A stretch of DNA of 64,000 nt from Arthrobacter sp. ATA002 (GTDB lineage: Bacteria > Actinomycetota > Actinomycetes > Actinomycetales > Micrococcaceae). This document shows, one piece after another, positions 1 to 64,000 of the stretch (position 1 is the stretch's first letter; every line of letters begins with the position of its first letter). The notes under the pieces were generated by a model that saw only the letters and a program-made list of their open reading frames with translations, did not search any database and was not told where the DNA came from. The DNA lies in contig NZ_CP114015.1 in the NCBI RefSeq assembly GCF_026898095.1, positions 3,410,001 to 3,474,000 on the forward strand, given 5' to 3'. Both the position numbers and the translations under genes were made by a program.

Positions 1-826
1 TGGCAAGGACACAAAGAAGAAGGCCCAACGATTGTTTGGGAAGATCAACCAGCTCGGGCTCCCTGAGGATGACAGGAATGAAGTCTTTGCCCAAGGAGTA
101 CTGGCCTTCGAAATCATGCGCCAGAAAGACAACCTAGACGCATTGGACAGTGTTTCTGCTCAAGACATGATTAGCCTTGGAAAGGTGCTAAACACTAGCG
201 CCGATCTCGAAGCAGCCTTGTATCACAAGATTGTCGCTTCAAGGCTAGCGATTATTGAAAAGTTGAACCAGCTTGTCACCGCAAACCAAAAGGAGAAATT
301 CCTTCAGGACCATATCTTTGAACACTTGTGGCTCCTTGACCCGGGATGGGAAAGAGCATCCTCTCCAACCATGGAACAGAGCATGCAGAAAGCATTTAAG
401 GAAGTCGAAGGTAAGCTCACCAAACCTGAACGCGAATCGCGATACGACATCCGGTACCAAAAGACTTCGGGCCAGCACGTCATCATTGAATTAAAGCGTG
501 CGGGCGTCATAACTGATACGGACTCCCTGAGCGCTCAAGTCAAGAAGTACCGCAAGGCACTTACACTCTGGCTGGAAAACCAAAACCGGGGCGATGAACC
601 CCATGCGGTTATCTGTGTCGTTGGCCGAGAGTTACGTGACTGGAGTGACCCGAATGGACGACGGGAGAGTGCAGACCAGTTGCATGCCATAAATACTCGT
701 GTCGTAATGTACGACGAGTTATTGGTTAATGCTCGAAATTCATACGAGGATTTCCTCAAAGAATCTGAGGGAATCGGTCGTGTACAGAAGATCCTGAACG
801 CACTCGTTCCTGTCGTTGACAATTAG
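1..826 (+). CDS. C-terminal part of a PD-(D/E)XK nuclease-like protein (5' end outside window)
   Basis: The frame is open from the first base, so the gene starts upstream of the window; the TTG at 32 is probably internal. The visible 275 residues begin with a Lys-rich stretch and a helical region. Next comes a segment around FLQDHIFEHLWLLDPGWER, and then RYDIRYQK followed by HVIIELKRAG. An Asp followed by a Glu-x-Lys on a hydrophobic strand is the usual PD-(D/E)XK nuclease signature, so a DNA-cleaving domain is inferred. Similar C-termini occur in large proteins with an Hsp90-like ATPase at the N-terminus and in Shedu-type defence nucleases, but the N-terminal domain cannot be seen here. GC content is clearly lower than in the rest of the window, suggesting acquisition by transfer together with the helicase and MazG genes that follow on the other strand. 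Confidence 0.6.
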   Translation, partial: GKDTKKKAQRLFGKINQLGLPEDDRNEVFAQGVLAFEIMRQKDNLDALDSVSAQDMISLGKVLNTSADLEAALYHKIVASRLAIIEKLNQLVTANQKEKFLQDHIFEHLWLLDPGWERASSPTMEQSMQKAFKEVEGKLTKPERESRYDIRYQKTSGQHVIIELKRAGVITDTDSLSAQVKKYRKALTLWLENQNRGDEPHAVICVVGRELRDWSDPNGRRESADQLHAINTRVVMYDELLVNARNSYEDFLKESEGIGRVQKILNALVPVVDN

Positions 827-1076
827 CGTACATTTGACACAGCCTCAAGCTATTAGTAAACCAAAAAGCATCATAGTCAGCCCTCTTCCTACGTTGACTA
901 TGAACTGAGGACGGCTGATGCCTCGACTTCACTACCACGGCGAATACGACGGGCACGCATCCTCGCCAAGACATGGGACTTTAAAAGATGCCATTTGACG
1001 AGGTCAATCTTGCCGACACGGCCTTGTCGGTCATTCGTGTACGAAAATAAGGCTTTGAAGCAGAAGCGTGGTGTGA

Positions 1077-2799
1077 TTAGCCGTTTAGGTATGCCTCGAG
1101 ATGCTCCCTCAGCGCTGGGTCGCAGACGTAAACGTACGTCCCTAAAGTTCCCCGAGTGAGAAGCACGCAGTAGATGTTCCTTACGTACTCGAGGATGTCG
1201 TCATCCGTATAGGTGATACCGAGTTTCGTGTTGTTTTCGCGTCCCTTAACGTCGAAATATTTTGAACGGTTGAAGACGATGCGTCCGCTCTCTGGGTTGT
1301 AGCGAATGTCCTCTCCGATGATGACGCCGGCATAGTTCAGGTCGTAGCCCTGGACGGTATGGATGGATCCAACCTCCTGCTCAGAACCGATGCGGTTGAT
1401 CCAGTCTCGCTGCGTCGAGTTCCACCGAAGGCATTCACCGTCGATCTCAATATCGAACGCTTCTTTATCGGTCTTGCTGCGCCAAGGCCAGGCATACCCG
1501 GCGATCAACCGTGACAGACCGTTCTCTTTTTCTCTACGAAGTATCTCTCGTTTCATTTCGCCGAGATCGGAGAAGAATCGAAGATCGTAACCGTCAAAGC
1601 GTTCCGGGGCCGGGGGCGGACAATCGCTCAGGACGGCGCGAATGTAACCGACGTAATCTTGCTCGGCAGAGATCCTCATTTGAGAAGAGAGCCGGTATAA
1701 GCGGCCGTTGGCCAAGGCCTCTTCTAAGAGAGATGCGGTCGTCTCTGCGGGGAGATCCGCAGGCCGTACGGTCTGTCCGGCATCGAGCATAAGGATGGTG
1801 GTCTTGCTCTGATGCCGGATCCAATCCAACTGGGTACGTTGAGGATCGTCCCAACCAAAGAGTTTTTCGTTGATTTCGGCGAACTTCTTATTCAGCGGTC
1901 CGGAGGCCTGATTCGCCCGTTGATTCAGGCGGTGGGCCTCGTCCACGATGAGGAGATCGAATGGTTCCTTGCTCGCGCCGACGTCGAACGGCGTGAGTAC
2001 GAGATTCTTGCGGAGTCCAGGCGTACGAGAGAACACCCTGGAGATGGAATCACGAAGCGATTGCTGAGGGACCACAATCCCGACTCTGAGCGAAGTCAGT
2101 AGCTCTGCGTGGCCCGCAGTGAAAAAATCGCTGAAAATCGACTCCCGGTCAAGCGGATCTTCCGAGTCGTGTCCCGCTATATCCATGAGCAACTTCAGAA
2201 GGTAAATCGCAACGACCGTTTTCCCAGTTCCGGGAAGTCCCTGGACTACTACGGTGTTGGGGCGGTTGTTCTCGAGATCCTCGAAGAGACCTTCTAAGAT
2301 ATCTTCGACCGCTAGCGCCTGATCATGGTTCAGGGCCTTGAATGGGGACAGCTTGAACAGATCACTGTTGATTATTTCCGGAAGGGTGCGTTGAAAAAGG
2401 TGTTCCTGGGACCGCAGCCTTTCGAAGACTTCGGCAAACGTTTTTTTGTAAGTACCACGGTCGTAGTAGTCGGCATCCGTGATACCGGCGTTGAGGTTGA
2501 GTACTTTAGCCGGCCTTCGCCGGAGAACATTCGGATAAGGAACGATTCGAGGTCCAAGCATGCGGACTTGTTAAAAGTTGAGTCCAGGACGACACGTGCC
2601 CATTTTAGGCGCCTCTTCTCCTCAGATCCGAGGTGCTGGCGCATACGTCCTTCGACGTTGAGTGACTCCCCCACGTACACTTCGGTGTCGTTGTTCATGA
2701 CGTACACGACCGGCCAGTTCCGGTGCAAAGGATCGGATTCCCCCACACCCGCACTTTGTCGGACTTGAACGGGAACCGCTCCAGCCTAAAGCCGGTCAT
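1077..2799 (-). pseudogene. GIY-YIG nuclease plus DUF2075 (Schlafen-like) helicase, two single-base frameshifts
   Basis: Three frames join into one protein of about 574 residues if one base is added to the C run at 2740-2744 and one to the T run at 2505-2507. The ATG at 2797-2799 gives an N-terminus beginning MTGFRLERF. Then follow a GIY-YIG domain (PVVYVMNN, VYVGES, the Arg of GRMRQHL and the Glu of CLDLES) and a DUF2075 helicase with Walker A GLPGTGKT, Walker B LLIVDEAHRL and the closing segment YCVLLTRGTLGTYVYV. This architecture is a known DUF2075 arrangement and is expected to be an ATP-driven nucleic-acid enzyme with a nuclease head. The start overlaps the end of the upstream mazG-like gene by 14 bases, so the two are probably translationally coupled. 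Both lesions are one-base losses in homopolymers, so a sequencing error is more likely than decay. Confidence 0.75.
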
Positions 2800-3106
2800 A
2801 TTTCTCACTTCTGCCGCGCGCTTTGGCGACGGGGTACTTTTCCCGAGTCTTGGCGAGCTTCTCCATCACGATAGTGTCTGGTTCAAGATTCAAACGGTCG
2901 GCGAGCAACAGGCAGTAGGTCAGCACGTCCGCCAACTCGTCTTTTGCCGCCACCACATCGGCGTCGCCCCACTGAAAACACTCAAGAAGCTCGGCGGCTT
3001 CAATGCTGATACTTTTGGCCAGATTCTCGGGTGTATGAAACTGCCCCCATTCCCGCTCCCCGACGAACTCTCGGAGAGCGGTGATCACCGCCTTCTCATT
3101 ACCCAT
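2786..3106 (-). CDS. MazG-type nucleotide pyrophosphohydrolase
   Basis: The 106-residue protein matches the short MazG/RS21-C6 fold, an all-alpha enzyme that hydrolyses (d)NTPs to monophosphates and pyrophosphate. The metal-binding pattern is visible: EAAELLECFQW holds the first E-x-x-E-like pair, and KDELADVLTYCLLLADRL carries the E-x-x-D element of the second helix. It is the first gene of a leftward pair with the GIY-YIG/DUF2075 helicase, overlapping it by 14 bases. In that setting a role in nucleotide sensing or depletion during phage infection is an inference; ordinary pool sanitation is the alternative. The 255 bases upstream to the next gene hold nothing recognisable. Confidence 0.8.
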   Translation of the reverse strand: MGNEKAVITALREFVGEREWGQFHTPENLAKSISIEAAELLECFQWGDADVVAAKDELADVLTYCLLLADRLNLEPDTIVMEKLAKTREKYPVAKARGRSEKYDRL

Positions 3107-3361
3107 TCCTAGAATTTATCAGGAGCCGCTGCCCTCCTTGGGTTTTCGTGCAGCCTCTGCTCTTCCGCGTGCTCACGGTTCAGGTCCAGTTACTCCCTTT
3201 CGGCTGCCCGCGAGCTCTCTGCCACAAGCGCCCTTCCTGCGCTTGTCGACCGCTTCGGCGGGCGGCCGGCATCCCACCGATCCGATTCCGGACCCATGGA
3301 AGGGCAGCGAAGCTATATTCGGAATCGGGAAACCGCTGTTGCTGGAAGTCTTCGGTACGGC

Positions 3362-3933
3362 TCAAACAGCAGACCCTGCAAGCAGCGCGGCCAGCGGAAC
3401 CTCCACTACCTCGCCGTTCAGCACACGCGGATACTGCTGACCTGTGAGCTCAGAGAGGGTGAGCCGGATAAGGGTGCCGTGCGCCACGGCGATGATCCGC
3501 TGGCCGGGGAACTGTACGGCCAAAGCGCGCAGAGCAGCGAGTCCACGGAGTCCCACGGCTTGTTCAAGTTCACCTATGCCGAGGGCAGCTGTAAGCTGCG
3601 GTTCGGTCAGCCCGTTCAGGTGCATACCTTCCGCGGAACCGTAGTCCTCTCAATTAACTCAGGGACGGTGCCGGCCGGCTGCAGTCCGACGGCGTCAGCA
3701 ATATGGCGTGCTGTCTGCACGGCACGCAGCAGCGGTGATGAAACCAGCACATCCCACGAATCTGCGGCCAGCAGCCGTCCGGCTTCGCGCGCCTGGGCGC
3801 GGCCCACAAGGTTTAGCGGGTTGTCTGTGTGGCCCTGCAGCCGCCGCTCCTGGTTCCAATTCGTTTCGCCGTGCCGAACCAGGACCAGCCGTTTCGGCAG
3901 CCTCCCGGTGCCACTTCCGCAAGCAGCGCTCAC
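3362..3933 (-). pseudogene. Histidine phosphatase (phosphoglycerate mutase-like), one single-base frameshift
   Basis: The first part (GTG at 3931-3933) carries the phosphohistidine motif LVLVRHGETNWN and continues to PELIER, where the frame is lost. Adding one base to the CC at 3646-3647 restores DYGSAEGMHLNG and a C-terminal half containing VAHGTLIRL, the second catalytic His. The repaired protein is about 190 residues, normal for small family-2 histidine phosphatases acting on phosphorylated sugars or nucleotides. The start overlaps the stop of the ABC ATPase (GTGA), so it is the last gene of the leftward operon 9759-3362 and the third phosphoesterase in it. Confidence 0.8.
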
Positions 3934-5153
3934 GTCCGCACCAGCGTGCGGAGGGTATCGCCGTTCGTCGGTTCCACCGGACCCATCGGGGCGACCCCGA
4001 CCTCGGATCCGTCAGCTTTCCCAGCACCGTCAGCCGCCTCGGACGCCGCGGCAGCGAACACACGGGCCCGGAGCACCTCCGGCAACACCCGGTCTCCCGG
4101 CTTGGGTACCCAGCCGGTGACATGCGCCCGCAACGTCTTGCCATGCCAGTCCGCGGAGACATCAAACCCGTGCGGCCCGTAAAGCGCGGAGGTCACCACA
4201 CCGGTCCACGCCCGGCCGGTGTCCTCGGCGAGGTTGGGGTGCGCGAGACTCGGATGCACCGGGTGCAGCACCAGGTCCAGCGGTGACACCGCGGCGGTCA
4301 CCGCCAGCGCACCGTGTCCCAGACCGGCTGCACCGTAGCACGGCCCGGCTTCGAGCCGTTCCCCGGGGATGCTGATGCCCTCTGCGACCTGAAGCCGGCC
4401 CTCCGCCCAGGTCCCGTCCAGCAGCACGGCATCGTTGACGAAAGACGCCACAAACGCGGACGCCGGATTCCGCACCAGATCCTGGGGTGTGCCGATCTGT
4501 TCAATCCGACCGGCCCGCAGGACCGCCACCCGGTCGGCCAGGGCCAGGGCCTCCGCCCGGTCGTGCGTGACGTGCACCGACGTCAGTCCCTGCTCGTTCG
4601 TCAGCGCCTTCAGGTCCAGACGGAGCCGAGCCCGCAGCGGTTCATCCAGGGAAGACAACGCTTCGTCCAGGAGCAGTGCCTGCGGAGCGCCGACGATCGC
4701 CCTCGCCAGGGCCACCCGCTGGCGCTGCCCGCCGGAGAGCGCGGCCGGCGTCCGATCCCCCAGCCCGTCCAGCCCGACCAGACCCAGCACACTGCGCACC
4801 CGGGCCTCAGCATCTTTCCGGGGCACGCCCGCCAGGCGCAGCGGATACCCCACGTTCCGCGCCACCGACCAGTGCGGCCAGATCGCGTGATCCTGGAACA
4901 CCATCCCCAGGTTCCGCTTCTCCGGCGGAACCCAGGCGCCCGGCCCCACCACGGTCGTGCCGCCGAGGCGGATGGTGCCGCCCTCCGGCTGAACAAACCC
5001 GGCAATGCTGCGCAGCAGCGTGGTCTTGCCGGAACCTGACGGACCCAGCAAAGCCAGGAACTCGCCGTCGTGCACGTCCAGGTCCACCTCCGCGAGGCCA
5101 ACATGGCCGTTGGCATAGACGTGGCGCAGGTCCTGAAGACTGATCGAAGACAT
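3930..5153 (-). CDS. ABC importer ATPase, Fbp/Pot-like family
   Basis: The 407-residue cytoplasmic ATPase powers the importer formed with the two genes upstream. It has Walker A LGPSGSGKTT near residue 40, Q-loop VFQDHAIWPH, signature LSGGQRQRVALARA, Walker B ALLLDEALSSLD and the switch His in HVTHDRAEAL. A C-terminal extension after about residue 240 forms a TOBE-like regulatory domain, as in Fe3+, 2-aminoethylphosphonate and polyamine importers. It starts with ATG directly after the permease stop (zero gap) and overlaps the phosphatase by 4 bases. The substrate is not set by this subunit. Confidence 0.9.
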   Translation of the reverse strand: MSSISLQDLRHVYANGHVGLAEVDLDVHDGEFLALLGPSGSGKTTLLRSIAGFVQPEGGTIRLGGTTVVGPGAWVPPEKRNLGMVFQDHAIWPHWSVARNVGYPLRLAGVPRKDAEARVRSVLGLVGLDGLGDRTPAALSGGQRQRVALARAIVGAPQALLLDEALSSLDEPLRARLRLDLKALTNEQGLTSVHVTHDRAEALALADRVAVLRAGRIEQIGTPQDLVRNPASAFVASFVNDAVLLDGTWAEGRLQVAEGISIPGERLEAGPCYGAAGLGHGALAVTAAVSPLDLVLHPVHPSLAHPNLAEDTGRAWTGVVTSALYGPHGFDVSADWHGKTLRAHVTGWVPKPGDRVLPEVLRARVFAAAASEAADGAGKADGSEVGVAPMGPVEPTNGDTLRTLVRT

Positions 5154-6953
5154 TTAGTTTCCCTTCCGGAAGCGGGTGCGCGCCGTGCGGCGGGCGCCCA
5201 GGGCGGCGGTGGCGGAGAGCCCCGCGACGCCGACGATGGTGACCAGCAGCGCCAGGGCGGAAGCCGAGTTATAGTCTCCGGCCTGCTGGAGGTTGAAGAT
5301 GACCACGCCCAGCGTCTGGGAGCCGGGTGCCACCAGGAGGATGGAGATGGTCAGTTCGCGCACGGCGGTCAGCGCGACGACGACGGCGCCGCTCACCGCC
5401 GCGGGCACGCTCAGCCGCAGCGCTACGTCGCCCAGTGTCCGCAGCGGACCGGCGCCGGAGATCCGCGCCGCTTCGTCCAGGGACACCGGCACGGATTCCA
5501 GCGGCGCCCGCACGGACTGGACCACCAGGGCCAGGAACGCCATGACGTAGGCGCCGAGGATGACCCACGGCGTGTTGAAGATGCCCAGCGCCGGGGCAAT
5601 CAGCAGCCAGGCGACGGCCAGGACCAGGCCCGGCAGTGCCTGCGGCAGCATGGCGGTGACGTCCAGTGCGGCGTTGGAGCGGTGCCTGGTGCGGGTGAGG
5701 AGCGCACCGACACCCAGTCCCAGGATCCCGCAGGCCAGCGCTGCACCGAGCGCGAGCAGCACCGAGTTGGCGATGCCGGTGAGCGCTCCGCCGCTGGTGA
5801 CCGCGCGGGTGATGTTCGCCAGGGTCAGGTTCTCCCAGGTCAGCGGCACACCGGGAGCGGGCAGCAGCGCCTGCTCGGTCAGCGCCAGCAGCGGCAGGAT
5901 GCAGACGACGGCGGCGGTGAACCACAGCAGCGCCGTCACCGCCGGTCGCCAGTTCCCCAGCTGCAGCGGCAGCGCAGCCGCTCCGGAGCCGCCAAGTTCG
6001 CTGCCGGTGGGCAGCCGGCGCTGCAGCAGCACCGCAGCCAGGCCCAGGACCAGCAGCACCACACCGATCGCGGCCACGGCGGGCAGCGGATTGGTCACGG
6101 TGCCGGAGGCGAGGTATCGGTACACCAGTGTGGTGAGCGTGGTGTACCGCTCGGGCAGGCCAATCAGTGCGGGAATGCCGAAGTCGGAGAGGTTGGCGAC
6201 CAGCGTGAGCACGAACGCGGCCACCACGGCCGGACGCACCAGGGGCAGGGTCACCTGGCAGAACGTGCGCACCCCGCCGGCGCCGCTGATCCGGGCGGCT
6301 TCTTCCAGGCTGCCGGGAACCCGGCGCAGCGCTGCACTGATCACCAGATAGGCCAGCGGATAGGAGTGCACGGCAAGCAGGAACACCACACCGCCGCCGC
6401 CGTAGATATCCAGCACCGGGTCCGAGGATCCGGTCAGCGCCATCAGCGCCTTGTTCACCGTGCCCGCCGGAGCGAGCAGCGCCATCCAGGACATCGCCCC
6501 GATGAAGGGCGGAATGAGGAACGGCAGCAGGAAGATCCAGCGCAGCACGGTCCGGCCGGGCAGATCGGTCCGGTCCAGCACGACGGCGAGCAGCGCACCG
6601 AACGCTGTGGCCAGCGCGGCCGATCCGGCGGCCGAGGAAATCGAATTCCAGGCCGCCGCCAGCACGTCGGGGTCCGTGAGCACCCCGGCGTTGGACGGCT
6701 GGACTCCGCGGAACACGATGACACCGAGCGGCAGGAGCACCAGCAGCACCAGCACCGCCCAGACCGCCAGCCGGAGCCAGTGCAGTCCGTCGCCCCGCGG
6801 CCCCCGGCGAGCGCGGCCCTGGCCGGCTGGGCTGTGTCTTAATGGGCTGTGTCTTGATGGACCCTGTCCGGCGGGGCTCGGTCCTGCGGTGATGACCCGC
6901 CCCACCGGCAGGGCCGCGGATTGCAGGGACACGGAATTATTTGAGGAGATCAT
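5154..6953 (-). CDS. Double-length ABC importer permease (FbpB/PhnU-like)
   Basis: About 599 residues with two homologous permease halves, each carrying an EAA loop (EEAARISGAGGVRTFCQ and DEAARISGAGPLRTLGD), and roughly twelve membrane spans. One polypeptide therefore forms the whole channel, as in FbpB-type systems. The first 80 residues are a basic, Ser/Pro/Gly-rich cytoplasmic tail with short repeats of PAGQG and RHSP. The ATG at 6951-6953 was chosen over a TTG at 6989; neither has a strong ribosome binding site, and a GTG near 6932 is also possible. It overlaps the binding-protein gene by 17 bases at the chosen start. Confidence 0.85.
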   Translation of the reverse strand: MISSNNSVSLQSAALPVGRVITAGPSPAGQGPSRHSPLRHSPAGQGRARRGPRGDGLHWLRLAVWAVLVLLVLLPLGVIVFRGVQPSNAGVLTDPDVLAAAWNSISSAAGSAALATAFGALLAVVLDRTDLPGRTVLRWIFLLPFLIPPFIGAMSWMALLAPAGTVNKALMALTGSSDPVLDIYGGGGVVFLLAVHSYPLAYLVISAALRRVPGSLEEAARISGAGGVRTFCQVTLPLVRPAVVAAFVLTLVANLSDFGIPALIGLPERYTTLTTLVYRYLASGTVTNPLPAVAAIGVVLLVLGLAAVLLQRRLPTGSELGGSGAAALPLQLGNWRPAVTALLWFTAAVVCILPLLALTEQALLPAPGVPLTWENLTLANITRAVTSGGALTGIANSVLLALGAALACGILGLGVGALLTRTRHRSNAALDVTAMLPQALPGLVLAVAWLLIAPALGIFNTPWVILGAYVMAFLALVVQSVRAPLESVPVSLDEAARISGAGPLRTLGDVALRLSVPAAVSGAVVVALTAVRELTISILLVAPGSQTLGVVIFNLQQAGDYNSASALALLVTIVGVAGLSATAALGARRTARTRFRKGN

Positions 6954-7998
6954 TGAACTTCGCGACGGCGTCTGCCTGCTTCCCGGCAATCACCGCAAGG
7001 TCCGGGTTCAGCAGCTCAATGTCGGCGAGGGACGGCGCACCCTCGGGGACGCCGGCGTCGTCGCGGACCGGAAGGTAGGACTGCGCCACGGCCAGTTCCT
7101 GGCCTTCCTTCGAGACCAGGAACTCCACAAACTCGTTGGCGGCGTCCGGGTTCGTCGCATCGGTGAAGACGCCGGCCGGCTGGGAGACGTACGGAACGCC
7201 GTCGGCCGGGTAGGACAGGCTGATGGGCGAGCCCTTCGCTGCCAGTTCGCGGGCCACGTAGTCCACCACGATCCCGATCCCCGAGGTGCCGGCGGCCACG
7301 GCCTGGCCCACGGGGCCGTTGCTTTCCAGCACCGTCGGTTCGTTAGTGATCAGGTCCTTCAGCCAGTTCTCCCCCAGCGCCGGGGTTTCCAGCCAGACGG
7401 CGGTGTTGAACGCGGCGGCACCGGACACGTCCGGGTTCGGCATGGCAATCATGCCCCTGTAGTCCTCCTCGGCCAGTTCGGCCCAGGACTCGGGAGCGTT
7501 ATCCACCAGTGTGGTGTTGTAGGCGATGACGGTGGGAATGATGCGGGTGCCGACGTAGTAGCCCTCGGCATCGACAACGTCCTGGTTCAGTTCGGCGGTG
7601 TTGTCGATGTCCAGGACCTGCAGGTCGCCCTCGGCCGCGTACGCCTCGAAGGTGGGGACGTCGGCGGCGAGGATCACGTCGGCCTGGATGCCGCCGGTCT
7701 CCTTCTCGGTGGCGATCCGGGTTTTCAGCTCGCCGGTGCCGGCGCGGAAGACCTCAACGCTGACGTCCGGGTTGACCTTGTTATAGGCGGCGACTACTTC
7801 ATCGATTTTGGCCTGCGGCTCCGAGGTGTACACCGTGAGCGTGCCGGCGGCGCCGTCCGAACCGGAGGCTGCGGCTGCCGGGGAGTTGTCGGCGCCGTCG
7901 GCGCTGCCGCCGCAGGCGGTCAGGAGAGCCAGCGAAGCAAGTGAGACGACGGCGAGGGCAGGGTACTTATAGGCGGGGTACTTATTACGGTGCAGCAA
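6937..7998 (-). CDS. Lipoprotein substrate-binding protein of ABC importer (class of FbpA/PhnS)
   Basis: About 353 residues. The TTG at 7996-7998 is preceded by AAGGAG with six bases between, which settles the start inside a much longer open frame. The N-terminus is a lipoprotein signal ending LALLTACGG, followed by an acidic Ser/Gly-rich tether and the typical TLTVYTSEPQAKIDEVVAAY opening of the family. The paired tyrosines that bind iron in FbpA are not visible at the expected place (VVDYVARELAAKG instead), so iron is not a safe substrate call. The company of three phosphoesterases suggests an organophosphate or phosphonate (inference). It overlaps the phosphodiesterase gene by 14 bases. 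Confidence 0.85.
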   Translation of the reverse strand: MLHRNKYPAYKYPALAVVSLASLALLTACGGSADGADNSPAAAASGSDGAAGTLTVYTSEPQAKIDEVVAAYNKVNPDVSVEVFRAGTGELKTRIATEKETGGIQADVILAADVPTFEAYAAEGDLQVLDIDNTAELNQDVVDAEGYYVGTRIIPTVIAYNTTLVDNAPESWAELAEEDYRGMIAMPNPDVSGAAAFNTAVWLETPALGENWLKDLITNEPTVLESNGPVGQAVAAGTSGIGIVVDYVARELAAKGSPISLSYPADGVPYVSQPAGVFTDATNPDAANEFVEFLVSKEGQELAVAQSYLPVRDDAGVPEGAPSLADIELLNPDLAVIAGKQADAVAKFNDLLK

Positions 7999-8983
7999 CG
8001 GGTTCTCCTTGGGACACCGGCAGCAGCGGCTGCTGCCGGTAAGGGTGGCCCGGTGCCCGTGCGGGCTCCGGGAGGGGACGGGTAAAACGGGTGGTGTCCG
8101 CGGCCGGGACAGCCCCGGGGAGCGGGGCGGCAATGGGGTGCGCGGCGATGGGGTGTGCGGCGGCCTTGTGGTGGACGGCGGCCCTGCTGAACACCACGGT
8201 TCCGGCGGGCCGGAGCGGCACCGGCACGGCGCTGAAGCCGCCCTCGTCCAGCCGGATGACCGAGAGCCAGCTGCTGTCCAGACCCTGCACGGTCTGCGGC
8301 GGGGCGAAAAGATCCTGGCCGTAGGACACCGCCGGGCCAGCCCATACGGGCACAGTGCCCAGCCGGCCGGACACCGCATGGTGGTAGTGCCCGCACAGGA
8401 CAGCGCGGACGTCCGAGCCGGCCAGCACCCCGGCGAGTTCCGCCGGCCGGGCCAGCCCGCGGCCGGCCAGCTGCGGCAGCAGCGAATCCACGGGAGGATG
8501 GTGCAAAGCCAGCACGGTGCCGTCGGGGGCAGACTCGGCCAGGACAGCATCCAGCCAGTGCAGCTGTTCCCCCGTGAGCCGGCCCGCAGGCTGTCCGGGG
8601 TCGTCCGAATCCAGCGTGACGAGGCGCAGTCCTCCCACAAAGTGCACCTCATTGCCCGGCCCGGGCCCCGTGTCGGTGCGCGAGCCCGTGAACGCTTCCG
8701 CCGTCCACGCCCGGGTGCCGGGAACGTCATGGTTACCGGGCAGCACGATCACCGGGCAGCCCAGCTCCCGCCCGGCCCGGGCGAAAAGACCCGCGGCGCC
8801 GGCGTAGATATCCCGGCCGGAATCGGCGATGTCGCCGGTGACCACGACGGCGTCGGGCCGGTAGCGGGCGGCGGCGCGCAGGGCCTCGGCGGTGCGCGCC
8901 CAGGTGTCCAGGGCTCCAAAGAGCAGCTCACCCGGGGGACGCAGATGAGTGTCGGTGAGGTGGATCAGGGTGTACCCGTTCAT
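7985..8983 (-). CDS. Calcineurin-like metallophosphodiesterase (CpdA/GpdQ type)
   Basis: The 332-residue protein has the complete binuclear metal centre of calcineurin-type phosphoesterases: HLTDTHL, VVTGDIAD, LPGNHD, LHHPP and CGHYHH, in that order over the first 215 residues. Relatives hydrolyse cyclic nucleotides or glycerophosphodiesters. No signal peptide is visible, so it acts in the cytoplasm. The last 80 residues are a Pro/Ala/His-rich tail with a repeated AAHPI unit, probably disordered. It starts by an ATGA overlap with the tyrosine phosphatase and is translationally coupled to the binding-protein gene, pointing to a substrate delivered by the importer. Confidence 0.88.
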   Translation of the reverse strand: MNGYTLIHLTDTHLRPPGELLFGALDTWARTAEALRAAARYRPDAVVVTGDIADSGRDIYAGAAGLFARAGRELGCPVIVLPGNHDVPGTRAWTAEAFTGSRTDTGPGPGNEVHFVGGLRLVTLDSDDPGQPAGRLTGEQLHWLDAVLAESAPDGTVLALHHPPVDSLLPQLAGRGLARPAELAGVLAGSDVRAVLCGHYHHAVSGRLGTVPVWAGPAVSYGQDLFAPPQTVQGLDSSWLSVIRLDEGGFSAVPVPLRPAGTVVFSRAAVHHKAAAHPIAAHPIAAPLPGAVPAADTTRFTRPLPEPARAPGHPYRQQPLLPVSQGEPVAAP

Positions 8984-9759
8984 GCCGCGGGGAGCACGGT
9001 GCCGTGCAGCGCGATGCGGGCGCGGTCCAGCAGGTCCCGGCCCAGGCCGTGCCGCAGCAGGTAGGCAGCGGCACCCGTCTCGCCCTCGAAGGACTCTGCA
9101 GCCACGTCCTGCAGCGCTCTGTCCAGAACCTCGTGCGGGCTGGCCAGGTGCAGGCGGACAGCGGTGGCCATTTCCGCGGAATCGGTGATCAGGCCGCCGA
9201 GCCGGGCCAGCACCGCCTGCCGGAAGGAATCGGGAAGGGCCGCTTCTGTGCGTGAGTAGTCCTCCACAATGGCGCTGCGGGGAGCCCCCGCGGCGTCAAG
9301 CACCAGTGCGATGACCAGTCCGGTGCGGTCTTTCCCGGCAGCACAGTGCACCAGGACCCCGTCGTCAAGGTTCCGGATCACCTCGCCGACGGCGCTGGTG
9401 AGCGCCGGGGCGCAGTTCCGCAGCAGAAGCCGGTAGACCGTTTCGATCGGCTCGGAGACGGGGATGCTTCCGCGGTAGAGCGGAACGTTCAGCACCCGCG
9501 TTCCAGCGGGAACAATGTCCGGAGCGGCGGCAGCTTCAGCCGGTTCGCGCAGGTCCACCACCGTGGCGATCCGTGCGGCAGCCAGCTCAGCGAGACCGGC
9601 GGCGTCAAGGCCGCTCAGGGCGCCGGACCGGAAGAGCAGCCCCCTGCGCAGCCCCGGACCTCCGGTTCCTGCGGCCGCGTCACGAAAATTGAACAGTCCG
9701 CCTGCTGAGGGCGGAACGTCTGCAGAAGCCTGCGGACTGGAGGGCAACTCAGTATTCAT
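8980..9759 (-). CDS. Tyrosine-protein phosphatase-like enzyme (Y_phosphatase3)
   Basis: About 259 residues from the ATG at 9757-9759; an in-frame GTG at 9801 is possible but lacks a ribosome binding site, while the ATG has a weak AGAGG. The P-loop HCAAGKDRTG (C-x5-R) is complete, and the N-terminal NFRDAA and the segment VVDLREPAEA are typical of the MptpB-like family in actinobacteria. These enzymes dephosphorylate phosphotyrosine and also phosphoinositides and small phosphoesters. It is the first gene of the leftward operon with the phosphodiesterase and the ABC importer. About 175 bases upstream to the SGNH gene stop hold the likely promoter, which I could not define. Confidence 0.85.
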   Translation of the reverse strand: MNTELPSSPQASADVPPSAGGLFNFRDAAAGTGGPGLRRGLLFRSGALSGLDAAGLAELAAARIATVVDLREPAEAAAAPDIVPAGTRVLNVPLYRGSIPVSEPIETVYRLLLRNCAPALTSAVGEVIRNLDDGVLVHCAAGKDRTGLVIALVLDAAGAPRSAIVEDYSRTEAALPDSFRQAVLARLGGLITDSAEMATAVRLHLASPHEVLDRALQDVAAESFEGETGAAAYLLRHGLGRDLLDRARIALHGTVLPAA

Positions 9760-9934
9760 GGAACCTCTGGGTCGTGCTCGGTTGGGACTCTCCGAGTTCA
9801 CCCAGCCGAGGTTAATTGGCGGTGAACTCGGGGTGGCAGCCAGGCCAACCCTCTTCGAACACTCCGCCTCCCGGGGTTCTTTTCCGCGCAGTGGCCCGCC
9901 CCAGGCCCTGGTTCAGCACCCCCAGCAGCCGGTG

Positions 9935-11083
9935 TTACCGCCCGAACGGCCCCTCGCCCGCAAACGCGTACTTGGCGAACCGCTCCCCGATCAGCCGGTG
10001 CGTGGCGATATCCGGATGCAGCGCGTCCGGCAGCGGATGCTCCGCAGCATCCGCTGCTCCGTAAAGACTCAGTCCGTCCAGGTAGTAAAGGTTCGGGTCC
10101 TCGGCCCGGCGCTCCACCAGTGACTCCAACGCCTCGCGGATCACCCGCAGTGTCAGCTGCCCCGCAGCCACCCCGTCCGGCGAGCCGGTGGCGATGAACT
10201 TCAGCTGGTCGGTTCCGAATGACGCCGGATCGAAGGCCCCGGGGCCCGGGGTGTCTTCGTGGATGCCGCAGAAAATGGGCGAGATCAGCACCAGCGGCGT
10301 CTCCGGATGCCCCTCGCGGATGGTGTCCAGGAACCCGTGCACGGCTGGCACAAACGCACGCAGCCGCATGGAATCCATGTTCACCACGTTGATGCCCAGC
10401 TTCACGCTGACCAGATCCGCCGGGGTATCGCGCATCACCTGCGCAGTAAACGGATCGACCAGGGCGCTGCCGCCCAGGCCGAGGTTCTGCAGTTCAACGC
10501 CGCCGAGCCGCGCCGCCACCGCAGGCCAGATGCCCGACGGCGACGCAGCGTTGGATCCGTGGCTGATGGAGCTGCCGTGGTGCAGCCAGACCGGCAGACC
10601 CGAGGAATAAGGCTCCACCGGCGCATCCGAGTGCAGCTCGACCAGCTCCACCGACTCGTTGTGCGGCAGCCACACCTCCACCTGCTTGGACCCCTCCGGC
10701 AGCCGGGGAAATGCGCTGGTATGTGAAGCGCCGTCCACCTGCCGGCTCGCGCCGGTGGACATGTTCACCTCGGTGTACGATCCTCCGGTCAGCTTGTCGC
10801 TGTGCAGCAGCTCGCCGTCGACCAGCAGATCCATGGCGCCCCGCGGCCGGTCCGCCCCGAGATAGACCACGCGGGTCGGATGGATGATCACCTCCAGCTG
10901 CTCCGCCGTCGTCGTGAACACCAGCCGGACGCCGGAGGGCTGGGACTCGGCCATCATCAGCTGCGGGTCCGGAAACCTGCGGCGCACCTCCGCCGGCAGC
11001 CGGTGCGGCCGCAGCCCCCGCACGGTGGTTTCGAGTTCATTTGCTCCGCGGACCAGCGACGGCGTAATGGGCGTAGTAATCAT
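9935..11083 (-). CDS. SGNH/GDSL-type esterase with N-terminal beta domain
   Basis: The 382-residue protein combines an N-terminal beta-rich domain (about residues 1-165) and an SGNH hydrolase domain. Block I reads HHGSSISHGSNA with the nucleophile Ser, block II LGLGGSALVD, block III KLGINVVN, and the Asp-x-x-His pair is in DALHPD near the C-terminus. No signal peptide is present. Such two-domain enzymes usually deacetylate carbohydrates (inference). An AGGAGG lies about ten bases before the ATG at 11083, supporting the start. It is transcribed alone; 256 bases separate it from the divergent gene at 11340. Confidence 0.82.
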   Translation of the reverse strand: MITTPITPSLVRGANELETTVRGLRPHRLPAEVRRRFPDPQLMMAESQPSGVRLVFTTTAEQLEVIIHPTRVVYLGADRPRGAMDLLVDGELLHSDKLTGGSYTEVNMSTGASRQVDGASHTSAFPRLPEGSKQVEVWLPHNESVELVELHSDAPVEPYSSGLPVWLHHGSSISHGSNAASPSGIWPAVAARLGGVELQNLGLGGSALVDPFTAQVMRDTPADLVSVKLGINVVNMDSMRLRAFVPAVHGFLDTIREGHPETPLVLISPIFCGIHEDTPGPGAFDPASFGTDQLKFIATGSPDGVAAGQLTLRVIREALESLVERRAEDPNLYYLDGLSLYGAADAAEHPLPDALHPDIATHRLIGERFAKYAFAGEGPFGR

Positions 11084-11339
11084 GAAAGGTTAGGCCTCCT
11101 AAATTCAGGGTCAATTAAACCTTGGATTTCACGCCCACCCGCCCCGGCGGCCGCGAACGAATTCGCCCTACGGGCAGCAATGTGTTCGCGGGTGGAGTTG
11201 TCCAGAGCACGACAGGCCGGTGATTTCCTGCCGGCCGGTAACTTCGCGGCTAGGCTGGCGCTGACGTATCCGCCCGTAGACCACGGGCGGCACACCGCCA
11301 GCGCCGCCACGGCGCACCGTTTACAGGGGGAAATACCGC

Positions 11340-12143
11340 GTGAGTGAACCGACGCAGCCAAACAACAACCCCGGGGACGCCCCCGGGCCCTGGAATCCCG
11401 GAGGCCAGGGCCCGGGACAGCAGGGCTCACAGGGCTCGCAGGGTCCCGGCCAGGGCGGGAATTATCCCGGCCCGCCGGCCGGCAACCCCTACCCCGGTCC
11501 CCCGGCAGGAAATCCCTATCCCGGCCCTCAGGGCGGCCCAGGCTACCCGGCCCAGCCCGGATATCCAGGACAGCCCGGCCCCGGCTACCCCGGCCAGCCG
11601 CAGGGCTACGCCTACCCGGGCAGCCCCTACGGCCAGATGCCTCCCGCCGAGGACCCGCCCCGGCCCAAGCAGGTCAACCAGGCGTTCTGGCTTCTAATCG
11701 CCAGCGCCGTCCTGGGACTGATCTCGCTGCCCATCAGCATTGCCTACATGAATTCCCCGGAGTATCTGGAGTACCTGGAAGACGTCTTCGGGGGCATGGG
11801 TGCGGAGGTGGACTCGGAATACTTGTCCGCCGCCATCGCGGGCAGCACCGCCTCCTCCATCGTGTCCGGCCTCTTCGGGCTGGCCGTCAGGGTGGGACTG
11901 GCCTTCCTGGTCCGATCCGGGTTCAACTGGGCGCGGGTCCTGATCACCATCTTCGCCGTGCTTTCCCTCTTCTCGCTGCTCGGCCTGTTTGTCACCGGAC
12001 CGCTGGTCGCCGCTCTGTCCCTTGCCGCGATGCTGGCCACGCTCGCCGCCGTCGTGCTGCTGTTCCTGAAGCCTTCCAGCGAGTACTTCGCGCGTAAGAA
12101 GGCCTACCGGCAGGCGCAGAAGTTCGGCGGCTACCAGGCATAA
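11340..12143 (+). CDS. Membrane protein with Pro/Gly/Tyr-rich N-terminal tail
   Basis: The 267-residue protein starts at a GTG with AGGGGG upstream. Residues 1-110 are a low-complexity cytoplasmic tail with two copies of PAGNPYPGP and several GYPGQP repeats. Four hydrophobic segments follow (about 115-135, 165-190, 198-220 and 222-245), separated by an acidic loop (residues 138-163), and a basic end ARKKAYRQAQKFGG. Such tails are common in actinobacterial membrane proteins of unknown function. It lies alone between divergent and convergent neighbours. Confidence 0.8.
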   Translation: MSEPTQPNNNPGDAPGPWNPGGQGPGQQGSQGSQGPGQGGNYPGPPAGNPYPGPPAGNPYPGPQGGPGYPAQPGYPGQPGPGYPGQPQGYAYPGSPYGQMPPAEDPPRPKQVNQAFWLLIASAVLGLISLPISIAYMNSPEYLEYLEDVFGGMGAEVDSEYLSAAIAGSTASSIVSGLFGLAVRVGLAFLVRSGFNWARVLITIFAVLSLFSLLGLFVTGPLVAALSLAAMLATLAAVVLLFLKPSSEYFARKKAYRQAQKFGGYQA

Positions 12144-12181
12144 GCCTCCGCTGGCCCCCGGACCGGAGATGGGGCAACCAG

Positions 12182-13231
12182 CTACGTGTCCGGGCCGCCG
12201 TCGTCGTCATCACCGCGAAACCCGGTGGACTCGCGCCGAATAATCCGGAAGCCGGCCTTCACCGTCCGCGGCTCGGAATGCTGGCCCTTTTCCGCAATCC
12301 GCTCCACCAGCAGGTTCACCGCGGTTTCGGCGATCTCGTCCCGCCCGGGATCCACGGACGTCAGCGACGGCAGCGAGAACCGTCCCTCGTCGATGTTGTC
12401 GAAGCCGATGACGGCCACGTCGCCGGGCACGCTGAGGCCCGCCTCCGCCAGCGCGCGCAGGGCGCCCAGGCCGAGGGTGTCGTTCAGGGCAAACACGGCG
12501 TCGAACCGCTCGCCCCGGCGGCACAGATCCCGCACCGCAGCCGCTCCGGTGTCCCGGCCCCAGCTGCCGCCGCGCACCACCAGCTCCGGATCGGATTCGA
12601 TCCCCGCCGCGGCCAGCGCCTGGTGGTAGCCGCGCTCGCGCAGGCTGGCCGAGCTCGCCGCGTCGTCCGAGGCATGCGAGGCCCCCACCAGGGCGATCCG
12701 CGACCGGCCGATCTCCAGCAGGTGTTCGACGGCGGCCCGCGCCGAAGACGTGTTGTGCATGGTCACGTGGTCGGTGGGGCCGCCGAAAATCCGCTCCCCC
12801 AGCAGCACCAGCGGCTCCTCCATGGTCAGCACATCCACGTCCTCCTGGCCCAGGTCGGCGGGGCTGAACAGCATGCCGTCGACAAACCGCAACGAGCCGC
12901 CGGACAGCGCCGCAAGCTCAAGTTTCCGCTCACCGTTGGTCTGTTCGATCAGGACCCGGAGTCCTTGCCGGGCGGCGGCGCGGATCACTGAATCGGCCAG
13001 CTCGGCAAAGTAGTTTTCCCGCAGTGAGGGAACCGCCAGCCCGATCACCCCGGTTTTGCCCGACCGCAGTCCCCGGGCGGAAAGATTGGGCCGGTACCCC
13101 AGCTCGTCGATGACCCGCCGCACCCGCGACCGGGTTTCCGGCCCGACCTTGGGATTGTCATTGATCACGTTGGACACGGTTTTGATCGACACTCCGGCCA
13201 TCCGGGCCACGTCGTGCATCGTCGGACTCAT
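12182..13231 (-). CDS. LacI-family repressor, probable arabinose regulator
   Basis: About 349 residues from the ATG at 13229-13231. It opens with the LacI helix-turn-helix (MHDVARMAGVSIKTVSNVIN) and hinge helix (NLSARGLRSGKTGVIG), followed by a periplasmic-binding-like sensor domain (VIGFDNIDEGRFSLPSLTSV). The open frame runs further upstream to 13582, but the extra residues are not family sequence. It is divergent from the arabinofuranosidase gene, and a perfect palindrome with a central CG lies between the two; both suggest it represses that operon until an arabinose sugar binds. Confidence 0.88.
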   Translation of the reverse strand: MSPTMHDVARMAGVSIKTVSNVINDNPKVGPETRSRVRRVIDELGYRPNLSARGLRSGKTGVIGLAVPSLRENYFAELADSVIRAAARQGLRVLIEQTNGERKLELAALSGGSLRFVDGMLFSPADLGQEDVDVLTMEEPLVLLGERIFGGPTDHVTMHNTSSARAAVEHLLEIGRSRIALVGASHASDDAASSASLRERGYHQALAAAGIESDPELVVRGGSWGRDTGAAAVRDLCRRGERFDAVFALNDTLGLGALRALAEAGLSVPGDVAVIGFDNIDEGRFSLPSLTSVDPGRDEIAETAVNLLVERIAEKGQHSEPRTVKAGFRIIRRESTGFRGDDDDGGPDT

Positions 13232-13391
13232 GCTGGTGCCCTGACCCTTTCCTGCCCCGCAGCATCTCCGTCCGGGCAATGACCAAATCCTAGCCGCATC
13301 CCGGGCCCGCGTTGGCCACGGTGTTCCGCCCCGCCGTCGGGCACAAACCACTTGAGTAAAACGACATCTTTCACTATTTTTCCAAAAACTC

Positions 13392-13420
13392 TTGACGCCA
13401 AAAGCAACTAGGCCTAATGT
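13392..13420 (+). promoter_or_regulatory. Probable sigma-70-type promoter for the arabinofuranosidase operon
   Basis: TTGACG at 13392-13397 and TAATGT at 13415-13420 are separated by 17 bases, the ideal spacing for a housekeeping promoter. The region is AT-rich compared with its surroundings and lies about 100 bases before the start of the GH51 gene, with the operator palindrome directly downstream. Confidence 0.6.
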
Positions 13421-13422
13421 CC

Positions 13423-13438
13423 GGTACAACGTTGTACC
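13423..13438. promoter_or_regulatory. LacI-type operator palindrome
   Basis: GGTACAACGTTGTACC is a perfect 16-base palindrome with the central CG step typical of LacI-family operators. It begins two bases after the -10 element, so a bound repressor would cover the transcription start. The LacI gene next to it is the obvious candidate binder (inference). Confidence 0.7.
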
Positions 13439-13520
13439 AACCCGTTCCACCATTCCCCTCCAATGCCCGATCCTGCCCTCAGGCACGGGCACGCAGTGAC
13501 ATTTTGACGACGGAGTCCCT

Positions 13521-15032
13521 ATGCCCAACGCCCGCATCACCCTCGACCCCCACTTCACGGTGGCACCGGTCAGCCGCCGCATCTTTGGCTCCTTCGTGGA
13601 GCACCTCGGCCGCGCCGTCTACGACGGCATTTACGAACCCGGCCACCGCGCCGCCAACGCCGACGGCTTCCGCCGCGACGTCATCGACCTGGTGCGGGAA
13701 CTGGGAGTGTCGACCATCCGCTATCCGGGCGGCAACTTTGTCTCCGGCTACCGCTGGGAGGACGGCGTGGGCCCGCGGGAGGCACGGCCGCGCCGGCTCG
13801 ACCTCGCCTGGCACTCCACCGAAAGCAACGAGGTGGGCCTCGACGAATTCGCCCGGTGGACCAAGGAGGTCGACGGCGAACTCATGTACGCGGTCAACCT
13901 GGGCACACGCGGCGTGCAGGAGGCCCTGGACGTGCTCGAATACGCGAACATCCCCTCCGGCACCACGCTCTCCGACCAGCGCATCGCCAACGGCAGCCCG
14001 GAGCCGCACGCCATCCGCATGTGGTGCCTGGGCAACGAAATGGACGGACCGTGGCAGCTCGGCCACGGCACCGCCACCGAATACGGCCGGCTGGCCGCCA
14101 AAACCGCGCAGGCCATGCGCCAGATCGATCCCACTCTCGAGCTCGTGGTCTGCGGCAGCTCCGGCGCCGGCATGCCGACCTTCGGCGTGTGGGAGCGCAC
14201 CGTCCTCGAGGAGACCTACGAGCACGTCGACTTCATTTCCTGCCACGCCTACTACGAACCGCACGACGGCGACGTCGCCAGCTTCCTGGCCTCGGCGGTC
14301 AGCATGGACCGGTTCATCGATTCGGTGGTCGCGAGCGCGGACCATGTGAAGGCCGTCCGCCGCAGCGACAAGACCATGTACCTGTCCTTCGACGAATGGA
14401 ACGTCTGGTACCAGAGCGTGTACAACGACGTCGAGAAGATCACCGATCCGTCCGCGTGGCCGCAGGCGCCGCGCCTGCTGGAGAACGCCTACTCGGCGAT
14501 GGACGCCGTCGTCGTCGGCAGCCTGCTGATCAGCCTGCTCCGCCACGCCGACCGGGTCACCGCCGCCAGCCTGGCCCAGCTGGTCAATGTGATCGCGCCG
14601 ATCACCACCGAACCCGGCGGACCGGCCTGGCGGCAGACCACCTTCTATCCGTTCGCGATTACCTCCCGGCTGGCCCGCGGCACCGTCCTGGATCCGAAAA
14701 TCGACTCCCCGCTGATAGCCACGGACGCCTACGGCGAGGTGCCGATGGTGGACGCCGTCGCCACCCATGACGACGCCGCCGGCACCGCCTCGGTGTTCCT
14801 GGTCAACCGCAGCCTCACCGAGACGGTCACCGTCAGCATTGACGCCGGCCCGCTGGGGATCCTGCACGTCCGGAGCGCCGAAACCCTGCACGACGAGGAC
14901 TTCTCCGCCGGCAACACCCTCGCCGACCAGGACCGGGTGGTCCCCGAACCCAACAAAACCGCCCGCGTGGAGGGCGGAACGGTCACCGTGACCCTTCCGC
15001 CCGTGTCGTGGACGGCGCTTGACCTGCACTAG
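13521..15032 (+). CDS. abfA: Alpha-L-arabinofuranosidase, GH51
   Basis: The 503-residue protein matches intracellular GH51 enzymes throughout: N-terminal FGSFVEHLGRAVYDGIYEP, STIRYPGGNFVSGY, the acid/base Glu in CLGNEMDGPW and the nucleophile Glu in SFDEWNVWY, then the beta-sandwich C-terminal domain. It removes terminal alpha-L-arabinofuranosyl units from arabinan, arabinoxylan or short arabino-oligosaccharides. There is no signal peptide, so the oligosaccharides must be imported first, which fits the ABC importer encoded downstream. It is the first gene of the operon 13521-18433. Confidence 0.95.
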   Translation: MPNARITLDPHFTVAPVSRRIFGSFVEHLGRAVYDGIYEPGHRAANADGFRRDVIDLVRELGVSTIRYPGGNFVSGYRWEDGVGPREARPRRLDLAWHSTESNEVGLDEFARWTKEVDGELMYAVNLGTRGVQEALDVLEYANIPSGTTLSDQRIANGSPEPHAIRMWCLGNEMDGPWQLGHGTATEYGRLAAKTAQAMRQIDPTLELVVCGSSGAGMPTFGVWERTVLEETYEHVDFISCHAYYEPHDGDVASFLASAVSMDRFIDSVVASADHVKAVRRSDKTMYLSFDEWNVWYQSVYNDVEKITDPSAWPQAPRLLENAYSAMDAVVVGSLLISLLRHADRVTAASLAQLVNVIAPITTEPGGPAWRQTTFYPFAITSRLARGTVLDPKIDSPLIATDAYGEVPMVDAVATHDDAAGTASVFLVNRSLTETVTVSIDAGPLGILHVRSAETLHDEDFSAGNTLADQDRVVPEPNKTARVEGGTVTVTLPPVSWTALDLH

Positions 15033-15099
15033 GCACTTTCCAGCCCTACCCCTGAACGAGTTCTCCGGTTCCACCATCACTCATACAAAGGAGTACGCA

Positions 15100-16482
15100 G
15101 TGCGAAAGAGAAAGATCCAGACAAAGAGCCTGCTCGCAGCAGGAATGACGACAACCCTGGCCCTGGCCCTGGTCGCGTGCGGCGGCAACGACGACGACGG
15201 CGGCGGCGGCGGGGAAGGTGCGGGCGCCAGCAAAACGAACTGCGCCAATGACATCAAGGTCCAGGACGTTCCCGTGGTCACGTACTGGGGCTGGTTCGAG
15301 GACACCGCGCAGACAGTGGACCTCTTCAACGAAAGCAACGACGACGTGCAGATCTGCTGGACCAACGCGGGCCAGGGCGCCGACGCCTACACCAAGCTGT
15401 CCACCTCACTGCAGTCCAACTCCGGTGCGCCGGACATTGCCCAGATCGAGTACGACTGGCTGAACAGCTTCCTCATCCAGGGCGGGCTCGTGGACATGAC
15501 CGAACACGGGATCGAGGAGTACGAGGACAACTTCACCGCCGGCGCCTGGCGCGACGTGTCCAGCGGCGACGGGGTGTACGCGGTGCCGGTCGACCTCGGG
15601 CCCGTGGGCATGTGGTACCGGCAGGACATCTTCGACCAGCACGGCATCGCCGTGCCGACCACCTGGGAGGAGTACGCGGCGGCGGCCCAGCAGCTGAGCG
15701 CGGCCACCGGCGGAGAGACCCTGATCGGCAACTTCGCGCCCAACGGACAGGGCCAGCACTACGCCTTCCTGGACCAGGCCGGCGCCACGCCCTTCGACTT
15801 CGACAACGGCAATCCGACCGACATCAGCATCAACCACAACGACGACGCCAGCAAGAAGGTCTTTGACTACTGGATCGATCTGGTGGATGAGGACCTGGTG
15901 GGCACCGACCAGGCCTGGACTCCGGAGTTCAGCACCGCCCTGGGCACCGGCAAGTACGCCACGGCGATCTACCCGGTCTGGTACAACATCCACATCCCGG
16001 CGCTGGAAGGCGCTGACTCGGAGGCCGTGTGGCGCGCCGCTCCGATTCCGCAGTGGGACGGGGCCGAGGCCCGGCAGGTGAACTGGGGCGGCAGCACGCT
16101 GGCCGTCACGGTACAGGCCGACGACGCCGCCCTCGCCACCCGGGTCGCAGCCGAACTCTACGAATCCCAGGAAACCAAGGAACTCGGCGTCGAGGTGGGC
16201 GGCCTCTTCCTCGCCTATCCGGAAATGATCGAGTCCAGCTACTTTCAGGACCGCCCCTACGAGTTCTACGGCGGGCAGCAGCTGAACAAGGAAATCTTCG
16301 GTCAGGCTGCCCTGGACTATGAGGGCGTGACGTTCTCGCCGTTCACCCAGTTCTACTACGACGAATCCCAGCGCCTGCTCTCCGAAGCGATCGAAGGCAA
16401 CATCTCGGCCGAGGAAGCGGCGGATGAGCTGCAGGCCTCACTGGAAACCTACGCCACCGAGCAGGGTTTCACCCTGAAATAA
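15100..16482 (+). CDS. Sugar ABC importer lipoprotein, arabino-oligosaccharide type
   Basis: About 460 residues from a GTG at 15100 preceded by AAAGGAG. A lipoprotein signal (basic VRKRKIQTK, hydrophobic core, ALALVACGG) and an Asp/Gly-rich tether precede a family 1 solute-binding fold (VVTYWGWFEDTAQTVDLFN). Similarity in style to AraN-like proteins and the preceding GH51 gene suggest that it captures arabinose-containing oligosaccharides. It is followed by a strong hairpin and the two permease genes. No ATPase is in the cluster, so a shared MsiK-like ATPase elsewhere is likely, as is common in actinobacteria. Confidence 0.88.
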   Translation: MRKRKIQTKSLLAAGMTTTLALALVACGGNDDDGGGGGEGAGASKTNCANDIKVQDVPVVTYWGWFEDTAQTVDLFNESNDDVQICWTNAGQGADAYTKLSTSLQSNSGAPDIAQIEYDWLNSFLIQGGLVDMTEHGIEEYEDNFTAGAWRDVSSGDGVYAVPVDLGPVGMWYRQDIFDQHGIAVPTTWEEYAAAAQQLSAATGGETLIGNFAPNGQGQHYAFLDQAGATPFDFDNGNPTDISINHNDDASKKVFDYWIDLVDEDLVGTDQAWTPEFSTALGTGKYATAIYPVWYNIHIPALEGADSEAVWRAAPIPQWDGAEARQVNWGGSTLAVTVQADDAALATRVAAELYESQETKELGVEVGGLFLAYPEMIESSYFQDRPYEFYGGQQLNKEIFGQAALDYEGVTFSPFTQFYYDESQRLLSEAIEGNISAEEAADELQASLETYATEQGFTLK

Positions 16483-16488
16483 GCTGCC

Positions 16489-16521
16489 CCGTGCGGGCGG
16501 ACGGAAACTCCGCCCGCACGG
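16489..16521. terminator. Intercistronic hairpin after the binding-protein gene
   Basis: Perfect 13-base arms (16489-16501 and 16509-16521) with a seven-base loop, six bases after the stop codon. No long T tract follows. In this position such hairpins act as attenuators or 3' stabilisers that give more binding protein than permease. Confidence 0.6.
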
Positions 16522-16557
16522 TGGTCATCCCCCGTTTGCGTCCCAAGGAAGAGACAC

Positions 16558-17499
16558 ATGTCAGCCAGCACAGCGCTCGAAACGCCGGCCCGTCCCCCGG
16601 CCACACCAAAGCGGGGAACCACTCTGGAGCGCAAGACCGCGCGGTTCGGCTGGGTGTTCCTGGCCCCGTTCGCGGTGGTGTTCCTGGTTTTCCTCGTCCT
16701 GCCCCTGGGGTACGCCTTCTGGATGAGCCTGCACACCAACACCCTCGCCGGCGGTGAACAGTTCGCCGGCCTGGCGAACTACACCAGGGCGTTCACGGAC
16801 GAACGCTTCCTGTCCGGCCTGACCCGCGTGGGCGGGTTCGCCCTGGTTTTCGTGCCGCTGCAGATCGGGCTGGCGCTCGTGTTCGCGCTCATCCTCGACG
16901 ACGTTCGAACCCGGCTGTCCCGTTTCACCCGGCTGATGATCTTCGCTCCCTACGCCATCCCCGGCGTCATCGGCGCCCTGATGTGGGGCTTTCTCTACAG
17001 TCCCTCCTTCGGGCCGCTGGTGGGTTTCTTCGATTTCCTGAACGTGCAGGCACCGGACCTGCTGAGCCGGGATTCGATTTTCTGGTCACTGACCAACATC
17101 GTCACCTGGCAGTGGACGGGCTACTACATGATCATCATCTACGCGTCGCTGCAGTCCATCGATCCGTCCATCTACGAGGCCGCCCGGATTGACGGGGCCA
17201 CCCGGCTGCAGACGGCATTGCAGATCAAGATCCCCATTGTCACGTCCTCCCTGGTGCTCACCGGGGTGTTCGCGCTGATTGGCACGCTGCAGTTCTTTAC
17301 CGAGCCGCAGGTGCTGGCGCCGCTGGCCGGCAACGCGATTGACGCCGCCTACACCCCCAACCTCTATGCCTACAACCTGGCGTTCTCGTACCAGCAGTTC
17401 AACTACGCGTCGGCCATTTCCTTCGCGCTGGGACTCATGGTCTTCCTCGCCTCCATCATTTTCCTCATTGCCACCCGCAGGAAGAGCGGACTCAACTGA
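16558..17499 (+). CDS. Sugar ABC importer permease 1 (MalF/AraP-like)
   Basis: The 313-residue inner-membrane permease has six predicted spans and the cytoplasmic EAA loop YEAARIDGATRLQTALQIKI that docks the ATPase. The ATG follows AAGGAAGAG. It pairs with the next gene, whose ATG overlaps this stop by one base. The hydrophobic basic tail ends RRKSGLN. Confidence 0.9.
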   Translation: MSASTALETPARPPATPKRGTTLERKTARFGWVFLAPFAVVFLVFLVLPLGYAFWMSLHTNTLAGGEQFAGLANYTRAFTDERFLSGLTRVGGFALVFVPLQIGLALVFALILDDVRTRLSRFTRLMIFAPYAIPGVIGALMWGFLYSPSFGPLVGFFDFLNVQAPDLLSRDSIFWSLTNIVTWQWTGYYMIIIYASLQSIDPSIYEAARIDGATRLQTALQIKIPIVTSSLVLTGVFALIGTLQFFTEPQVLAPLAGNAIDAAYTPNLYAYNLAFSYQQFNYASAISFALGLMVFLASIIFLIATRRKSGLN

Positions 17500-18433
17500 T
17501 GACAACTTCACCGGCCCCACTCCTCGACGACGCCGTCACCGCCGCCGGTCCGCGCGGCAAGCGCCGCGCCGCCAAAACCAAACCCCGGCGTGAACGCTCG
17601 GTCGGCCTGCATATCCTCCTCGCCGTCGCCTCCCTGTACTTCCTGCTGCCGATGTGGTGGCTCATCGTCGCGGGCACCAAGAGCACCCAGGGCCTGTTTA
17701 CCGGCAGCGGAGGCCCGCTCTGGTTCGACTCGAACTTTGCCCTGTTCGACAACCTCCAGCAGCTGGCCACCTACAACAACGGCATTTACCTGCGCTGGCT
17801 GGGCAATTCCTTCCTGTACGCCATGGCCGGCGGCGTTGGTGCCACGGTGCTGGCTGTGCTGGCCGGCTACGCCTTCGCGAAATACCGGTTCCGGGGACGC
17901 ACCGTCAGCTTCATGGTGCTCCTGGCCTCGGTGATGGTGCCGGCGACGGCGCTGGTCATCCCGACGTACGTGCTGTTCAACAACCTCGGCCTCACCAACA
18001 CGGTCTGGGCCGTCATCCTGCCGTCCCTGCTGAGCCCGTTCGGCGTGTACCTCATGCGCGTGTACGTCCAGGACGCCATTCCGGACGAGCTGCTGGACGC
18101 AGCCAGAGTGGACGGCTCGGGGAAATCCGGACCTTCTTCACCATCGCCCTGCCGCTCATGCGGCCCGCCGTCGTCACGGTGCTGCTGCTGTCCGTGGTCG
18201 GCGGCTGGAACAATTACTTCCTGCCGCTGGCCATGATTTCGGACCAGACCCTGCTGCCGGTCACCGTGGGCCTGAACGCCTGGCAGGTGCAGTCCAACTC
18301 CGCCACCGCCAACAGCCTGGTGTGGAATCTGGTGACCAGCGGCTCCCTGGTCTCCGTCATCCCGCTCATCATCGCGTTCCTGATGCTGCAGAAGTACTGG
18401 CAGGGCGGGCTCTCGGTGGGAAGCCTCAAATAG
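17499..18433 (+). pseudogene. Sugar ABC importer permease 2 (MalG/AraQ-like), one single-base frameshift
   Basis: The frame reads a normal MalG-type permease to the EAA loop (DELLDAARVDGSG) and then breaks at the G run 18119-18122. One added G continues EIRTFFTIALPLMRP and a full C-terminus ending WQGGLSVGSLK, giving about 311 residues. The lesion is in the middle of the most conserved loop yet everything on both sides is intact, which argues for a base-calling error. With the preceding permease it forms the heterodimeric channel for the arabinose oligosaccharide importer. Confidence 0.85.
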
Positions 18434-18444
18434 CACCAGCCGGT

Positions 18445-18470
18445 CCGCCGGGCGCTCCGGTGTCCGGCGG
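18445..18470. terminator. Hairpin between convergent genes
   Basis: Seven-base GC arms (18445-18451 and 18464-18470) with a twelve-base loop, twelve bases after the permease stop and just before the stop of the facing VOC gene; it could serve both directions. Confidence 0.45.
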
Positions 18471-18472
18471 GC

Positions 18473-18895
18473 TCAGCCCTGCGAGTCGGGAGTTTCGATG
18501 CTGATCATCCAGCTGGTGCCGAACTTGTCGGTCAGCATGCCAAACAGGTCACCCCACGGCGCCTGTTCGAGCGGCAGTGTCATTTGTCCGCCGTCGAGCA
18601 GCTTGTCCCAGTAGCCGCGCAGCTTCTCGCCGTCGTCGCCGCTGAGCGAGATGGAGTAACTGCTGCCCTGATCCAGGTTCATGCTGTTGGGGGTGTCCGA
18701 GGCCATGAGCACCAGACCGTTGTCGGTGGTCAGGGAGGAGTGCATGATCTTGTTTCCCTCGGAGGGGTCCTCGCTCATGTTCATGTCCGCGAAGGTGCTG
18801 CTCTCCAGGGTTCCGCCGAAGACGCTCTGATAGAACTCCATGGCTTCGCGGGCGTTGTCCCGGAAGCTGAGGTAGGGATTCAGGGTCGTGGACAT
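18473..18895 (-). CDS. VOC family protein, PhnB-like
   Basis: About 140 residues from the ATG at 18893-18895, which has GAAGGAGA seven bases upstream; the longer open frame to 19075 lacks family sequence. The protein has the paired beta-alpha-beta units of the glyoxalase/VOC fold (LNPYLSFRDNAREAMEFYQ, FGMLTDKFGTSWMISIE), the usual PhnB-type pattern. These proteins are often called 3-demethylubiquinone methyltransferase-like, but the substrate is unknown. It is a single gene, convergent with the arabinose importer. Confidence 0.85.
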   Translation of the reverse strand: MSTTLNPYLSFRDNAREAMEFYQSVFGGTLESSTFADMNMSEDPSEGNKIMHSSLTTDNGLVLMASDTPNSMNLDQGSSYSISLSGDDGEKLRGYWDKLLDGGQMTLPLEQAPWGDLFGMLTDKFGTSWMISIETPDSQG

Positions 18896-19071
18896 GATGG
18901 TCTCCTTCAATCTCCGGGGATGCGTTTTTGGGTACGCCGCCAGAGTAAAACGCGGCCGGGGATGGAGGAAGAGTCCGCCGGTAGTCCGCGCCCGGGCGGC
19001 GGCAGTTCCGGACTCGGCCGGCGGCAGCGTCATGCTGGGCGGGGCAGCCTTTGCGGCGTACCTTACGGCGG

Positions 19072-19704
19072 TCACGCGCCGAACCCCGCCGCTACTTCTG
19101 CAGCGACGAAGACGCCCAGCCCCGCATAAACGGCCCCTGCCACGTAATTCAGCACTGCGCCCGCATACCGTGAACTGCTGAAGCGTGCATGGAAGACCCC
19201 CGCCAGCACGCCGACAGTTCCGTACAGCACTACCTCGGACAGCACATTGACAACCCCCAGCATTGCCAGCTGCAGCTCAGCATTCTGTGCGCTGCCAAGA
19301 AATTGGGGGAGAACGGCGAGGAAGAACAAGAGCAGCTTGGGATTGGTCAGGCTGACCAGCACACCCCGAAGGTACGGTCGTCCAGCGGAAACGCCCGTGG
19401 GTCCGTCGGCCGTGCGGCGGGCATTGCGAACCGTCACGTAGGCGAGCCGCAACAAATAGGAGGCACCAAACACCTTCACTGCATCGAGCAGCACCGGGTG
19501 ATCCTGAACCACCTTCCCTACGCCGATGACCACTGCCGCGGCATAGATACTCATACCCGTTCCGATGCCGAGAATCGCCTGCAACGCGGACCGGCGGCCA
19601 CTTTGCAGTCCAACGGCAAGCATGTATGCCATATCGGGCCCGGGCGGGATGAGAAAAAGCAGAATGACCGCCATAAAGCCGGGCAGAACACCGATATCAA
19701 CCAC
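19072..19704 (-). CDS. LysE/RhtB-family amino acid exporter
   Basis: The 210-residue membrane protein starts at GTG and has about six spans. It carries the family hallmarks FLIPPGPDMAYMLAVGLQSG near the N-terminus and LTNPKLLLFFLAVLPQF in the middle. The family exports basic or neutral amino acids and metabolites; no substrate can be assigned. It is divergent from the CGNR regulator at 19819 with 114 bases between them, so local regulation is possible. Confidence 0.88.
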   Translation of the reverse strand: MVDIGVLPGFMAVILLFLIPPGPDMAYMLAVGLQSGRRSALQAILGIGTGMSIYAAAVVIGVGKVVQDHPVLLDAVKVFGASYLLRLAYVTVRNARRTADGPTGVSAGRPYLRGVLVSLTNPKLLLFFLAVLPQFLGSAQNAELQLAMLGVVNVLSEVVLYGTVGVLAGVFHARFSSSRYAGAVLNYVAGAVYAGLGVFVAAEVAAGFGA

Positions 19705-19818
19705 AGCCCCGCGCTCCTCCCCCAGGTTGTCCAGCGGAGCCGGCGGACATCAGGCTGAACCGGCTAAGACGGTTCTATCAGTCTGCCGTACGGGTGCGCA
19801 ACCGGCTAAGGTGGTTCC

Positions 19819-20373
19819 ATGCATACCGGGTTTCCTGACTTCCGCCGCGGAAACGTGCTGGCTACCTGCTTCACAGGGACCCTCTCGGAGCGACACGGCG
19901 TTGCCGTGGAGCGCATTCCCACCCCGCGGCGGCTTCTCGACTGGCTTGATCTGAACGGCCTCGCGGTCCCGTCCTGCACTGATGAGGAGCTCGACCGTGC
20001 CCGGGAATTGAGGGAGTCAATTCACTCCGCCGCGACGGCTGCCGCAGTCCAGGACCCGCTCCCGGCATCGGCCCTTCGCGTCCTCAATGACTGCAGCGCG
20101 CAGGGCACAGCTGCGGCCGCCCTGACGCCCGACGGCAACCGGTTCTGGCGGCTGAGCCCGGCCTCCGGCGTCGAAGACGCACTCAGTGTGATCGCCGCCG
20201 ATGCGATCAGTGTCATTGCCGGTGAACGGGACGGGAAACTGGCCCTCTGTGCATCACCTACCTGCCGGGCCGTCTTCCTTGACACCAGCCAAAGCCGCAC
20301 CCGCAAATGGTGCGACATGAACACATGCGGAAACCGCCAGAAAAAGGCACGCCTTAAAGCCACCCGGGCGTAG
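19819..20373 (+). CDS. CGNR zinc-finger regulator with ABATE domain
   Basis: The 184-residue protein has an N-terminal ABATE domain (stress-induced, ligand-sensing fold) and a C-terminal zinc finger LCASPTCRAVF ... KWCDMNTCGNRQKKAR, with four cysteines and the name-giving CGNR. This class binds DNA through the finger and is common in actinobacteria. It is divergent from the LysE exporter, which may be its target (inference). Confidence 0.88.
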   Translation: MHTGFPDFRRGNVLATCFTGTLSERHGVAVERIPTPRRLLDWLDLNGLAVPSCTDEELDRARELRESIHSAATAAAVQDPLPASALRVLNDCSAQGTAAAALTPDGNRFWRLSPASGVEDALSVIAADAISVIAGERDGKLALCASPTCRAVFLDTSQSRTRKWCDMNTCGNRQKKARLKATRA

Positions 20374-20548
20374 GACCACCCCAAGCACCTCCCTGTTAAA
20401 GACGGTAAGCGGCGGCGAATCACGCGCGCGGAGTTCGTTTTCGGCGCCGGAGCCTGCCGCGGGCCACGGCACCGGACCTAGGCTGGGTGAACCTCCGGTT
20501 CCCGCCGGGACTTCGCCACGGGATTTCGCCATATCAGGGAGCATCAGC

Positions 20549-21496
20549 ATGTGCACAGGCATTAGGTATACGGACGGCAGCGGCAACCTCTATTTCGCAC
20601 GCAACCTCGACTGGACCTCCGACTTCGGGGAGCGGGTGGTCCTGACGCCCACTGGGTACGGGACCCGGTCGCCGTTCGGTGCGGTGCCGGACATCAAGCA
20701 TGCCATCATCGGCATGGGCATCGTGCAGGAGGACACTCCGCTGTACTTCGACTGCGGCAATAACGCGGGACTGGCCGTCGGCGGCCTCAACTTCCCGGGA
20801 TACGCGCAGTACGCGGACGGTCCGGTGGAGGGCAAGACGAACATCGCCGCGTTCGAGTTTCCGCTGTGGGTGGCGTCCCAGTTCGCGTCCGTGGACGAGG
20901 TCGAGGCCGCCCTGGAGAACGTGGCTATTGTGGACCGGCCAATCAACGAGAGATATCCCAGTTCGATGCTGCACTGGCTCATCGGCGACTCGCAGCGCGC
21001 CATTGTGGTGGAGTACACGAGCGCGGGCATGCAGGTCTTCCATGACGACGTCGATGTCCTCGCCAACCAGCCCGGCTTCAGCTGGCACCACGAGAACCTG
21101 CGCAACTACATGAACACGTCGCCGGACTTCCCCGAGGAAGTGGTGCTCAACCAGGCGCATCTGGTGCCGTTCGGATCCGGCTCACTGATGCGCGGCATTC
21201 CCGGGGACTACTACTCGCCGTCCCGGTTTGTCCGGGCCGCCTACGTCCACGCGCACTACCCGGACCAGACGACCGAGGAGGAGAACGTCAGCCGCGCCTT
21301 CCACACCCTGCAGCAGGTCGCGATGGTGGAGGGCAGCGCGGCCATGGGTTCGGGGGAATATGAGAAGACCACCTACACCGGGCTCTTCTCGTCCCGGACG
21401 AACACATATTACTGGAATACCTACGAGGACCCTGCGGTCCACAGCGTCGCCATGGCCGACCACAAGGCCGACGGAACGGAGCTGGTGGTCGTCTGA
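20549..21496 (+). CDS. Choloylglycine hydrolase / penicillin V acylase family
   Basis: The 315-residue Ntn-hydrolase begins MCTGIRYTDG, so removal of Met exposes the catalytic Cys. Other active-site positions are present: the Arg in FARNLDW and its Asp, the Asn in GGLNFPGYAQY, the Asn in VLANQPGFSWH and the Arg in DYYSPSRFVRAAYV. AGGGAG lies about nine bases before the ATG. Relatives cleave bile-salt amides, penicillin V or N-acyl homoserine lactones; for a soil bacterium the last two are more likely. It stands alone with a terminator after it. Confidence 0.88.
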   Translation: MCTGIRYTDGSGNLYFARNLDWTSDFGERVVLTPTGYGTRSPFGAVPDIKHAIIGMGIVQEDTPLYFDCGNNAGLAVGGLNFPGYAQYADGPVEGKTNIAAFEFPLWVASQFASVDEVEAALENVAIVDRPINERYPSSMLHWLIGDSQRAIVVEYTSAGMQVFHDDVDVLANQPGFSWHHENLRNYMNTSPDFPEEVVLNQAHLVPFGSGSLMRGIPGDYYSPSRFVRAAYVHAHYPDQTTEEENVSRAFHTLQQVAMVEGSAAMGSGEYEKTTYTGLFSSRTNTYYWNTYEDPAVHSVAMADHKADGTELVVV

Positions 21497-21506
21497 CCTG
21501 GGGTAA

Positions 21507-21529
21507 CCGGGCGGGGGACGCCCGCCCGG
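21507..21529. terminator. Bidirectional hairpin between convergent genes
   Basis: Nine-base arms CCGGGCGGG and CCCGCCCGG with a five-base loop, ten bases after the acylase stop and ten before the facing permease stop. Confidence 0.55.
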
Positions 21530-21539
21530 AATGCCCGGC

Positions 21540-22595
21540 TCAGATAGCGCCCTTGCGCCGGTCGCCCCGCACTGCGAACCGCTGCTGCAGCAGCACCGCC
21601 AGCACGATGATCGCGCCCTTGGCCACCTGCTGCACCGAGGTGTCCAGGTTGTTCTGCGTGAACACGTTGGTGAGGGTGCTGAACAGCAGCACGCCCAGCA
21701 CGGTGCCCACGATGGTTCCGCGGCCGCCGACCAGCAGGGTGCCGCCGACGACGACGGCGGCAATCGCGTCCAGCTCATACAGCAGCCCGTGCGTGGAGGT
21801 GCCGGCCGTGGTGCGGCCCATCATCATGATCCCGGCGATCGCCGCGGTGGTGCCGGAGAGGATGTACAGCCACACGATGTGCCGCCGCACCTTGATGCCG
21901 GCCAGCCGGGCGGCCTCGATGTTTCCGCCGATCGCCACCGTGCGCCGGCCAAAGGTGGTGCGGTTGAGCAGGAACCAGCCGGCCGCGGCCACCAGCGCGA
22001 AGATCCAGATCAGCAGCGGCACCCCCAGCACGTTTGAGCGCAGTACAGCGAGGAAGTCCCGGTTGGTGACGATCTGCGTGCTGCGCCCGGAAATCAGTTC
22101 GGCCGTGCCGCGGGCCGCCACCAGCATGGCCAGGGTGGCAATGAACGCGGCCACGTTGCCGTAGGCGATGATGACGCCGTTAATCAGCCCCGCGGTGATG
22201 CCGACCGCGAGCGCCACGGCCACCATGAGCAGCCAGGTGCTGTCGGCGGCGGCGCGCTGCACCACGGCCAGACTGGCCACCACGCTGGTCAGGCCCATCA
22301 CCGAGCCGACGGACAGGTCGATGCCGCCGGCGGTGATGACAAAGGTGACCCCCACGCTGATCACGCCAATGATCGAGGCGTAGCGCAGGATGGTCAGCAT
22401 GTTGTCCATGTTCAGGAACCGGTCCCCGCTGGTCACCGCGCCCACGATGAACAGCGCCAGCAAAGCGATCACCAGCCCCAGGCTCCGCCCGGCGGACCCG
22501 CCCAGCACCTGCCGCAGCGGCCGGGTGCGGGATGGCCCGACGGCGTCGGCACCTCCCGCGGCCGGCTGCAGCGCCGTCGTGTTCTGCTCACTCAC
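21540..22595 (-). CDS. Ribose-type ABC sugar permease
   Basis: The 351-residue permease has about ten spans and the family signatures [20 protein letters not shown] and FGRRTVAIGGNIEAARLAGI. It is of the RbsC/YtfT class that homodimerises in the membrane and imports monosaccharides. Its ATG overlaps the stop of the ATPase gene by four bases. The last residues are basic (RRKGAI). The binding protein at 24287 on the other strand is the probable partner. Confidence 0.9.
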   Translation of the reverse strand: MSEQNTTALQPAAGGADAVGPSRTRPLRQVLGGSAGRSLGLVIALLALFIVGAVTSGDRFLNMDNMLTILRYASIIGVISVGVTFVITAGGIDLSVGSVMGLTSVVASLAVVQRAAADSTWLLMVAVALAVGITAGLINGVIIAYGNVAAFIATLAMLVAARGTAELISGRSTQIVTNRDFLAVLRSNVLGVPLLIWIFALVAAAGWFLLNRTTFGRRTVAIGGNIEAARLAGIKVRRHIVWLYILSGTTAAIAGIMMMGRTTAGTSTHGLLYELDAIAAVVVGGTLLVGGRGTIVGTVLGVLLFSTLTNVFTQNNLDTSVQQVAKGAIIVLAVLLQQRFAVRGDRRKGAI

Positions 22596-24125
22596 TGCGC
22601 ACTTCCTTTCAGTACCAGGTCCAGCACGGCGTGCTCGTCCAGGCCGGCGGCGTCGCTGACGGCCAGGGTGCGGCCGGCGTCGAGCACCAGGACCCTGTCC
22701 GCCAGCCCGATAACTTCCTCAATTTCGCTGGAGACCACCACGATGGCCACGCCGCGGGCGGCGAGACCGCGGATCAGCGCATAAATCTCGGTTTTGGCTC
22801 CCACATCCACGCCGCGGGTGGGTTCATCCAGCAGCAGCACCCGGGTGCCGTGGATCAGCCAGCGGGCCAGCAGCACCTTTTGCTGGTTGCCGCCGGACAG
22901 GGTGTGGGCCGGGCGGTCCGGATCCTGCGGATCCACCTGCAGCGCCGTCATCTGCTCCCGGGCCGCATCCTTTTCCCGGCGCACGTTGAGCAGCCCGCGC
23001 CGCGCGAACCGCGCGAAGGTGGAGAGGGTGGCGTTCAGGTAAACCGGTTCCTCCAGCAGCAGGCCCTGGCTCTTGCGTTCCTCCGGGGAAAGCCCGACGC
23101 CGGCGGTTACGGCGGCGCGCACGGAACCGGGCCGCAGCTCCCGGCCGTCGACGCTCACCGTTCCGGCGGTGGCCTTGCGCGCCCCGTACATCGTTTCCAG
23201 GATCTCGGACCGGCCGGACCCCACCAGCCCGGCGAGCCCGAGGATTTCCCCGGCGTGCACCGTGAAGCTCACGTCCGCAAAGGACCCGGCCAGCCCCAGG
23301 CCCTGCACCTGAAGCAGCACCGGAGCCGCGGACGGGTCCGCACCGCGCTGCGGAAACACGTTGGCGACGTCCCGTCCGGTCATCAACCGCACCAGGTCCG
23401 CGCGGCGGGCGTCGGCAGCCGGCAGCGAGGATGCCGTGCTGTAGCCGTCCTTGAGCACCGAGATGCGGCTGCCGATCTGCCGGATCTCCTCCAGCCGGTG
23501 GGAGATGTAGACGACGGCAATATTCTGGGCGGTCAGTTCCCGGATCACCCGGAACAGGTTCGCCACCTCCGCCGAGTCCAGGATGGCGCTGGGCTCGTCC
23601 ATGATGATGAGCCGGGCGTTGCGGGACAGCGCCCGGGCCAGGCTGACGATCTGCTTGCTGGCCGCCGGCGAGTCCTCCCACTTCGGCTCCGGGCGGCAGA
23701 TCGGCGTGGCCCAGCCGCGCCAGCAGTTCGCGCGCCCGCCGCCGGGCGTCCTTGACGCGCAGCACTCCCCCGCGGGCATCCTCGTGGCCCAGGAAAATGT
23801 TCTCGGTGACGTTCAGCCCGTCCACCACATCCAGTTCCTGGTACATGGTGGCGATGCCCAGCTCCAGCGCCGCCGTGGGGCTGGCCAGCCGGACGGGCTG
23901 CCCGTCCCAGCGGATCTCGCCGCCGTCGGGCTGGTGGACCCCGGAGAGTGCCTTGATCAGGGTGGATTTGCCGGCGCCGTTCTGGCCCAGGATGCAGTGC
24001 ACTTCACCGGGCAGCACCTCAAGGTTCACGTCCTTGAGCGCCCGCACCCCGGCGAAACTCTTGCTCAGGTTCCGGACGTCAAGCAGCGGTGGTACGCGGA
24101 CGGCTCCGGCGCTGGCGGCTTCCAT
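22592..24125 (-). pseudogene. Ribose-type ABC sugar ATPase (two cassettes), one frameshift
   Basis: Two overlapping frames encode one MglA/RbsA-like protein of about 510 residues. Cassette 1 has Walker [12 protein letters not shown] and breaks after PPGAEVG; the other frame resumes at SPAASKQIVSLARALSRN with Walker B LIIMDEPSAIL, and cassette 2 follows with [14 protein letters not shown] and VLLLDEPTRGVDVG. The break lies near the CCC at 23677-23679. Here the shift is plus one (one extra base, or two missing), unlike the other frameshifts in the window. The start is uncertain: an ATG at 24125 was taken, with ATG 24137 and GTG 24143 also possible. Confidence 0.82.
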
Positions 24126-24286
24126 GCCGGGGAGCATACACACTTGTGGCGGGCATCAGTAGGATGCTGGCGATTCTTCCCCGCACGTCTGTTACTGTGG
24201 CGGCCATCACAAAGAGGTGCACGGCGGAAAGGGGCTGCCGGCTGCGTCTCTTCGCGGCACAGCAATCACCTTCGGAGGAGACATCC

Positions 24287-25333
24287 ATGCAGACAGCACG
24301 CGCAACCGGCCGCAAACAGCTCCTGAAAACCGCGGCGCTCATCGCCGCCGGCGGACTCGTCCTCACCGCCTGTTCCCCCGGCGATGAATCCAACAGCGAA
24401 CCGACCAACAACTCCGTGGAAGGCAACCAGGCCGAGGGTGAAACCGCCGTCATCGGCTTCTCCGGCCCCGCCCAAGACCACGGCTGGCTCGGCGCCATCA
24501 ACTCCGCGGCCCTCGCCGAAGCCGAGAAATATCCGGACATCGAGCTGCGCGTCGCCGAGGGCACCAATGACGCCAACCTGCAGATCAGCCAGGTGGAGCA
24601 GTTCATCAACGACCAGGTGGACGCCATAGTGCTGCTGCCCACCGACGGTGCCGCCCTGACCGAGGTGGCAACCCGGGCCATGGAAGCGGGCATCCCCGTG
24701 GTCAATGTGGACCGGGAGTTCTCCAGCCCGTTCGCGGCCCGCACCACCGTGCTCGGCGACAACTACGGCATGGGCGTCAGCGCCGGCACGTACATCTGCG
24801 AGCAGGTGGGCGACCAGCCCGACGCCGTCGTGGCCGAAATCGCCGGTGTCGATTCGCTGCCGCTCACCCAGGACCGCAGCCAGGGGTTCGAGGACGCGCT
24901 GGAAGGCTGCGGGCTGGAGGTCAGCAACCGGGTGGCCGCGGATTTCACGGTCCAGGGCGGGGAGGCCGCAACCTCCCAGCTGCTCTCGGCCGCACCGGAA
25001 ATCGACGCGCTGTGGAACCACGACGACGACCAGGGCATCGGCGTCCTCGCGGCCATCGACGCTGCCGGCCGCGATGAATTCATCATGGTCGGCGGCGCCG
25101 GGTCGGCCAACGCCATGCGGGAAATCCAGTCCGGCGAAGGCGTCCTGCAGGCCACGATCATTTATCCGCACACCCAGGCCGCCGACGGAATCCGGCTCGC
25201 CCGGCTACTGGTTCAGGACAAGGCCATGAGCGACCTGGTGGAAATCGAAGTGCCCAACCGGGTGGTCCTGAACGCCCCGGTGGTCACGAGCGAAAACGTG
25301 GAGGAGTACCTGCCCACCGCGTTCGAGTCCTGA
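24287..25333 (+). CDS. Ribose-type sugar-binding lipoprotein
   Basis: About 348 residues from an ATG with GGAGGAG seven bases upstream. A lipoprotein signal ends GGLVLTACSPG, followed by an acidic Asn-rich tether and a type I periplasmic-binding fold (TAVIGFSGPAQDHGWLGAIN, VVNVDREF, ALWNHDDDQGIGVL). It is the probable sugar receptor for the ATPase and permease encoded divergently; the 161 bases between them must hold both promoters. It ends at a very strong hairpin. Confidence 0.9.
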   Translation: MQTARATGRKQLLKTAALIAAGGLVLTACSPGDESNSEPTNNSVEGNQAEGETAVIGFSGPAQDHGWLGAINSAALAEAEKYPDIELRVAEGTNDANLQISQVEQFINDQVDAIVLLPTDGAALTEVATRAMEAGIPVVNVDREFSSPFAARTTVLGDNYGMGVSAGTYICEQVGDQPDAVVAEIAGVDSLPLTQDRSQGFEDALEGCGLEVSNRVAADFTVQGGEAATSQLLSAAPEIDALWNHDDDQGIGVLAAIDAAGRDEFIMVGGAGSANAMREIQSGEGVLQATIIYPHTQAADGIRLARLLVQDKAMSDLVEIEVPNRVVLNAPVVTSENVEEYLPTAFES

Positions 25334-25351
25334 CCGGAAAGCGAAGCGAAA

Positions 25352-25400
25352 AGGCGGCGGCGCCGCCGGGAGCATGACGTTCCCGGCGGCGCCGCCGCTT
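25352..25400. terminator. Strong bidirectional hairpin terminator
   Basis: Perfect 18-base GC arms (25354-25371 and 25381-25398) with a nine-base loop, flanked by AAG and CTT. It lies between the convergent binding-protein gene and the gene at 25410. Confidence 0.75.
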
Positions 25401-25409
25401 CGTTGGTTC

Positions 25410-25778
25410 CTAGGCGCCGGCGGCGCGCGCCGCGCGGTTGGCTGCCGCTGCGGCACGGACGAGAACTCCTGTTTCGACGACCAGTGCCAGGAAAGCCGCG
25501 CCGATGCCCCACCCGCCGCCTGCCGCCATCTGTACCGCCACGGCACCCAGCACCCCCGCACCGGCCACAAGCCACATGTTTTTCAGCACCGGAAGTGCTG
25601 CCCGGTGCCCGGCCGTCCATGCTTCCTCCGAAGCCTTCGTGTGCCGGGTGCGGATGCCTGCGGACCCGTTCATGCCGATCAGGCCGTCCGCAGCCTGGCG
25701 GGTGACGCCAACGCAGAGGCCCGGCAGGAACACCAAGACGAACAGGAGCGGAATCAGCCCGCCGATTTCCTCAGACAT
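25410..25778 (-). CDS. SdpI/YhfL-family membrane protein
   Basis: The 122-residue protein has three hydrophobic segments (about 8-25, 66-83 and 88-105). Between the first two is the family loop GIRTRHTKASEEAWTAGHRA; SdpI-type proteins carry a nearly identical R-T-R ... S-x-E-A-W ... A-x-R-A pattern. In Bacillus, SdpI gives immunity to a secreted toxin, but most actinobacterial copies have no known role. It ends with an Ala/Arg-rich tail. Confidence 0.75.
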   Translation of the reverse strand: MSEEIGGLIPLLFVLVFLPGLCVGVTRQAADGLIGMNGSAGIRTRHTKASEEAWTAGHRAALPVLKNMWLVAGAGVLGAVAVQMAAGGGWGIGAAFLALVVETGVLVRAAAAANRAARAAGA

Positions 25779-25959
25779 GGGTCTCTCCTCCGCTGCTCCA
25801 CGCCGCTCGGACCGGTAGCTTCTTTTCCCCCAATGTCATGCTCCCGAATCTATCGAAGTTCCCGGACGCGTGCGGGACGGATGTCTTTCCTCCTGCGAGC
25901 GACGGAAGGTCCCGGCCGGATTGCTAGATGATCTTCAACGGCGTTGTTAGCCTCGCAGC

Positions 25960-26223
25960 ATGATCGAACAGAAACCACATGGCCGGTGGCGCCGCATGAC
26001 GGACTGGGCCGGGCTCACCGAACCGGGTAAAATAGCAGCGCCCATGCGGCCCGGATTCGCGGCGTTTTTTGCGGTCCTCTTCCTTCTCCTGGGAATCGTT
26101 TGGCTGGTTCTGTCCGGCATGAGCGACTCTGCCCAGTCCCGTACCTTCAACCTGGTAAGCGGCGTCTTCTTCGTCCTGGTATCAGCGGGCTATCTGGTGG
26201 CCTGGCTGCGGGCCAAGAGATAA
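25960..26223 (+). CDS. Small two-span membrane protein
   Basis: The 87-residue protein has two hydrophobic segments (about 33-53 and 62-82) and a basic N-terminus GRWRRMTDW and C-terminus WLRAKR. I do not recognise the family. No strong ribosome binding site precedes the ATG. Codon use fits the surroundings, so it is probably a real gene. Confidence 0.6.
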   Translation: MIEQKPHGRWRRMTDWAGLTEPGKIAAPMRPGFAAFFAVLFLLLGIVWLVLSGMSDSAQSRTFNLVSGVFFVLVSAGYLVAWLRAKR

Positions 26224-26263
26224 CCCCAGTAGGATTCTGCGGTGCACACCTGCGCTCGGTACC

Positions 26264-26737
26264 TCAGCCAGCCGTCCAGTGCCGTTTCGCATCTGGGACA
26301 GGATTCGCCTCAGCTATGGCGTCGCTGCTCTCCAGATCCAAAGAGGCCAGGTCTTTGACGAACCAGCAGTACTGCTCATCTCCGCCCGCTCCGCTGCGGT
26401 GCAGCCGGACGTAACCGGCCCGGAGAGCCACAGCAACTGACGGCCTGTTGCCGGCTTCAGTCCGAATGACCGCCCGCACGGCACCCATGCCCCGCCGCGT
26501 ACCTCCCAGCGAGGCTCACCGCCCGGATGGCGAGGCCCTGCCCCGCCACTCCGGATGCGCCATGCACCGCCGGATGTAGTCTTCAACGCTGCGGCGCGTA
26601 CCGATGCCGCCGCTGAGCCAGCGCACCAGCTCGGTGTCCTCGCCGGCGAGGTGGGGTACGACGTCGGTCAGGTCCAACGGGGAGAGCCGGACCACACCCT
26701 CGGTCAGGTCCACCGGCTGGCGGTGTCGGAAGTTCAA
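26264..26737 (-). pseudogene. GNAT acetyltransferase remnant: internal deletion and two frameshifts
   Basis: The first 65 residues (VVRLSPLDLTDVVPHLAGED, RWLSGGIGTRRSVEDYIRRC) are the start of a GNAT acetyltransferase. They run straight into PEWRGR, which in intact relatives comes about 70 residues later, so the acetyl-CoA-binding core is missing. One added base in the CCC at 26536-26538 (forward strand) restores GLAIRAVSLAGRY; a second shift near 26490 of opposite sign leads to MGAVRAVIRTEAGNRPSVAV and the normal GNAT end. An internal deletion cannot be a homopolymer error, so this copy is probably dead, or the assembly collapsed here. It ends up ten bases before the mmsB stop on the same strand. 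Confidence 0.65.
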
Positions 26738-26747
26738 CGCCCCGGAG

Positions 26748-27950
26748 CTACCGCGCGCTCCGGCGGCGGCTGAAGCCGAACGCCACCGCGAGCAGCAGCA
26801 CCAGGCCCTTGATGACCTGCTGCCAGGCTGTATCCACGGAGAGGATGGACAGGCCCTGGTTCAGCACGCCCATCACCAGGCCGCCGATCACCGCACCAAT
26901 GACCGTTCCCACCCCGCCCTGCACCGAGGCCCCGCCGATGAACACGGCCGCAATGGCGTCCAGCTCGTAGCCGCTGCCGGCCGAGGACACGGCGCCGCCG
27001 GCCCGGGCGGTGGCGACGACGCCGGCCAGCCCGGCCAGGAACCCCATGTTCACGAAGATGAAGAAGTTCACCCACCGGGTTTTCACCCCGGACATCATGG
27101 CGGCGTTCAGGTTCCCGCCCATGGCGTAAATATGCCGGCCAAACACGGTGCGGGTGAGCAGGAAGGAGTACGCCAGCACGAGCACGGCCAGGATGATCAG
27201 GATGATCGGAGTGCCCCGGTTGAACGCCAGCAGATAGCACAGGTACATGATGGCGACCACGGCAACACCGATCTTGAACCAGAAGGACAGCGCCCCTTCG
27301 AGGGGCAGGCCCAGGCGCCGCAGATCAGCCCGGGACCTCAGCTGCTGCACGACCACCGCGGCCGAGGCCACGGCTCCGATGCCCAGCGTGATGAGGTCGG
27401 GGGTGCCGGTGGTGGGCAGGGTTCCGGAGCCGATGGCCACATACGGGCGGGGCAGGCCGCTGACCGTGCCGCCGGAGAGCAGCACCAGGGCCAGGCCGCG
27501 GAAAATCAGCATCCCCGCCAGCGTCACGATGAACGCCGGTATCCCCACGAACGCCACCCAAAATCCCTGCCACGCACCAATCAGGGCGCCGACGGCGAGG
27601 GCCAGGACAACGGCACCCCACCAGGGCAGGCCCCAGCTGTTCATGGACAGCGCGGCCACGCCGCCCACCAGGGCCACCACGGATCCCACGGACAGGTCGA
27701 TATGCCCGGCGATAATCACCATGACCATGCCGATCGCCAGGATCAGCACGTAGGCGTTCTGCTGGATCAGGTTGGACACGTTCCCCGGATACAGCAGTCG
27801 GCCGCCGGTGAGGATCTGGAACAGCACGATGATGACGACGAGTGAGGCGAGGATCCCGTATTGCCTCACGTCCACGCGCAGGCGCCGTTTCGACGTCGAC
27901 GGGTTGGGCGGAACCGGCGCCTTGGCTTGTTCTGGAGTAGTGGTGGTCAC
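26748..27950 (-). CDS. mmsB: Multiple-monosaccharide ABC permease (MmsB/GguB)
   Basis: The 400-residue permease is longer than RbsC, as expected for the GguB/XylH class, with about eleven spans. It shows [20 protein letters not shown] and [20 protein letters not shown]. It imports xylose, galactose or arabinose together with the two genes upstream. Its start overlaps the ATPase stop by four bases, and it is the last intact gene of the operon chvE-mmsA-mmsB. Confidence 0.92.
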
Positions 27951-29494
27951 GGTGCTTGTGCTCCTTGGGTCCGGGCGGCGGTCATGTGGCGCATCAGTTC
28001 TTCCTGGGTGGCCTCGGCGCGGGGCACCTCGGCGGTGAGCCGGCCTTCGGCGATGGTGTAGATGCGGTCGGCGAGTCCGATCAGTTCGGGCAGCTCGCTG
28101 GAAATGACAATGACGGCTTTGCCCTGGGCCGCCATCTCGTTGACGATTCCGTAAATTTCAAACTTGGCGCCGACGTCGATGCCGCGGGTCGGTTCGTCCA
28201 GGATCAGCACGTCGGGTCCGGAGTAGATCCACTTGCTGAGCACGACTTTCTGCTGGTTTCCGCCGGAGAGGTTGCCGACGAGCGAGGACACCGTGGGCGT
28301 CTTGATGTTCATCTGCTGCCGGTAGTCGTCGGCGACGGCGTATTCCCGGTTGCGGTCGATGATGCCCAGCCGTGCGAGTTTCCCCAGCGCGGCCGCGGTG
28401 ACGTTGACCGCCACGCTGCCGATCAGGTTCAGCCCGTACCGCTTGCGGTCCTCGCTGACGTAGGCGATGCCGTTGCGGATCGCCTCGCCCACGGTGCGGG
28501 TGCGGATCTCGGTGCCGTCCTTATAGACCCGGCCGGAGATGCCGCTGCCGTAGGAGCGGCCGAAAATGCTCATCGCCAGTTCGGTGCGCCCGGCGCCCAT
28601 CAGGCCCGCGAAGCCCACGATCTCGCCGGCGTTGACGACAAAGGAGGCGTTGTCGACGACCACGCGGTCCACGTCGATCGGATGGTGCACGGTCCAGTCT
28701 TCGACCCGGAACTTCTCGCCGCCGATCTGCGCGTCGCGGGGCGGAAACTGGGAATCCAGCGGCCGGCCCACCATCGCGCGGATGATCCGGGTTTCAATGT
28801 CGTCAGTGTCCTCGACGGGAAACGTCTCAATGGTCCGTCCGTCGCGCAGGACCGTGACGGTGTCGGCGATGGCGCGGATTTCGTTGAGCTTATGGGAAAT
28901 GATGATCGAGGTGATGCCCTGCCCGCGGAGCTGGTCGATCAGCCCCAGCAGGTGGGCCGAGTCGCCGTCGTTCAGTGCCGCCGTCGGTTCATCCAGGATC
29001 AGGAGCTTCACCTCCTTGGACAGGGCCTTGGCGATTTCCACCAGCTGCTGCTTGCCGACCCCGAGTTCCAGGATTTTGGTGGCCGGGCTTTCGTCCAGCC
29101 CCACCCGCTCGAGCAGCGCCGCGGCCTGCAGGTTGGTTTGGTTCCAGTCGATGACGCCGCCGCGGGACACCTCATTGCCCAGGAAAATGTTCTCGGCGAC
29201 GGACAGGTACGGGCTCAGCGCGAGTTCCTGGTGGATGATCACGATCCCGTCCCGCTCGCTGTCATTGATCGACCCGTAGGACACGGCCCTGCCGTCCAGG
29301 GTGAGGGTGCCCTCGAAGCTGCCGTGCGGATAGACGCCGCTGAGCACCTTCATCAGCGTGGACTTGCCGGCCCCGTTCTCACCGCAGATGGCGTGCACAC
29401 CGCCGCGCTCGACGTCCACCGATACGCCGTCGAGCGCTTTGATGCCGTTGAATTCCTTGACGATGCCGTCCATGGAAAGGATGACGTCATTCAT
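27947..29494 (-). CDS. mmsA: Multiple-monosaccharide ABC ATPase (MmsA/GguA)
   Basis: The 515-residue protein carries two ABC cassettes. The first has Walker [13 protein letters not shown], signature [15 protein letters not shown] and Walker [12 protein letters not shown]. The second has the degenerate P-loop [16 protein letters not shown], signature [14 protein letters not shown] and [14 protein letters not shown]. This is the standard two-cassette importer ATPase of the ribose/xylose class. It lies between the binding-protein gene, from which a strong hairpin separates it, and mmsB. Confidence 0.93.
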
Positions 29495-29520
29495 GCCGTT
29501 CTCGTTTCGGTACAGGGAGA

Positions 29521-29550
29521 AAGCGGGGCGCGTGCTGCCGCGCCCCGCTT
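29521..29550. terminator. Intercistronic hairpin between binding-protein and ATPase genes
   Basis: Perfect 12-base arms AAGCGGGGCGCG and CGCGCCCCGCTT with a six-base loop. On the coding (minus) strand it comes 16 bases after the chvE stop and is followed by TTTCTCCC, a weak T tract, so partial termination is likely. Confidence 0.6.
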
Positions 29551-29566
29551 GTTCCGGAAGGAGGTC

Positions 29567-30685
29567 CTACAGGCCGACGTCGCCGGCAGTGACGAAGCCG
29601 GAGTCCACCAGCGTGGGCTGCACCTCGTCCTTGGTGACGACCACCGGGTCGAGGATGTAGGTGGGCACCACTTTGATGCCGTTGTCGTAGGTTTCGGTGT
29701 CATTGACTTCCACCTCGTCACCGGCCACGAGCGCATCGATCATGGTTTCCACCTGGGTGCCTAGTTCGCGGGTGTCCTTCCAGACGGTCATCGACTGGCG
29801 GTCGGCGAGGATGGCCCTCACGTTGGCGACGTCGGCGTCCTGGCCGGTGATCAGCGGCCAGTCAGTGCCGGGTGTGTAGCCGGCGCCGTCCAGCGACGCT
29901 TGGATGCCCAGCGCCAGGCTGTCATTGGGCGAGAGCACGACGTCGACCCGCTCGCCGCCGGTGTAAAAGGACTGCAGGCGGTTGTCCATCTCGGACTGTG
30001 CGTCGGCGGACTGCCAGCCAAGGATGCCGATGGACGTCCACTCGTCGTTGCTGGCCGGGGAGTTGCCGGAGGGAACCACCAGCTGGCCCTCCTCGACGTA
30101 CGGCAGCAGCACGTCCCACGCCCCGGCGAAGAAGAACTCCGCGTTGTTGTCATCTGGGCTGCCCGCGAACGGCTCCAGGTTGTACGGGCCGTCCCCGTTT
30201 TCCAGGCCCAGCTGGTCCACGAGGTATTCACCCTGCAGTTGTCCCACCTTGTAGTTGTCGAAGGTGGCGTAGTAGTCCACGGCCTCGGTGCCGTTGATCA
30301 GGCGGTCATAGGCGATGACTTGGACGTCCTGGGCCTTGGCTTCCTCCAGGACGGGCCCGAGGGTTTCGCCGTCGATGGCGGCGACCACGAGGATCTGTGC
30401 ACCGCCGGCGATTTGGTTCTGGATTTGGCTGATCTGCTGGTCGGTTCTGTCTTCGGCGTACTGCAGGTCCACATCGCAGTCTTTGGCTTCGAGTTTCTCC
30501 CTCAGCCCCTCGCCGTCGTTAATCCAGCGTTCCAGGCTGCGCGTGGGCATCGAGATTCCCACGTTGCATTCGGCGGCTTCGCCGTCGCCGCCGTCGCCGG
30601 TGGTTCCGGCCGGCGCGCAGGCTGCCAGCCCCGCCGCGAGTCCGAGGGTCACAATAAAGGTCGAAACGTGCTTGCTTCTGGTCAT
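29567..30685 (-). CDS. chvE: Multiple-monosaccharide-binding lipoprotein (ChvE-like)
   Basis: About 372 residues from the ATG at 30683-30685; the longer open frame upstream is not family sequence. A lipoprotein signal ends GLAAGLAACAPAG, followed by a short acidic linker and a ChvE-type fold (VGISMPTRSLERWINDG, QIQNQIAGGAQILVVAAID, VIAYDRLI). It delivers monosaccharides to MmsAB. It is the first gene of the operon; the 301 bases upstream should hold its promoter. Confidence 0.92.
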   Translation of the reverse strand: MTRSKHVSTFIVTLGLAAGLAACAPAGTTGDGGDGEAAECNVGISMPTRSLERWINDGEGLREKLEAKDCDVDLQYAEDRTDQQISQIQNQIAGGAQILVVAAIDGETLGPVLEEAKAQDVQVIAYDRLINGTEAVDYYATFDNYKVGQLQGEYLVDQLGLENGDGPYNLEPFAGSPDDNNAEFFFAGAWDVLLPYVEEGQLVVPSGNSPASNDEWTSIGILGWQSADAQSEMDNRLQSFYTGGERVDVVLSPNDSLALGIQASLDGAGYTPGTDWPLITGQDADVANVRAILADRQSMTVWKDTRELGTQVETMIDALVAGDEVEVNDTETYDNGIKVVPTYILDPVVVTKDEVQPTLVDSGFVTAGDVGL

Positions 30686-30986
30686 GGGAAAGCCTTTGGA
30701 ACAGGATCCGGCTGCTGCGGCTGATTCCCGGCCCGGCCGGGAAGCGGCACAGGGCCACGCTGGACTGCTGGAGCTGGATCGGACGGATACAACACACTGG
30801 TGCCTGCCGGCTGAACAACCGCCGCGCATTGTGCAGGCGGCGCATCTTGCAGGCGGAGAGAACCTATGTGCCCGGGGAATCAGGGACAAGAGAAATAGGG
30901 CAAGTTATGTAATCGCAACGCCGTTTTCCGGCGGACAGGTAGCGCGCTGACGCCGGCGCGGGCCGGAGTTAGCCGGGGCGCCGGCG
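30686..30986. other. Noncoding region upstream of chvE
   Basis: This 301-base stretch separates chvE from the stop of the AraC-type gene, both leftward. The end near 30895-30925 is AT-rich relative to its surroundings and is the likely promoter area for chvE, but no convincing -35/-10 pair or operator palindrome could be fixed. Confidence 0.4.
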
Positions 30987-31835
30987 TTACCCTGTGGCCG
31001 TTGGGTTTCCCGCATCCGCAGACCGGCGGTAGCTGCTGGGCGTCAGGCCGAGGACGTTCCGGAAAGCAGCGGCAAGGTGGGCGTGGTCGGCGTACCCCAG
31101 CTCGGCGGCGATGTCCGCAATGATGGTGCCGGGTTCGGTGCGGAGCCGTTCGGCCGCTTCCTGCAGCCGGTAACGGCGGATCATCATGAGCGGAGGCAGC
31201 CCGACATACCGCTTGGCCAGGCGCTGCGCGGTGCGGACCGACACCCCCAGCTGTGCCGCCGCCTGGTCGACGCGGGTCAGGGCAGGGTCCACCCGGATCA
31301 GCTCCTCCAAGCGGTTGGCCAGCTCCGCTTCGGGTGACGGCGCAGGCACCCGGGACTGCAGCCAGGCGGCCGCAGCGGCAACCGCGCGGGCACGGCGGCG
31401 GGCGCCGCCGTCGTCGTCGTCATTGCCGGCGGCGGCGTCGTCGTTGCCGCCGTCTGCTGCCATGGCGGTGCGAATCCCCGCAAGCAGATCAGGCGCGTCG
31501 AAGGGAATCTCCACATCGCGGAGCTGTCCGGGGTCCCCGGCAAGGAAGGGCACGGCTGCCGGCCGCAGGAGCAGCCCCACGGCCCAGCCGGAGCCGTGCA
31601 GGTCCCGAAAAGAGCGGCGGGTTGCCGGGCCGGAGAGAGTCACGCCGCCGGGCTGAATGACAAGGTTCAGCGCCGGAAACGGCAGAAGTTCCTGGCGTGA
31701 TACGCGGCCCGGACCAAGGTTCCATTCCGGAATCCACACCCAGCGGATCCGGTTTTCAAGCCCGGGCGGCGGATCAGCGCGGTGGAACTGCGGCAGCCGG
31801 GTTGGATACAGTGTGCCCCGCCATTGCTCCTCCAC
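30987..31835 (-). CDS. AraC-family transcriptional regulator
   Basis: The 282-residue protein starts at GTG. The N-terminal domain (to about residue 125) has the DUF6597-like start typical of this subgroup (LPQFHRADPPPG, NLVIQPGGVTLSGP). A low-complexity Asp/Asn/Ala linker follows (about 133-147), then the two helix-turn-helix units (LGVSVRTAQRLAKRYVGL, IADIAAELGYADHAHLAAAF, LGLTPSSYRR). The ligand is unknown. It is divergent from the VOC gene at 31903, with 67 bases between them, so it may control that gene. Confidence 0.88.
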   Translation of the reverse strand: MEEQWRGTLYPTRLPQFHRADPPPGLENRIRWVWIPEWNLGPGRVSRQELLPFPALNLVIQPGGVTLSGPATRRSFRDLHGSGWAVGLLLRPAAVPFLAGDPGQLRDVEIPFDAPDLLAGIRTAMAADGGNDDAAAGNDDDDGGARRRARAVAAAAAWLQSRVPAPSPEAELANRLEELIRVDPALTRVDQAAAQLGVSVRTAQRLAKRYVGLPPLMMIRRYRLQEAAERLRTEPGTIIADIAAELGYADHAHLAAAFRNVLGLTPSSYRRSADAGNPTATG

Positions 31836-31902
31836 GGTGTCCCCGCTTCCGGTGTCGTGAATCTACAAGCGGCGCCGGCCGGCACCTGCCTAGCCTGACA
31901 CC

Positions 31903-32427
31903 ATGACTACTTCAGAGAACACTTCCACAGAACCGCAGCCAACCGCAGGCGTCACCGGAGACCATACAACCAACGGTGTTCCACACGGCTCCTCCAGCCT
32001 GACACCGTTCCTGGCCGTACCGGGAGCCCGCGGGGCGATCGACTTTTACCGGGACATATTCGGTGCGCGGGTGGTGGACGTTACCGAGATGGGCGGCGTG
32101 GTGGTGCACGCCGAACTGGATTTCGGCACCGGGCACCTGCAGGTGGGCGAACCCATGCCCGATTATGGGCTGGTTCCGGCCCCGGACGGGGACGCGGACT
32201 GCTATTCACTCGGCCTGTACTGCGCGGATGCGGACGAGGTGGTGGCCCGGGCCGAGGCCGCCGGAGCCACCGTCCGGGAACCGTTGAGCACGTTCGTCAG
32301 CGGCGACCGGTATGCCAGCATCCGGGATCCGTTCGGGGTGCGCTGGTCGGTGATGACCCGCGTCGAGGATCTGTCCGAGGAGGAGAGCGCCCGGCGGGTG
32401 GCCGAGTGGGCGGCGCAGCAGGGCTGA
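31903..32427 (+). CDS. VOC family protein, PhnB/glyoxalase-like
   Basis: The 174-residue protein has a Ser/Thr-rich leader of about 30 residues, then a VOC fold: LTPFLAVPGARGAIDFYRDI, a second unit LYCADADEVVARAEAAGA and the terminal RDPFGVRWSVMTRVEDLS. Proteins of this type next to AraC regulators often act on toxic small molecules, but nothing in the sequence names a substrate. It is convergent with the flavohemoglobin gene. Confidence 0.85.
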   Translation: MTTSENTSTEPQPTAGVTGDHTTNGVPHGSSSLTPFLAVPGARGAIDFYRDIFGARVVDVTEMGGVVVHAELDFGTGHLQVGEPMPDYGLVPAPDGDADCYSLGLYCADADEVVARAEAAGATVREPLSTFVSGDRYASIRDPFGVRWSVMTRVEDLSEEESARRVAEWAAQQG

Positions 32428-32453
32428 TACCCGCCTTACTGGAAGTCGGGAGC

Positions 32454-33458
32454 TTATTGGACGTCGGCGAGCCAGAGATCCGGGCCGAACACTTCGCACT
32501 GAATGTCGCGGGCAGGCACGCCGCGCCCGATCAAGGAACTGCGCACCGCCCGCATGAACGGCAGGGGCCCGCACAGGTAGTACTCGGCGTCGGCCGGAAG
32601 CTCCACGGTGTCCAGGTCCATGAAGCCGGTGAACCCGCTGCCCGGCTGGGCGTCCGCCGGAGGTTCCAGGAACCAGGTGAGGGACGAGGCCCGCGACAGC
32701 CGGTCCAGGTCCGCCTTCACCTGGTCCCGCAGGGCGTAGGAGCCGGCGGAGTTGTCGGCGTGCAGCACGGTGATGTGGCGCAGGGATCCGGCCTCTGCCA
32801 GATGCGAGAGCATGCCGGCCACGGGCGCGACGCCGATGCCGGCGCTGGCGAAGACCACCGGCCGGACGGTGGACTGCAGCACCACGTCACCGAACGGGGC
32901 GGAGAGCAGCACCTCGTCGCCCACGCCCACACCGGAGTGCAGCAGGTTGGACACTTCGCCGTCGGGAGTTGCCTGGCCGTGCACGCGCTTGACGGTGAAC
33001 TGGCGGTAGCGGCCGTCGTCGGCCCGGCTGAGGCTGTACTGGCGCGGCTGGTGAACGCCGCCGGGCATCAGTGCCTTCAGCGACACGTACTGTCCGGACA
33101 GGGACGGCTTGGCCCGGCGGCCGTCGGTGCGCTGCACCACGAAGGTCACGACGTCATCGGTTTCGCGGATCTTCCGGACCACCGTCCAGGCACCCCAGAC
33201 GTCCGCTGACCCCAGCTCCGCAGCGGCATACAGGGCACGCTCGGAAGTGATCAGGGCACCGGCCTTGAGCCAGTACACCTCGTCCCACGCCGCGGCCCCG
33301 CCGGTGACGGCGTCGCCCATGACATCCGCGACCGCCCACATCAGGTGCTTGTGGACCACCCCATACTGCTCCGGCTGCAGTCCGGGCGAGGCATGTTTGT
33401 GCGAAATCCTGGCCGTTACTCCCCGACGGCTGGCCGCGCACAGCGGACCACTTTTCAC
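32454..33458 (-). pseudogene. hmp: Flavohemoglobin lacking the N-terminal half of its globin domain
   Basis: From ARISHKHAS onward the sequence is a normal flavohemoglobin: the proximal-His helix (HKHASPGLQPEQYGVVHKHL), RQYSLS for FAD, GIGVAPVAGML for NAD(P), CGPLPFM and EVFGPD. The preceding 80-90 residues of globin, including the distal Tyr and Gln that handle NO and oxygen, are absent. The frame opens at a GTG directly after a stop codon, inside the end of the DUF3052 gene. A single base change cannot repair this, so a real deletion or a mis-join of the assembly is needed to explain it. An intact Hmp would convert NO to nitrate. Confidence 0.75.
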
Positions 33459-33807
33459 TCAGCGAAGCGTCGGCCAGCGGCTCCCAGTTGTTGGCCTGCA
33501 GCAGGGACGCCACGGTGTCGCGGTTGATGTCGAGCTCCTCGCCCTCCGCGGCAACCGACGGGTAGCAAACCCACAGGACCCCGCCCGGCTCCACCGCTGC
33601 GGCGGCGTCCGTCAGCTCGTGGGCAAGGTCAGCTGCGGACCCGACAAACAGGATGACGACGTCGGCGGGCAGGCGCGACCCCGGCTCACCCAGATGGGCC
33701 TGCCCGGGCAGGTACGGGGCAGTCTCCGGACGGCCCTGCGCGCCGTAGACGGTGACGCGCTCCCCGGCGGAGACGCCGAACGGCTGGGCGGAGGATTCAG
33801 AAGACAT
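33154..33807 (-). CDS. DUF3052 protein with out-of-frame C-terminal tail
   Basis: Residues 10-127 match the actinobacterial DUF3052 family: VSAGERVTVYG at the start, ADVVILFVGSAADLAHEL, GGVLWVCYPS, ELDINRDTVASLLQANNWEP and the closing EKWSAVRGQP near 33427. Family members normally end here. Instead the frame runs on for about 90 residues of nonsense that overlaps the flavohemoglobin reading frame in another phase. The most economical reading is that the normal 3' end and the start of the next gene were removed together. The function of DUF3052 is unknown. Confidence 0.75.
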   Translation of the reverse strand: MSSESSAQPFGVSAGERVTVYGAQGRPETAPYLPGQAHLGEPGSRLPADVVILFVGSAADLAHELTDAAAAVEPGGVLWVCYPSVAAEGEELDINRDTVASLLQANNWEPLADASLSEKWSAVRGQPSGSNGQDFAQTCLARTAAGAVWGGPQAPDVGGRGCHGRRRHRRGRGVGRGVLAQGRCPDHFRACPVCRCGAGVSGRLGCLDGGPEDPRNR

Positions 33808-33955
33808 CGGTGGGGCTCCATTTCACGGGCGGGGGTCGGTCTGGGACGGATACCCGGCGGCCACGCCAGCTCGCCGGGTGTTCCCATTCTTTCAGGTTCC
33901 GGCATCGATGCAGGTCAAGGCGCAGATCGCCGCGGAGAAACCACGGGGCAGCTCA

Positions 33956-34501
33956 CTACGCGGAGGCTATGGCTTCCCGCCGGCCGCGGACAGCGGCAGC
34001 GGCGGCGGCCACGGCAACCAGGGCGATCGATGCCATGGCCTGCAGCTCCGTAAAGGTTCCGCCGGACAGGGCCGGAGCCAGGCTGACGCCCAGGGCAAGG
34101 ACACCCGTTGCCGCCGCCAGCGTCCCGCGGGTGCGCACCGCGAGCGCAATCAGGCACAGGCCGTACACCGGGCTGAAGGCGAGGTGAAAACCGACAAAGG
34201 GCACGCTCAGGACTGCCAGGCCGGTGAGCGCCGCCACGGCTCCCCGCTGGCGGCGGATGCCGGCGCGGCCTTCGGATGCCGCCGTGAACAGATACGCGGC
34301 GAGGACCAGGAGCGGCGGCACCGCACCCCAGAGCATGAAAGAGCCGACGGACGCATCGATCACGTTCAGCGTTCGGAGAAGCGACACCAGCGCTCCTGCG
34401 GAAACAGCCGCCAGCAGGAAAGTGTCGGCGATCCGGTCGGCGATCCGGTCGGCGGCACGTTCTGCGGTGCTGCGTTCGACGCCGGTGCTCGGCTCGGTCA
34501 T
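33956..34501 (-). CDS. Membrane protein, five or six spans, unknown family
   Basis: The 181-residue protein has a charged N-terminus containing a direct repeat RIADRIAD, encoded by a duplicated 12-base unit at 34430-34453. Several hydrophobic stretches follow (about residues 28-45, 56-72, 88-108, 110-125, 128-145 and 150-170) and a basic end RGRREAI. I do not recognise a family. It is divergent from the SDR gene. Confidence 0.65.
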   Translation of the reverse strand: MTEPSTGVERSTAERAADRIADRIADTFLLAAVSAGALVSLLRTLNVIDASVGSFMLWGAVPPLLVLAAYLFTAASEGRAGIRRQRGAVAALTGLAVLSVPFVGFHLAFSPVYGLCLIALAVRTRGTLAAATGVLALGVSLAPALSGGTFTELQAMASIALVAVAAAAAAVRGRREAIASA

Positions 34502-34638
34502 GGGTTCAGGTCCTGTTCAATGGGCACGGCGGCGCAGCCGCATATGCGCAGCACCCTACACGCCCCCGCACGGAACAGGCAGAATGGGCGCAGGACTGCG
34601 CTCTTTCGCGCGTGCCCACCCCTCTTCCGGAGGTTCCC

Positions 34639-35376
34639 ATGACCACGCCGTCCCCGCGCTCTGTCATTGTCACCGGCGGATCCGGCGGCATCGGCCGGGC
34701 CACAGCACTGCGACTCGCCCGCGACGGCGCCAACATCCTTGTCCACTACAGCGGCAACCGCGACGCGGCCCGCGAAACGGCCGACGGCGTCGTCAATGCC
34801 GGGGGCAACGCCGTGGTTTTCGGTGGGGACGTGGCGGAGGAAGGGCAAATGCAGGAGATGTTTGTCGAGGCAGCCGCGGCGTTCGGCGGCGTTGACGTGC
34901 TGGTTCACACCGCCGGCATAATGCCCCTCGGCCCGGTTGCGGACATGGATCTGGCGACCTTCGACCGGATCCAGCGGACCAATGTCCGCGGCACCTTCAT
35001 CGTGGACCAGCTGGCGGCCCGCCACCTGCGCGGCGGCGGTGCGGTCATCAACTTCTCCACGTCCGTGACCCGGCTGCAAATGCCGGGCTACGGGGCCTAT
35101 GCCGCGTCGAAGGGCGCCGTGGAATCGCTGACCCTGATTCTGGCCCGCGAGCTGCGCGGACGAAACATCACGGTCAACGCCATAGCTCCGGGCCCGACTG
35201 CCACCCCGCTGTTCTTCAACGGCAAATCCGAAGCGCAAATCGATGCCATCGCCAAGCTCAACCCGATGGAGCGGCTGGGCACACCGGAGGATATCGCCGA
35301 GGCGGTGGCATTCCTGGCCGGTCCGGGCCGCTGGATCAACGGGCAGGTGCTCTTCGCCAACGGCGGCGCCGCGTAA
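34639..35376 (+). CDS. Short-chain dehydrogenase/reductase
   Basis: About 245 residues from the ATG at 34639, with GGAGG seven bases upstream; a GTG at 34612 is less likely. It is a classical SDR with Rossmann motif VTGGSGGIG, catalytic Ser in NFSTSV and YAASK, and the PG motif IAPGPTATPLF. It oxidises or reduces a small alcohol or ketone with NAD(P); the adenine-binding end suggests NADP but this is not certain. It is alone in its direction apart from the gene that follows. Confidence 0.9.
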   Translation: MTTPSPRSVIVTGGSGGIGRATALRLARDGANILVHYSGNRDAARETADGVVNAGGNAVVFGGDVAEEGQMQEMFVEAAAAFGGVDVLVHTAGIMPLGPVADMDLATFDRIQRTNVRGTFIVDQLAARHLRGGGAVINFSTSVTRLQMPGYGAYAASKGAVESLTLILARELRGRNITVNAIAPGPTATPLFFNGKSEAQIDAIAKLNPMERLGTPEDIAEAVAFLAGPGRWINGQVLFANGGAA

Positions 35377-35446
35377 TATCGGAGGGGCGGTTTCCCCGGC
35401 TCCCGGGGTGCATTCCGCCGTCCCGCCGCGCAACATCAAGGAACTC

Positions 35447-35945
35447 ATGCCACTGACCAGGAAGTCGCTCAAAGAGGACGGGTTCACCGGATTCCGGCCC
35501 TCGGTGCCGTGGAAACCACCCGGATTCCGCAGCGCCAGGGGATCTTCGTTGCGCTCCGCCCCGCAGCCTTTGAGCCCCGCTTCCTGGCCGTCAGCACGGC
35601 CGGGGTGTTCAAGAAGAAGAATCCGTCCCTGACTCCGGCCGAACTCGCAGCCGAATGGGTGGAGGATGCCGGGGTGCTGTTTATCGGCAAGGCCGGAGCG
35701 GGCAGCCAGGGCAACCGGGGGCTGCGGCGCCAGATCTCCGAATTCCTGGACTTCGGCAGGGGCAAGCCCCGGGCCACTGGGATGGCCGGTTGATCTGGCA
35801 GCTGGCGGACGCGGAGTCCCTCCTCGTGGCCTGGAAGGAGCTGCCGGCGGACGAACTCAACGCAGCCCTGGCGGGCTACCACGCGGACTTCATCGAACTC
35901 CACGGCAGGCTGCCGTTCGCCAATCTCGTCCAGGCCCGCGTCTAG
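35447..35945 (+). pseudogene. Conserved hypothetical protein, two single-base frameshifts
   Basis: Three frames combine to about 166 residues if one base is added at the CCC 35498-35500 and one in the CCCCGGG run 35767-35773. The result reads MPLTRKSLKEDGFTGF, RIPQRQGIFVALRP, VFKKKNPSLTPAELAAEWVE, AGVLFIGKAGAGSQGNRGLR and HWDGRLIWQLADAESLLVAW. The pattern VLFIGKAG followed by a basic helix and a His-Trp segment is reminiscent of a GIY-YIG-like fold, without certainty. AAGGA precedes the ATG. Both lesions fit homopolymer under-calling. Confidence 0.65.
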
Positions 35946-36006
35946 TAACGGGCCCGGCTGATGCCTGAACTGGACCTGGCTGCGGCAAAGCGGTTGACTG
36001 GTGCCC

Positions 36007-36444
36007 ATGCCTCTTACCGGTGAATATGCCCCCAGTTCCAGCAAGCGCGCCCGCGAGCAGGCGGAGTTGATCGAAAGCTCCGGCGGCACGGAGGGCACCA
36101 CCCTCGGCGGCCGTCCCGTCATTCTGCTCACCACGGTCGGTGCCAAGTCCGGAAAGCTGCGCAAGACGCCGCTGATGCGGGTGGAGCACAACGGTGACTA
36201 CGCCGTCGTTGCCTCCCAGGGCGGTGCGCCCAAGCACCCCGTCTGGTACTTCAACATCCAGGCCAACCCCCAGGTGGAACTGCAGGACGGACCGCAGAAG
36301 TGGGACATGCGGGCCCGCGAAGTCACCGGCGGGGAAAAGGCGGTGTGGTGGGAGCGGTCAGTGTCCGCGTATCCCCCGTACGCGGACTACCAGGCCAAGA
36401 CGGACCGGGAGATCCCGGTGTTCGTGCTGGAGCGGATGGACTAA
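36007..36444 (+). CDS. Deazaflavin (F420)-dependent nitroreductase family protein
   Basis: The protein has about 145 residues and the split beta-barrel of the Ddn/DUF385 family: [20 protein letters not shown] with its phosphate-contacting Lys/Arg, then [20 protein letters not shown] and VFVLERMD. Such proteins bind F420 or act as flavin-less scaffolds, and they are characteristic of actinobacteria. The start is uncertain: GTG at 36001 or ATG at 36007. It is convergent with the amidase gene, the stops being adjacent. Confidence 0.85.
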
Positions 36445-37918
36445 TCAGTTCACGCCCGCCCCGTTCCCGGCCGTCAGTGCCGGGGCGCGGCGGGCATAAC
36501 CGGTGGCCTGCTCAAAGGCCGCCGCCACCTGCAGCAGCTGGAAGTCCTCCCCGTGGTTCATCACCATCTGCAGCCCCACGGGCAATCCGTCAGCACTGAA
36601 CCCCGCAGGCATGGACAGCGCCGGCAGCCCCGTGGCTGATATCACGCAGGCCGAGCGCATCCAGTCCAGGTACGTGGGCAGCGCTTCGCCGTTGATGGCC
36701 TCCGGGTAGCGCAGCCCCGCGTCGAAGGGCAGCACTTGCGCCGCCGGCGCCAGCAGGACGTCGTAGCCGCCGAAGAACTCGTGAACCTTCAGGGCCAGCC
36801 GGGTGCGCGCTGCGGCCGTGTCGGCAATGTCCTGTCCGGTCAGCCCCCTTCCTGCTCCACGTTCCAACGGATTTCCGGCTTGATCAGCTCCGCATGGTCC
36901 CGGACCAGATCTCCCAGGGAATGCACAAACTCCAGTGCCCGCACGTTGTGGAACACCAGGTCGGCATCGCGCAGGTCAGGGCAGGCCTGTTCCACGGTGG
37001 CCCCGAGCGCCTCGAAGATTCCAAGCTGGGCTTCCAGCACGCCCAGCACCTGTTTGTCCACGGGAATGCCCAGACCGAAATCCGGCGTCCAAGCGATTTT
37101 CACCCCCGTCAGGTCCCGCTCCAGCGGCTGGGCAAAGGTTTCCGGGGAATTGAGGGCAGCACTTCCGGCCCGGGCCGGGGTCCTGCCACCGCGGTGAGCA
37201 TCAGCGCAATGTCCGCCACCTCCCGGGCCATGGGTCCGCTGCGGGCCAGCCAGCTCCACAGGTCGGAGGACGGCCAGGTGGGCACCACGCCCGCTGACGG
37301 CCGGAAACCCACCACGTTGCAGAACGACGCCGGGATCCGCAGTGAGCCGCCCATGTCACTGCCGTCGCTGATCGCCTGGATGCGTGCGCCCAGGGCAGCA
37401 GCTGCCCCGCCGCTGCTGCCGCCGGCGCTGAGCTCCGGGGCATACGGGTTGGTGGTGGTGCCGAACACGTCATTGAAGGTGTGCGAACCGGCGGCGAACT
37501 CGGGCACATTGGACTTCCCCGTGGTCACCGCCCCCGCAGCCTTCAGCCGCGCGATGATCAAATCATCGTCATCGGGAACAAAATCCCGGAACAGGACGGA
37601 CCCCTGCGTGGTGCGCATCCCCCGGGTGTTGTGGGTGTCCTTATGCGTCATCGGCAGCCCGTGCAGCGGCGGCAAATTGTCCGCCGCTGAGTCCCCCGCA
37701 GCAGCGGTGCGTTTATCGGCAGCGGCCGCCAGCGCCTGGGCGCCCTCCGGATCCAGCGTGACCACCGCATTGATCCGGGAATTCACTGCCGAGATCTGCT
37801 GCAGCTGCGCGTCAAGGGCTTCGCGCGCGGAAAGCTGCTTGGTCCTGATGGCACCGGTGAGCTCGACGGCGGACATGGCCTGGATGGTTTCGGCCGACGG
37901 CGTCAGGCCCATGCTCAT
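36445..37918 (-). pseudogene. Amidase (amidase signature family), two single-base frameshifts
   Basis: One base added to the GGGG at 37177-37180 and one to the CCCCC at 36844-36848 restores an amidase of about 491 residues. The catalytic triad is visible: Lys in LPMTHKDTHN, cis-Ser in AGGSSGGAAAAL and the nucleophile Ser in SDMGGSLRIPASF. After the breaks come KIAWTPDFGLGIPV and LLAPAAQVLPF, both usual for the family. It hydrolyses an amide bond of an unknown substrate. It is the last gene of the leftward operon from 42080 and overlaps the M20 gene by ATGA. Confidence 0.85.
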
Positions 37919-39176
37919 GCCCGCCCGTCCACAGCCAGCCGCGTGCCGATGGCCGCGAGCGCAGCGGCCAGGCCGGTGCCCAGGGTCGGTTCCAGCTCGG
38001 GAGCGAACTCCGGGGAGTGGTTTCCTGCCACCGCCTCTCCGGCGTCGATCCTTGCGGCACTGGTGGAACCGAACATCCAGTAGACGGAAGGAACCCCGAT
38101 GGCATCCGCCAGCAGCCCGAAATCTTCGCTGCCCATCACCGGCGGAACGACATTGACGTTGTCCTCGCCCAGCACCGTGCGCAGCCCGGTCAGCACCTCG
38201 GCGGTGGCGTCGGGATCGTTGTAGCAGCGCGGGAAGCTGGAGATTTCTTCGATCACGGGGTCCGGGGCGTTGGAGGCTGCGGCCTCGGCAGCGATGATCC
38301 GCCGCAGGGCGTCCAGGACCTGCTCCCGGATTGCGGGTTCAAAGGTGCGGACGTTGACGGTGAATTCCGCGCTGCCGGGGATGATGTTTTCTTTCAGCCC
38401 GCCGTGGAAAGTGCCGATGGTGATCACTGCGGAGTCCCGGGCCGGGACTTCCTCGAGAGTATGGTCTGGATCCGGACGATCATGTGCGCGCCCAGCACGA
38501 TCGGATCAATGGACTTCTCCGGCTGCGAGCCGTGCGCCTGCTTGCCGATCACGGTGATCCTCCAGGAGTCCGCCATGGCCATCGCCGTGCCGCTGCTGAT
38601 CTCCAGCCCGCCGGCCACGCCGGGCCAGACATGCTGCCCGTAGATCACTTCGGGCTTCGGAGCCTTCTCCCACAGTCCGTCCGCCAGCATGGCCTTTGCT
38701 CCGGCGGCGGTCTCCTCCCCGGGCTGGAAAAGAAACACCACGGTTCCGGCCCATTTGTCAGTGCTGCGGGCCAGCAGCTCGGCGCTGGCCAGGGCCACCG
38801 ACATGTGCGTGTCGTGGCCGCAGCCGTGCATCACCGGCACCGCGGTGCCGTCCTCCAGTGTGCCCGTGGCGGTGCTGGCAAAGTCCAGGCCGGTGTTTTC
38901 CGCGATCGGCAGCCCGTCGGTGTCGGCGCGGAACCCCACCACGGGTCCGTCTCCGTTGCGCAGGACGCCGACGACGCCGGTTCCCCCGCAGGGAAAAGCC
39001 TCAAGTCCCAGCTCCTGCAGCCGCTGCAGCAAAAACGCTGCCGTGCCCGATTCCTGCATGGACAGTTCAGGGTTGGCGTGCAGGTGGCGGTACGTGTCAT
39101 GCATTTTCTGCTGGTCGGCGGCGGTGTAACCGTAGGTGGAGAGGATGGCGGGTGCGGGTGCGGTGTTGGTATTCAT
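37915..39176 (-). pseudogene. M20D amidohydrolase, one single-base frameshift
   Basis: One base added to the CC at 38451-38452 joins the two frames to about 420 residues. The metal ligands are clear: MHGCGHDTHMS (the Cys-Gly-His and Asp-x-His), QPGEET and, later, the His of AGNHSPEF. The dimerisation domain follows the GKQAHGSQPEKSIDPI segment. Relatives are hippurate, indole-3-acetyl-amino-acid or N-acetyl-diaminopimelate hydrolases. It lies downstream of the paired membrane proteins, suggesting that they import its N-acylated or peptidic substrate (inference). Confidence 0.88.
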
Positions 39177-39286
39177 GAAACGAACCTTTCAGTTGCGGGC
39201 GGAGCCCGGAGGAGTGGAAAGCCGGCGTGCGGCGGTGCGCGCCGGCGTCGAGCTGATGTGGATCGGACTAGCTGGTGTGGATCGGG

Positions 39287-40012
39287 CTAGTTGACCAGTT
39301 CGGCCTTGCCGGCGGCGGCGTTGCGGTCCCGGACGATCCAGGCCAGGACCGCCGTAACCAGCACGCTGATACCGGTGGCCAGCTTGGCCAGGGCCGGCAC
39401 GAGCGGGACCAGGACGAAGACGACCAGCAGCGCCACGCCCACGGCCACGAAGGTGATGCGCGGCTGCTTGGCGGAGACCACCAACTGCACGATCACGGCG
39501 CCGATGATGGCCGGGAAGATGTAGATGCGGGTGACCTCCATGACCTCCAGCGGGATCAGGCTGAGCAGCCAGGTCCCCAGCAGACCCACGAAGATCAGCA
39601 TGGACAGCACGTGCACCATGGCAGCGCCGCAGATGGCCATGATGGCGGAGAAGTCGGCTTTCTTGGTACCGGATTTTGCGCCGATGGTGGCCTGGGCAAC
39701 CATCGCGGCCGGCAGCAGCTTGTTGGCCAGGTTGCCGATCATAAACGCCTGGTACATGGCGGCCGGGCCCAGCACCGGGTAGTAGGTGATGGGTTCAACG
39801 AACCAGAGGACGAAAAACGAGGCACCCACGGCGAGGGCCGCGGTGAGCACCATGGTGCCGGTGACGCCGAGGTCGGCGAAGAACACCAGGTAGGCGGGGC
39901 CGGCGAGGGACAGCAGCAGGGCAGCGATCATCGTCAGCTGGCCCCAGCGGGAGGTGGTCCGGTCGAATTCGGCGAGTGCGGAGGCGTTGGTGCCCGCGGC
40001 GGTGTTGGACAT
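39287..40012 (-). CDS. Integral membrane protein, partner of the DUF5058 protein
   Basis: The 241-residue protein has about seven hydrophobic spans and a soluble N-terminus of about 25 residues. A conserved-looking stretch EPITYYPVLGPAAMYQAFMI lies between spans 2 and 3, and GTKKADFSAIMAICG precedes a further span. I do not know a characterised family. It is always expected next to the DUF5058-type gene, here 27 bases upstream in the same direction, and the two are of similar size, which suggests a two-subunit carrier. Confidence 0.75.
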   Translation of the reverse strand: MSNTAAGTNASALAEFDRTTSRWGQLTMIAALLLSLAGPAYLVFFADLGVTGTMVLTAALAVGASFFVLWFVEPITYYPVLGPAAMYQAFMIGNLANKLLPAAMVAQATIGAKSGTKKADFSAIMAICGAAMVHVLSMLIFVGLLGTWLLSLIPLEVMEVTRIYIFPAIIGAVIVQLVVSAKQPRITFVAVGVALLVVFVLVPLVPALAKLATGISVLVTAVLAWIVRDRNAAAGKAELVN

Positions 40013-40039
40013 AAGCCGTTCTCCTTCGAAGTTGGGGGT

Positions 40040-40783
40040 TTAGGCGCCGGCGGTGTGGGCGAGGTAGGCGATGACCAGGCCGAGCACGATGGAGATGCCA
40101 AGTCCCCACTCGCGCAGCCAGGGTGCCTGCAGCCTCTTGGCCAGGAACAGGCACATGCCCATCACGGCGGCGGATGCGGCCACGGTCAGCACATGCACTC
40201 CGCTTTTGGGCAGCTCGGCCACGCCCAGGCTGGCAAACGCGCCCAGCAGCGCGGCGGTGGGGATGATCGCCATCAGGCCGGGGTTGACCCTGCGCAGCTT
40301 GGTGTCGCCGCGCCGCAGCAGCGGGGTGAAGATCAGGCAGCAGACCATCCACATGGCGCCGGAGAGGCTCATGGCGGTGAACGCCACGGCGTACACGGTC
40401 TGCGTGTAGTCCGCCCCGCCCAGTTCCGCGCCCATGGTCCCGGCGGCGATGGACGCCGATGCGGTCTCAGTCGCAGCGGAGCCCACCAGCCCGATCCGGG
40501 TGAGGACGGCGGGGGTGCCGAACAGCGACAGCAGCGCGATGCTCACCAGCACCACGGCCAGCGAGGGGCCGACGGCGGCCACCGCCCCGGCGCGGAAGGA
40601 GGCGCGCAGCTCGGTCTGGGAGATGTCCGCGGCGGGGCCGGCCTTGGCGGCGGCCTTCATGTAGATCAGGCTTTGGATGATGACGACGGCGAAAACGGCA
40701 AGTGCGAACACCCAGAGAATGGGCGTGTTCGCCACCTCAATGATGTTTGTGGAGCTGCCGTCACGGGGAAGGAGAGGGCTCAT
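40040..40783 (-). CDS. DUF5058-family membrane protein
   Basis: The 247-residue protein has about six spans. The N-terminal VANTPILWVFALAVFAVVII matches the opening I associate with DUF5058, followed by SFRAGAVAAVGPSLAVVLVS and GLVGSAATETASASIAAGTM. The polar G-S-A-A-T-E-T segment in the membrane could be a substrate path. It overlaps the hydrolase upstream by ATGA and is followed by its probable partner. Its placement between hydrolases of the M20 family points to transport of amino acid derivatives (inference). Confidence 0.75.
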   Translation of the reverse strand: MSPLLPRDGSSTNIIEVANTPILWVFALAVFAVVIIQSLIYMKAAAKAGPAADISQTELRASFRAGAVAAVGPSLAVVLVSIALLSLFGTPAVLTRIGLVGSAATETASASIAAGTMGAELGGADYTQTVYAVAFTAMSLSGAMWMVCCLIFTPLLRRGDTKLRRVNPGLMAIIPTAALLGAFASLGVAELPKSGVHVLTVAASAAVMGMCLFLAKRLQAPWLREWGLGISIVLGLVIAYLAHTAGA

Positions 40784-42080
40784 AAGGTACTCCTTTGAGT
40801 GGTGTGGGGGGTGGTGGAGAACTGGTGCGAGTCCAGCCGGATCAGGGTGTCCGCCAGAACGCGGACTCCGGTTGCTATCTGGTCAGTGGCCGTGAATTCC
40901 TCCGGGCAGTGGCTTTTGCCGGCGGCGGACGGGATGAAGATCATGCCCACGGGTGCCAGTGCGGCCATGTGCACGGCATCGTGTGTGGCACCGCTGGGAA
41001 CGGCCATCCAGTCAATACCGGCAGCGGAGGCAGCGGCGCCGGCAAGATCCTGCACGCTGTCCGAGGCGCGGACCACTGTGTTGTCCGTGGACCAGCTCAG
41101 GTCCGCTTCGACGTCGTGCTCTGCGGCCCGGGCGGCAATCTCGGCGGCGAGCCGGCCGCGGGTGCCGGAGAGCCAGGACTCGTCGACGCTGCGCACTTCC
41201 CCGTAGAGGCGGACCAGGGACGGCACCACGTTGGGCGAACGGGATGCATTCTCCAACCGGGTCACTGTGGCAACGCCGTGCTCCGGTGCGCCGCAGCCCT
41301 CGGTGCGGATGGCCAGCACCGCTTCGGCGGCAGCCACCATGGCGTCCCGGCGGTCGTCCATGGGGCGTGTTCCGGCGTGGTCAGGCGTACCGGTGAAACT
41401 GGCCACCAGGCGTTCAATGCCGGTGATGGCCGTGACGATGCCGATGGGCATCCCGCGTGCTTCCAAGGTGGGTCCCTGCTCAATGTGCAGCTCGAGGTAG
41501 GCATGCGGACGCCGGCTTCCCGTCCATCCCTCGAAGGACAGCAGCGCGGACGGGTCGACTCCGAAGTCCGAGTAGGCCGCTCCCAGTGTCTTTCCCGCAT
41601 AGTCGGTGCGGGCCAGGTCAGCCGCTGTCAGCTCCCCGCCAGGGCGCGGCTGCCGAGGCAGCTGAGACCGAAGGGGTTGGACTCTTCGCCGAGGAAGTCC
41701 ACCACCAGCAGGTCGCGTTCCAGGGCGGCGCCGGATTCGCGCAGCAGCTGCACCGCTTCGAGGGCACCCAGCACGCCGACGACGCCGTCGAACCGGCCGC
41801 CGCCGTCCACGGTGTCCGTGTGGGAACCGGTAACCAGCGGTTTGGCGGCGGGGTTCCGTCCCGCGAGCCTTCCCACAAGATTGCCCGCCGCATCGCGGTG
41901 GACCTCCAGCCCGGCGGCCTTCATCTGCCCGGCCACCCACTGCCGTGACTCGCGGTAGGACTCGCTGAAGACCTCACGGGTCCAGCCCGGGCGGCCTGCG
42001 GTGCGGAACTCCGCCAGACCGGCGAGAGCGGCATTGAGACGGCCGGTGATTTCCCCGGTGTCGGACAGCGGCACAGACAA
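40780..42080 (-). pseudogene. N-carbamoyl-L-amino acid hydrolase / allantoate amidohydrolase, one single-base frameshift
   Basis: One base added to the CCCC at 41634-41637 gives about 433 residues. M20 metal ligands appear in order: GSHTDTVDGGGRFDG, LGEESNPFG, ELHIEQGP and, at the end, GKSHCPEEF; the substrate Arg/His segment is TPDHAGTRPMDDRRDAM. The family removes the carbamoyl group from N-carbamoyl amino acids or degrades allantoate. The TTG at 42078-42080 with GGGAGG seven bases upstream is the best start. It is the first gene of the operon and is divergent from a LacI regulator. Confidence 0.87.
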
Positions 42081-42098
42081 TGGCTTACCTCCCTGAAA

Positions 42099-42128
42099 TG
42101 CAATCGTTTGCACAATGCAGTGTGCAAA
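42099..42128. promoter_or_regulatory. Two overlapping operator-like inverted repeats before the amidohydrolase operon
   Basis: TGCAATCGTTTGCA (42099-42112) is a 14-base palindrome with one mismatch and a central CG, as LacI-family proteins prefer. It overlaps a second inverted repeat with eight-base arms TTTGCACA (42107-42114) and TGTGCAAA (42121-42128). Both lie within 50 bases of the hydrolase start, so binding would block transcription. The divergent LacI gene is the likely binder. Confidence 0.55.
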
Positions 42129-42239
42129 AGGCCCGGTTCCGGGGAGAGTGGGATCACTTCCCAAGGCGGGCTTGGGCACCACCTTCACACAGCGGCGGGC
42201 AGAGCGTCCAGAGTCAGCGGATTAATCACAAATTATTTC

Positions 42240-42250
42240 TTGCTCAACAA
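42240..42250. promoter_or_regulatory. Possible GntR site between divergent genes
   Basis: TTGCTCAACAA differs by one base from TTGTTCAACAA, the palindrome found before the NRAMP gene. A weaker half-match TTGTTGAATTC follows at 42264-42274. The sites lie 35-70 bases before the LacI gene. Confidence 0.35.
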
Positions 42251-42307
42251 ATCCGGAAGTAAATTGTTGAATTCCATTGTGTAAACCGGCCCGGTCAGGT
42301 CAGCGTC

Positions 42308-43432
42308 ATGGCTTACACTTGCACCTCCGACGTCACCGACGCGCCGTCGGTTTCAGCAACCGGAAAGGCCCGAACCATCAGCGATGACCGCCGCCGCCAG
42401 CTCCGTCCCGCAACCTTGGAGGACGTTGCCCGACTGGCCGGCGTTCATGCCTCCACGGCCTCCCGGTCACTGGCGGAACGACCGGTGCGAATCAGTTCGG
42501 CCACCGTGGCCCGGGTGCGGGAGGCCGCCCGTTCCCTGGGTTACCGGCGGGACAACTCCGCAGCGGCGCTGCGCACCGGCAGTTCCAAGCTGATCGGCGT
42601 TCTGGTCCACCGGTTGACGGATCTGGCGCTGTCCACCATGTACAGCGGGGTGGACAGCGCGGCTGCCGCGGCCGGATACAGCGCGGTGGTCGCCAATGGG
42701 CTGGACAATCCGGCAGTCCGGCGCGAGCGGCTGGATGCGCTGCTGGCCCGCCGCATTGACGGCGTGATCCTGGCCGATGCTCGGCTGGATGACACGCTGG
42801 CCGGACACCTGCAGGAACTGGGCGTGCCCTATGTCCTGGCCATGCGCACCCTGCCCGGTCATTTGAGCGTCAGCACCGATGACCTGGAGGGTGGCCGGTT
42901 GGCGGCCCGGCACCTCCTGGAGCAGGGCCACCGCCGCGTGGCGGTGGCGGCCGGGGACCCGCTGGCCAGCACCGGGCGGGACCGCACCGCCGGGTTCCGG
43001 GAGGTGTTTGCCGGTGCAGGCCTGGCTATCCCGGACGAGCGGGTGGCCGCCACGGGGTTTGGAGTGGCGGCCGGACATCAGGCCGGGGATCTGCTCTGCG
43101 AACTGGATCCTGCGCCGTCGGCGGTCTTTGCGGTGGACGACCTCACTGCGGTGGGCGTGATCGGTGCTTTGCGCGACGCCGGCCGGACGGTGGGATCCGA
43201 TGTTGCGCTGGTGGGGTACAACGACGTCGAGCTGGCAGCGGATTTGCCGGTGCCGCTGACGTCCGTGCGGTCGGACCGGGATCTGATGGGGCGGCTCGCC
43301 CTGGAGCTGCTGCTGGACCGGATTTCGGGCCGCGACGTCTCCTCAGTTCTGTTGTCTCCCGTTCTGGTGCCCCGCGCGTCAACCCTTGATGCGCGCCCGG
43401 GCGGGGACACGCAACATCGCAAAGATTGTTGA
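42308..43432 (+). CDS. LacI-family transcriptional regulator
   Basis: The 374-residue protein has a 35-residue polar leader, then the LacI helix-turn-helix ([20 protein letters not shown]), the hinge ([20 protein letters not shown]) and the sensor domain ending [19 protein letters not shown]. It is divergent from the amidohydrolase operon and directly upstream of pxpA, so it could link hydantoin or carbamoyl-amino-acid use to oxoproline use. Its 3' end overlaps the palindrome in front of pxpA. Confidence 0.88.
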
Positions 43433-43438
43433 ACAATC
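43424..43438. promoter_or_regulatory. GntR-type operator before pxpA
   Basis: GATTGTTGAACAATC is a perfect 15-base palindrome (seven-base arms, one central base) 55 bases before the pxpA start. Its core TTGTTGAACAA matches the core found before the NRAMP gene on the other side of the cluster. The GntR gene at 47736 is the probable binder. Confidence 0.65.
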
Positions 43439-43493
43439 CAACGTGATCACGCACACTGTAAGAACACCAACTCCCAGAGGCACGGAGGCCAGC

Positions 43494-44252
43494 ATGCCGG
43501 TCATTGATCTGAACAGCGACGTCGGAGAGTCCTTCGGCAACTGGAAGATGGGCGACGACGCCGCCGTCTTCGAGTCCGTCTCCAGCGCCAACGTGGCCTG
43601 CGGTTTCCATGCCGGAGACCCCTCCACCATCGCGCAGACCTGCCGGGACGCCGTCGCCGCGGGCGTGACCATCGGCGCGCACGTGGGCTACCGGGATCTG
43701 GCCGGCTTCGGCCGCCGCTTCCTGGACTGCTCCTACACGGAGCTGCACGACGATGTCCTTTACCAGCTGGGCGCCCTGCAGGCCCTGGCCAGGGCCGCCG
43801 GCAGCGAGATCAAGTACGTCAAGCCGCACGGTGCCCTCTACAACACAATCGTCCGGCACGAGGTTCATGCGCAGGCCGTCGTCGACGCCGTCCGCGCCTT
43901 CGACAAGACCCTCCCCGTCCTGCTGCTGCCCGGCGCCGTCGCACTGGACAAAGCCGCCGACGCCGGCCTGCGCGGTGTGGCCGAGGCCTTCGCCGACCGC
44001 AACTACAACCCCGACGGCACGCTGGTCTCCCGCCGCGAACCCAACGCCGTCCTCCACGACACGGACCAGGTCACGGCCAATATGGTCCGGCTCGCCACCG
44101 AGGGAACCATCACGGCCGTGGACGGCACCGTCATCCCCATGGACGCCGCGTCCATCTGCGTTCACGGTGACACTCCGGGAGCGGTGGCCATGGCCCGGGC
44201 GGTGCGCTCCGGCCTGGAAGCTGCCGGTGTCACCATCCAGAGTTTCGTATGA
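43494..44252 (+). CDS. pxpA: 5-oxoprolinase subunit A (LamB/YcsF family)
   Basis: The 252-residue protein starts at an ATG with GGAGG seven bases upstream. The family opening [20 protein letters not shown] is complete, followed by [43 protein letters not shown] and [16 protein letters not shown]. With PxpB and PxpC it forms the bacterial ATP-dependent 5-oxoprolinase, which opens pyroglutamate to glutamate. It overlaps the next gene by ATGA. Confidence 0.95.
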
Positions 44253-45924
44253 GCCCAGCTCCGATCACCGGGATCCGGCCCGCCGGCACCCGTGCACTGC
44301 TGGTTGAACTGAAGTCGCTGGCCGATGTCACCGCCCTGCATGCCCGGCTCAAGGCGCATCCGCTGCCCGGCCAGGTCGATGTCCTCGCCGCCGCCGGGAC
44401 CGTTCTGGCCCGTTTCATCGGCCGCCGGGAAACGGTCGACGCCGCGGCCCTGGTCCAGGCCCTGGACCTCACCCACGCTGACGCGCCGGAAGCGCGCACT
44501 GTCACCATCGACACCATGTACGACGGCGCCGACCTCGCCGAGGTCGCCCGTCTCACCGGCCTCTCGGAAGAAGCGGTTGTCAAGGCGCACACCGGCAGTT
44601 TTTGGCTGGGCGGCTTCGGCGGCTTCGCCCCCGGCTTCACCTATCTCACCGGCGGCGATCCGGTCCTCAACGTGCCCCGCCGTAACAGTCCCCGCACCGC
44701 GGTGCCCGCGGGTTCCGTGGCGCTGGCGGGAGAGTATTCGGCGGTCTATCCGCGTGAATCCCCCGGTGGATGGCAGCTGATCGGCCGCACGGACGCCGTC
44801 ATGTGGGATCTGGACCGCGAAGACCCGGCGCTCATCCGCCCCGGCGACAAGGTCATCTTCCAAGCCGTCCGTGAACTGATCACAACGACGCCGACGCCCG
44901 CCTCCTCCTCATCCCCGGCCGCAGTGGACGGCCCGTCACTTGAGGTAACCGCCCCGGGCCTCCAGTCGCTGATCCAGGACCTGGGCCGCCCCGGCTACGC
45001 GGACCTTGGCGTCTCAGCCGCCGGCGCCGCAGACATCCGCTCCGCCCGGCAGGCCAACCGTCTGGTCGGCAACCCGGCGGACGCGGCGGTGATCGAGAAC
45101 CTCTTTGGCGGCCTCGAACTGACCGCGCGCGGCGGTGATGCGGTCCTGGCGCTGGCCGGAGCCGAGCTGCCCGCCGCCGTCGTCACCGCCGGGGAAGCCA
45201 GGGACCGTCCCGCTCCGCTGAACTCTCCGTTCGCGCTGCTCGATGGGGAAACCCTGGCGTTGGGCACTCCGTACCGCGGTGTGCGCTCCTATTTGGCCGT
45301 CCGGGGCGGCATCGACGTTGCGCCGGTTCTGGGCAGCCGCAGCACCGACTCGATGAGCGGCATCGGACCCGCGCCGCTGGACGCCGGAACCCGGCTGCCG
45401 GTCGGCGGCGTCACGGGCACGGCCCCCGTGGGCTCTCCCGAGTCCGGCACCCTGGGCGAAGGCGGCGGGCCGGGAACCCTCGGCAACGGCACTGACCCCA
45501 CCCTGCTGCGCATCACTGCCGGCCCGCGGCAGGACTGGTTCGGCACCGATGCCGTCGACACCCTGACCGGCCACACTTGGCACACCACGAACGAGTCCAA
45601 CCGGATCGGTGTCCGGCTGACCACCGATGACGACGACGACGGCGCCCACCCGCTGGTCCGCATCCGTCACGGCGAACTGCCCAGCGAAGGTGTGGTCGCC
45701 GGCTCGCTGCAGGTCCCGCCGTCGGGCCTTCCCGTCCTCTTCCTCGCCGAGCACCCGGTGACCGGCGGGTATCCGGTGATCGCCGCCGTCGTGCCGCAGG
45801 ACCTGCCCGTGGCCGCGCAGCTGCCGCCCGGCCATCCCGTCCGCTTTGTTTTTGTGAACCCCGATACCCTGGCGCCGCTCTCCCCAGCGAGGCGGCCGCG
45901 CTGTTTCCGGAAGGAACCCCATGA
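44249..45924 (+). pseudogene. pxpBC: Fused 5-oxoprolinase subunits B and C (KipI-KipA), one frameshift near the end
   Basis: The first 210 residues are PxpB/KipI (GTRALLVELKSL, GFGGFAPGFTYLTGGDP, VPRRNSPRTAVPAGSVALA), joined by a Ser/Pro/Thr linker to PxpC/KipA (LEVTAPGLQSLIQDLGRPGY, YLAVRGGIDVAPVLGSRSTD). In B. subtilis these are separate genes. One base missing from the CCCC at 45882-45885 hides the true end; adding it gives [13 protein letters not shown] and a stop overlapping the next ATG (ATGA). The repaired protein has about 558 residues, and only its last dozen are affected. Confidence 0.92.
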
Positions 45925-47663
45925 AGAAGGTCCTGATCGCCAACCGCGGCGAAATTGCCGTACGCGTGGCCCGCGCCTGCGCCGACGCCGGCATCGGATC
46001 CGTGGCCGTCTACTCGGACCCGGACGCCGATGCCCTGCACGTGCGGCTCGCCGACGAAGCGCTGCCCCTGCGCGGCTCCGCCTCCGCCGACACCTACCTC
46101 AACATTCCCAAGCTGATCGACGCCGCGCAGAAAGCCGGGGCCGACGGCGTGCACCCCGGCTACGGGTTCCTGTCCGAAAACGCCGACTTTGCCCAGGCAG
46201 TGCTCGACGCCGGGCTGACCTGGATCGGCCCCTCCCCGCAGGCCATCCGCGACCTGGGCAACAAGGTCACCGCCCGCGAGATCGCCGTCCGCGCCGGTGC
46301 CCCGCTGGTGCCCGGTACCGAGGGACCGGCGGAAAGTGCGGAGCAGGTCCGGGCCTTTGCCGAGGAGCACGGCCTGCCGGTGGCCATTAAGGCGGCCTTC
46401 GGAGGCGGCGGCCGCGGCATGAAGATCGCCCGCCGGCTCGAAGATATCGAGGACGCCTTCGAGTCCGCTGTCCGCGAGGCCGTCTCCGCGTTCGGCCGCG
46501 GCGAGTGCTTCGCCGAACGTTTCCTGGATCAGCCCCGGCATGTGGAGGCCCAGGTGCTGGCCGACACGCACGGCAACGTCGTCGTCGTCGGCACCCGTGA
46601 CTGCTCCCTGCAGCGCCGGAACCAGAAGCTCGTCGAGGAGGCTCCCGCACCGTTCCTGACCGATGACCAGCGGGCCACCATCCACGCATCCGCCAAGGCC
46701 ATCTGCCGCGAAGCCGGCTACACCGGCGCCGGCACGGTGGAATACCTGGTCTCCCCGGACGGGCTGATCAGCTTCCTGGAAGTGAACACCCGCCTGCAGG
46801 TGGAACACCCGGTGACTGAGGAAACCACCGGCGTTGATCTGGTCCGGGAGCAGTTCCGCATTGCCGGCGGCCTGCCGCTGTCCTTCACCGAGGATCCTGC
46901 GCCGCGCGGCCACGCCTTCGAATTCCGGCTCAATGCCGAGGATCCGGCCCGCGGGTTCCTGCCCGGCCCCGGCCCGGTCGAGGCCTTTGAACCGCCCACG
47001 GGCCCGGGCCTTCGGATGGATTCCGGCGTACGCTCCGGGTCCGTGGTACCGGCCGAGTATGACTCGCTGATGGCGAAGCTGATCGTGTGGGGCGAGGACC
47101 GGCCGCAGGCGCTGCGCCGCGCCCGGGCGGCCCTGGATGAACTGGTGATCCGCGGTGTGCCGACCGTGGTGCCCTTCCACCGGGCCGTCGTCCGCTCCGA
47201 GGCGTTCACCCGCGAGGACAAGCTCGGGGTGTACACCACCTGGATCGAGTCCGAGTTCGCCGAGCCGCTGGCGGCCTCGCCGGAAATTGCCGCGTCCCTG
47301 CCGGGCGCCGAGCGCGAGCGGATCACGATCGACGTCGACGGCCGCGCCGTGTCCGTCGGAGTGCCGGCCGCCCTGTTGAACGCCCTGCGCGCCGGGAGCG
47401 GTGCTGCCGCAGGCGGAACGGCCGCCGCAGGCGGCGGCGGGAACGACGACGCCGGGCTGGCCACCCCGATGGCCGGAACCCTGGTGAAATGGTTGGCCGA
47501 CGACGGCGCGCAGCTGGCCGAGGGCGACCCGGTGGCCGCACTCGAGGCCATGAAAATGGAAACCACCGTCCGCGCCCACCGGGCCGGCACTTTCACCCGC
47601 GCCGAACTGGAACCGGGCACCGCCGTCGGCCGCGGGGACTCCCTGGGCCGCATCGGCTCCTAA
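45921..47663 (+). CDS. accC: Biotin carboxylase with biotin carrier domain
   Basis: The 580-residue protein contains a full biotin carboxylase ([23 protein letters not shown]-grasp [30 protein letters not shown]). After a Gly/Ala-rich linker at about residue 490 comes a carrier domain ending in the biotinylation site EAMKME. It is co-translated with pxpBC by ATGA. No carboxyltransferase lies in the window, so it either works with a distant one or serves the oxoproline pathway in a way not established. Such genes recur beside pxp genes in many bacteria. Confidence 0.93.
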
Positions 47664-47667
47664 AACG

Positions 47668-47707
47668 TCCGGAGTACCGACCGTCCCCCTCCGGCCGGTG
47701 CTCCGGA
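47668..47707. terminator. Hairpin after accC
   Basis: Imperfect 16-base arms (47668-47683 and 47692-47707, one mismatch and one G-T pair) with an eight-base loop, four bases after the stop and followed by a T-rich stretch. It should separate the GntR gene from the operon. Confidence 0.55.
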
Positions 47708-47735
47708 TCCTTCTTCCGCCCGCTAGATTGGGGAG

Positions 47736-48400
47736 ATGCTCGTGAACCTGGGGGACATCATCGCCGACCGCGCCGACCATGCCAACACCACCGTGTGGGT
47801 GGCCGACGTGCTGCGCCGCCGGATAGCCGCCGGCGAACTGCCGCCGGGCACGAAGCTCTCGGAACAGCAGCTCGCCGCCTCCATGCAGGTGTCCCGCAAC
47901 ACCCTGCGCGAGGCGTTCACCATGCTCAGCCTCGAATCCGTGGTGACCCGCTTTCCCAACCGCGGAGTCTTTGTTGCCGCCCCGGATGCCGCAGCTGTTC
48001 GGGAAATCTACCGGGTGCGCCGCATGTTGGAGCCCGCCGCCGTACTCTGGGGGCCGGACCTGGATGTGGAGCGCCTGGACGCGGTGGTGGCCGGGGCGCG
48101 GGACGCGCGGGACCGGGGGATGTGCCGGAAATGGCCGCCGCCAACCAGGCCTTCCACGAGGCCCTGGTCGCCATGTCCGGCAGCGTCCAGCTGCAGCAGT
48201 TGATGGGACGGGTGCTGGCCGAGATGCGGCTGGTCTTCCACGCCATGAACGCCCAGCCGGATTTCCATACCCACTATGTGGAGGAAAACGCCGGTCTGGT
48301 GGAGCTGCTCCGCGCCGGCCGCCGCTCCGACGCGGCCGAGGCGCTGCGCGGCTACCTGGATGCGGCCGAGGCCGAGCTGCTGGCGCACCTGCCCGCGTAG
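47736..48400 (+). pseudogene. GntR-family (FCD) regulator of the oxoprolinase cluster, one single-base frameshift
   Basis: One base added to the GGGGG at 48115-48119 gives about 221 residues. The winged helix is clear (LRRRIAAGELPPGTKLSEQQ, MQVSRNTLREAFTMLSLESV). The FCD sensor follows with AANQAFHEALVAMSGSVQLQ and the metal-binding His of HYVEENAGLVELL. The start may be ATG 47736 or GTG 47742, the latter better spaced from GGGGAG. Its place is that of KipR, and palindromes TTGTTSAACAA on both outer flanks of the cluster are its likely sites. Confidence 0.85.
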
Positions 48401-48428
48401 GCCGGCCGCGGGGCCGGCCTACGCGGGC
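48391..48428. terminator. Bidirectional terminator containing the GntR stop codon
   Basis: Perfect 16-base arms (48391-48406 and 48413-48428) with a six-base loop. The left arm includes the TAG stop of the GntR gene, and the right arm ends eight bases before the stop of the facing gene. Confidence 0.7.
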
Positions 48429-48435
48429 AAAGCAC

Positions 48436-49254
48436 TTAGACCAGATATGAGCTGTCCCGCGCGTCGGTGATGAGCATGTGCCCAGGCGCGTGCCCAATTG
48501 CGAGCGACGGCTTGGACTCCATGACTGCGGCCTGCGGGGTCACGCCGCAGGCCCAGAACACCGGCACGTGTCCTTCCGGAATGTCCACCGGATCGCCGAA
48601 GTCCGGCCGGGACAGGTCGCTGATGCCCAGCTCTTCCGGGTTGCCGACGTGCACGGGCGCACCGTGGACCGCCGGATAGCGGGCGGTGATGCGGACGGCG
48701 TCGGACACCTGGGACGCCGGCACCGGACGCATCGACACCACCAGGGGACCGCTCATGGAGCCGGCCGCTTCGCAGCGGATTGACGTGCGGTACATCGGCA
48801 CGTTGGTGCCCTGCTCGATGTGAGCAATCCGGATACCGCCCTCCTGCAGCGCAGCCTCAAAGGTGAAGCTGCAGCCGACGATGAAGGTCACCAGGTCATC
48901 GCGCCAATACCCGGTGATGTCCGTTGGCTCGGCCACCTTTTCACCGTCGACATACACCGTGTACTGCGGCACATCGGTGCGGATGTCGCCGCCGGCGAGC
49001 AGCGGACCGGCGGTTTCACCGGCGTCGAGCACGCCGAGGATCGGGCAGGACTTGGGGTTGCGCTGGGCGAAGAGCAGGACGTCGAAGGCGGCTTCCCGGG
49101 GCACGATGATCAGGTTCGCCTGCGCGTAGCCGGCGGACCAGCCCGCCGTGGGCGTCACGAGGCCGGCCCGGAAGAGCCGGCGCGCTTCGGCCGGAGCCAG
49201 GGCCGCCGTATCGACGGCTCCCGGCGCCGGGGTTCGGGGCAGTTGGGCTTCCAT
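48436..49254 (-). CDS. DUF1445 protein, D-glutamate cyclase-like (YcsI)
   Basis: The 272-residue protein matches the putative hydro-lyase family: [73 protein letters not shown] and [17 protein letters not shown]. The eukaryotic relative DGLUCY turns D-glutamate into 5-oxo-D-proline. Beside a 5-oxoprolinase this makes a plausible D-glutamate or oxoproline route, but it is not proven for bacterial members. It follows the NRAMP-related gene by 39 bases. Confidence 0.9.
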
Positions 49255-49293
49255 GGTTACTTCAGGTCCTTTCCGGATGCTGGCGGCGTCCGG

Positions 49294-50529
49294 CTACTGC
49301 CACAGGGCGGCCAGGCCGGAAAGGGACATCCAACCCAGGAACAGGGTCAGCAGCCAGGCAAGCACACCGATGCCCAGCAGCCACTTCGGGTAGGCGTAGC
49401 CCTGCAGCAGGTCCCGGCGGCGCCAGGCGGCGTACAGCAGGATCCCGAACCCGAGCGGCAGGATCAGTCCGTTGAAGGCCCCCGCGAACACCAGCAGGGT
49501 CTGCGGAGCCTGGCCGGCCAGGACGTAGACGGCAGCGCAGAACGCGATGAACACCACCGTGATCAGGCTGCGCGTCCGGTCCTTCGTTGCCGGCGTGGTC
49601 ACAAACGAGACCGAGGTGTAGGCAGCGCCAATCACCGAGGTCAGGGCGGCGGCCCAGAAGACGATGCCGAACATGCGCAGGCCAATTTCACCCGCCGCGG
49701 CAAAGAACGCATCGGCGGCCATGTTGTCTCCGCTCAGGGCCACGCCGCTGGACACCACGCCCAGGATGGCCAGGAACAGCAGCACGCGCATGATGCCGGT
49801 GACGATGATCCCCAGCAGCGAGACCCGGGTGATTTCCTTGACGTGTTTCTCGCCGGTGGTACCGGAGTCCAGCAGGCGGTGAGCTCCGGCGTAGGTGATG
49901 TAGCCGCCCACCGTGCCGCCGATCAGGGTGGTGATGGTCAGGAAGTCCACCTCGGCGGGCAGCACCGTGTTTTTCAGGGCCTCCCCCACCGGAGGAGCGG
50001 CGACGATGGCGACGTAGAGCATCAGCAGGATCATGACGGCGCCGAGCAGCACCACAATCCGGTCCAGGGCCAACCCGGCCTTCTTGGACAAGAACACGAG
50101 GATGGCTATGCCTGCCGAAATCAGGCCGCCGATCTTCGGGTCCAGCCCGAACATGGCGTTCATGCCGAGTCCGGTGCCGGCAATGTTGCCGATGTTGAAG
50201 ACCAGCCCACCCACGAACACCAGTGCGGCCAGCACCCAGCCGGCGCCGGGAAGTACCTTGTTGCCCAGCACCTGGGCGCGCAGCCCGGAGACGCCCACGA
50301 TCCGCCACACGTTCAGCTGCACGGCGATGTCCACCAGGATCGACACCAGGATCGCGAAGGCGAACGCCGCTCCGAGCTGGACGGTGAAGACCGTGGTCTG
50401 GGTAATGAAGCCCGGGCCGATGGCGCTGGTGGCCATCAGGAACATTGCGCCCAGCAGGGCCGTGCGCCTGGCGGTCGGCTTCGTCTTGGTCTTGCGGGGT
50501 TTGGCCACTGGTGGGGGCAGGGCTGTCAT
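49294..50529 (-). CDS. NRAMP-related transporter without the metal-binding motif (YcsG-like)
   Basis: The 411-residue protein has about eleven spans of the NRAMP/LeuT fold. Where manganese and iron carriers have D-P-G-N in span 1, this one reads ATSAIGPGFITQTT. In span 6 the expected Met-Pro-His is replaced by GGTVGGYITYAGAHR. The metal-coordinating Asp, Asn and Met are therefore absent, so a divalent metal is an unlikely substrate. The B. subtilis equivalent is YcsG in the oxoprolinase operon, which suggests oxoproline or another organic acid (inference). Confidence 0.85.
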   Translation of the reverse strand: MTALPPPVAKPRKTKTKPTARRTALLGAMFLMATSAIGPGFITQTTVFTVQLGAAFAFAILVSILVDIAVQLNVWRIVGVSGLRAQVLGNKVLPGAGWVLAALVFVGGLVFNIGNIAGTGLGMNAMFGLDPKIGGLISAGIAILVFLSKKAGLALDRIVVLLGAVMILLMLYVAIVAAPPVGEALKNTVLPAEVDFLTITTLIGGTVGGYITYAGAHRLLDSGTTGEKHVKEITRVSLLGIIVTGIMRVLLFLAILGVVSSGVALSGDNMAADAFFAAAGEIGLRMFGIVFWAAALTSVIGAAYTSVSFVTTPATKDRTRSLITVVFIAFCAAVYVLAGQAPQTLLVFAGAFNGLILPLGFGILLYAAWRRRDLLQGYAYPKWLLGIGVLAWLLTLFLGWMSLSGLAALWQ

Positions 50530-50590
50530 ACGGTCTTCCGATCACTCGAAGTTGTGGCCGCGGCCACGGGGACTTCCAGCAGTCTAAAGG

Positions 50591-50601
50591 TTGTTCAACA
50601 A
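50591..50601. promoter_or_regulatory. GntR-type operator 1 before the NRAMP-related gene
   Basis: TTGTTCAACAA is a perfect 5-1-5 palindrome 62 bases before the start of the transporter gene. It is the same core, apart from the central base, as the pxpA operator. Confidence 0.65.
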
Positions 50602-50612
50602 TGTTTGGAAAA

Positions 50613-50626
50613 TTGTGTTGAACAAT
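50613..50626. promoter_or_regulatory. GntR-type operator 2 before the NRAMP-related gene
   Basis: TTGTGTTGAACAAT contains the perfect palindrome TGTTGAACA (50616-50624) and lies about two helix turns from operator 1, allowing cooperative binding of two dimers. Confidence 0.5.
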
Positions 50627-50685
50627 CCCTTCAGTTTTACCTGCTGTTTACGATTCCCCGGGTGTTGTCCGGACGGCCGGTGCTC

Positions 50686-51546
50686 CTATCCGTCAGCGCG
50701 GTCCGCTGCGGTCCGCCCGTACACCGGCTCCGCACCACCGCCGATGATCCCGGGGGCCACGATCCGCCGCTTTCGGACGCCGGCACCGGACCGCACGGTT
50801 CCGACCGCATCCCGTACACCCACCCGGACGGCTGGCCCGTGTCCGGGAAGCAGGAGTGCAGCCTCCAGTTTGCCGAGCTGCCCCAGCGAGCGCCGGGCGC
50901 CGTCGCCGTCGGTGTGGAACATGGCGTCGAGCATCTGCGGTCCGCGGCGCCGGCTCAGCGCGTGGCCTGTCACCAGGGCATCGCCGGTAATCACAGCATT
51001 GGCCGCCGGCAGATAGAACGCCGTATGGCCGGGAGTATGGCCGGGGGTGGGAACCGCCATGGGAGAGCCGGGCAGGGCCGCCAGTTCGGCGTCGTCCCGC
51101 CAGGCTGCCGCGGTGGGCACCGCCACCCGCCCTGCACCGCCGGCGGCGAACGCATGCCAGGCCCAGTGCAGGGCGGACGGCTGCCAGACCCGGAGCAGGA
51201 TCTGCGCCACAGCGACCTGTTCCCGGTCCCTGCCCAGCAGGAAGGGAAGTTCCGGCCCGCGGCACAGAACCTGTTGCCCGTACGCGGCGGCGAAATAGCC
51301 CGCAGTCCCGGCATGATCCACGTGGGCATGGGTAAGAAGCACCGCGGCCGCATCCGCCGGGTCCAGGCCGGTGTCCCGGATTGACTCCAGCACCAGCGGC
51401 AGATCCCCCGGATATCCGCCGTCGATCAGGGTGAAAGTGTCGCCGCGGCGCAGGATCATCCAGTTCGACGCCGGCCCCTCCACGAAGAAAACATCCGCTG
51501 CCGGTTCCGTCACCGCGTACTTGGGTGTGCCGCCTCGATTCCGCAT
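50686..51546 (-). CDS. Metallo-beta-lactamase-fold hydrolase
   Basis: About 286 residues from the ATG at 51544-51546, with AAGGAGG about eight bases upstream. The zinc ligands are present: LLTHAHVDHAGTAG, PTPGHTPGHTAFYL, ITGDALVTGH and LLLPGHGPAV. Such proteins include glyoxalase II, lactonases and aryl-sulfatases; SNWMILRRGDTFTLIDGGYPG is the general family opening. No signal peptide is visible. The last 40 residues are a basic, Gly-rich tail without family match. Confidence 0.88.
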   Translation of the reverse strand: MRNRGGTPKYAVTEPAADVFFVEGPASNWMILRRGDTFTLIDGGYPGDLPLVLESIRDTGLDPADAAAVLLTHAHVDHAGTAGYFAAAYGQQVLCRGPELPFLLGRDREQVAVAQILLRVWQPSALHWAWHAFAAGGAGRVAVPTAAAWRDDAELAALPGSPMAVPTPGHTPGHTAFYLPAANAVITGDALVTGHALSRRRGPQMLDAMFHTDGDGARRSLGQLGKLEAALLLPGHGPAVRVGVRDAVGTVRSGAGVRKRRIVAPGIIGGGAEPVYGRTAADRADG

Positions 51547-51638
51547 CCCCGGTACCTCCTTGTACAGAGATATAGTCTTCGCTCCGCGGGACCGCAATCC
51601 CCGGGGAATGCCGGGTCCACACCAAAGGTTGTGCCGGC

Positions 51639-51893
51639 ATGGACATCCCTGACACCGTTCCGGAACCGCCGCCGCCAGTCCGCCAGCTGCGCCTGGTTAT
51701 TGCTGCCGACGATTACGCCGCCGCCCTCGCGTTTTACCGCGACACCCTGGGGTTGCCGGAGCTGGAGGCCTACTCCGGCGGTGCAGAGCTGGTGGCCAGA
51801 CCCCGGGAAACCCCGTGGCGGTCGTTGAATTCCCGGCTCAACGCACCGGAGGGCGTCCAGCTGACCCTGTTCGAGGAGCTGGACCCGCGCTGA
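51639..51893 (+). CDS. VOC protein shortened by an in-frame internal deletion
   Basis: The 84-residue protein starts as a glyoxalase-fold protein (RQLRLVIAADDYAAALAFYR, DTLGLPELEAYSGG) and ends as one (ELVARPRETPWRSLNSRLNA, GVQLTLFEELD). The stretch of about 45 residues that normally separates these parts is missing. The frame is kept, so a protein may be made, but half of the fold and probably one metal ligand are lost. Confidence 0.6.
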   Translation: MDIPDTVPEPPPPVRQLRLVIAADDYAAALAFYRDTLGLPELEAYSGGAELVARPRETPWRSLNSRLNAPEGVQLTLFEELDPR

Positions 51894-51983
51894 CCGGCCA
51901 GCGGTAGACCCTGCCCCGGCAGGGACGCCGCCCCGCCGCTTTAAAGCGCACACGTGTGCTTGAGGGTGCGTAAGCTTGGGAGA

Positions 51984-52931
51984 GTGCTCCGATCCCCCGA
52001 CCCCTTGCCGACTGCCGGAGCCGGCCGGTTTGCCCCGAGCCCCACTGGAGATCTCCATATTGGCAATCTCCGCACGGCCATCCTGGCGTGGCTCTTTGCC
52101 CGGTCCACCGGCCGGAGTTTCCTGCTCCGGGTGGAAGACCTGGACCCCGAGCGCTCCCGAACCGAGGCAGGCCAGCTGCGCGACCTCACCGCCGTCGGGC
52201 TCACCTGGGATGCCGCGCCGGTGCGGCAGTCCGAGCGCACCGGCGTGTACCTGGAGGCCATCGCCCGGCTGGACGCCCAGGGGCTGGTGTATGAGTGCTT
52301 CTGCACACGCAGTGAAATTGCTGATGCGCCGCGCGCCCCGCATGCCCCGCCCGGCGCCTACCCCGGAACCTGCCGAAACCTGAGCGGTGACGAACGCGCC
52401 CGACGGCGGCGGCTGCGGCCCGCGGCACTGCGGCTGCGCAGCGGGGTCGAGGAGTTCACCGTGACCGATCTGCTCCACGGCGCCTATACGGGGCCCGTCG
52501 ACGATCTGGTGCTCCTCCGCAACGACGGCGTGCCGCCCTACAACCTCGCTGTGGTCATTGACGATGCCGCCCAGGGCATCGACCAGGTGGTCCGCGGCGG
52601 TGACCTGCTCAGTTCCGCTCCGCGCCAGGCCTATCTGGCATCCCTGCTCGGCCTGCCGCCGGTTCAGTACGTGCACGTCCCACTGGTCCTCAATCCCCGG
52701 GGCCGGCGGCTGGCCAAGCGCGACGGCGCCATCACCCTTGGCGCATTGGCGGGCGCGGGCCTGGGGTCCGAGGACGTGCGGAACCTGATTCTGGCCTCGC
52801 TGAGGCTGCCGGAAGGCCCGCTGGAAGACGCCCTGGCCGCCTTTTCCGCGGCGCAGTTGCCCCGGGAACCATGGGTCTTTGAGGCGCTTCCGGCTACACC
52901 TGGCCCAGGCGTATCCCCAGCGCCAGGATAA
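51984..52931 (+). CDS. gluQ: Glutamyl-Q tRNA(Asp) synthetase
   Basis: About 315 residues of a class I synthetase catalytic core without an anticodon domain. The HIGH-like motif is in RFAPSPTGDLHIGNLRTAIL, the zinc cysteines in YECFCTRSE and YPGTCR, and the KMSKS counterpart in RLAKRDGAITLGALA. It charges queuosine in tRNA(Asp) with glutamate. GTG at 51984 was taken as start, but TTG 51975 is also possible. The 3' end overlaps the facing gene by 38 bases. Confidence 0.9.
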   Translation: MLRSPDPLPTAGAGRFAPSPTGDLHIGNLRTAILAWLFARSTGRSFLLRVEDLDPERSRTEAGQLRDLTAVGLTWDAAPVRQSERTGVYLEAIARLDAQGLVYECFCTRSEIADAPRAPHAPPGAYPGTCRNLSGDERARRRRLRPAALRLRSGVEEFTVTDLLHGAYTGPVDDLVLLRNDGVPPYNLAVVIDDAAQGIDQVVRGGDLLSSAPRQAYLASLLGLPPVQYVHVPLVLNPRGRRLAKRDGAITLGALAGAGLGSEDVRNLILASLRLPEGPLEDALAAFSAAQLPREPWVFEALPATPGPGVSPAPG

Positions 52932-53187
52932 AGGCCGCCAGCCCGATAATGCCGACGATCACGGCATCCCGGCGGTGATGCAGCCAGAGCCAGGACGGGC
53001 GCTTCGTGAAGAAGGCATAAAGCGCGGTCAGCAGCAGGATCAGCCCCGCCATGCCGATGTAGCCGGGCAGCCCGGACGCAACACCCTGCGCAATGACCAA
53101 CAGCAGCATGATCAGCCCGAAGATGAAACTGCCCCAGTGGAAGGCAGGTTCGCCGCGGGGATGTGAGCGTGAAACCGAACTAGTCAT
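52894..53187 (-). CDS. Small membrane protein, three spans
   Basis: About 97 residues from the ATG at 53185-53187. A polar N-terminus SRSHPRGEPAFHW precedes three hydrophobic segments (about 19-38, 42-60 and 74-92), with a basic loop KRPSWLWLHHRRD between the last two. I do not recognise a family. It converges on gluQ and shares 38 bases with it. Confidence 0.6.
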   Translation of the reverse strand: MTSSVSRSHPRGEPAFHWGSFIFGLIMLLLVIAQGVASGLPGYIGMAGLILLLTALYAFFTKRPSWLWLHHRRDAVIVGIIGLAAFILALGIRLGQV

Positions 53188-53527
53188 GGTGATCCCAACC
53201 GGACCCGCCGGCCGCCGCGAACGGGACCGGGGTGCCTGTACTGAGCGCAGACCTTGCCCTTCCCATTCTGCGGCGGGCGCCCGGGACTGTGAATACCGCA
53301 CCCCGGCCGGGCCCGCGGAACCGGTGAAGCGGGACGGGCAGCCCACCGGCACGGGATGTCCTTCCCGCCGGACATAAACTTCGCGGGCAACCCTTGACCG
53401 TGCCGGAGCCCGCGCGTAGCTTCGTAATCAACCGCAAGGTTGAACAACCAGCACCTTGATTACTCTTCTTTGAATACCGTTCTTTGCATACTGTTCCCTG
53501 ATCACCGACAGGAAGCTGACCCGCTGC
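53188..53527. other. Noncoding region before the ArsR operon, with nested inverted repeats
   Basis: In this 340-base stretch, GTAATCAA (53424-53431) and TTGATTAC (53456-53463) form an inverted repeat around GGTTGAACAACC (53438-53449). The part after 53420 is AT-rich for this genome and probably holds the promoter of the ArsR operon with an autoregulatory site. Nothing was seen in the rest. Confidence 0.45.
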
Positions 53528-53884
53528 ATGAACTTCCCTGGTGCCGACCCGCTGCTGGACAGGGCCTTCCTGGCCCTGGCCGATCCGGCCCGCCGCCAGA
53601 TCATTGCCCGGCTTTCCCGGGGTCCTGCAACGGTCAACGAATTGGCGGAACCCTTCGAGATATCCAAGCAGGCCGTCTCGAAGCACATCCAGGTTCTCGA
53701 GCAGGCACAACTGGTGACGCGCACCCGTGACGCCCAGCGCCGGCCCGTCCATCTGAATCCCGCACGGTTGGAGGCGCTCACCGCATGGATCGGCCAGTAC
53801 CGGCTGGTCCGCGAGGAGCAGTTCCGCAGCCTTGATGCCGTGCTCAACGCGCAGGCCGCTGCGATTGGCGGCCCGCAGGCATAA
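53528..53884 (+). CDS. ArsR-family repressor
   Basis: The 118-residue winged-helix protein reads LADPARRQIIARLSRGPATV, ISKQAVSKHIQVLEQAQLVT and a C-terminal helix REEQFRSLDAVL. It has no metal-binding Cys pair, which fits the SdpR-like subgroup commonly found with SRPBCC proteins. It is the first gene of an operon with two such proteins and a VOC protein. Confidence 0.9.
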   Translation: MNFPGADPLLDRAFLALADPARRQIIARLSRGPATVNELAEPFEISKQAVSKHIQVLEQAQLVTRTRDAQRRPVHLNPARLEALTAWIGQYRLVREEQFRSLDAVLNAQAAAIGGPQA

Positions 53885-53893
53885 GGATTCACC

Positions 53894-54400
53894 ATGACCA
53901 ACGCACTGCAGCTCACCGTCCCTGACGGCCTTCCGTTCATTGATTTCAGCCGCGAGGTGGACTATCCCGTGGCACAGGTGTTCCGCGCGTATGAAGACCC
54001 GGAGCTGATTGTCCAGTGGCTCGGTCCACGGGGCATGAAGATGGACATCAACCACTACGATTTCCGCACCGGCGGCTCCTACAGTTACATCCATACCGGG
54101 CCGGACGGCGTCCCCTACGAGTTCCGCGGCATTTTTCACACCGTGCGGAAAAATGAAGCCGCAATCCAGACCTTCGAGTTCTCCGGCTATCCCGATGTGA
54201 CCAGCCTGGAGTTCATGACGCTGGAAGCGCTCGACGGCGGCCGCACCCGGATTACCGCCCACGCCGTGTATCCCTCGATGGAGGCCCGGGACGGCATGGC
54301 AGCTTCCGGAATGGAGGCCGGCGTCGCCGAGGGCTTTGACCGGATGGAGGAACTCCTGGCCCAGCTCCAGCCGGAGCCGCTGCAGGGACGGGGCGCCTAA
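53894..54400 (+). CDS. SRPBCC/AHSA1-domain protein 1
   Basis: The 168-residue protein has an AHSA1-type START-like fold: REVDYPVAQVFRAYEDPELI, VQWLGPRGMKMDINHYDFRT, the GGSYSYIHTGPDG turn and MEAGVAEGFDRMEELLAQLQ at the C-terminal helix. The pocket binds a hydrophobic ligand of unknown nature. It starts ten bases after the ArsR stop and shares one base with the next gene (TAATG). Confidence 0.9.
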   Translation: MTNALQLTVPDGLPFIDFSREVDYPVAQVFRAYEDPELIVQWLGPRGMKMDINHYDFRTGGSYSYIHTGPDGVPYEFRGIFHTVRKNEAAIQTFEFSGYPDVTSLEFMTLEALDGGRTRITAHAVYPSMEARDGMAASGMEAGVAEGFDRMEELLAQLQPEPLQGRGA

Positions 54401-54885
54401 TGAGCAACCCCCTGACCCTGGAGGTTCCTCAGGGCGAGCCCGTGATGGAGTATTCCCGCGAGTTCGACTTCCCGGTGGCCGACGTCTTTCGTGCCCACAC
54501 CGACCCGGAACTGTACGGCCAGTGGATCGGACCGCAGGACCTGGTGACGCGCATCGATCAGTTCGAGCCGCGGAGCGGCGGGGCCTACCGGTTTGTGCAA
54601 TCCCGGGGCGACGACGAGTACGCCTTCCGGGGAATGTTCCACACGGTGCTCCAGGACGAGTTTCTGCTCCAGACCTTCGAGTTCGAGAGCACTCCGGAGG
54701 TGGTAACGCTGGAGTACAGTACCTTCACCGCGCTGCCCGGCGGCCGCTGCCGGCTGGCCGGCCGCTCCCTGTACCCGTCGGTGGAATCCCGCGACGGGTT
54801 TCTGGACAACGGCATGGAAGAGGGCATGTCGGACGGTTACGACCAACTGGACGAACTGCTTGGTTCCGTCCGGGCGAGAGAATAG
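54400..54885 (+). CDS. SRPBCC/AHSA1-domain protein 2
   Basis: The 161-residue protein is a paralogue of the preceding one: REFDFPVADVFRAHTDPELY, GQWIGPQDLVTRIDQFEPRS, GGAYRFVQSRGDDEY and MEEGMSDGYDQLDELLGSVR. The adjacent, similar genes look like a tandem duplication that has diverged. Translation is coupled to the first copy. Confidence 0.9.
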   Translation: MSNPLTLEVPQGEPVMEYSREFDFPVADVFRAHTDPELYGQWIGPQDLVTRIDQFEPRSGGAYRFVQSRGDDEYAFRGMFHTVLQDEFLLQTFEFESTPEVVTLEYSTFTALPGGRCRLAGRSLYPSVESRDGFLDNGMEEGMSDGYDQLDELLGSVRARE

Positions 54886-54894
54886 GTGGGAATC

Positions 54895-55305
54895 ATGGAC
54901 TGGACCCTCGAAGTGATCATCGTTCCGGTCAGCGACCAGGACCGCGCCATCGCGTTCTACCGCGAGCAGGCCGGTTTCATCCTGGATCACCGCACGTCGA
55001 CCGAGCAGATGGACTTTGCGCAGTTGACTCCGCCCGGTTCCGGCTGCTCAATCGTGCTCAGCGATCCCTCATCGCAGCAGGGCATGGTGCCCGGCTCCCT
55101 GCGGGGGCTGCAGCTGGTGGTCTCCGATGCCCGGGCGGCACGGCAGGAGCTGCTGGACCGCGGCGTGGAGGCGGGTGACATCACCGTTTTCGACGAGCGC
55201 GACGGCGGAACCTTCTTTGGTTTCTCCGATCCGGACGGCAACGCCTGGACAGTGCAGGAAATGAAGGTCCGGGCCGAACAGCCGCTGATACCGCACAATG
55301 CCTAA
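54895..55305 (+). CDS. VOC family protein
   Basis: About 136 residues from the ATG at 54895, with AGGTGG upstream; a GTG at 54886 is possible. The glyoxalase fold is clear: VIIVPVSDQDRAIAFYREQA, the second unit LQLVVSDARAARQELLDRGV and the last Glu ligand region SDPDGNAWTVQEMKVR. It completes the ArsR operon, whose purpose is unknown but may be handling of a small organic toxin. Confidence 0.88.
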   Translation: MDWTLEVIIVPVSDQDRAIAFYREQAGFILDHRTSTEQMDFAQLTPPGSGCSIVLSDPSSQQGMVPGSLRGLQLVVSDARAARQELLDRGVEAGDITVFDERDGGTFFGFSDPDGNAWTVQEMKVRAEQPLIPHNA

Positions 55306-55363
55306 GACGCTGTATCCAGCGCCGGGCGGGGGAGGTGTCCGGCCGCACTGTGGCGGGGACGGG

Positions 55364-55924
55364 TCATCCGGCGACGACGAATGTGAGAGCGGCCCAGACC
55401 GAGGCCGCGGCAACGGTCGTCCACAGGACGATGGCCACGCCCTGCCACAGCAGGACCCAGCCCCGCGGCGTGCCGGCGGCCACGAGCATCGCGGAGGTGA
55501 ACTGCGTGGGAATCGCCAGCGGGCCCAGGATGCTGGCGCCCGGTACACCGAACCGCACCAGCCACCTCTTAAACCGCTGCTGCCCCTTGGACTCTGGTTT
55601 CGCGGGGACGGCTTGGAGCGTTTCCACTGATCCTCCCGCAGCTGCCCCCGCCGCGGCGGCGTGCACCGCCCGGCGGTCCACCACGGCGTCCCTCGCCCGG
55701 GAACCGAGAAGGACGACCAGCAGGACGCTGAGGAAGTTGCCGGCCGCGGCGGCGGCCGCGGCGAGGACCACGTGCATTCCGCCGACGACACCGACAATCG
55801 CGCCGCCCTCCCCCTCAATGAAGGGGACGGCCCCGGCAAGCGCCACGACAAGCGGCTGAACAATCTCAGGCACCTGCGCTGCCAGCTCCTGGAAATTGCT
55901 GACGAGTTCCTCCAGCGGGTTCAT
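55364..55924 (-). CDS. Small multidrug export family membrane protein
   Basis: The 186-residue protein has about four spans and the pattern of the COG2426-type family: VVALAGAVPFIEGEGGAIVG with the in-membrane E-G-E-G, RWLVRFGVPGASILGPLAIP with L-G-P, and FTSAMLVAAGTPRGWVLLW. The name rests on weak evidence; its real substrate is unknown. It is convergent with the VOC gene. Confidence 0.7.
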   Translation of the reverse strand: MNPLEELVSNFQELAAQVPEIVQPLVVALAGAVPFIEGEGGAIVGVVGGMHVVLAAAAAAAGNFLSVLLVVLLGSRARDAVVDRRAVHAAAAGAAAGGSVETLQAVPAKPESKGQQRFKRWLVRFGVPGASILGPLAIPTQFTSAMLVAAGTPRGWVLLWQGVAIVLWTTVAAASVWAALTFVVAG

Positions 55925-56180
55925 GGCGGTTCCTTTTTCCTCGTGATGGGGCCGGCTATGACCGGCATGTCCATCAGTAGAAAGGATGTTCCCTGAACAG
56001 AGTCAACCCCCGCGGCAGAGGGCACTCTGGTTCCTCTGCGCCCGCCGGGGACGCCGATCCATCGACACATCAGCGCCGACGCACTTGACTGGATTCCAGG
56101 CACAAGCCTTTCCAGGGCAGTCCCGGCCCGGGCGCCTGCAGTGGACACCCGATCCAACGGGTCCGGCAAAGAGGTGATGC

Positions 56181-57787
56181 GTGGAGAGCGTGCAGGTCAG
56201 CCTGGATCCGATGCTGGCAACCTTTGTGGTGCTGGCGCTGGCCGTGGTGGGCTTCATGACGAACCGGATTCCGCTTGTCATCGTCGCCCTGTTCGTCCCC
56301 CTGGCGCTGTGGGCCACGGGCGTACTTCCGCCGACCGACGCCCTGCAGGGATTCAGCGATCCGGTGGTCCTGTTCATTGCCTCGCTTTTTGTGCTCAGCG
56401 ACGCACTCGACGCCACAGGAATCACGGCCTGGATTGGACAGCAGCTCGAACAGCGCTCGTCACTGCGCGGCGCCGGGCTGCTCCTGGCGGTCATGGCTGC
56501 CGCGGCGGCCCTCTCCGCCGTCATCAGCATCAACGGGGCCGTCGCGGCGCTCCTGCCCGTCGCGGTCGTTGCCGCGGGACGGTCCGGCGTCGTTCCCTCC
56601 CGCATGCTTATTCCGCTCGCTTTCGCAGCGGGTGCGGGATCCTGCTGACCCTGACCGGCACGCCGGTGAACATCATCGTCTCCGAAGTCGCCGCCGACTC
56701 GGGAGGCCGGGAGTTCGGCTACTTCGAATTTGCGCTGGCCGGGCTCCCCCTTGTCCTGTTGACGGCGCTGCTCGTGGTGGTTTTCGGCGGGCGGCTCCTG
56801 CCCCGGCGGATCCCCGAACGGCCGGCGGACACCACGGCCGACCCGCGGGAACGGGTGCGTACGTGGCAGGAGAGCTACACGGCCGACCTCGATGCGGGGC
56901 GGCTGTTCACCGGAGGCGAGGGGGTGGTCGAGGTCCTCGTCGCACCGCGCTCGAACCTGACCGGACGCACCGTTTATCCCGGCATGGCACTCGGGGACGA
57001 GGACCTCGCAGTCATCGCACTGCGCCGCGGCGGCATCCCGCCGACCGATGCCGACGCGCCAACCGGTGAGCTCACCCTGCGCCCCGGCGACGCCCTGCTG
57101 GTGCACGGCCCCTGGGATGCGCTGCACAGCTACACCGAGTCCTCCGACGTGATCGCCGTCGAGCCGTCCCGAACCCTCCAGCGGAGCGTGCCGCTCGGAC
57201 GGGGCTGGCGACGCTGCCTCGGCGTCCTCGTCGCCACCATCGTTTTGCTCGCCGCCGGTGTTGTTCCCCCGGTGATCGCGGGGCTCCTTGCGGCAGGCGC
57301 CCTCGTGGTCCTGGGCGTGGTCACCGTTCCGCACGCCTTCCGTGCCATCTCGTGGGACACCGTGGTCCTGATCGCGGGACTTATACCGTTGTCCACCGCG
57401 TTTGTGTCCTCCGGTGCGGCCAATGAAATCGCAGGACTCGTTGACCGCTTCACCGGCGGCGGTTCCCCCCATTTCGCCCTGCTCGTCTTATGCGTGCTCA
57501 CCCTGGTCCTCAGCCAGGTCATCTCGAACGTGGCAACGGTGCTGGTCATGGCGCCCGTTGCGGTGTCCTTCGCCCAGACGCTCGGGGTCAGCGTGCAGCC
57601 GTTCATGATGGCGCTGACCGTGGTTGGCGCAGCGGCCTTCCTCACGCCCATCGCCACCCCGGCCAACCTCATGGTGATGCAGCCCGGCGGATACCGGTTT
57701 GGCGACTACTGGCGCCTGGGCCTGCCGCTCGCCCTCATTTTCCTTGCCGCCGGAGTGCTCTACGTGCCGCTGATTTGGCCCTTCTGA
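56181..57787 (+). pseudogene. SLC13-type anion carrier with TrkA-C domain, one single-base frameshift
   Basis: One base added near 56641-56642 joins two frames to about 535 residues. The carrier has the two re-entrant repeats (SINGAVAALLPVAVVAAGRS then LLTLTGTPVNIIVSEV; and VISNVATVLVMAPVAV then FLTPIATPANLMVMQPG). One TrkA-C regulatory domain lies between them (VEVLVAPRSNLTGRTVYPGM, ALLVHGPWDAL). Transport of sulfate, phosphate or dicarboxylate with sodium is typical. It starts at GTG after AAGAGGTG and overlaps the facing MerR gene by 28 bases. Confidence 0.85.
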
Positions 57788-58521
57788 GTTGCCTGCTCTT
57801 TCCGGGCCTGCACCTGCCCGGCCGCGAGGACTCCTGCCCTCATCATCACATCCAGCTGGGCGGGGTTGTACAACCCAGCCAGGACGTCCCCGACCGTCTC
57901 CGCAGTGAAGCGTCCTTCCCCGAACCGGTGCGATGCAGGGTCGTTCAACCACGGATACTCGACCAGGTTCCGCGACAGTACCTCAGCCATTCTTCCGGCC
58001 AGCTCCTGCCGCGTCGCCTCGTCAGCGTCCGCCGGCAGCCCGTCGAGGTCCGGTCCGGTGTCGTCACTCTCATCCGCCGTCATCCTCTGCAGATCAGCCA
58101 GTTCCTCGGCGGCGTACATCCGGGTCATCAGGTGGATCACCGCATTGTCGTTTTCGGACATACGGGTGGCGACGGCTTCAAATCCGGCGGGGACGTCTGC
58201 GGGGGCCTGGTGCGCAATGACCGCAGCGATATGGGCCCGCGCCTCCTGCAGCCGTTCGATGCTTTTCTTCAGCTCCGTGTCCACATCACGCAGGATCTCC
58301 GGCGTGCTGTGCGCACCGACCTCGTGCATCTGCGACAGCGGCACGCCCAAACCGGCCAGGCGCCGGATGCGCAGGAGGCTCACCAGATGCCGGGCTTCGT
58401 ACTGCTTGTACCCGTTGTACCGCCGGTCCGGCTCCTCGAGCAGACCCAGCCGGTGGTAATGACGGACGGTGTTTACCGTTGTCCCCGCCAGCTCAGCCAG
58501 TTCACGCGTGCTCCACGCCAT
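57760..58521 (-). CDS. MerR-family transcriptional regulator
   Basis: The 253-residue protein has a MerR DNA-binding head (STRELAELAGTTVNTVRHYH, RRYNGYKQYEARHLVSLLRI), a coiled-coil helix (about residues 85-105) and a long effector domain including EYPWLNDPASHRFGEGRFTA. This is the TipAL-like layout common in actinobacteria. Nothing in the sequence names its ligand. It is convergent with the SLC13 carrier. Confidence 0.88.
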   Translation of the reverse strand: MAWSTRELAELAGTTVNTVRHYHRLGLLEEPDRRYNGYKQYEARHLVSLLRIRRLAGLGVPLSQMHEVGAHSTPEILRDVDTELKKSIERLQEARAHIAAVIAHQAPADVPAGFEAVATRMSENDNAVIHLMTRMYAAEELADLQRMTADESDDTGPDLDGLPADADEATRQELAGRMAEVLSRNLVEYPWLNDPASHRFGEGRFTAETVGDVLAGLYNPAQLDVMMRAGVLAAGQVQARKEQATQKGQISGT

Positions 58522-58551
58522 CGTGTTCCCTCCCCTTGCCAGGAGTTCAGA

Positions 58552-59259
58552 CTACCCAGCCTGCGTCAGCGCATCCGCAAACCAGCCGGTAATGGTGCTC
58601 GGATGCGTGATTGCCGTGCCGACGACGACGGCGAACGCCCCGGCGTCCAGGCAGGCCCGGGCCTGGGCCGGGGTGTGGATGCGCCCCTCGGCGATCAGCG
58701 GCGCGCCAAGCCCCAGTGCTGCAATCCCGGCGATCAGCTCCAGGTCCGGACCGTCGGTTTTCGGCCGCTCGCCGGTGTATCCGGAGAGCGTGGTGCCGAT
58801 GATGTCCGCCCCGGCATCGGCTGCGGTCCGGGCATCCGGAAGGGATCCGCAGTCGGCCATGACCAGTGCGCCGGTCTGCTCGTGCAGGGCGTGAATGGTC
58901 TCTGCGAGCGTGCGGCCGTCCGGGCGCGGCCGGCGGGTTCCGTCGATCGCCACGATGTCGGCCCCGGCGGCCGCACAGGCCAGGGCGTGCTCCAGCGTGG
59001 GCGTGATAAAGACTCCGTCCTTGCCGTCCTTCCAGAGCCCGATTATCGGAACGTCCACCGCGGCGCGGGTCAGTTCCAGATCCGCGACGCCCTGGATCCG
59101 CACCGCGGCAGCTCCGCCGATCACGGCGGCCTGTGCCATCTGCGCCATAGTCTTGGGATCCCGGAGGGGTTCGCCGGGGTAGGCCTGGCAGGAAACGATC
59201 AGCTGGGCCGCCAGGGAGGAAAGATCGGCCCGCCACGGGCTCGTGGTCGGTTCAGGCAC
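58552..59259 (-). CDS. nanE: N-acetylmannosamine-6-phosphate 2-epimerase
   Basis: The 235-residue TIM barrel starts at GTG. It shows the NanE pattern LIVSCQAYPGEPLRDPKTMA, VIGGAAAVRIQGVADL, PIIGLWKDGKDGVFITPT, ADCGSLPDARTAADAGADII and LGAPLIAEGRIHTPAQARAC. The catalytic Lys is in the LWKDG segment. It converts ManNAc-6-phosphate to GlcNAc-6-phosphate in sialic acid catabolism. It overlaps nanK by eight bases. Confidence 0.93.
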   Translation of the reverse strand: MPEPTTSPWRADLSSLAAQLIVSCQAYPGEPLRDPKTMAQMAQAAVIGGAAAVRIQGVADLELTRAAVDVPIIGLWKDGKDGVFITPTLEHALACAAAGADIVAIDGTRRPRPDGRTLAETIHALHEQTGALVMADCGSLPDARTAADAGADIIGTTLSGYTGERPKTDGPDLELIAGIAALGLGAPLIAEGRIHTPAQARACLDAGAFAVVVGTAITHPSTITGWFADALTQAG

Positions 59260-60223
59260 TGGTCGTCTCCGGGATTCTCATGCGGTCAAGGGCAATTTTG
59301 GCGGCTCCCACCACGGCGGCGGAGGAGCCCAGGGCAGCCGGCACCACGGGCAGGCCGGCAAGCGGGTCCATCAGTTCGGCCTGCAGCGCCGACCTGAACG
59401 GCAGCCACCACAGTTCGCCGGCCGCAGCCATGCCGCCGCCAATCACCACGATCGAGGGATCCAGCACGTTGGCCAGTCCGCCCACGGCCTGTCCGGCCGC
59501 GGCGGCGCCGAGTGCGAGGGCACGCACGGCCGGCGGCTCCCCGGCAGCGGCCCGGGCGGCGACTTCCCGGGCCGTTCCGGGATCCCGGCCGGCCAGCCGG
59601 CGGTACAGGTTTGCGATGGAGGGGCCGGAGGCGATGGCTTCCAGGTGCCCGGCCCGGCCGCAGCTGCACGGCAGCGGCCGGCCGCCGTCGTCGTACGCGG
59701 CGGGCGAGGCAAGGTGCCCCACATGCCCGGCCACCGCCCGCGCCCCCAGGTGGGGCGCGCCGCCGAGAATCAGTGACCCGCCGACGCCGGTGCCCACCGC
59801 CACCAGCAGGCTGGAGTCCGCGCCGGCGGAGGCTCCCACCCAGTGTTCGCCCAGGTTGTGGGCGTGCACATCGTTGACCGCGTAGGCGGGCAGCCCGCTG
59901 TGTTGCGCCAGGTGGGCAGCCAGGGGCGTTCCGGCCCAGCCGGTGAGGGAATCGGTGGCCGAAACCACCGACCCGGCCGCCGCGTCGATGACGCCGGCCG
60001 AGCCGATCCCGACCGCCACCGGCAGCATGTCCGCGGTGCGGGCCTGTGCCAGCAGGGACGCCACGAGTCCGACGGCGGTGGCCAGGATTGCCGCCGCGCC
60101 GGCGGCGGCCGGTGTGGGCCGGAACTCGGAGGCGTGCAGCCTGCCGGTGTCGTCCACGATGCCCGCGGCGGTCTTGGTGCCGCCCAGGTCCACCCCGATA
60201 ACGCAGCGTTGAGCCGGAGTCAT
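59252..60223 (-). CDS. nanK: ROK-family kinase, probable N-acetylmannosamine kinase
   Basis: The 323-residue protein has the ATP phosphate loop DLGGTKTAAGIVDDTG, the catalytic Asp in AYAVNDVHAHNLGEHW and VGTGVGGSLILGGAPHLGAR. The ROK zinc motif is LPCSCGRAGHLEA, in which the third Cys of the consensus is a His. Context between nanE and nanA assigns it to ManNAc phosphorylation rather than glucose. It lies two bases downstream of nanA. Confidence 0.9.
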   Translation of the reverse strand: MTPAQRCVIGVDLGGTKTAAGIVDDTGRLHASEFRPTPAAAGAAAILATAVGLVASLLAQARTADMLPVAVGIGSAGVIDAAAGSVVSATDSLTGWAGTPLAAHLAQHSGLPAYAVNDVHAHNLGEHWVGASAGADSSLLVAVGTGVGGSLILGGAPHLGARAVAGHVGHLASPAAYDDGGRPLPCSCGRAGHLEAIASGPSIANLYRRLAGRDPGTAREVAARAAAGEPPAVRALALGAAAAGQAVGGLANVLDPSIVVIGGGMAAAGELWWLPFRSALQAELMDPLAGLPVVPAALGSSAAVVGAAKIALDRMRIPETTSA

Positions 60224-60225
60224 GC

Positions 60226-61158
60226 CTAGATCAGGCCGTTGCGCTCAAGGATGGTCCGGATGGCGGCTGTTTCCGCGTCGTTCAGGCTCACCATCGGCGC
60301 GGACATGATGTTGGTGTCGATGACGCCCATGAGCATGAGTGCGGTCTTGAACGCACCCAGCCCGGCGGCGCCGCCGGAGACACGGCCCGGGGTGGGTGTG
60401 TAGACGATGTTGAAGACATCGGCGAGGCGGTCCTGCTCGGCGGCCGCGGTGGCGAAGTCACCGGCCGCGGCGGCGTCGAACAGGCGCCGGTATCCGGCCG
60501 GGTCCACGTTGCCCAGCCCGGGAACGACGCCGTCGGCCCCGCCGAGCAGCGCACCGTCCACCACCACTTCGTGGCCGGTGAAGATGGAGAAGTTGTCGAT
60601 GCCGCGGGCGGCCAGGGCGAGCTGGCGGAAGGACACGTCGTCGCCGGAGGAGTCCTTGACGCCGGCGATGACCTGGTCCCGGCCCAGCTGGATCAGCAGG
60701 TTCAGCGGCAGCTTGTAGTTGGTGCGGACCGGTACGTCGTAGGCGAAGAGCGGCACGTCGAGGGCGGCGTGGATGCTGCGGAAGTGGGTGTCGGTTTCCT
60801 GTGCATCGGTCAGCGCGTAGAACGGAGACGTCACCACGAGCGCGTCGGCGCCCAGGCCGACCATTTTCCGGCCTTCCTCGATGACACGGTTGGTGGTCTG
60901 TTCGGAGGCGCCCACGATCAGCGGAACTTCTCCGGCGTTGACGCCGGCAATGGTGGTGACCACCAGTTCGCGCTCGTCGCTGGTCAGGTACGGCACCTCG
61001 CCGGAGGAACCGAGGACAAACAGTCCGTGCACGCCTCCTTCCAGCAGGTGCTTGGTGACCCGGGCCAGGGAGTGGGTGTCGATGCTGCCGTCGGCGGCTC
61101 GCGGGGTGACGACGGGCGGGATGACGCCGGTGAACCGGCGGATGGGCTGAGGGGCCAC
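60226..61158 (-). CDS. nanA: N-acetylneuraminate lyase-type aldolase (DapA family)
   Basis: About 310 residues from the GTG at 61156-61158, with GGAGA seven bases upstream. The class I aldolase TIM barrel has the Schiff-base Lys in IAGVKDSSGDD, the Tyr in PLFAYDVPVRTN and the G-S-S-G-E motif in FVLGSSGEVPYLT. The family splits into several substrates; the nanE-nanK context makes the sialic acid lyase the best call, splitting Neu5Ac to ManNAc and pyruvate. Confidence 0.88.
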   Translation of the reverse strand: MAPQPIRRFTGVIPPVVTPRAADGSIDTHSLARVTKHLLEGGVHGLFVLGSSGEVPYLTSDERELVVTTIAGVNAGEVPLIVGASEQTTNRVIEEGRKMVGLGADALVVTSPFYALTDAQETDTHFRSIHAALDVPLFAYDVPVRTNYKLPLNLLIQLGRDQVIAGVKDSSGDDVSFRQLALAARGIDNFSIFTGHEVVVDGALLGGADGVVPGLGNVDPAGYRRLFDAAAAGDFATAAAEQDRLADVFNIVYTPTPGRVSGGAAGLGAFKTALMLMGVIDTNIMSAPMVSLNDAETAAIRTILERNGLI

Positions 61159-61222
61159 GGATATCTCCAGGTGCTGGTAACGGTTGGTGCGGTGGAACTG
61201 CGCGGGGAAGTGCAGGTGGAAA

Positions 61223-62038
61223 TCAGGGGTGCAGCAGGCTGGGCGCGGCGCCCAGCAGCTTGCGGGTGTACTCGTCTTTGGGGTCGGCGAAGATGGCCTC
61301 AGCCGGCCCCTCTTCGACGATCCGGCCGTAGTACATGACGCATATACGGTCGGAAACATAGCGGACGGTCTGGATGTCATGGGAAATGAAGACCATGCCC
61401 AGGTTCAGTTCCCGCTTCAGATCGGCCAGCAGGTTCAGCACCTGGGCCCGGACGGAGACGTCCAGGGCCGAGGTGGGTTCGTCGGCCACGATCACCGCGG
61501 GGTCCAGGGCAAGGGCCCGCGCGATGGCGACGCGCTGGCGCTGTCCGCCGGAAACCTGGTGCGGGGTGACTTCGGCGGCGGTGTACGGCAGGCCCACCAG
61601 TGCCAGCAGGTCCCGAACCTTCGCCGCACGGGACCGGGCGTCGCCGATGCCGTGGATCTGCAGCGGATCGGTGAGGATGTCCTGGATGGTCATCCGCGGG
61701 TTCAATGCGGTGGACGGATCCTGGAAGACGACGGCGACGTCCTGGCCGAAGCGCTTACGGTCGGCGGCGCGGCGGCCGCTGATCGGTTTGCCATGGAACA
61801 GCACCTTGCCGGCGGTGGGTTCCTGCAGGCCGACCAGGACGGAGGCCAGGGTGGACTTGCCGCAGCCGGACTCCCCCACCACGCCGACCGTTTCCCCGCG
61901 GCGGACGGTGAAGTCCACGCCGTCCACGGCCTTGACGATGTTGGGGCGGAAAATGGAGCCGGTCCGGGTGCGGTGGTGGACCTTGAGGCCGCGCAGTTCC
62001 AGGACCGGCGTGTTCTCGGTGGAGGTTTGGGTGCTCAT
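61223..62038 (-). CDS. Dipeptide-type ABC ATPase (DppF-like), sialic acid importer subunit
   Basis: The 271-residue ATPase reads Walker A GESGCGKSTLASVL, Q-loop VFQDPSTALNPRM, signature VSGGQRQRVAIARALAL and Walker B VIVADEPTSALD. The end KLLGAAPSLLHP is the usual C-terminus of the DppF/OppF class. It overlaps the upstream fused gene by ATGA. With the nan genes it resembles the Sat/Sia-type importers for sialic acid. Confidence 0.92.
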   Translation of the reverse strand: MSTQTSTENTPVLELRGLKVHHRTRTGSIFRPNIVKAVDGVDFTVRRGETVGVVGESGCGKSTLASVLVGLQEPTAGKVLFHGKPISGRRAADRKRFGQDVAVVFQDPSTALNPRMTIQDILTDPLQIHGIGDARSRAAKVRDLLALVGLPYTAAEVTPHQVSGGQRQRVAIARALALDPAVIVADEPTSALDVSVRAQVLNLLADLKRELNLGMVFISHDIQTVRYVSDRICVMYYGRIVEEGPAEAIFADPKDEYTRKLLGAAPSLLHP

Positions 62039-64000
62039 GGTTGTCCTTCGGCACTGGTGCCGGCAGCGGCCAGGGCGGCGCCGCCGTCGTTCCGGTTGTC
62101 TGTCAGGTGGCTGGCCCAGTAGTGTTCGCCCTCGCCCACACGGACAAAGGACAGGATCTGGTCCGGATCAGCGTCCGGACGCAGGGAGCGCTCGGCAAAC
62201 CGGTCCCCGGCCGCGAATTCCCGCGGTGATGGAACCGTGCCCTGGATCTGGTGCAGCCGGTCGGCGTCGGACTCGATGGACAGCACGGCGCCGAGCAGTC
62301 CGCGGGTGTACTCGTGGTGCGGGTTGCGCATCAGCTCGGACGCTCCGGCGGATTCCACCACCTGCCCGGCGTACATGACCGTGATCCGGTGTGCCAGGGA
62401 GGCAACCAGGGCCAGATCGTGGCTGACGAAGACCATGGCGAAGCCCAGTTCCTCACGCAGCTCATTGAGCAAATCCACCACCTGCTTCTGGACGGTGACG
62501 TCCAGGGCAGTGGTCGGCTCGTCCGCGACAATGATCTTCGGCGAACGCGACAGGGCCATGGCCACGAGCACGCGCTGACGCTGTCCGCCGGACAGTTCGT
62601 GCGGATAACTCTTAAGCGTCCGCTCCGGATCCAGCTTCACCAGCTCCAGCAGTTCGCGCGGGGACTTGCGGCCGTTGCGGCGGGTCAGCTGCAGCAGCTG
62701 GTCCTTGATCAGCATGGACGGGTTCAGTGAGCTCAGCGCGTCCTGGTAGACCATGGCGATCTGCTCACCGCGCAGTCCGCGGTAGCGCTGATCACGTTCA
62801 CGCGGATCGTTGGTCAGCAGTTCCCTGCCGTTGAACATGATGGATCCGCTGAGCACCGCGGTGGGCGGCAGCAGTCCCATGATGGCCAGGGAGGTGATGG
62901 ACTTTCCGCAGCCGGATTCGCCCACCAGGCCCATGGTTTCGCCCTCGCGGACAGTGAAGCTGACCCGGTCCACAATGGCCGTGTCGCCGTAGCGGCCCGG
63001 GAAGCGGATGGAGAGGTCCTGCACCTCAAGGATTACCGGGGCATCGGTGCCGACGGCGGGCAGCCGGTCGGTTCGGCGGTTCTCCACGGCGGCGAGCAGC
63101 CGCAGCTCCTCGGCCAGGGCGGCCAGGGAACCGGGCTGGTTGATGAGGGTGCCGGCCGCGGTGTCCTCCACCGCGGTGCCATCGGTGTCTGCCGGCGGGG
63201 CGGCGACGGCGGCGGCGGCCGGCGCGGGAACGGCGGCTGCGGCCGCAGCGTCCTTTACTGCGTTGTCCTTCACAGCGTTGTCCTTCACCAGGGCTTCCTT
63301 CACCGGTGCGGCCCGGCGGGGACGCGGGTTGACCATGGCATCGGTGAGGCCTTCGGCCAGGATGTTCAGGGCCAGGACGGTGAGCAGGATGGCGATGCCG
63401 CCAAACGTCGTCGGCCACCAGGCGCCGCTGAAGACCACGTTGCGGCCGTCGGCCATCACGTTGCCCCAGGAGGCCGACGGTGGCTGGACGCCGGCGCCAA
63501 GGAAGGACAGCGATGCTTCGAGGATGATGGCGTCAGCCACCATCACCGTGGCAAAGACGAGCACGGGGGCCGCGGTGTTGCGCACCACGTGCCGGGTCAG
63601 GATGAACAGCCGGCCGGCGCCGATCACGCGTTCGGCGCGGACATAGTCCTCGCCGTACTGGGCCAGCACGTTGGCGCGGACCACCCGGGCCAGCTGCGGT
63701 GTGTAAACAATGGCGATGGCGAAGATGATCACCGGAACGGTGGACCCGAAGAGGGCCACCGAATAGTCCTTGAGGGCGAACAGCAGGGCGGCGGCCAGGG
63801 CGATACCGGGAAACGCCATCATGATGTCCAGCACCCGCATGATGCCTTCATTGACGGATTTGCGGGAGGTAGCGGCCAGGGCTCCGAGGACGGCGCCCAG
63901 GATTACTGCCACCAGCACTGACCCGAGGCCGATCGCCGCGGACACCCGTGCGCCGTACAGCAGCCGGGAAAATACGTCGTAGCTGTTTCCGTCGGTGCCC
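62035..64000 (-). CDS. Permease-ATPase fusion (DppC-DppD), 5' end outside window
   Basis: The frame is open to the right window edge and begins, as seen, GTDGNSYDVFSRLLYGARVS, the usual start of a DppC transmembrane domain; the gene therefore extends beyond 64000. About 220 residues of permease (EAA-like loop EDYVRAERVIGAGRLFILTR) are followed by an Ala/Pro-rich linker of roughly 100 residues with a repeated VKDNA unit. Then comes a DppD-type ATPase (Walker A GESGCGKSITSL, LSGGQRQRVLVAMAL, IIVADEPTTALD). One polypeptide thus supplies both a membrane and an energy subunit. Confidence 0.9.
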   Translation of the reverse strand, partial: GTDGNSYDVFSRLLYGARVSAAIGLGSVLVAVILGAVLGALAATSRKSVNEGIMRVLDIMMAFPGIALAAALLFALKDYSVALFGSTVPVIIFAIAIVYTPQLARVVRANVLAQYGEDYVRAERVIGAGRLFILTRHVVRNTAAPVLVFATVMVADAIILEASLSFLGAGVQPPSASWGNVMADGRNVVFSGAWWPTTFGGIAILLTVLALNILAEGLTDAMVNPRPRRAAPVKEALVKDNAVKDNAVKDAAAAAAVPAPAAAAVAAPPADTDGTAVEDTAAGTLINQPGSLAALAEELRLLAAVENRRTDRLPAVGTDAPVILEVQDLSIRFPGRYGDTAIVDRVSFTVREGETMGLVGESGCGKSITSLAIMGLLPPTAVLSGSIMFNGRELLTNDPRERDQRYRGLRGEQIAMVYQDALSSLNPSMLIKDQLLQLTRRNGRKSPRELLELVKLDPERTLKSYPHELSGGQRQRVLVAMALSRSPKIIVADEPTTALDVTVQKQVVDLLNELREELGFAMVFVSHDLALVASLAHRITVMYAGQVVESAGASELMRNPHHEYTRGLLGAVLSIESDADRLHQIQGTVPSPREFAAGDRFAERSLRPDADPDQILSFVRVGEGEHYWASHLTDNRNDGGAALAAAGTSAEGQP

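What the first reader, a model, noticed from the sequence alone, without database searches (positions are those of the whole stretch)
1..3106. Low-GC block with nuclease, GIY-YIG helicase and MazG: edge of a possible defence island
The first 3.1 kb differs in base composition from the rest and carries three genes of nucleic-acid or nucleotide enzymes: a PD-(D/E)XK-type C-terminus, a GIY-YIG plus DUF2075 (Schlafen-like) helicase and a MazG pyrophosphohydrolase overlapping it. A nuclease-helicase coupled to a nucleotide pyrophosphohydrolase would make a coherent anti-phage or abortive module. I do not know a named system with exactly this make-up, and it is the best candidate here for something undescribed.
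Basis: partly seen in the sequence, partly recalled or inferred. Interest (0 to 1): 0.7.

Follow-up and report, generated by a model that had tools for sequence, protein, structure and literature searches.

The report
MazG–nuclease-helicase pair in defence hotspot
A small nucleotide-destroying enzyme and a DNA-cutting helicase travel together as a tightly joined gene pair in many actinobacteria, often beside virus-defence genes, and look like an undescribed anti-virus system; the copy in this genome reads as broken.

Summary
Observation largely confirmed. The low-GC block is real (52.8% vs 67.8%; lowest 3.1-kb window elsewhere 63.5%) and is the right edge of a longer block. The "PD-(D/E)XK" piece (2-826) is the C-terminus of a BbrUII/HgiDII-family type II restriction enzyme (766.9 bits, cut-off 550), an ordinary R-M component convergent with the pair. 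The GIY-YIG/SLFN-g3 helicase gene spans three frames here, while relatives are intact; other window genes are split too, so assembly indels are the likely cause.

The mazG-helicase pair is a genuine two-gene operon. Of 295 family genomes 45 carry the helicase, 43 this MazG, 42 both. In 80 named loci mazG is directly upstream in 72, mostly with the 14-nt overlap seen in the window. Distant pairs occur in Bacillota and a haloarchaeon. Nearest neighbours hit 95 PADLOC families against 10 for random genes; the site is a defence hotspot in the genus.

Best reading: a two-gene anti-phage nuclease-helicase system with a dCTPase-like MazG, without a PADLOC model or a description in the papers searched. 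Defence activity is inferred; MazG's role is open.

The parts
2786..3106 (-). mazG-like gene (106 aa), NTP pyrophosphohydrolase of the dCTP pyrophosphatase (DCTPP1/RS21-C6) type
   Evidence: PF12643 67.1 bits; nearest solved relatives 4qgp 'pyrophosphatase' (65 bits) and RS21-C6 / dCTP pyrophosphatase 1 (2a3q, 6sqw; 57 bits); adjacent to the helicase gene in relatives
2786..2799 (-). 14-nt overlap of the end of mazG with the start of the helicase gene
   Evidence: same 14-nt overlap in 27 of 28 loci with a complete helicase start, 11 nt in the other; start codons were picked by my own script
1077..2799 (-). GIY-YIG nuclease / SF1 (SLFN-g3, annotated DUF2075 in relatives) helicase gene, broken into three frames in this genome
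   Evidence: frame switches against the intact congener protein; intact open frames in relatives
2507..2743 (-). GIY-YIG nuclease domain (own frame)
   Evidence: PF01541 29.8 bits; Y33, Y42, G44, R52, E85, N102 invariant in 48 relatives
1077..2504 (-). SLFN-g3 superfamily 1 helicase domain (own frame)
   Evidence: PF09848 215 bits; model of the A. citreus relative matches UvrD (Z 21.1) and SLFN11 (Z 19.5)
2..826 (+). C-terminal part of a BbrUII/HgiDII-family type II restriction enzyme (gene begins left of the window, L002:13847); neighbour, not part of the pair
   Evidence: NF050001 766.9 bits vs cut-off 550 on the full 659-aa protein
3362..3933 (-). histidine-phosphatase-like gene at the border of the hotspot, also split over two frames here
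   Evidence: single gene in the eight other genomes read at this site; split over frames in the window; function name is my reading of the sequence, from no call

Best explanation
The window edge holds a two-gene anti-phage module, mazG followed by a GIY-YIG-SF1 helicase, in a chromosomal defence hotspot next to an ordinary type II restriction-modification system. Most likely mechanism: the helicase loads on and moves along invading DNA (ends, gaps or replication intermediates) and the GIY-YIG domain cuts it. The co-translated MazG, a dCTP-pyrophosphatase-type enzyme, hydrolyses deoxynucleotides, either starving phage replication (my first choice, about 0.45) or removing modified dCTP (about 0.3). 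Shown: the two genes, their domains and invariant motifs in relatives, near-obligate linkage in the actinobacterial clade, conserved overlap, patchy distribution, defence neighbourhood. Inferred: co-translation, anti-phage activity, substrate, trigger. In this genome the nuclease-helicase frame is interrupted; assembly indels are the likelier cause, and if the breaks are real the local copy is probably inactive.
For: Two-way linkage: 45 of 295 family genomes have the helicase (fragments counted), 43 of 295 the MazG, 42 both, Fisher p 3e-46, 41 adjacent on one contig, the other (G082) split by contig ends; of the four genomes with one match only, two (G158, G215) carry remnants of both genes. 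Wider named set, which overlaps the first (at least 6 of 80 contig lengths recur in the family set): 72 of 80 have mazG directly upstream, one has a MazG directly downstream and one has mazG one gene away. Overlap of 14 nt in 27 of 28. Distant pairs: L. plantarum and Priestia plasmids, a haloarchaeal plasmid, L. salivarius with the order reversed. Neighbourhood: 95 vs 10 PADLOC families at E<=1e-20 in 134 vs 134 genes. Hotspot: the same site holds a type IV restriction enzyme (G117, 1153 bits), a type IIG enzyme (G032, 1653 bits) or a type I methylase (G100, 674 bits). Patchy: 4 of the 24 congeners sampled, G000 included.
Against: No phage assay exists. PADLOC has no model that fits either gene, only weak partial hits for the helicase. 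Five of 79 assessable named loci have the helicase without MazG, and in 11 of the 16 distant plasmid/phage records that I read (of 41 found) no MazG was found beside this helicase class, so MazG is not universally needed. The type IV enzyme seen beside the pair in three congeners shows no genome-wide association with it (18 of 45 vs 91 of 250). Three of nine readable sites hold no defence gene that I recognised (my reading of the sequences). Within the genus all four copies share the left flank, so there the pattern may be old presence with losses rather than mobility. Several pairs lie among genes that I read as metabolic, e.g. in three Brevibacterium loci.
Confidence: 0.72

Rival explanations
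1. A DNA-repair or genome-maintenance module: a UvrC-like GIY-YIG nuclease with a helicase, plus a housecleaning NTP pyrophosphohydrolase that removes damaged nucleotides.
For: Both enzyme classes have repair or housecleaning members (general knowledge); nearest helicase folds include UvrD (Z 21.1); MazG resembles a pool-cleaning dCTPase; in the genus all four copies share a left flank.
Against: Present in only 45 of 295 family genomes, variable surroundings, strong enrichment of defence-family matches next to it and distant pairs on plasmids.
Confidence: 0.12
2. The nuclease-helicase is the defence protein, and MazG is a protective partner (antidote-like or pool-sanitising) that keeps the nuclease from attacking host DNA carrying odd nucleotides, rather than a weapon.
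For: Some helicases of the class stand without MazG; [quoted passage not shown] a second nucleotide hydrolase and McrB-like or DUF3427 genes flank some distant pairs.
Against: No co-occurrence of the pair with the type IV enzyme beyond chance across genomes; no substrate data.
Confidence: 0.25
3. A selfish nuclease element (homing-like GIY-YIG) or passenger of islands without function for the host.
For: GIY-YIG is used by homing nucleases (general knowledge); patchy distribution.
Against: Two-gene organisation with a nucleotide enzyme and a conserved 14-nt overlap; few shared neighbours across 80 loci of many genera; motif residues of both helicase-gene domains invariant in 48 relatives.
Confidence: 0.04
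4. In this particular genome the pair is a real pseudogene: the nuclease-helicase has decayed.
For: Three frames are needed to read it; remnants exist in G158, G209 and G215.
Against: 4 of 18 window proteins with good homologues, this one included, are split over frames, vs 0 of 35 in eight congener stretches; completeness estimate 94.2% for a single-contig genome against 99-100% in the congeners. Both point to indel errors in the assembly.
Confidence: 0.3

Closest known systems
Gabija (GajA OLD-type nuclease + GajB UvrD-type helicase)
   Same: Two-gene system that pairs a nuclease with an SF1 helicase; nucleotide levels matter for Gabija (recalled).
   Different: Nuclease and helicase are fused here and the second gene is a MazG. 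No GajA or GajB match for the helicase, GIY-YIG or MazG pieces nor for 48 intact relatives of the helicase.
Nhi and AbiO (SF1 helicase-type defence proteins)
   Same: Weak, partial PADLOC matches (24-29 bits for the window and A. citreus helicases).
   Different: Matches cover only part of each profile; a GIY-YIG domain and a MazG partner are not part of those systems (recalled).
Schlafens
   Same: Helicase domain of the SLFN group 3 type (PF09848; SLFN11 Z 19.5).
   Different: No Schlafen RNase core in Pfam scans; a GIY-YIG domain stands at the N-terminus.
MazG as predicted defence domain (DefensePredictor, PMC13092281, passages seen)
   Same: That paper lists a MazG NTP pyrophosphohydrolase among predicted domains of which none has been validated.
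   Different: The passage does not name a partner; the main text held has no occurrence of 'helicase', 'GIY-YIG', 'Schlafen' or 'DUF2075'. Its figures and supplements were not seen, so the same pair could be in them.
BbrUII/HgiDII type II restriction enzymes (neighbour at 2-826)
   Same: Full-length match above cut-off, with a C5 methylase two genes upstream.
   Different: A second GIY-YIG gene lies between methylase and restriction enzyme; on an Arthrobacter and a Curtobacterium plasmid a methylase-GIY-YIG pair stands without this enzyme.

Membership tests
MazG-like NTP pyrophosphohydrolase (DCTPP type) | PF12643 profile above gathering score | tested here: met
   67.1 bits vs 27; dCTP pyrophosphatase 1 is among its 5 matches to solved structures
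MazG-like NTP pyrophosphohydrolase (DCTPP type) | hydrolysis of dCTP or modified dCTP | not testable with these tools
   needs enzyme assay
GIY-YIG nuclease | PF01541 above gathering score and conserved catalytic residues | tested here: met
   29.8 bits vs 22.6 in the window; 25 of 48 relatives match at E<=0.001, while Y33, Y42, G44, R52, E85, N102 are invariant in all 48; their catalytic role is recalled
SLFN group 3 / SF1 helicase | PF09848 and Walker motifs | tested here: met
   215 bits in the window, 48 of 48 relatives; G188, G191-T195 and D287, E288, H290 invariant in 48
Schlafen proper | Schlafen RNase core domain | tested here: not met
   no such Pfam match in the window pieces or in 48 relatives at E<=0.001; a very diverged core could be missed
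Gabija | GajA (OLD-type) gene with GajB | tested here: not met
   no GajA or GajB match for the pair's proteins or among the 12 families matched by 48 relatives of the helicase
AbiO / Nhi / PDC-S41 / PDC-S14 (PADLOC) | full-length profile match | tested here: not met
   13.6-29.1 bits over part of the profiles for the window pieces, 18.9-26.2 for the A. citreus relative; best E among 48 relatives 9.2e-11 (PDC-S41)
BbrUII/HgiDII restriction enzyme (window 2-826 and left) | NF050001 above curated cut-off | tested here: met
   766.9 vs 550 bits, residues 6-653 of 659
BbrUII/HgiDII restriction enzyme (window 2-826 and left) | adjacent cognate C5 methylase | tested here: inconclusive
   C5 methylase present two genes upstream, but methylase-GIY-YIG pairs without the enzyme exist on plasmids
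Anti-phage defence system | protection against phage | not testable with these tools
   only genomic context tested

The most novel reading that the evidence does not exclude
A previously unnamed class of prokaryotic immune system in which a dCTPase-type MazG and an SF1 helicase with a variable N-terminal (nuclease) domain form the core. The same core appears with GIY-YIG in Actinomycetota and Bacillota and with other N-termini in Priestia and a haloarchaeon. It couples destruction of phage DNA with removal of (modified) deoxynucleotides from the pool.
Probability: 0.35. Interest if true: 0.8.

Novelty: new variant of a known kind. Interest (0 to 1): 0.6.

Why it matters
If the pair protects against phages it adds a compact two-gene system, found in many Micrococcales and with distant relatives in Bacillota and archaea, to the defence catalogues. 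It would also give a direct experimental handle on why nucleotide-pool enzymes sit beside nuclease-helicases in immune loci; MazG is predicted but, according to PMC13092281 (passages seen), not validated as a defence domain. It also puts a helicase with a Schlafen-like fold next to a nucleotide hydrolase.

Tried and rejected
Rejected: the three genes as one module (the restriction enzyme is an R-M component on the other strand). Rejected: a functional partnership of the pair with the type IV enzyme found beside it in G117, G058 and G146. That enzyme family is in 109 of 295 family genomes (E<=1e-60, partial and distant matches counted) and its presence is independent of the pair (18 of 45 vs 91 of 250, p 0.74), so only co-location is left. 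Rejected: phage origin. One weak relative in viral contigs (26%); in 50,697 phage records 4 matches, the best in an unverified gut scaffold. Led nowhere: tRNA insertion sites (none found); sequence search of solved structures with the helicase alignment (no hit); the mirror-tree test of MazG against helicase was weak (Spearman 0.44, 60 loci).

Literature: no held paper joins DUF2075 with MazG or with GIY-YIG; 'GIY-YIG, MazG, defense, helicase' gave one paper, on a phage nuclease (listing only); DUF2075 alone gave 5 papers, none on defence by title and abstract start. Broader searches were seen only in part: 25 of 1,305, 15 of 106, 12 of 153. A BREX survey (PMC12839542, passages seen) speaks of Schlafen RNases, not of this helicase. 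Burroughs 2015 and Makarova 2011, which may treat the genes, are not held. 'Not in print' is limited to these searches.

Rows dropped before counts: for the 146 nearest neighbours were cut to 138 by a residue cap and a 1100-aa limit, and I left out 4 more (three MazG genes and one helicase fragment), leaving 134. Four of 80 loci gave no helicase position in the gene calling. L111 is cut by a contig end; the site in G297 (L153) was too short to read. The 16 distant records are 15 of 37 plasmid records and 1 of 4 phage records, picked by hand from the upper rows. The fold look barely tests the GIY-YIG part. The gene caller is my own crude script. Control genes come from one family only, at round-number positions that I chose.
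Full report
What is there. The window is G000:C1:3410001-3474000 of a single-contig 3.9 Mb genome. The first 3106 bases have 52.8% GC against 67.8% for the rest; none of 578 other 3.1-kb windows is below 63.5%. Lower GC continues to the left, interrupted by an IS21-type element. I fetched that DNA (locus L002; window position = L002 position minus 15000). From left to right it holds the IS21-type transposase pair (L002:8211-10528), a C5 cytosine methylase (11400-12617), a 238-aa GIY-YIG protein (12724-13440) and a 659-aa ATPase (13847-15826). The ATPase matches NCBIfam NF050001, BbrUII/HgiDII family restriction enzyme, with 766.9 bits against a cut-off of 550. M.HgiDII is reported to recognise GTCGAC (PMC5867850, passages seen). 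So this part is an ordinary type II restriction-modification arrangement. A methylase-GIY-YIG pair without this enzyme occurs on an Arthrobacter and a Curtobacterium plasmid, which leaves open which genes are cognate.

The pair. On the other strand lie mazG (2786-3106) and the GIY-YIG/SLFN-g3 helicase gene (start codon at 2799, end 1077). The end of mazG overlaps the start of the helicase gene by 14 nt. In this genome the helicase gene is not one open frame: an intact congener protein (90% identical in the helicase part) aligns in three successive frames, about 2814-2740, 2743-2507 and 2504-1083. Intact copies exist in relatives as single frames.

Error or decay? I compared 58 predicted proteins of a congener (G146) with the window. 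Of 18 with good homologues, 4 are split over frames: the helicase, the histidine-phosphatase-like gene (3365-3915) and genes at 17499-18430 and 23667-25330. In eight congener stretches 0 of 35 were split. The completeness estimate of G000 is 94.2%, against 99-100% for the congeners. Indel errors in the assembly are the likelier explanation, but true decay cannot be excluded, and remnants of the genes exist elsewhere (G158, G209, G215).

Linkage. In 295 genomes of the family, 45 have the helicase (fragments counted) and 43 have this MazG; 42 have both, Fisher p 3e-46, and 41 of these are adjacent on one contig. In the 42nd, G082, the two genes lie at contig ends. Of the four genomes with one match only, G158 has mazG plus the beginning of the helicase gene, G215 has fragments of both, G209 a helicase fragment, and G228 a full helicase without MazG. 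This set overlaps the family set: at least 6 of the 80 contig lengths recur there. mazG is directly upstream in 72 of 80. One locus has a different MazG directly downstream (L066), one has mazG with one gene between (L085), one is cut by a contig end (L111), and five lack it (L067, L072, L081, L107, L112). The overlap is 14 nt in 27 of 28 loci with a complete helicase start, the start codons being picked by my script. Of 41 more distant plasmid or phage records I read 16 (24-57% identity); five have a MazG beside the helicase: L. plantarum, Priestia, the archaeon Halalkalicoccus, L. salivarius (order reversed) and an unverified gut scaffold; eleven do not. [quoted passage not shown]

Neighbourhood. 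I scanned 134 nearest-neighbour genes of the pair and 134 genes from 20 arbitrary regions of pair-bearing genomes with PADLOC at E<=1e-20. The neighbours hit 95 families, the controls 10. Family counts are not gene counts: only the first 25 of the 95 families were shown, and some (mad3, PbeA) also hit the controls. Informative ones among the neighbours include type IV restriction enzymes (4 members), PDC-S48 (3), PD-Lambda-1 (2), Orf5/HEC-06 (2), and single members for AbiU, Drt3b and type II methylases. The controls come from one family, the neighbours from many. In the genus, the site next to the phosphatase-like and ABC transporter genes is a hotspot. Of 29 genus genomes searched, ten have the ABC gene at 82-100% identity, and in nine of them I could read the site. 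G000, G117 and G146 have the pair (the latter two with a type IV-like helicase). G032 has a type IIG enzyme (1653 bits), a DrmD-like helicase (308 bits) and an Orf5/HEC-06-type protein (288 bits). G100 has a type I methylase (674 bits), G279 an UvrD-like helicase of unclear meaning. G204, G194 and G295 show no defence gene that I recognised by reading the sequences. G058 also carries the pair next to a type IV-like helicase and shares the left flank with G117, but the phosphatase and ABC genes were not found in the stretch held. So all four congener copies lie in one region, which fits old presence with losses as well as gain. The type IV-like helicase is not associated with the pair genome-wide.

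Enzymes. Among solved structures the MazG is closest to a pyrophosphatase (4qgp) and to RS21-C6/dCTP pyrophosphatase 1. [quoted passage not shown] The helicase of the A. citreus relative was modelled with mean pLDDT 90.6. Its helicase part matches UvrD (Z 21.1, rmsd 3.8, 311 residues) and SLFN11 (Z 19.5, rmsd 3.7, 275 residues). GIY-YIG and Walker residues are invariant in 48 relatives.

Mechanism. Shown: two overlapping genes for two enzymes whose motifs are intact in relatives, inherited together, patchy, in defence neighbourhoods. Inferred: the nuclease-helicase attacks invading DNA and the MazG acts on deoxynucleotides at the same time. I favour pool depletion during phage replication over sanitising of modified dCTP, without direct evidence for either.

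Known or new. PADLOC has no fitting model for either gene. The held papers found by my searches do not join these domains (the broad ones seen in part). A 2026 paper lists MazG among predicted, unvalidated defence domains (PMC13092281, passages seen); its figures and supplements, which may show this very pair, were not seen. Two older comparative papers that might discuss it are not held. I therefore call it a new variant of a known kind, nuclease-helicase defence with a nucleotide-pool partner, and not a proven new class.

Noticed in passing
L002:7397-8089 (+), left of the window: Protein with an Imm52 immunity-protein match (26.6 bits, cut-off 25), possibly part of a polymorphic-toxin immunity cluster.
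   Followed up: no
window 17499-18430 and 23667-25330: Two further genes split over frames against the congener G146, pointing to indel errors in this assembly.
   Followed up: partly
L115:952-11323 (L. plantarum plasmid NZ_CP028230.1): Operon-like row: annotated (deoxy)nucleoside triphosphate pyrophosphohydrolase, PLD/DUF3427 helicase, MazG, GIY-YIG/SLFN-g3 helicase, two hypothetical proteins and a DUF2357 protein.
   Followed up: partly
L189:279-4185 (Priestia plasmid NZ_CP083270.1): MutT, a protein with the MrcB-like N-terminal domain PF12102, MazG and an SLFN-g3 helicase in a row.
   Followed up: partly
L085:3494-4297: A 268-aa protein without Pfam match sits between mazG and the helicase gene.
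   Followed up: no
L084:8154-10014: mazG is duplicated, one copy apparently truncated, upstream of the helicase gene.
   Followed up: no
L002:11400-13440: The C5 methylase and 238-aa GIY-YIG gene have relatives as a pair on two plasmids, perhaps an R-M unit of its own.
   Followed up: partly
L120:6466-8710 (MT836409.1): An unverified 'Bacteriophage sp.' gut scaffold carries the mazG-helicase pair; phage origin or bacterial carry-over not resolved.
   Followed up: no
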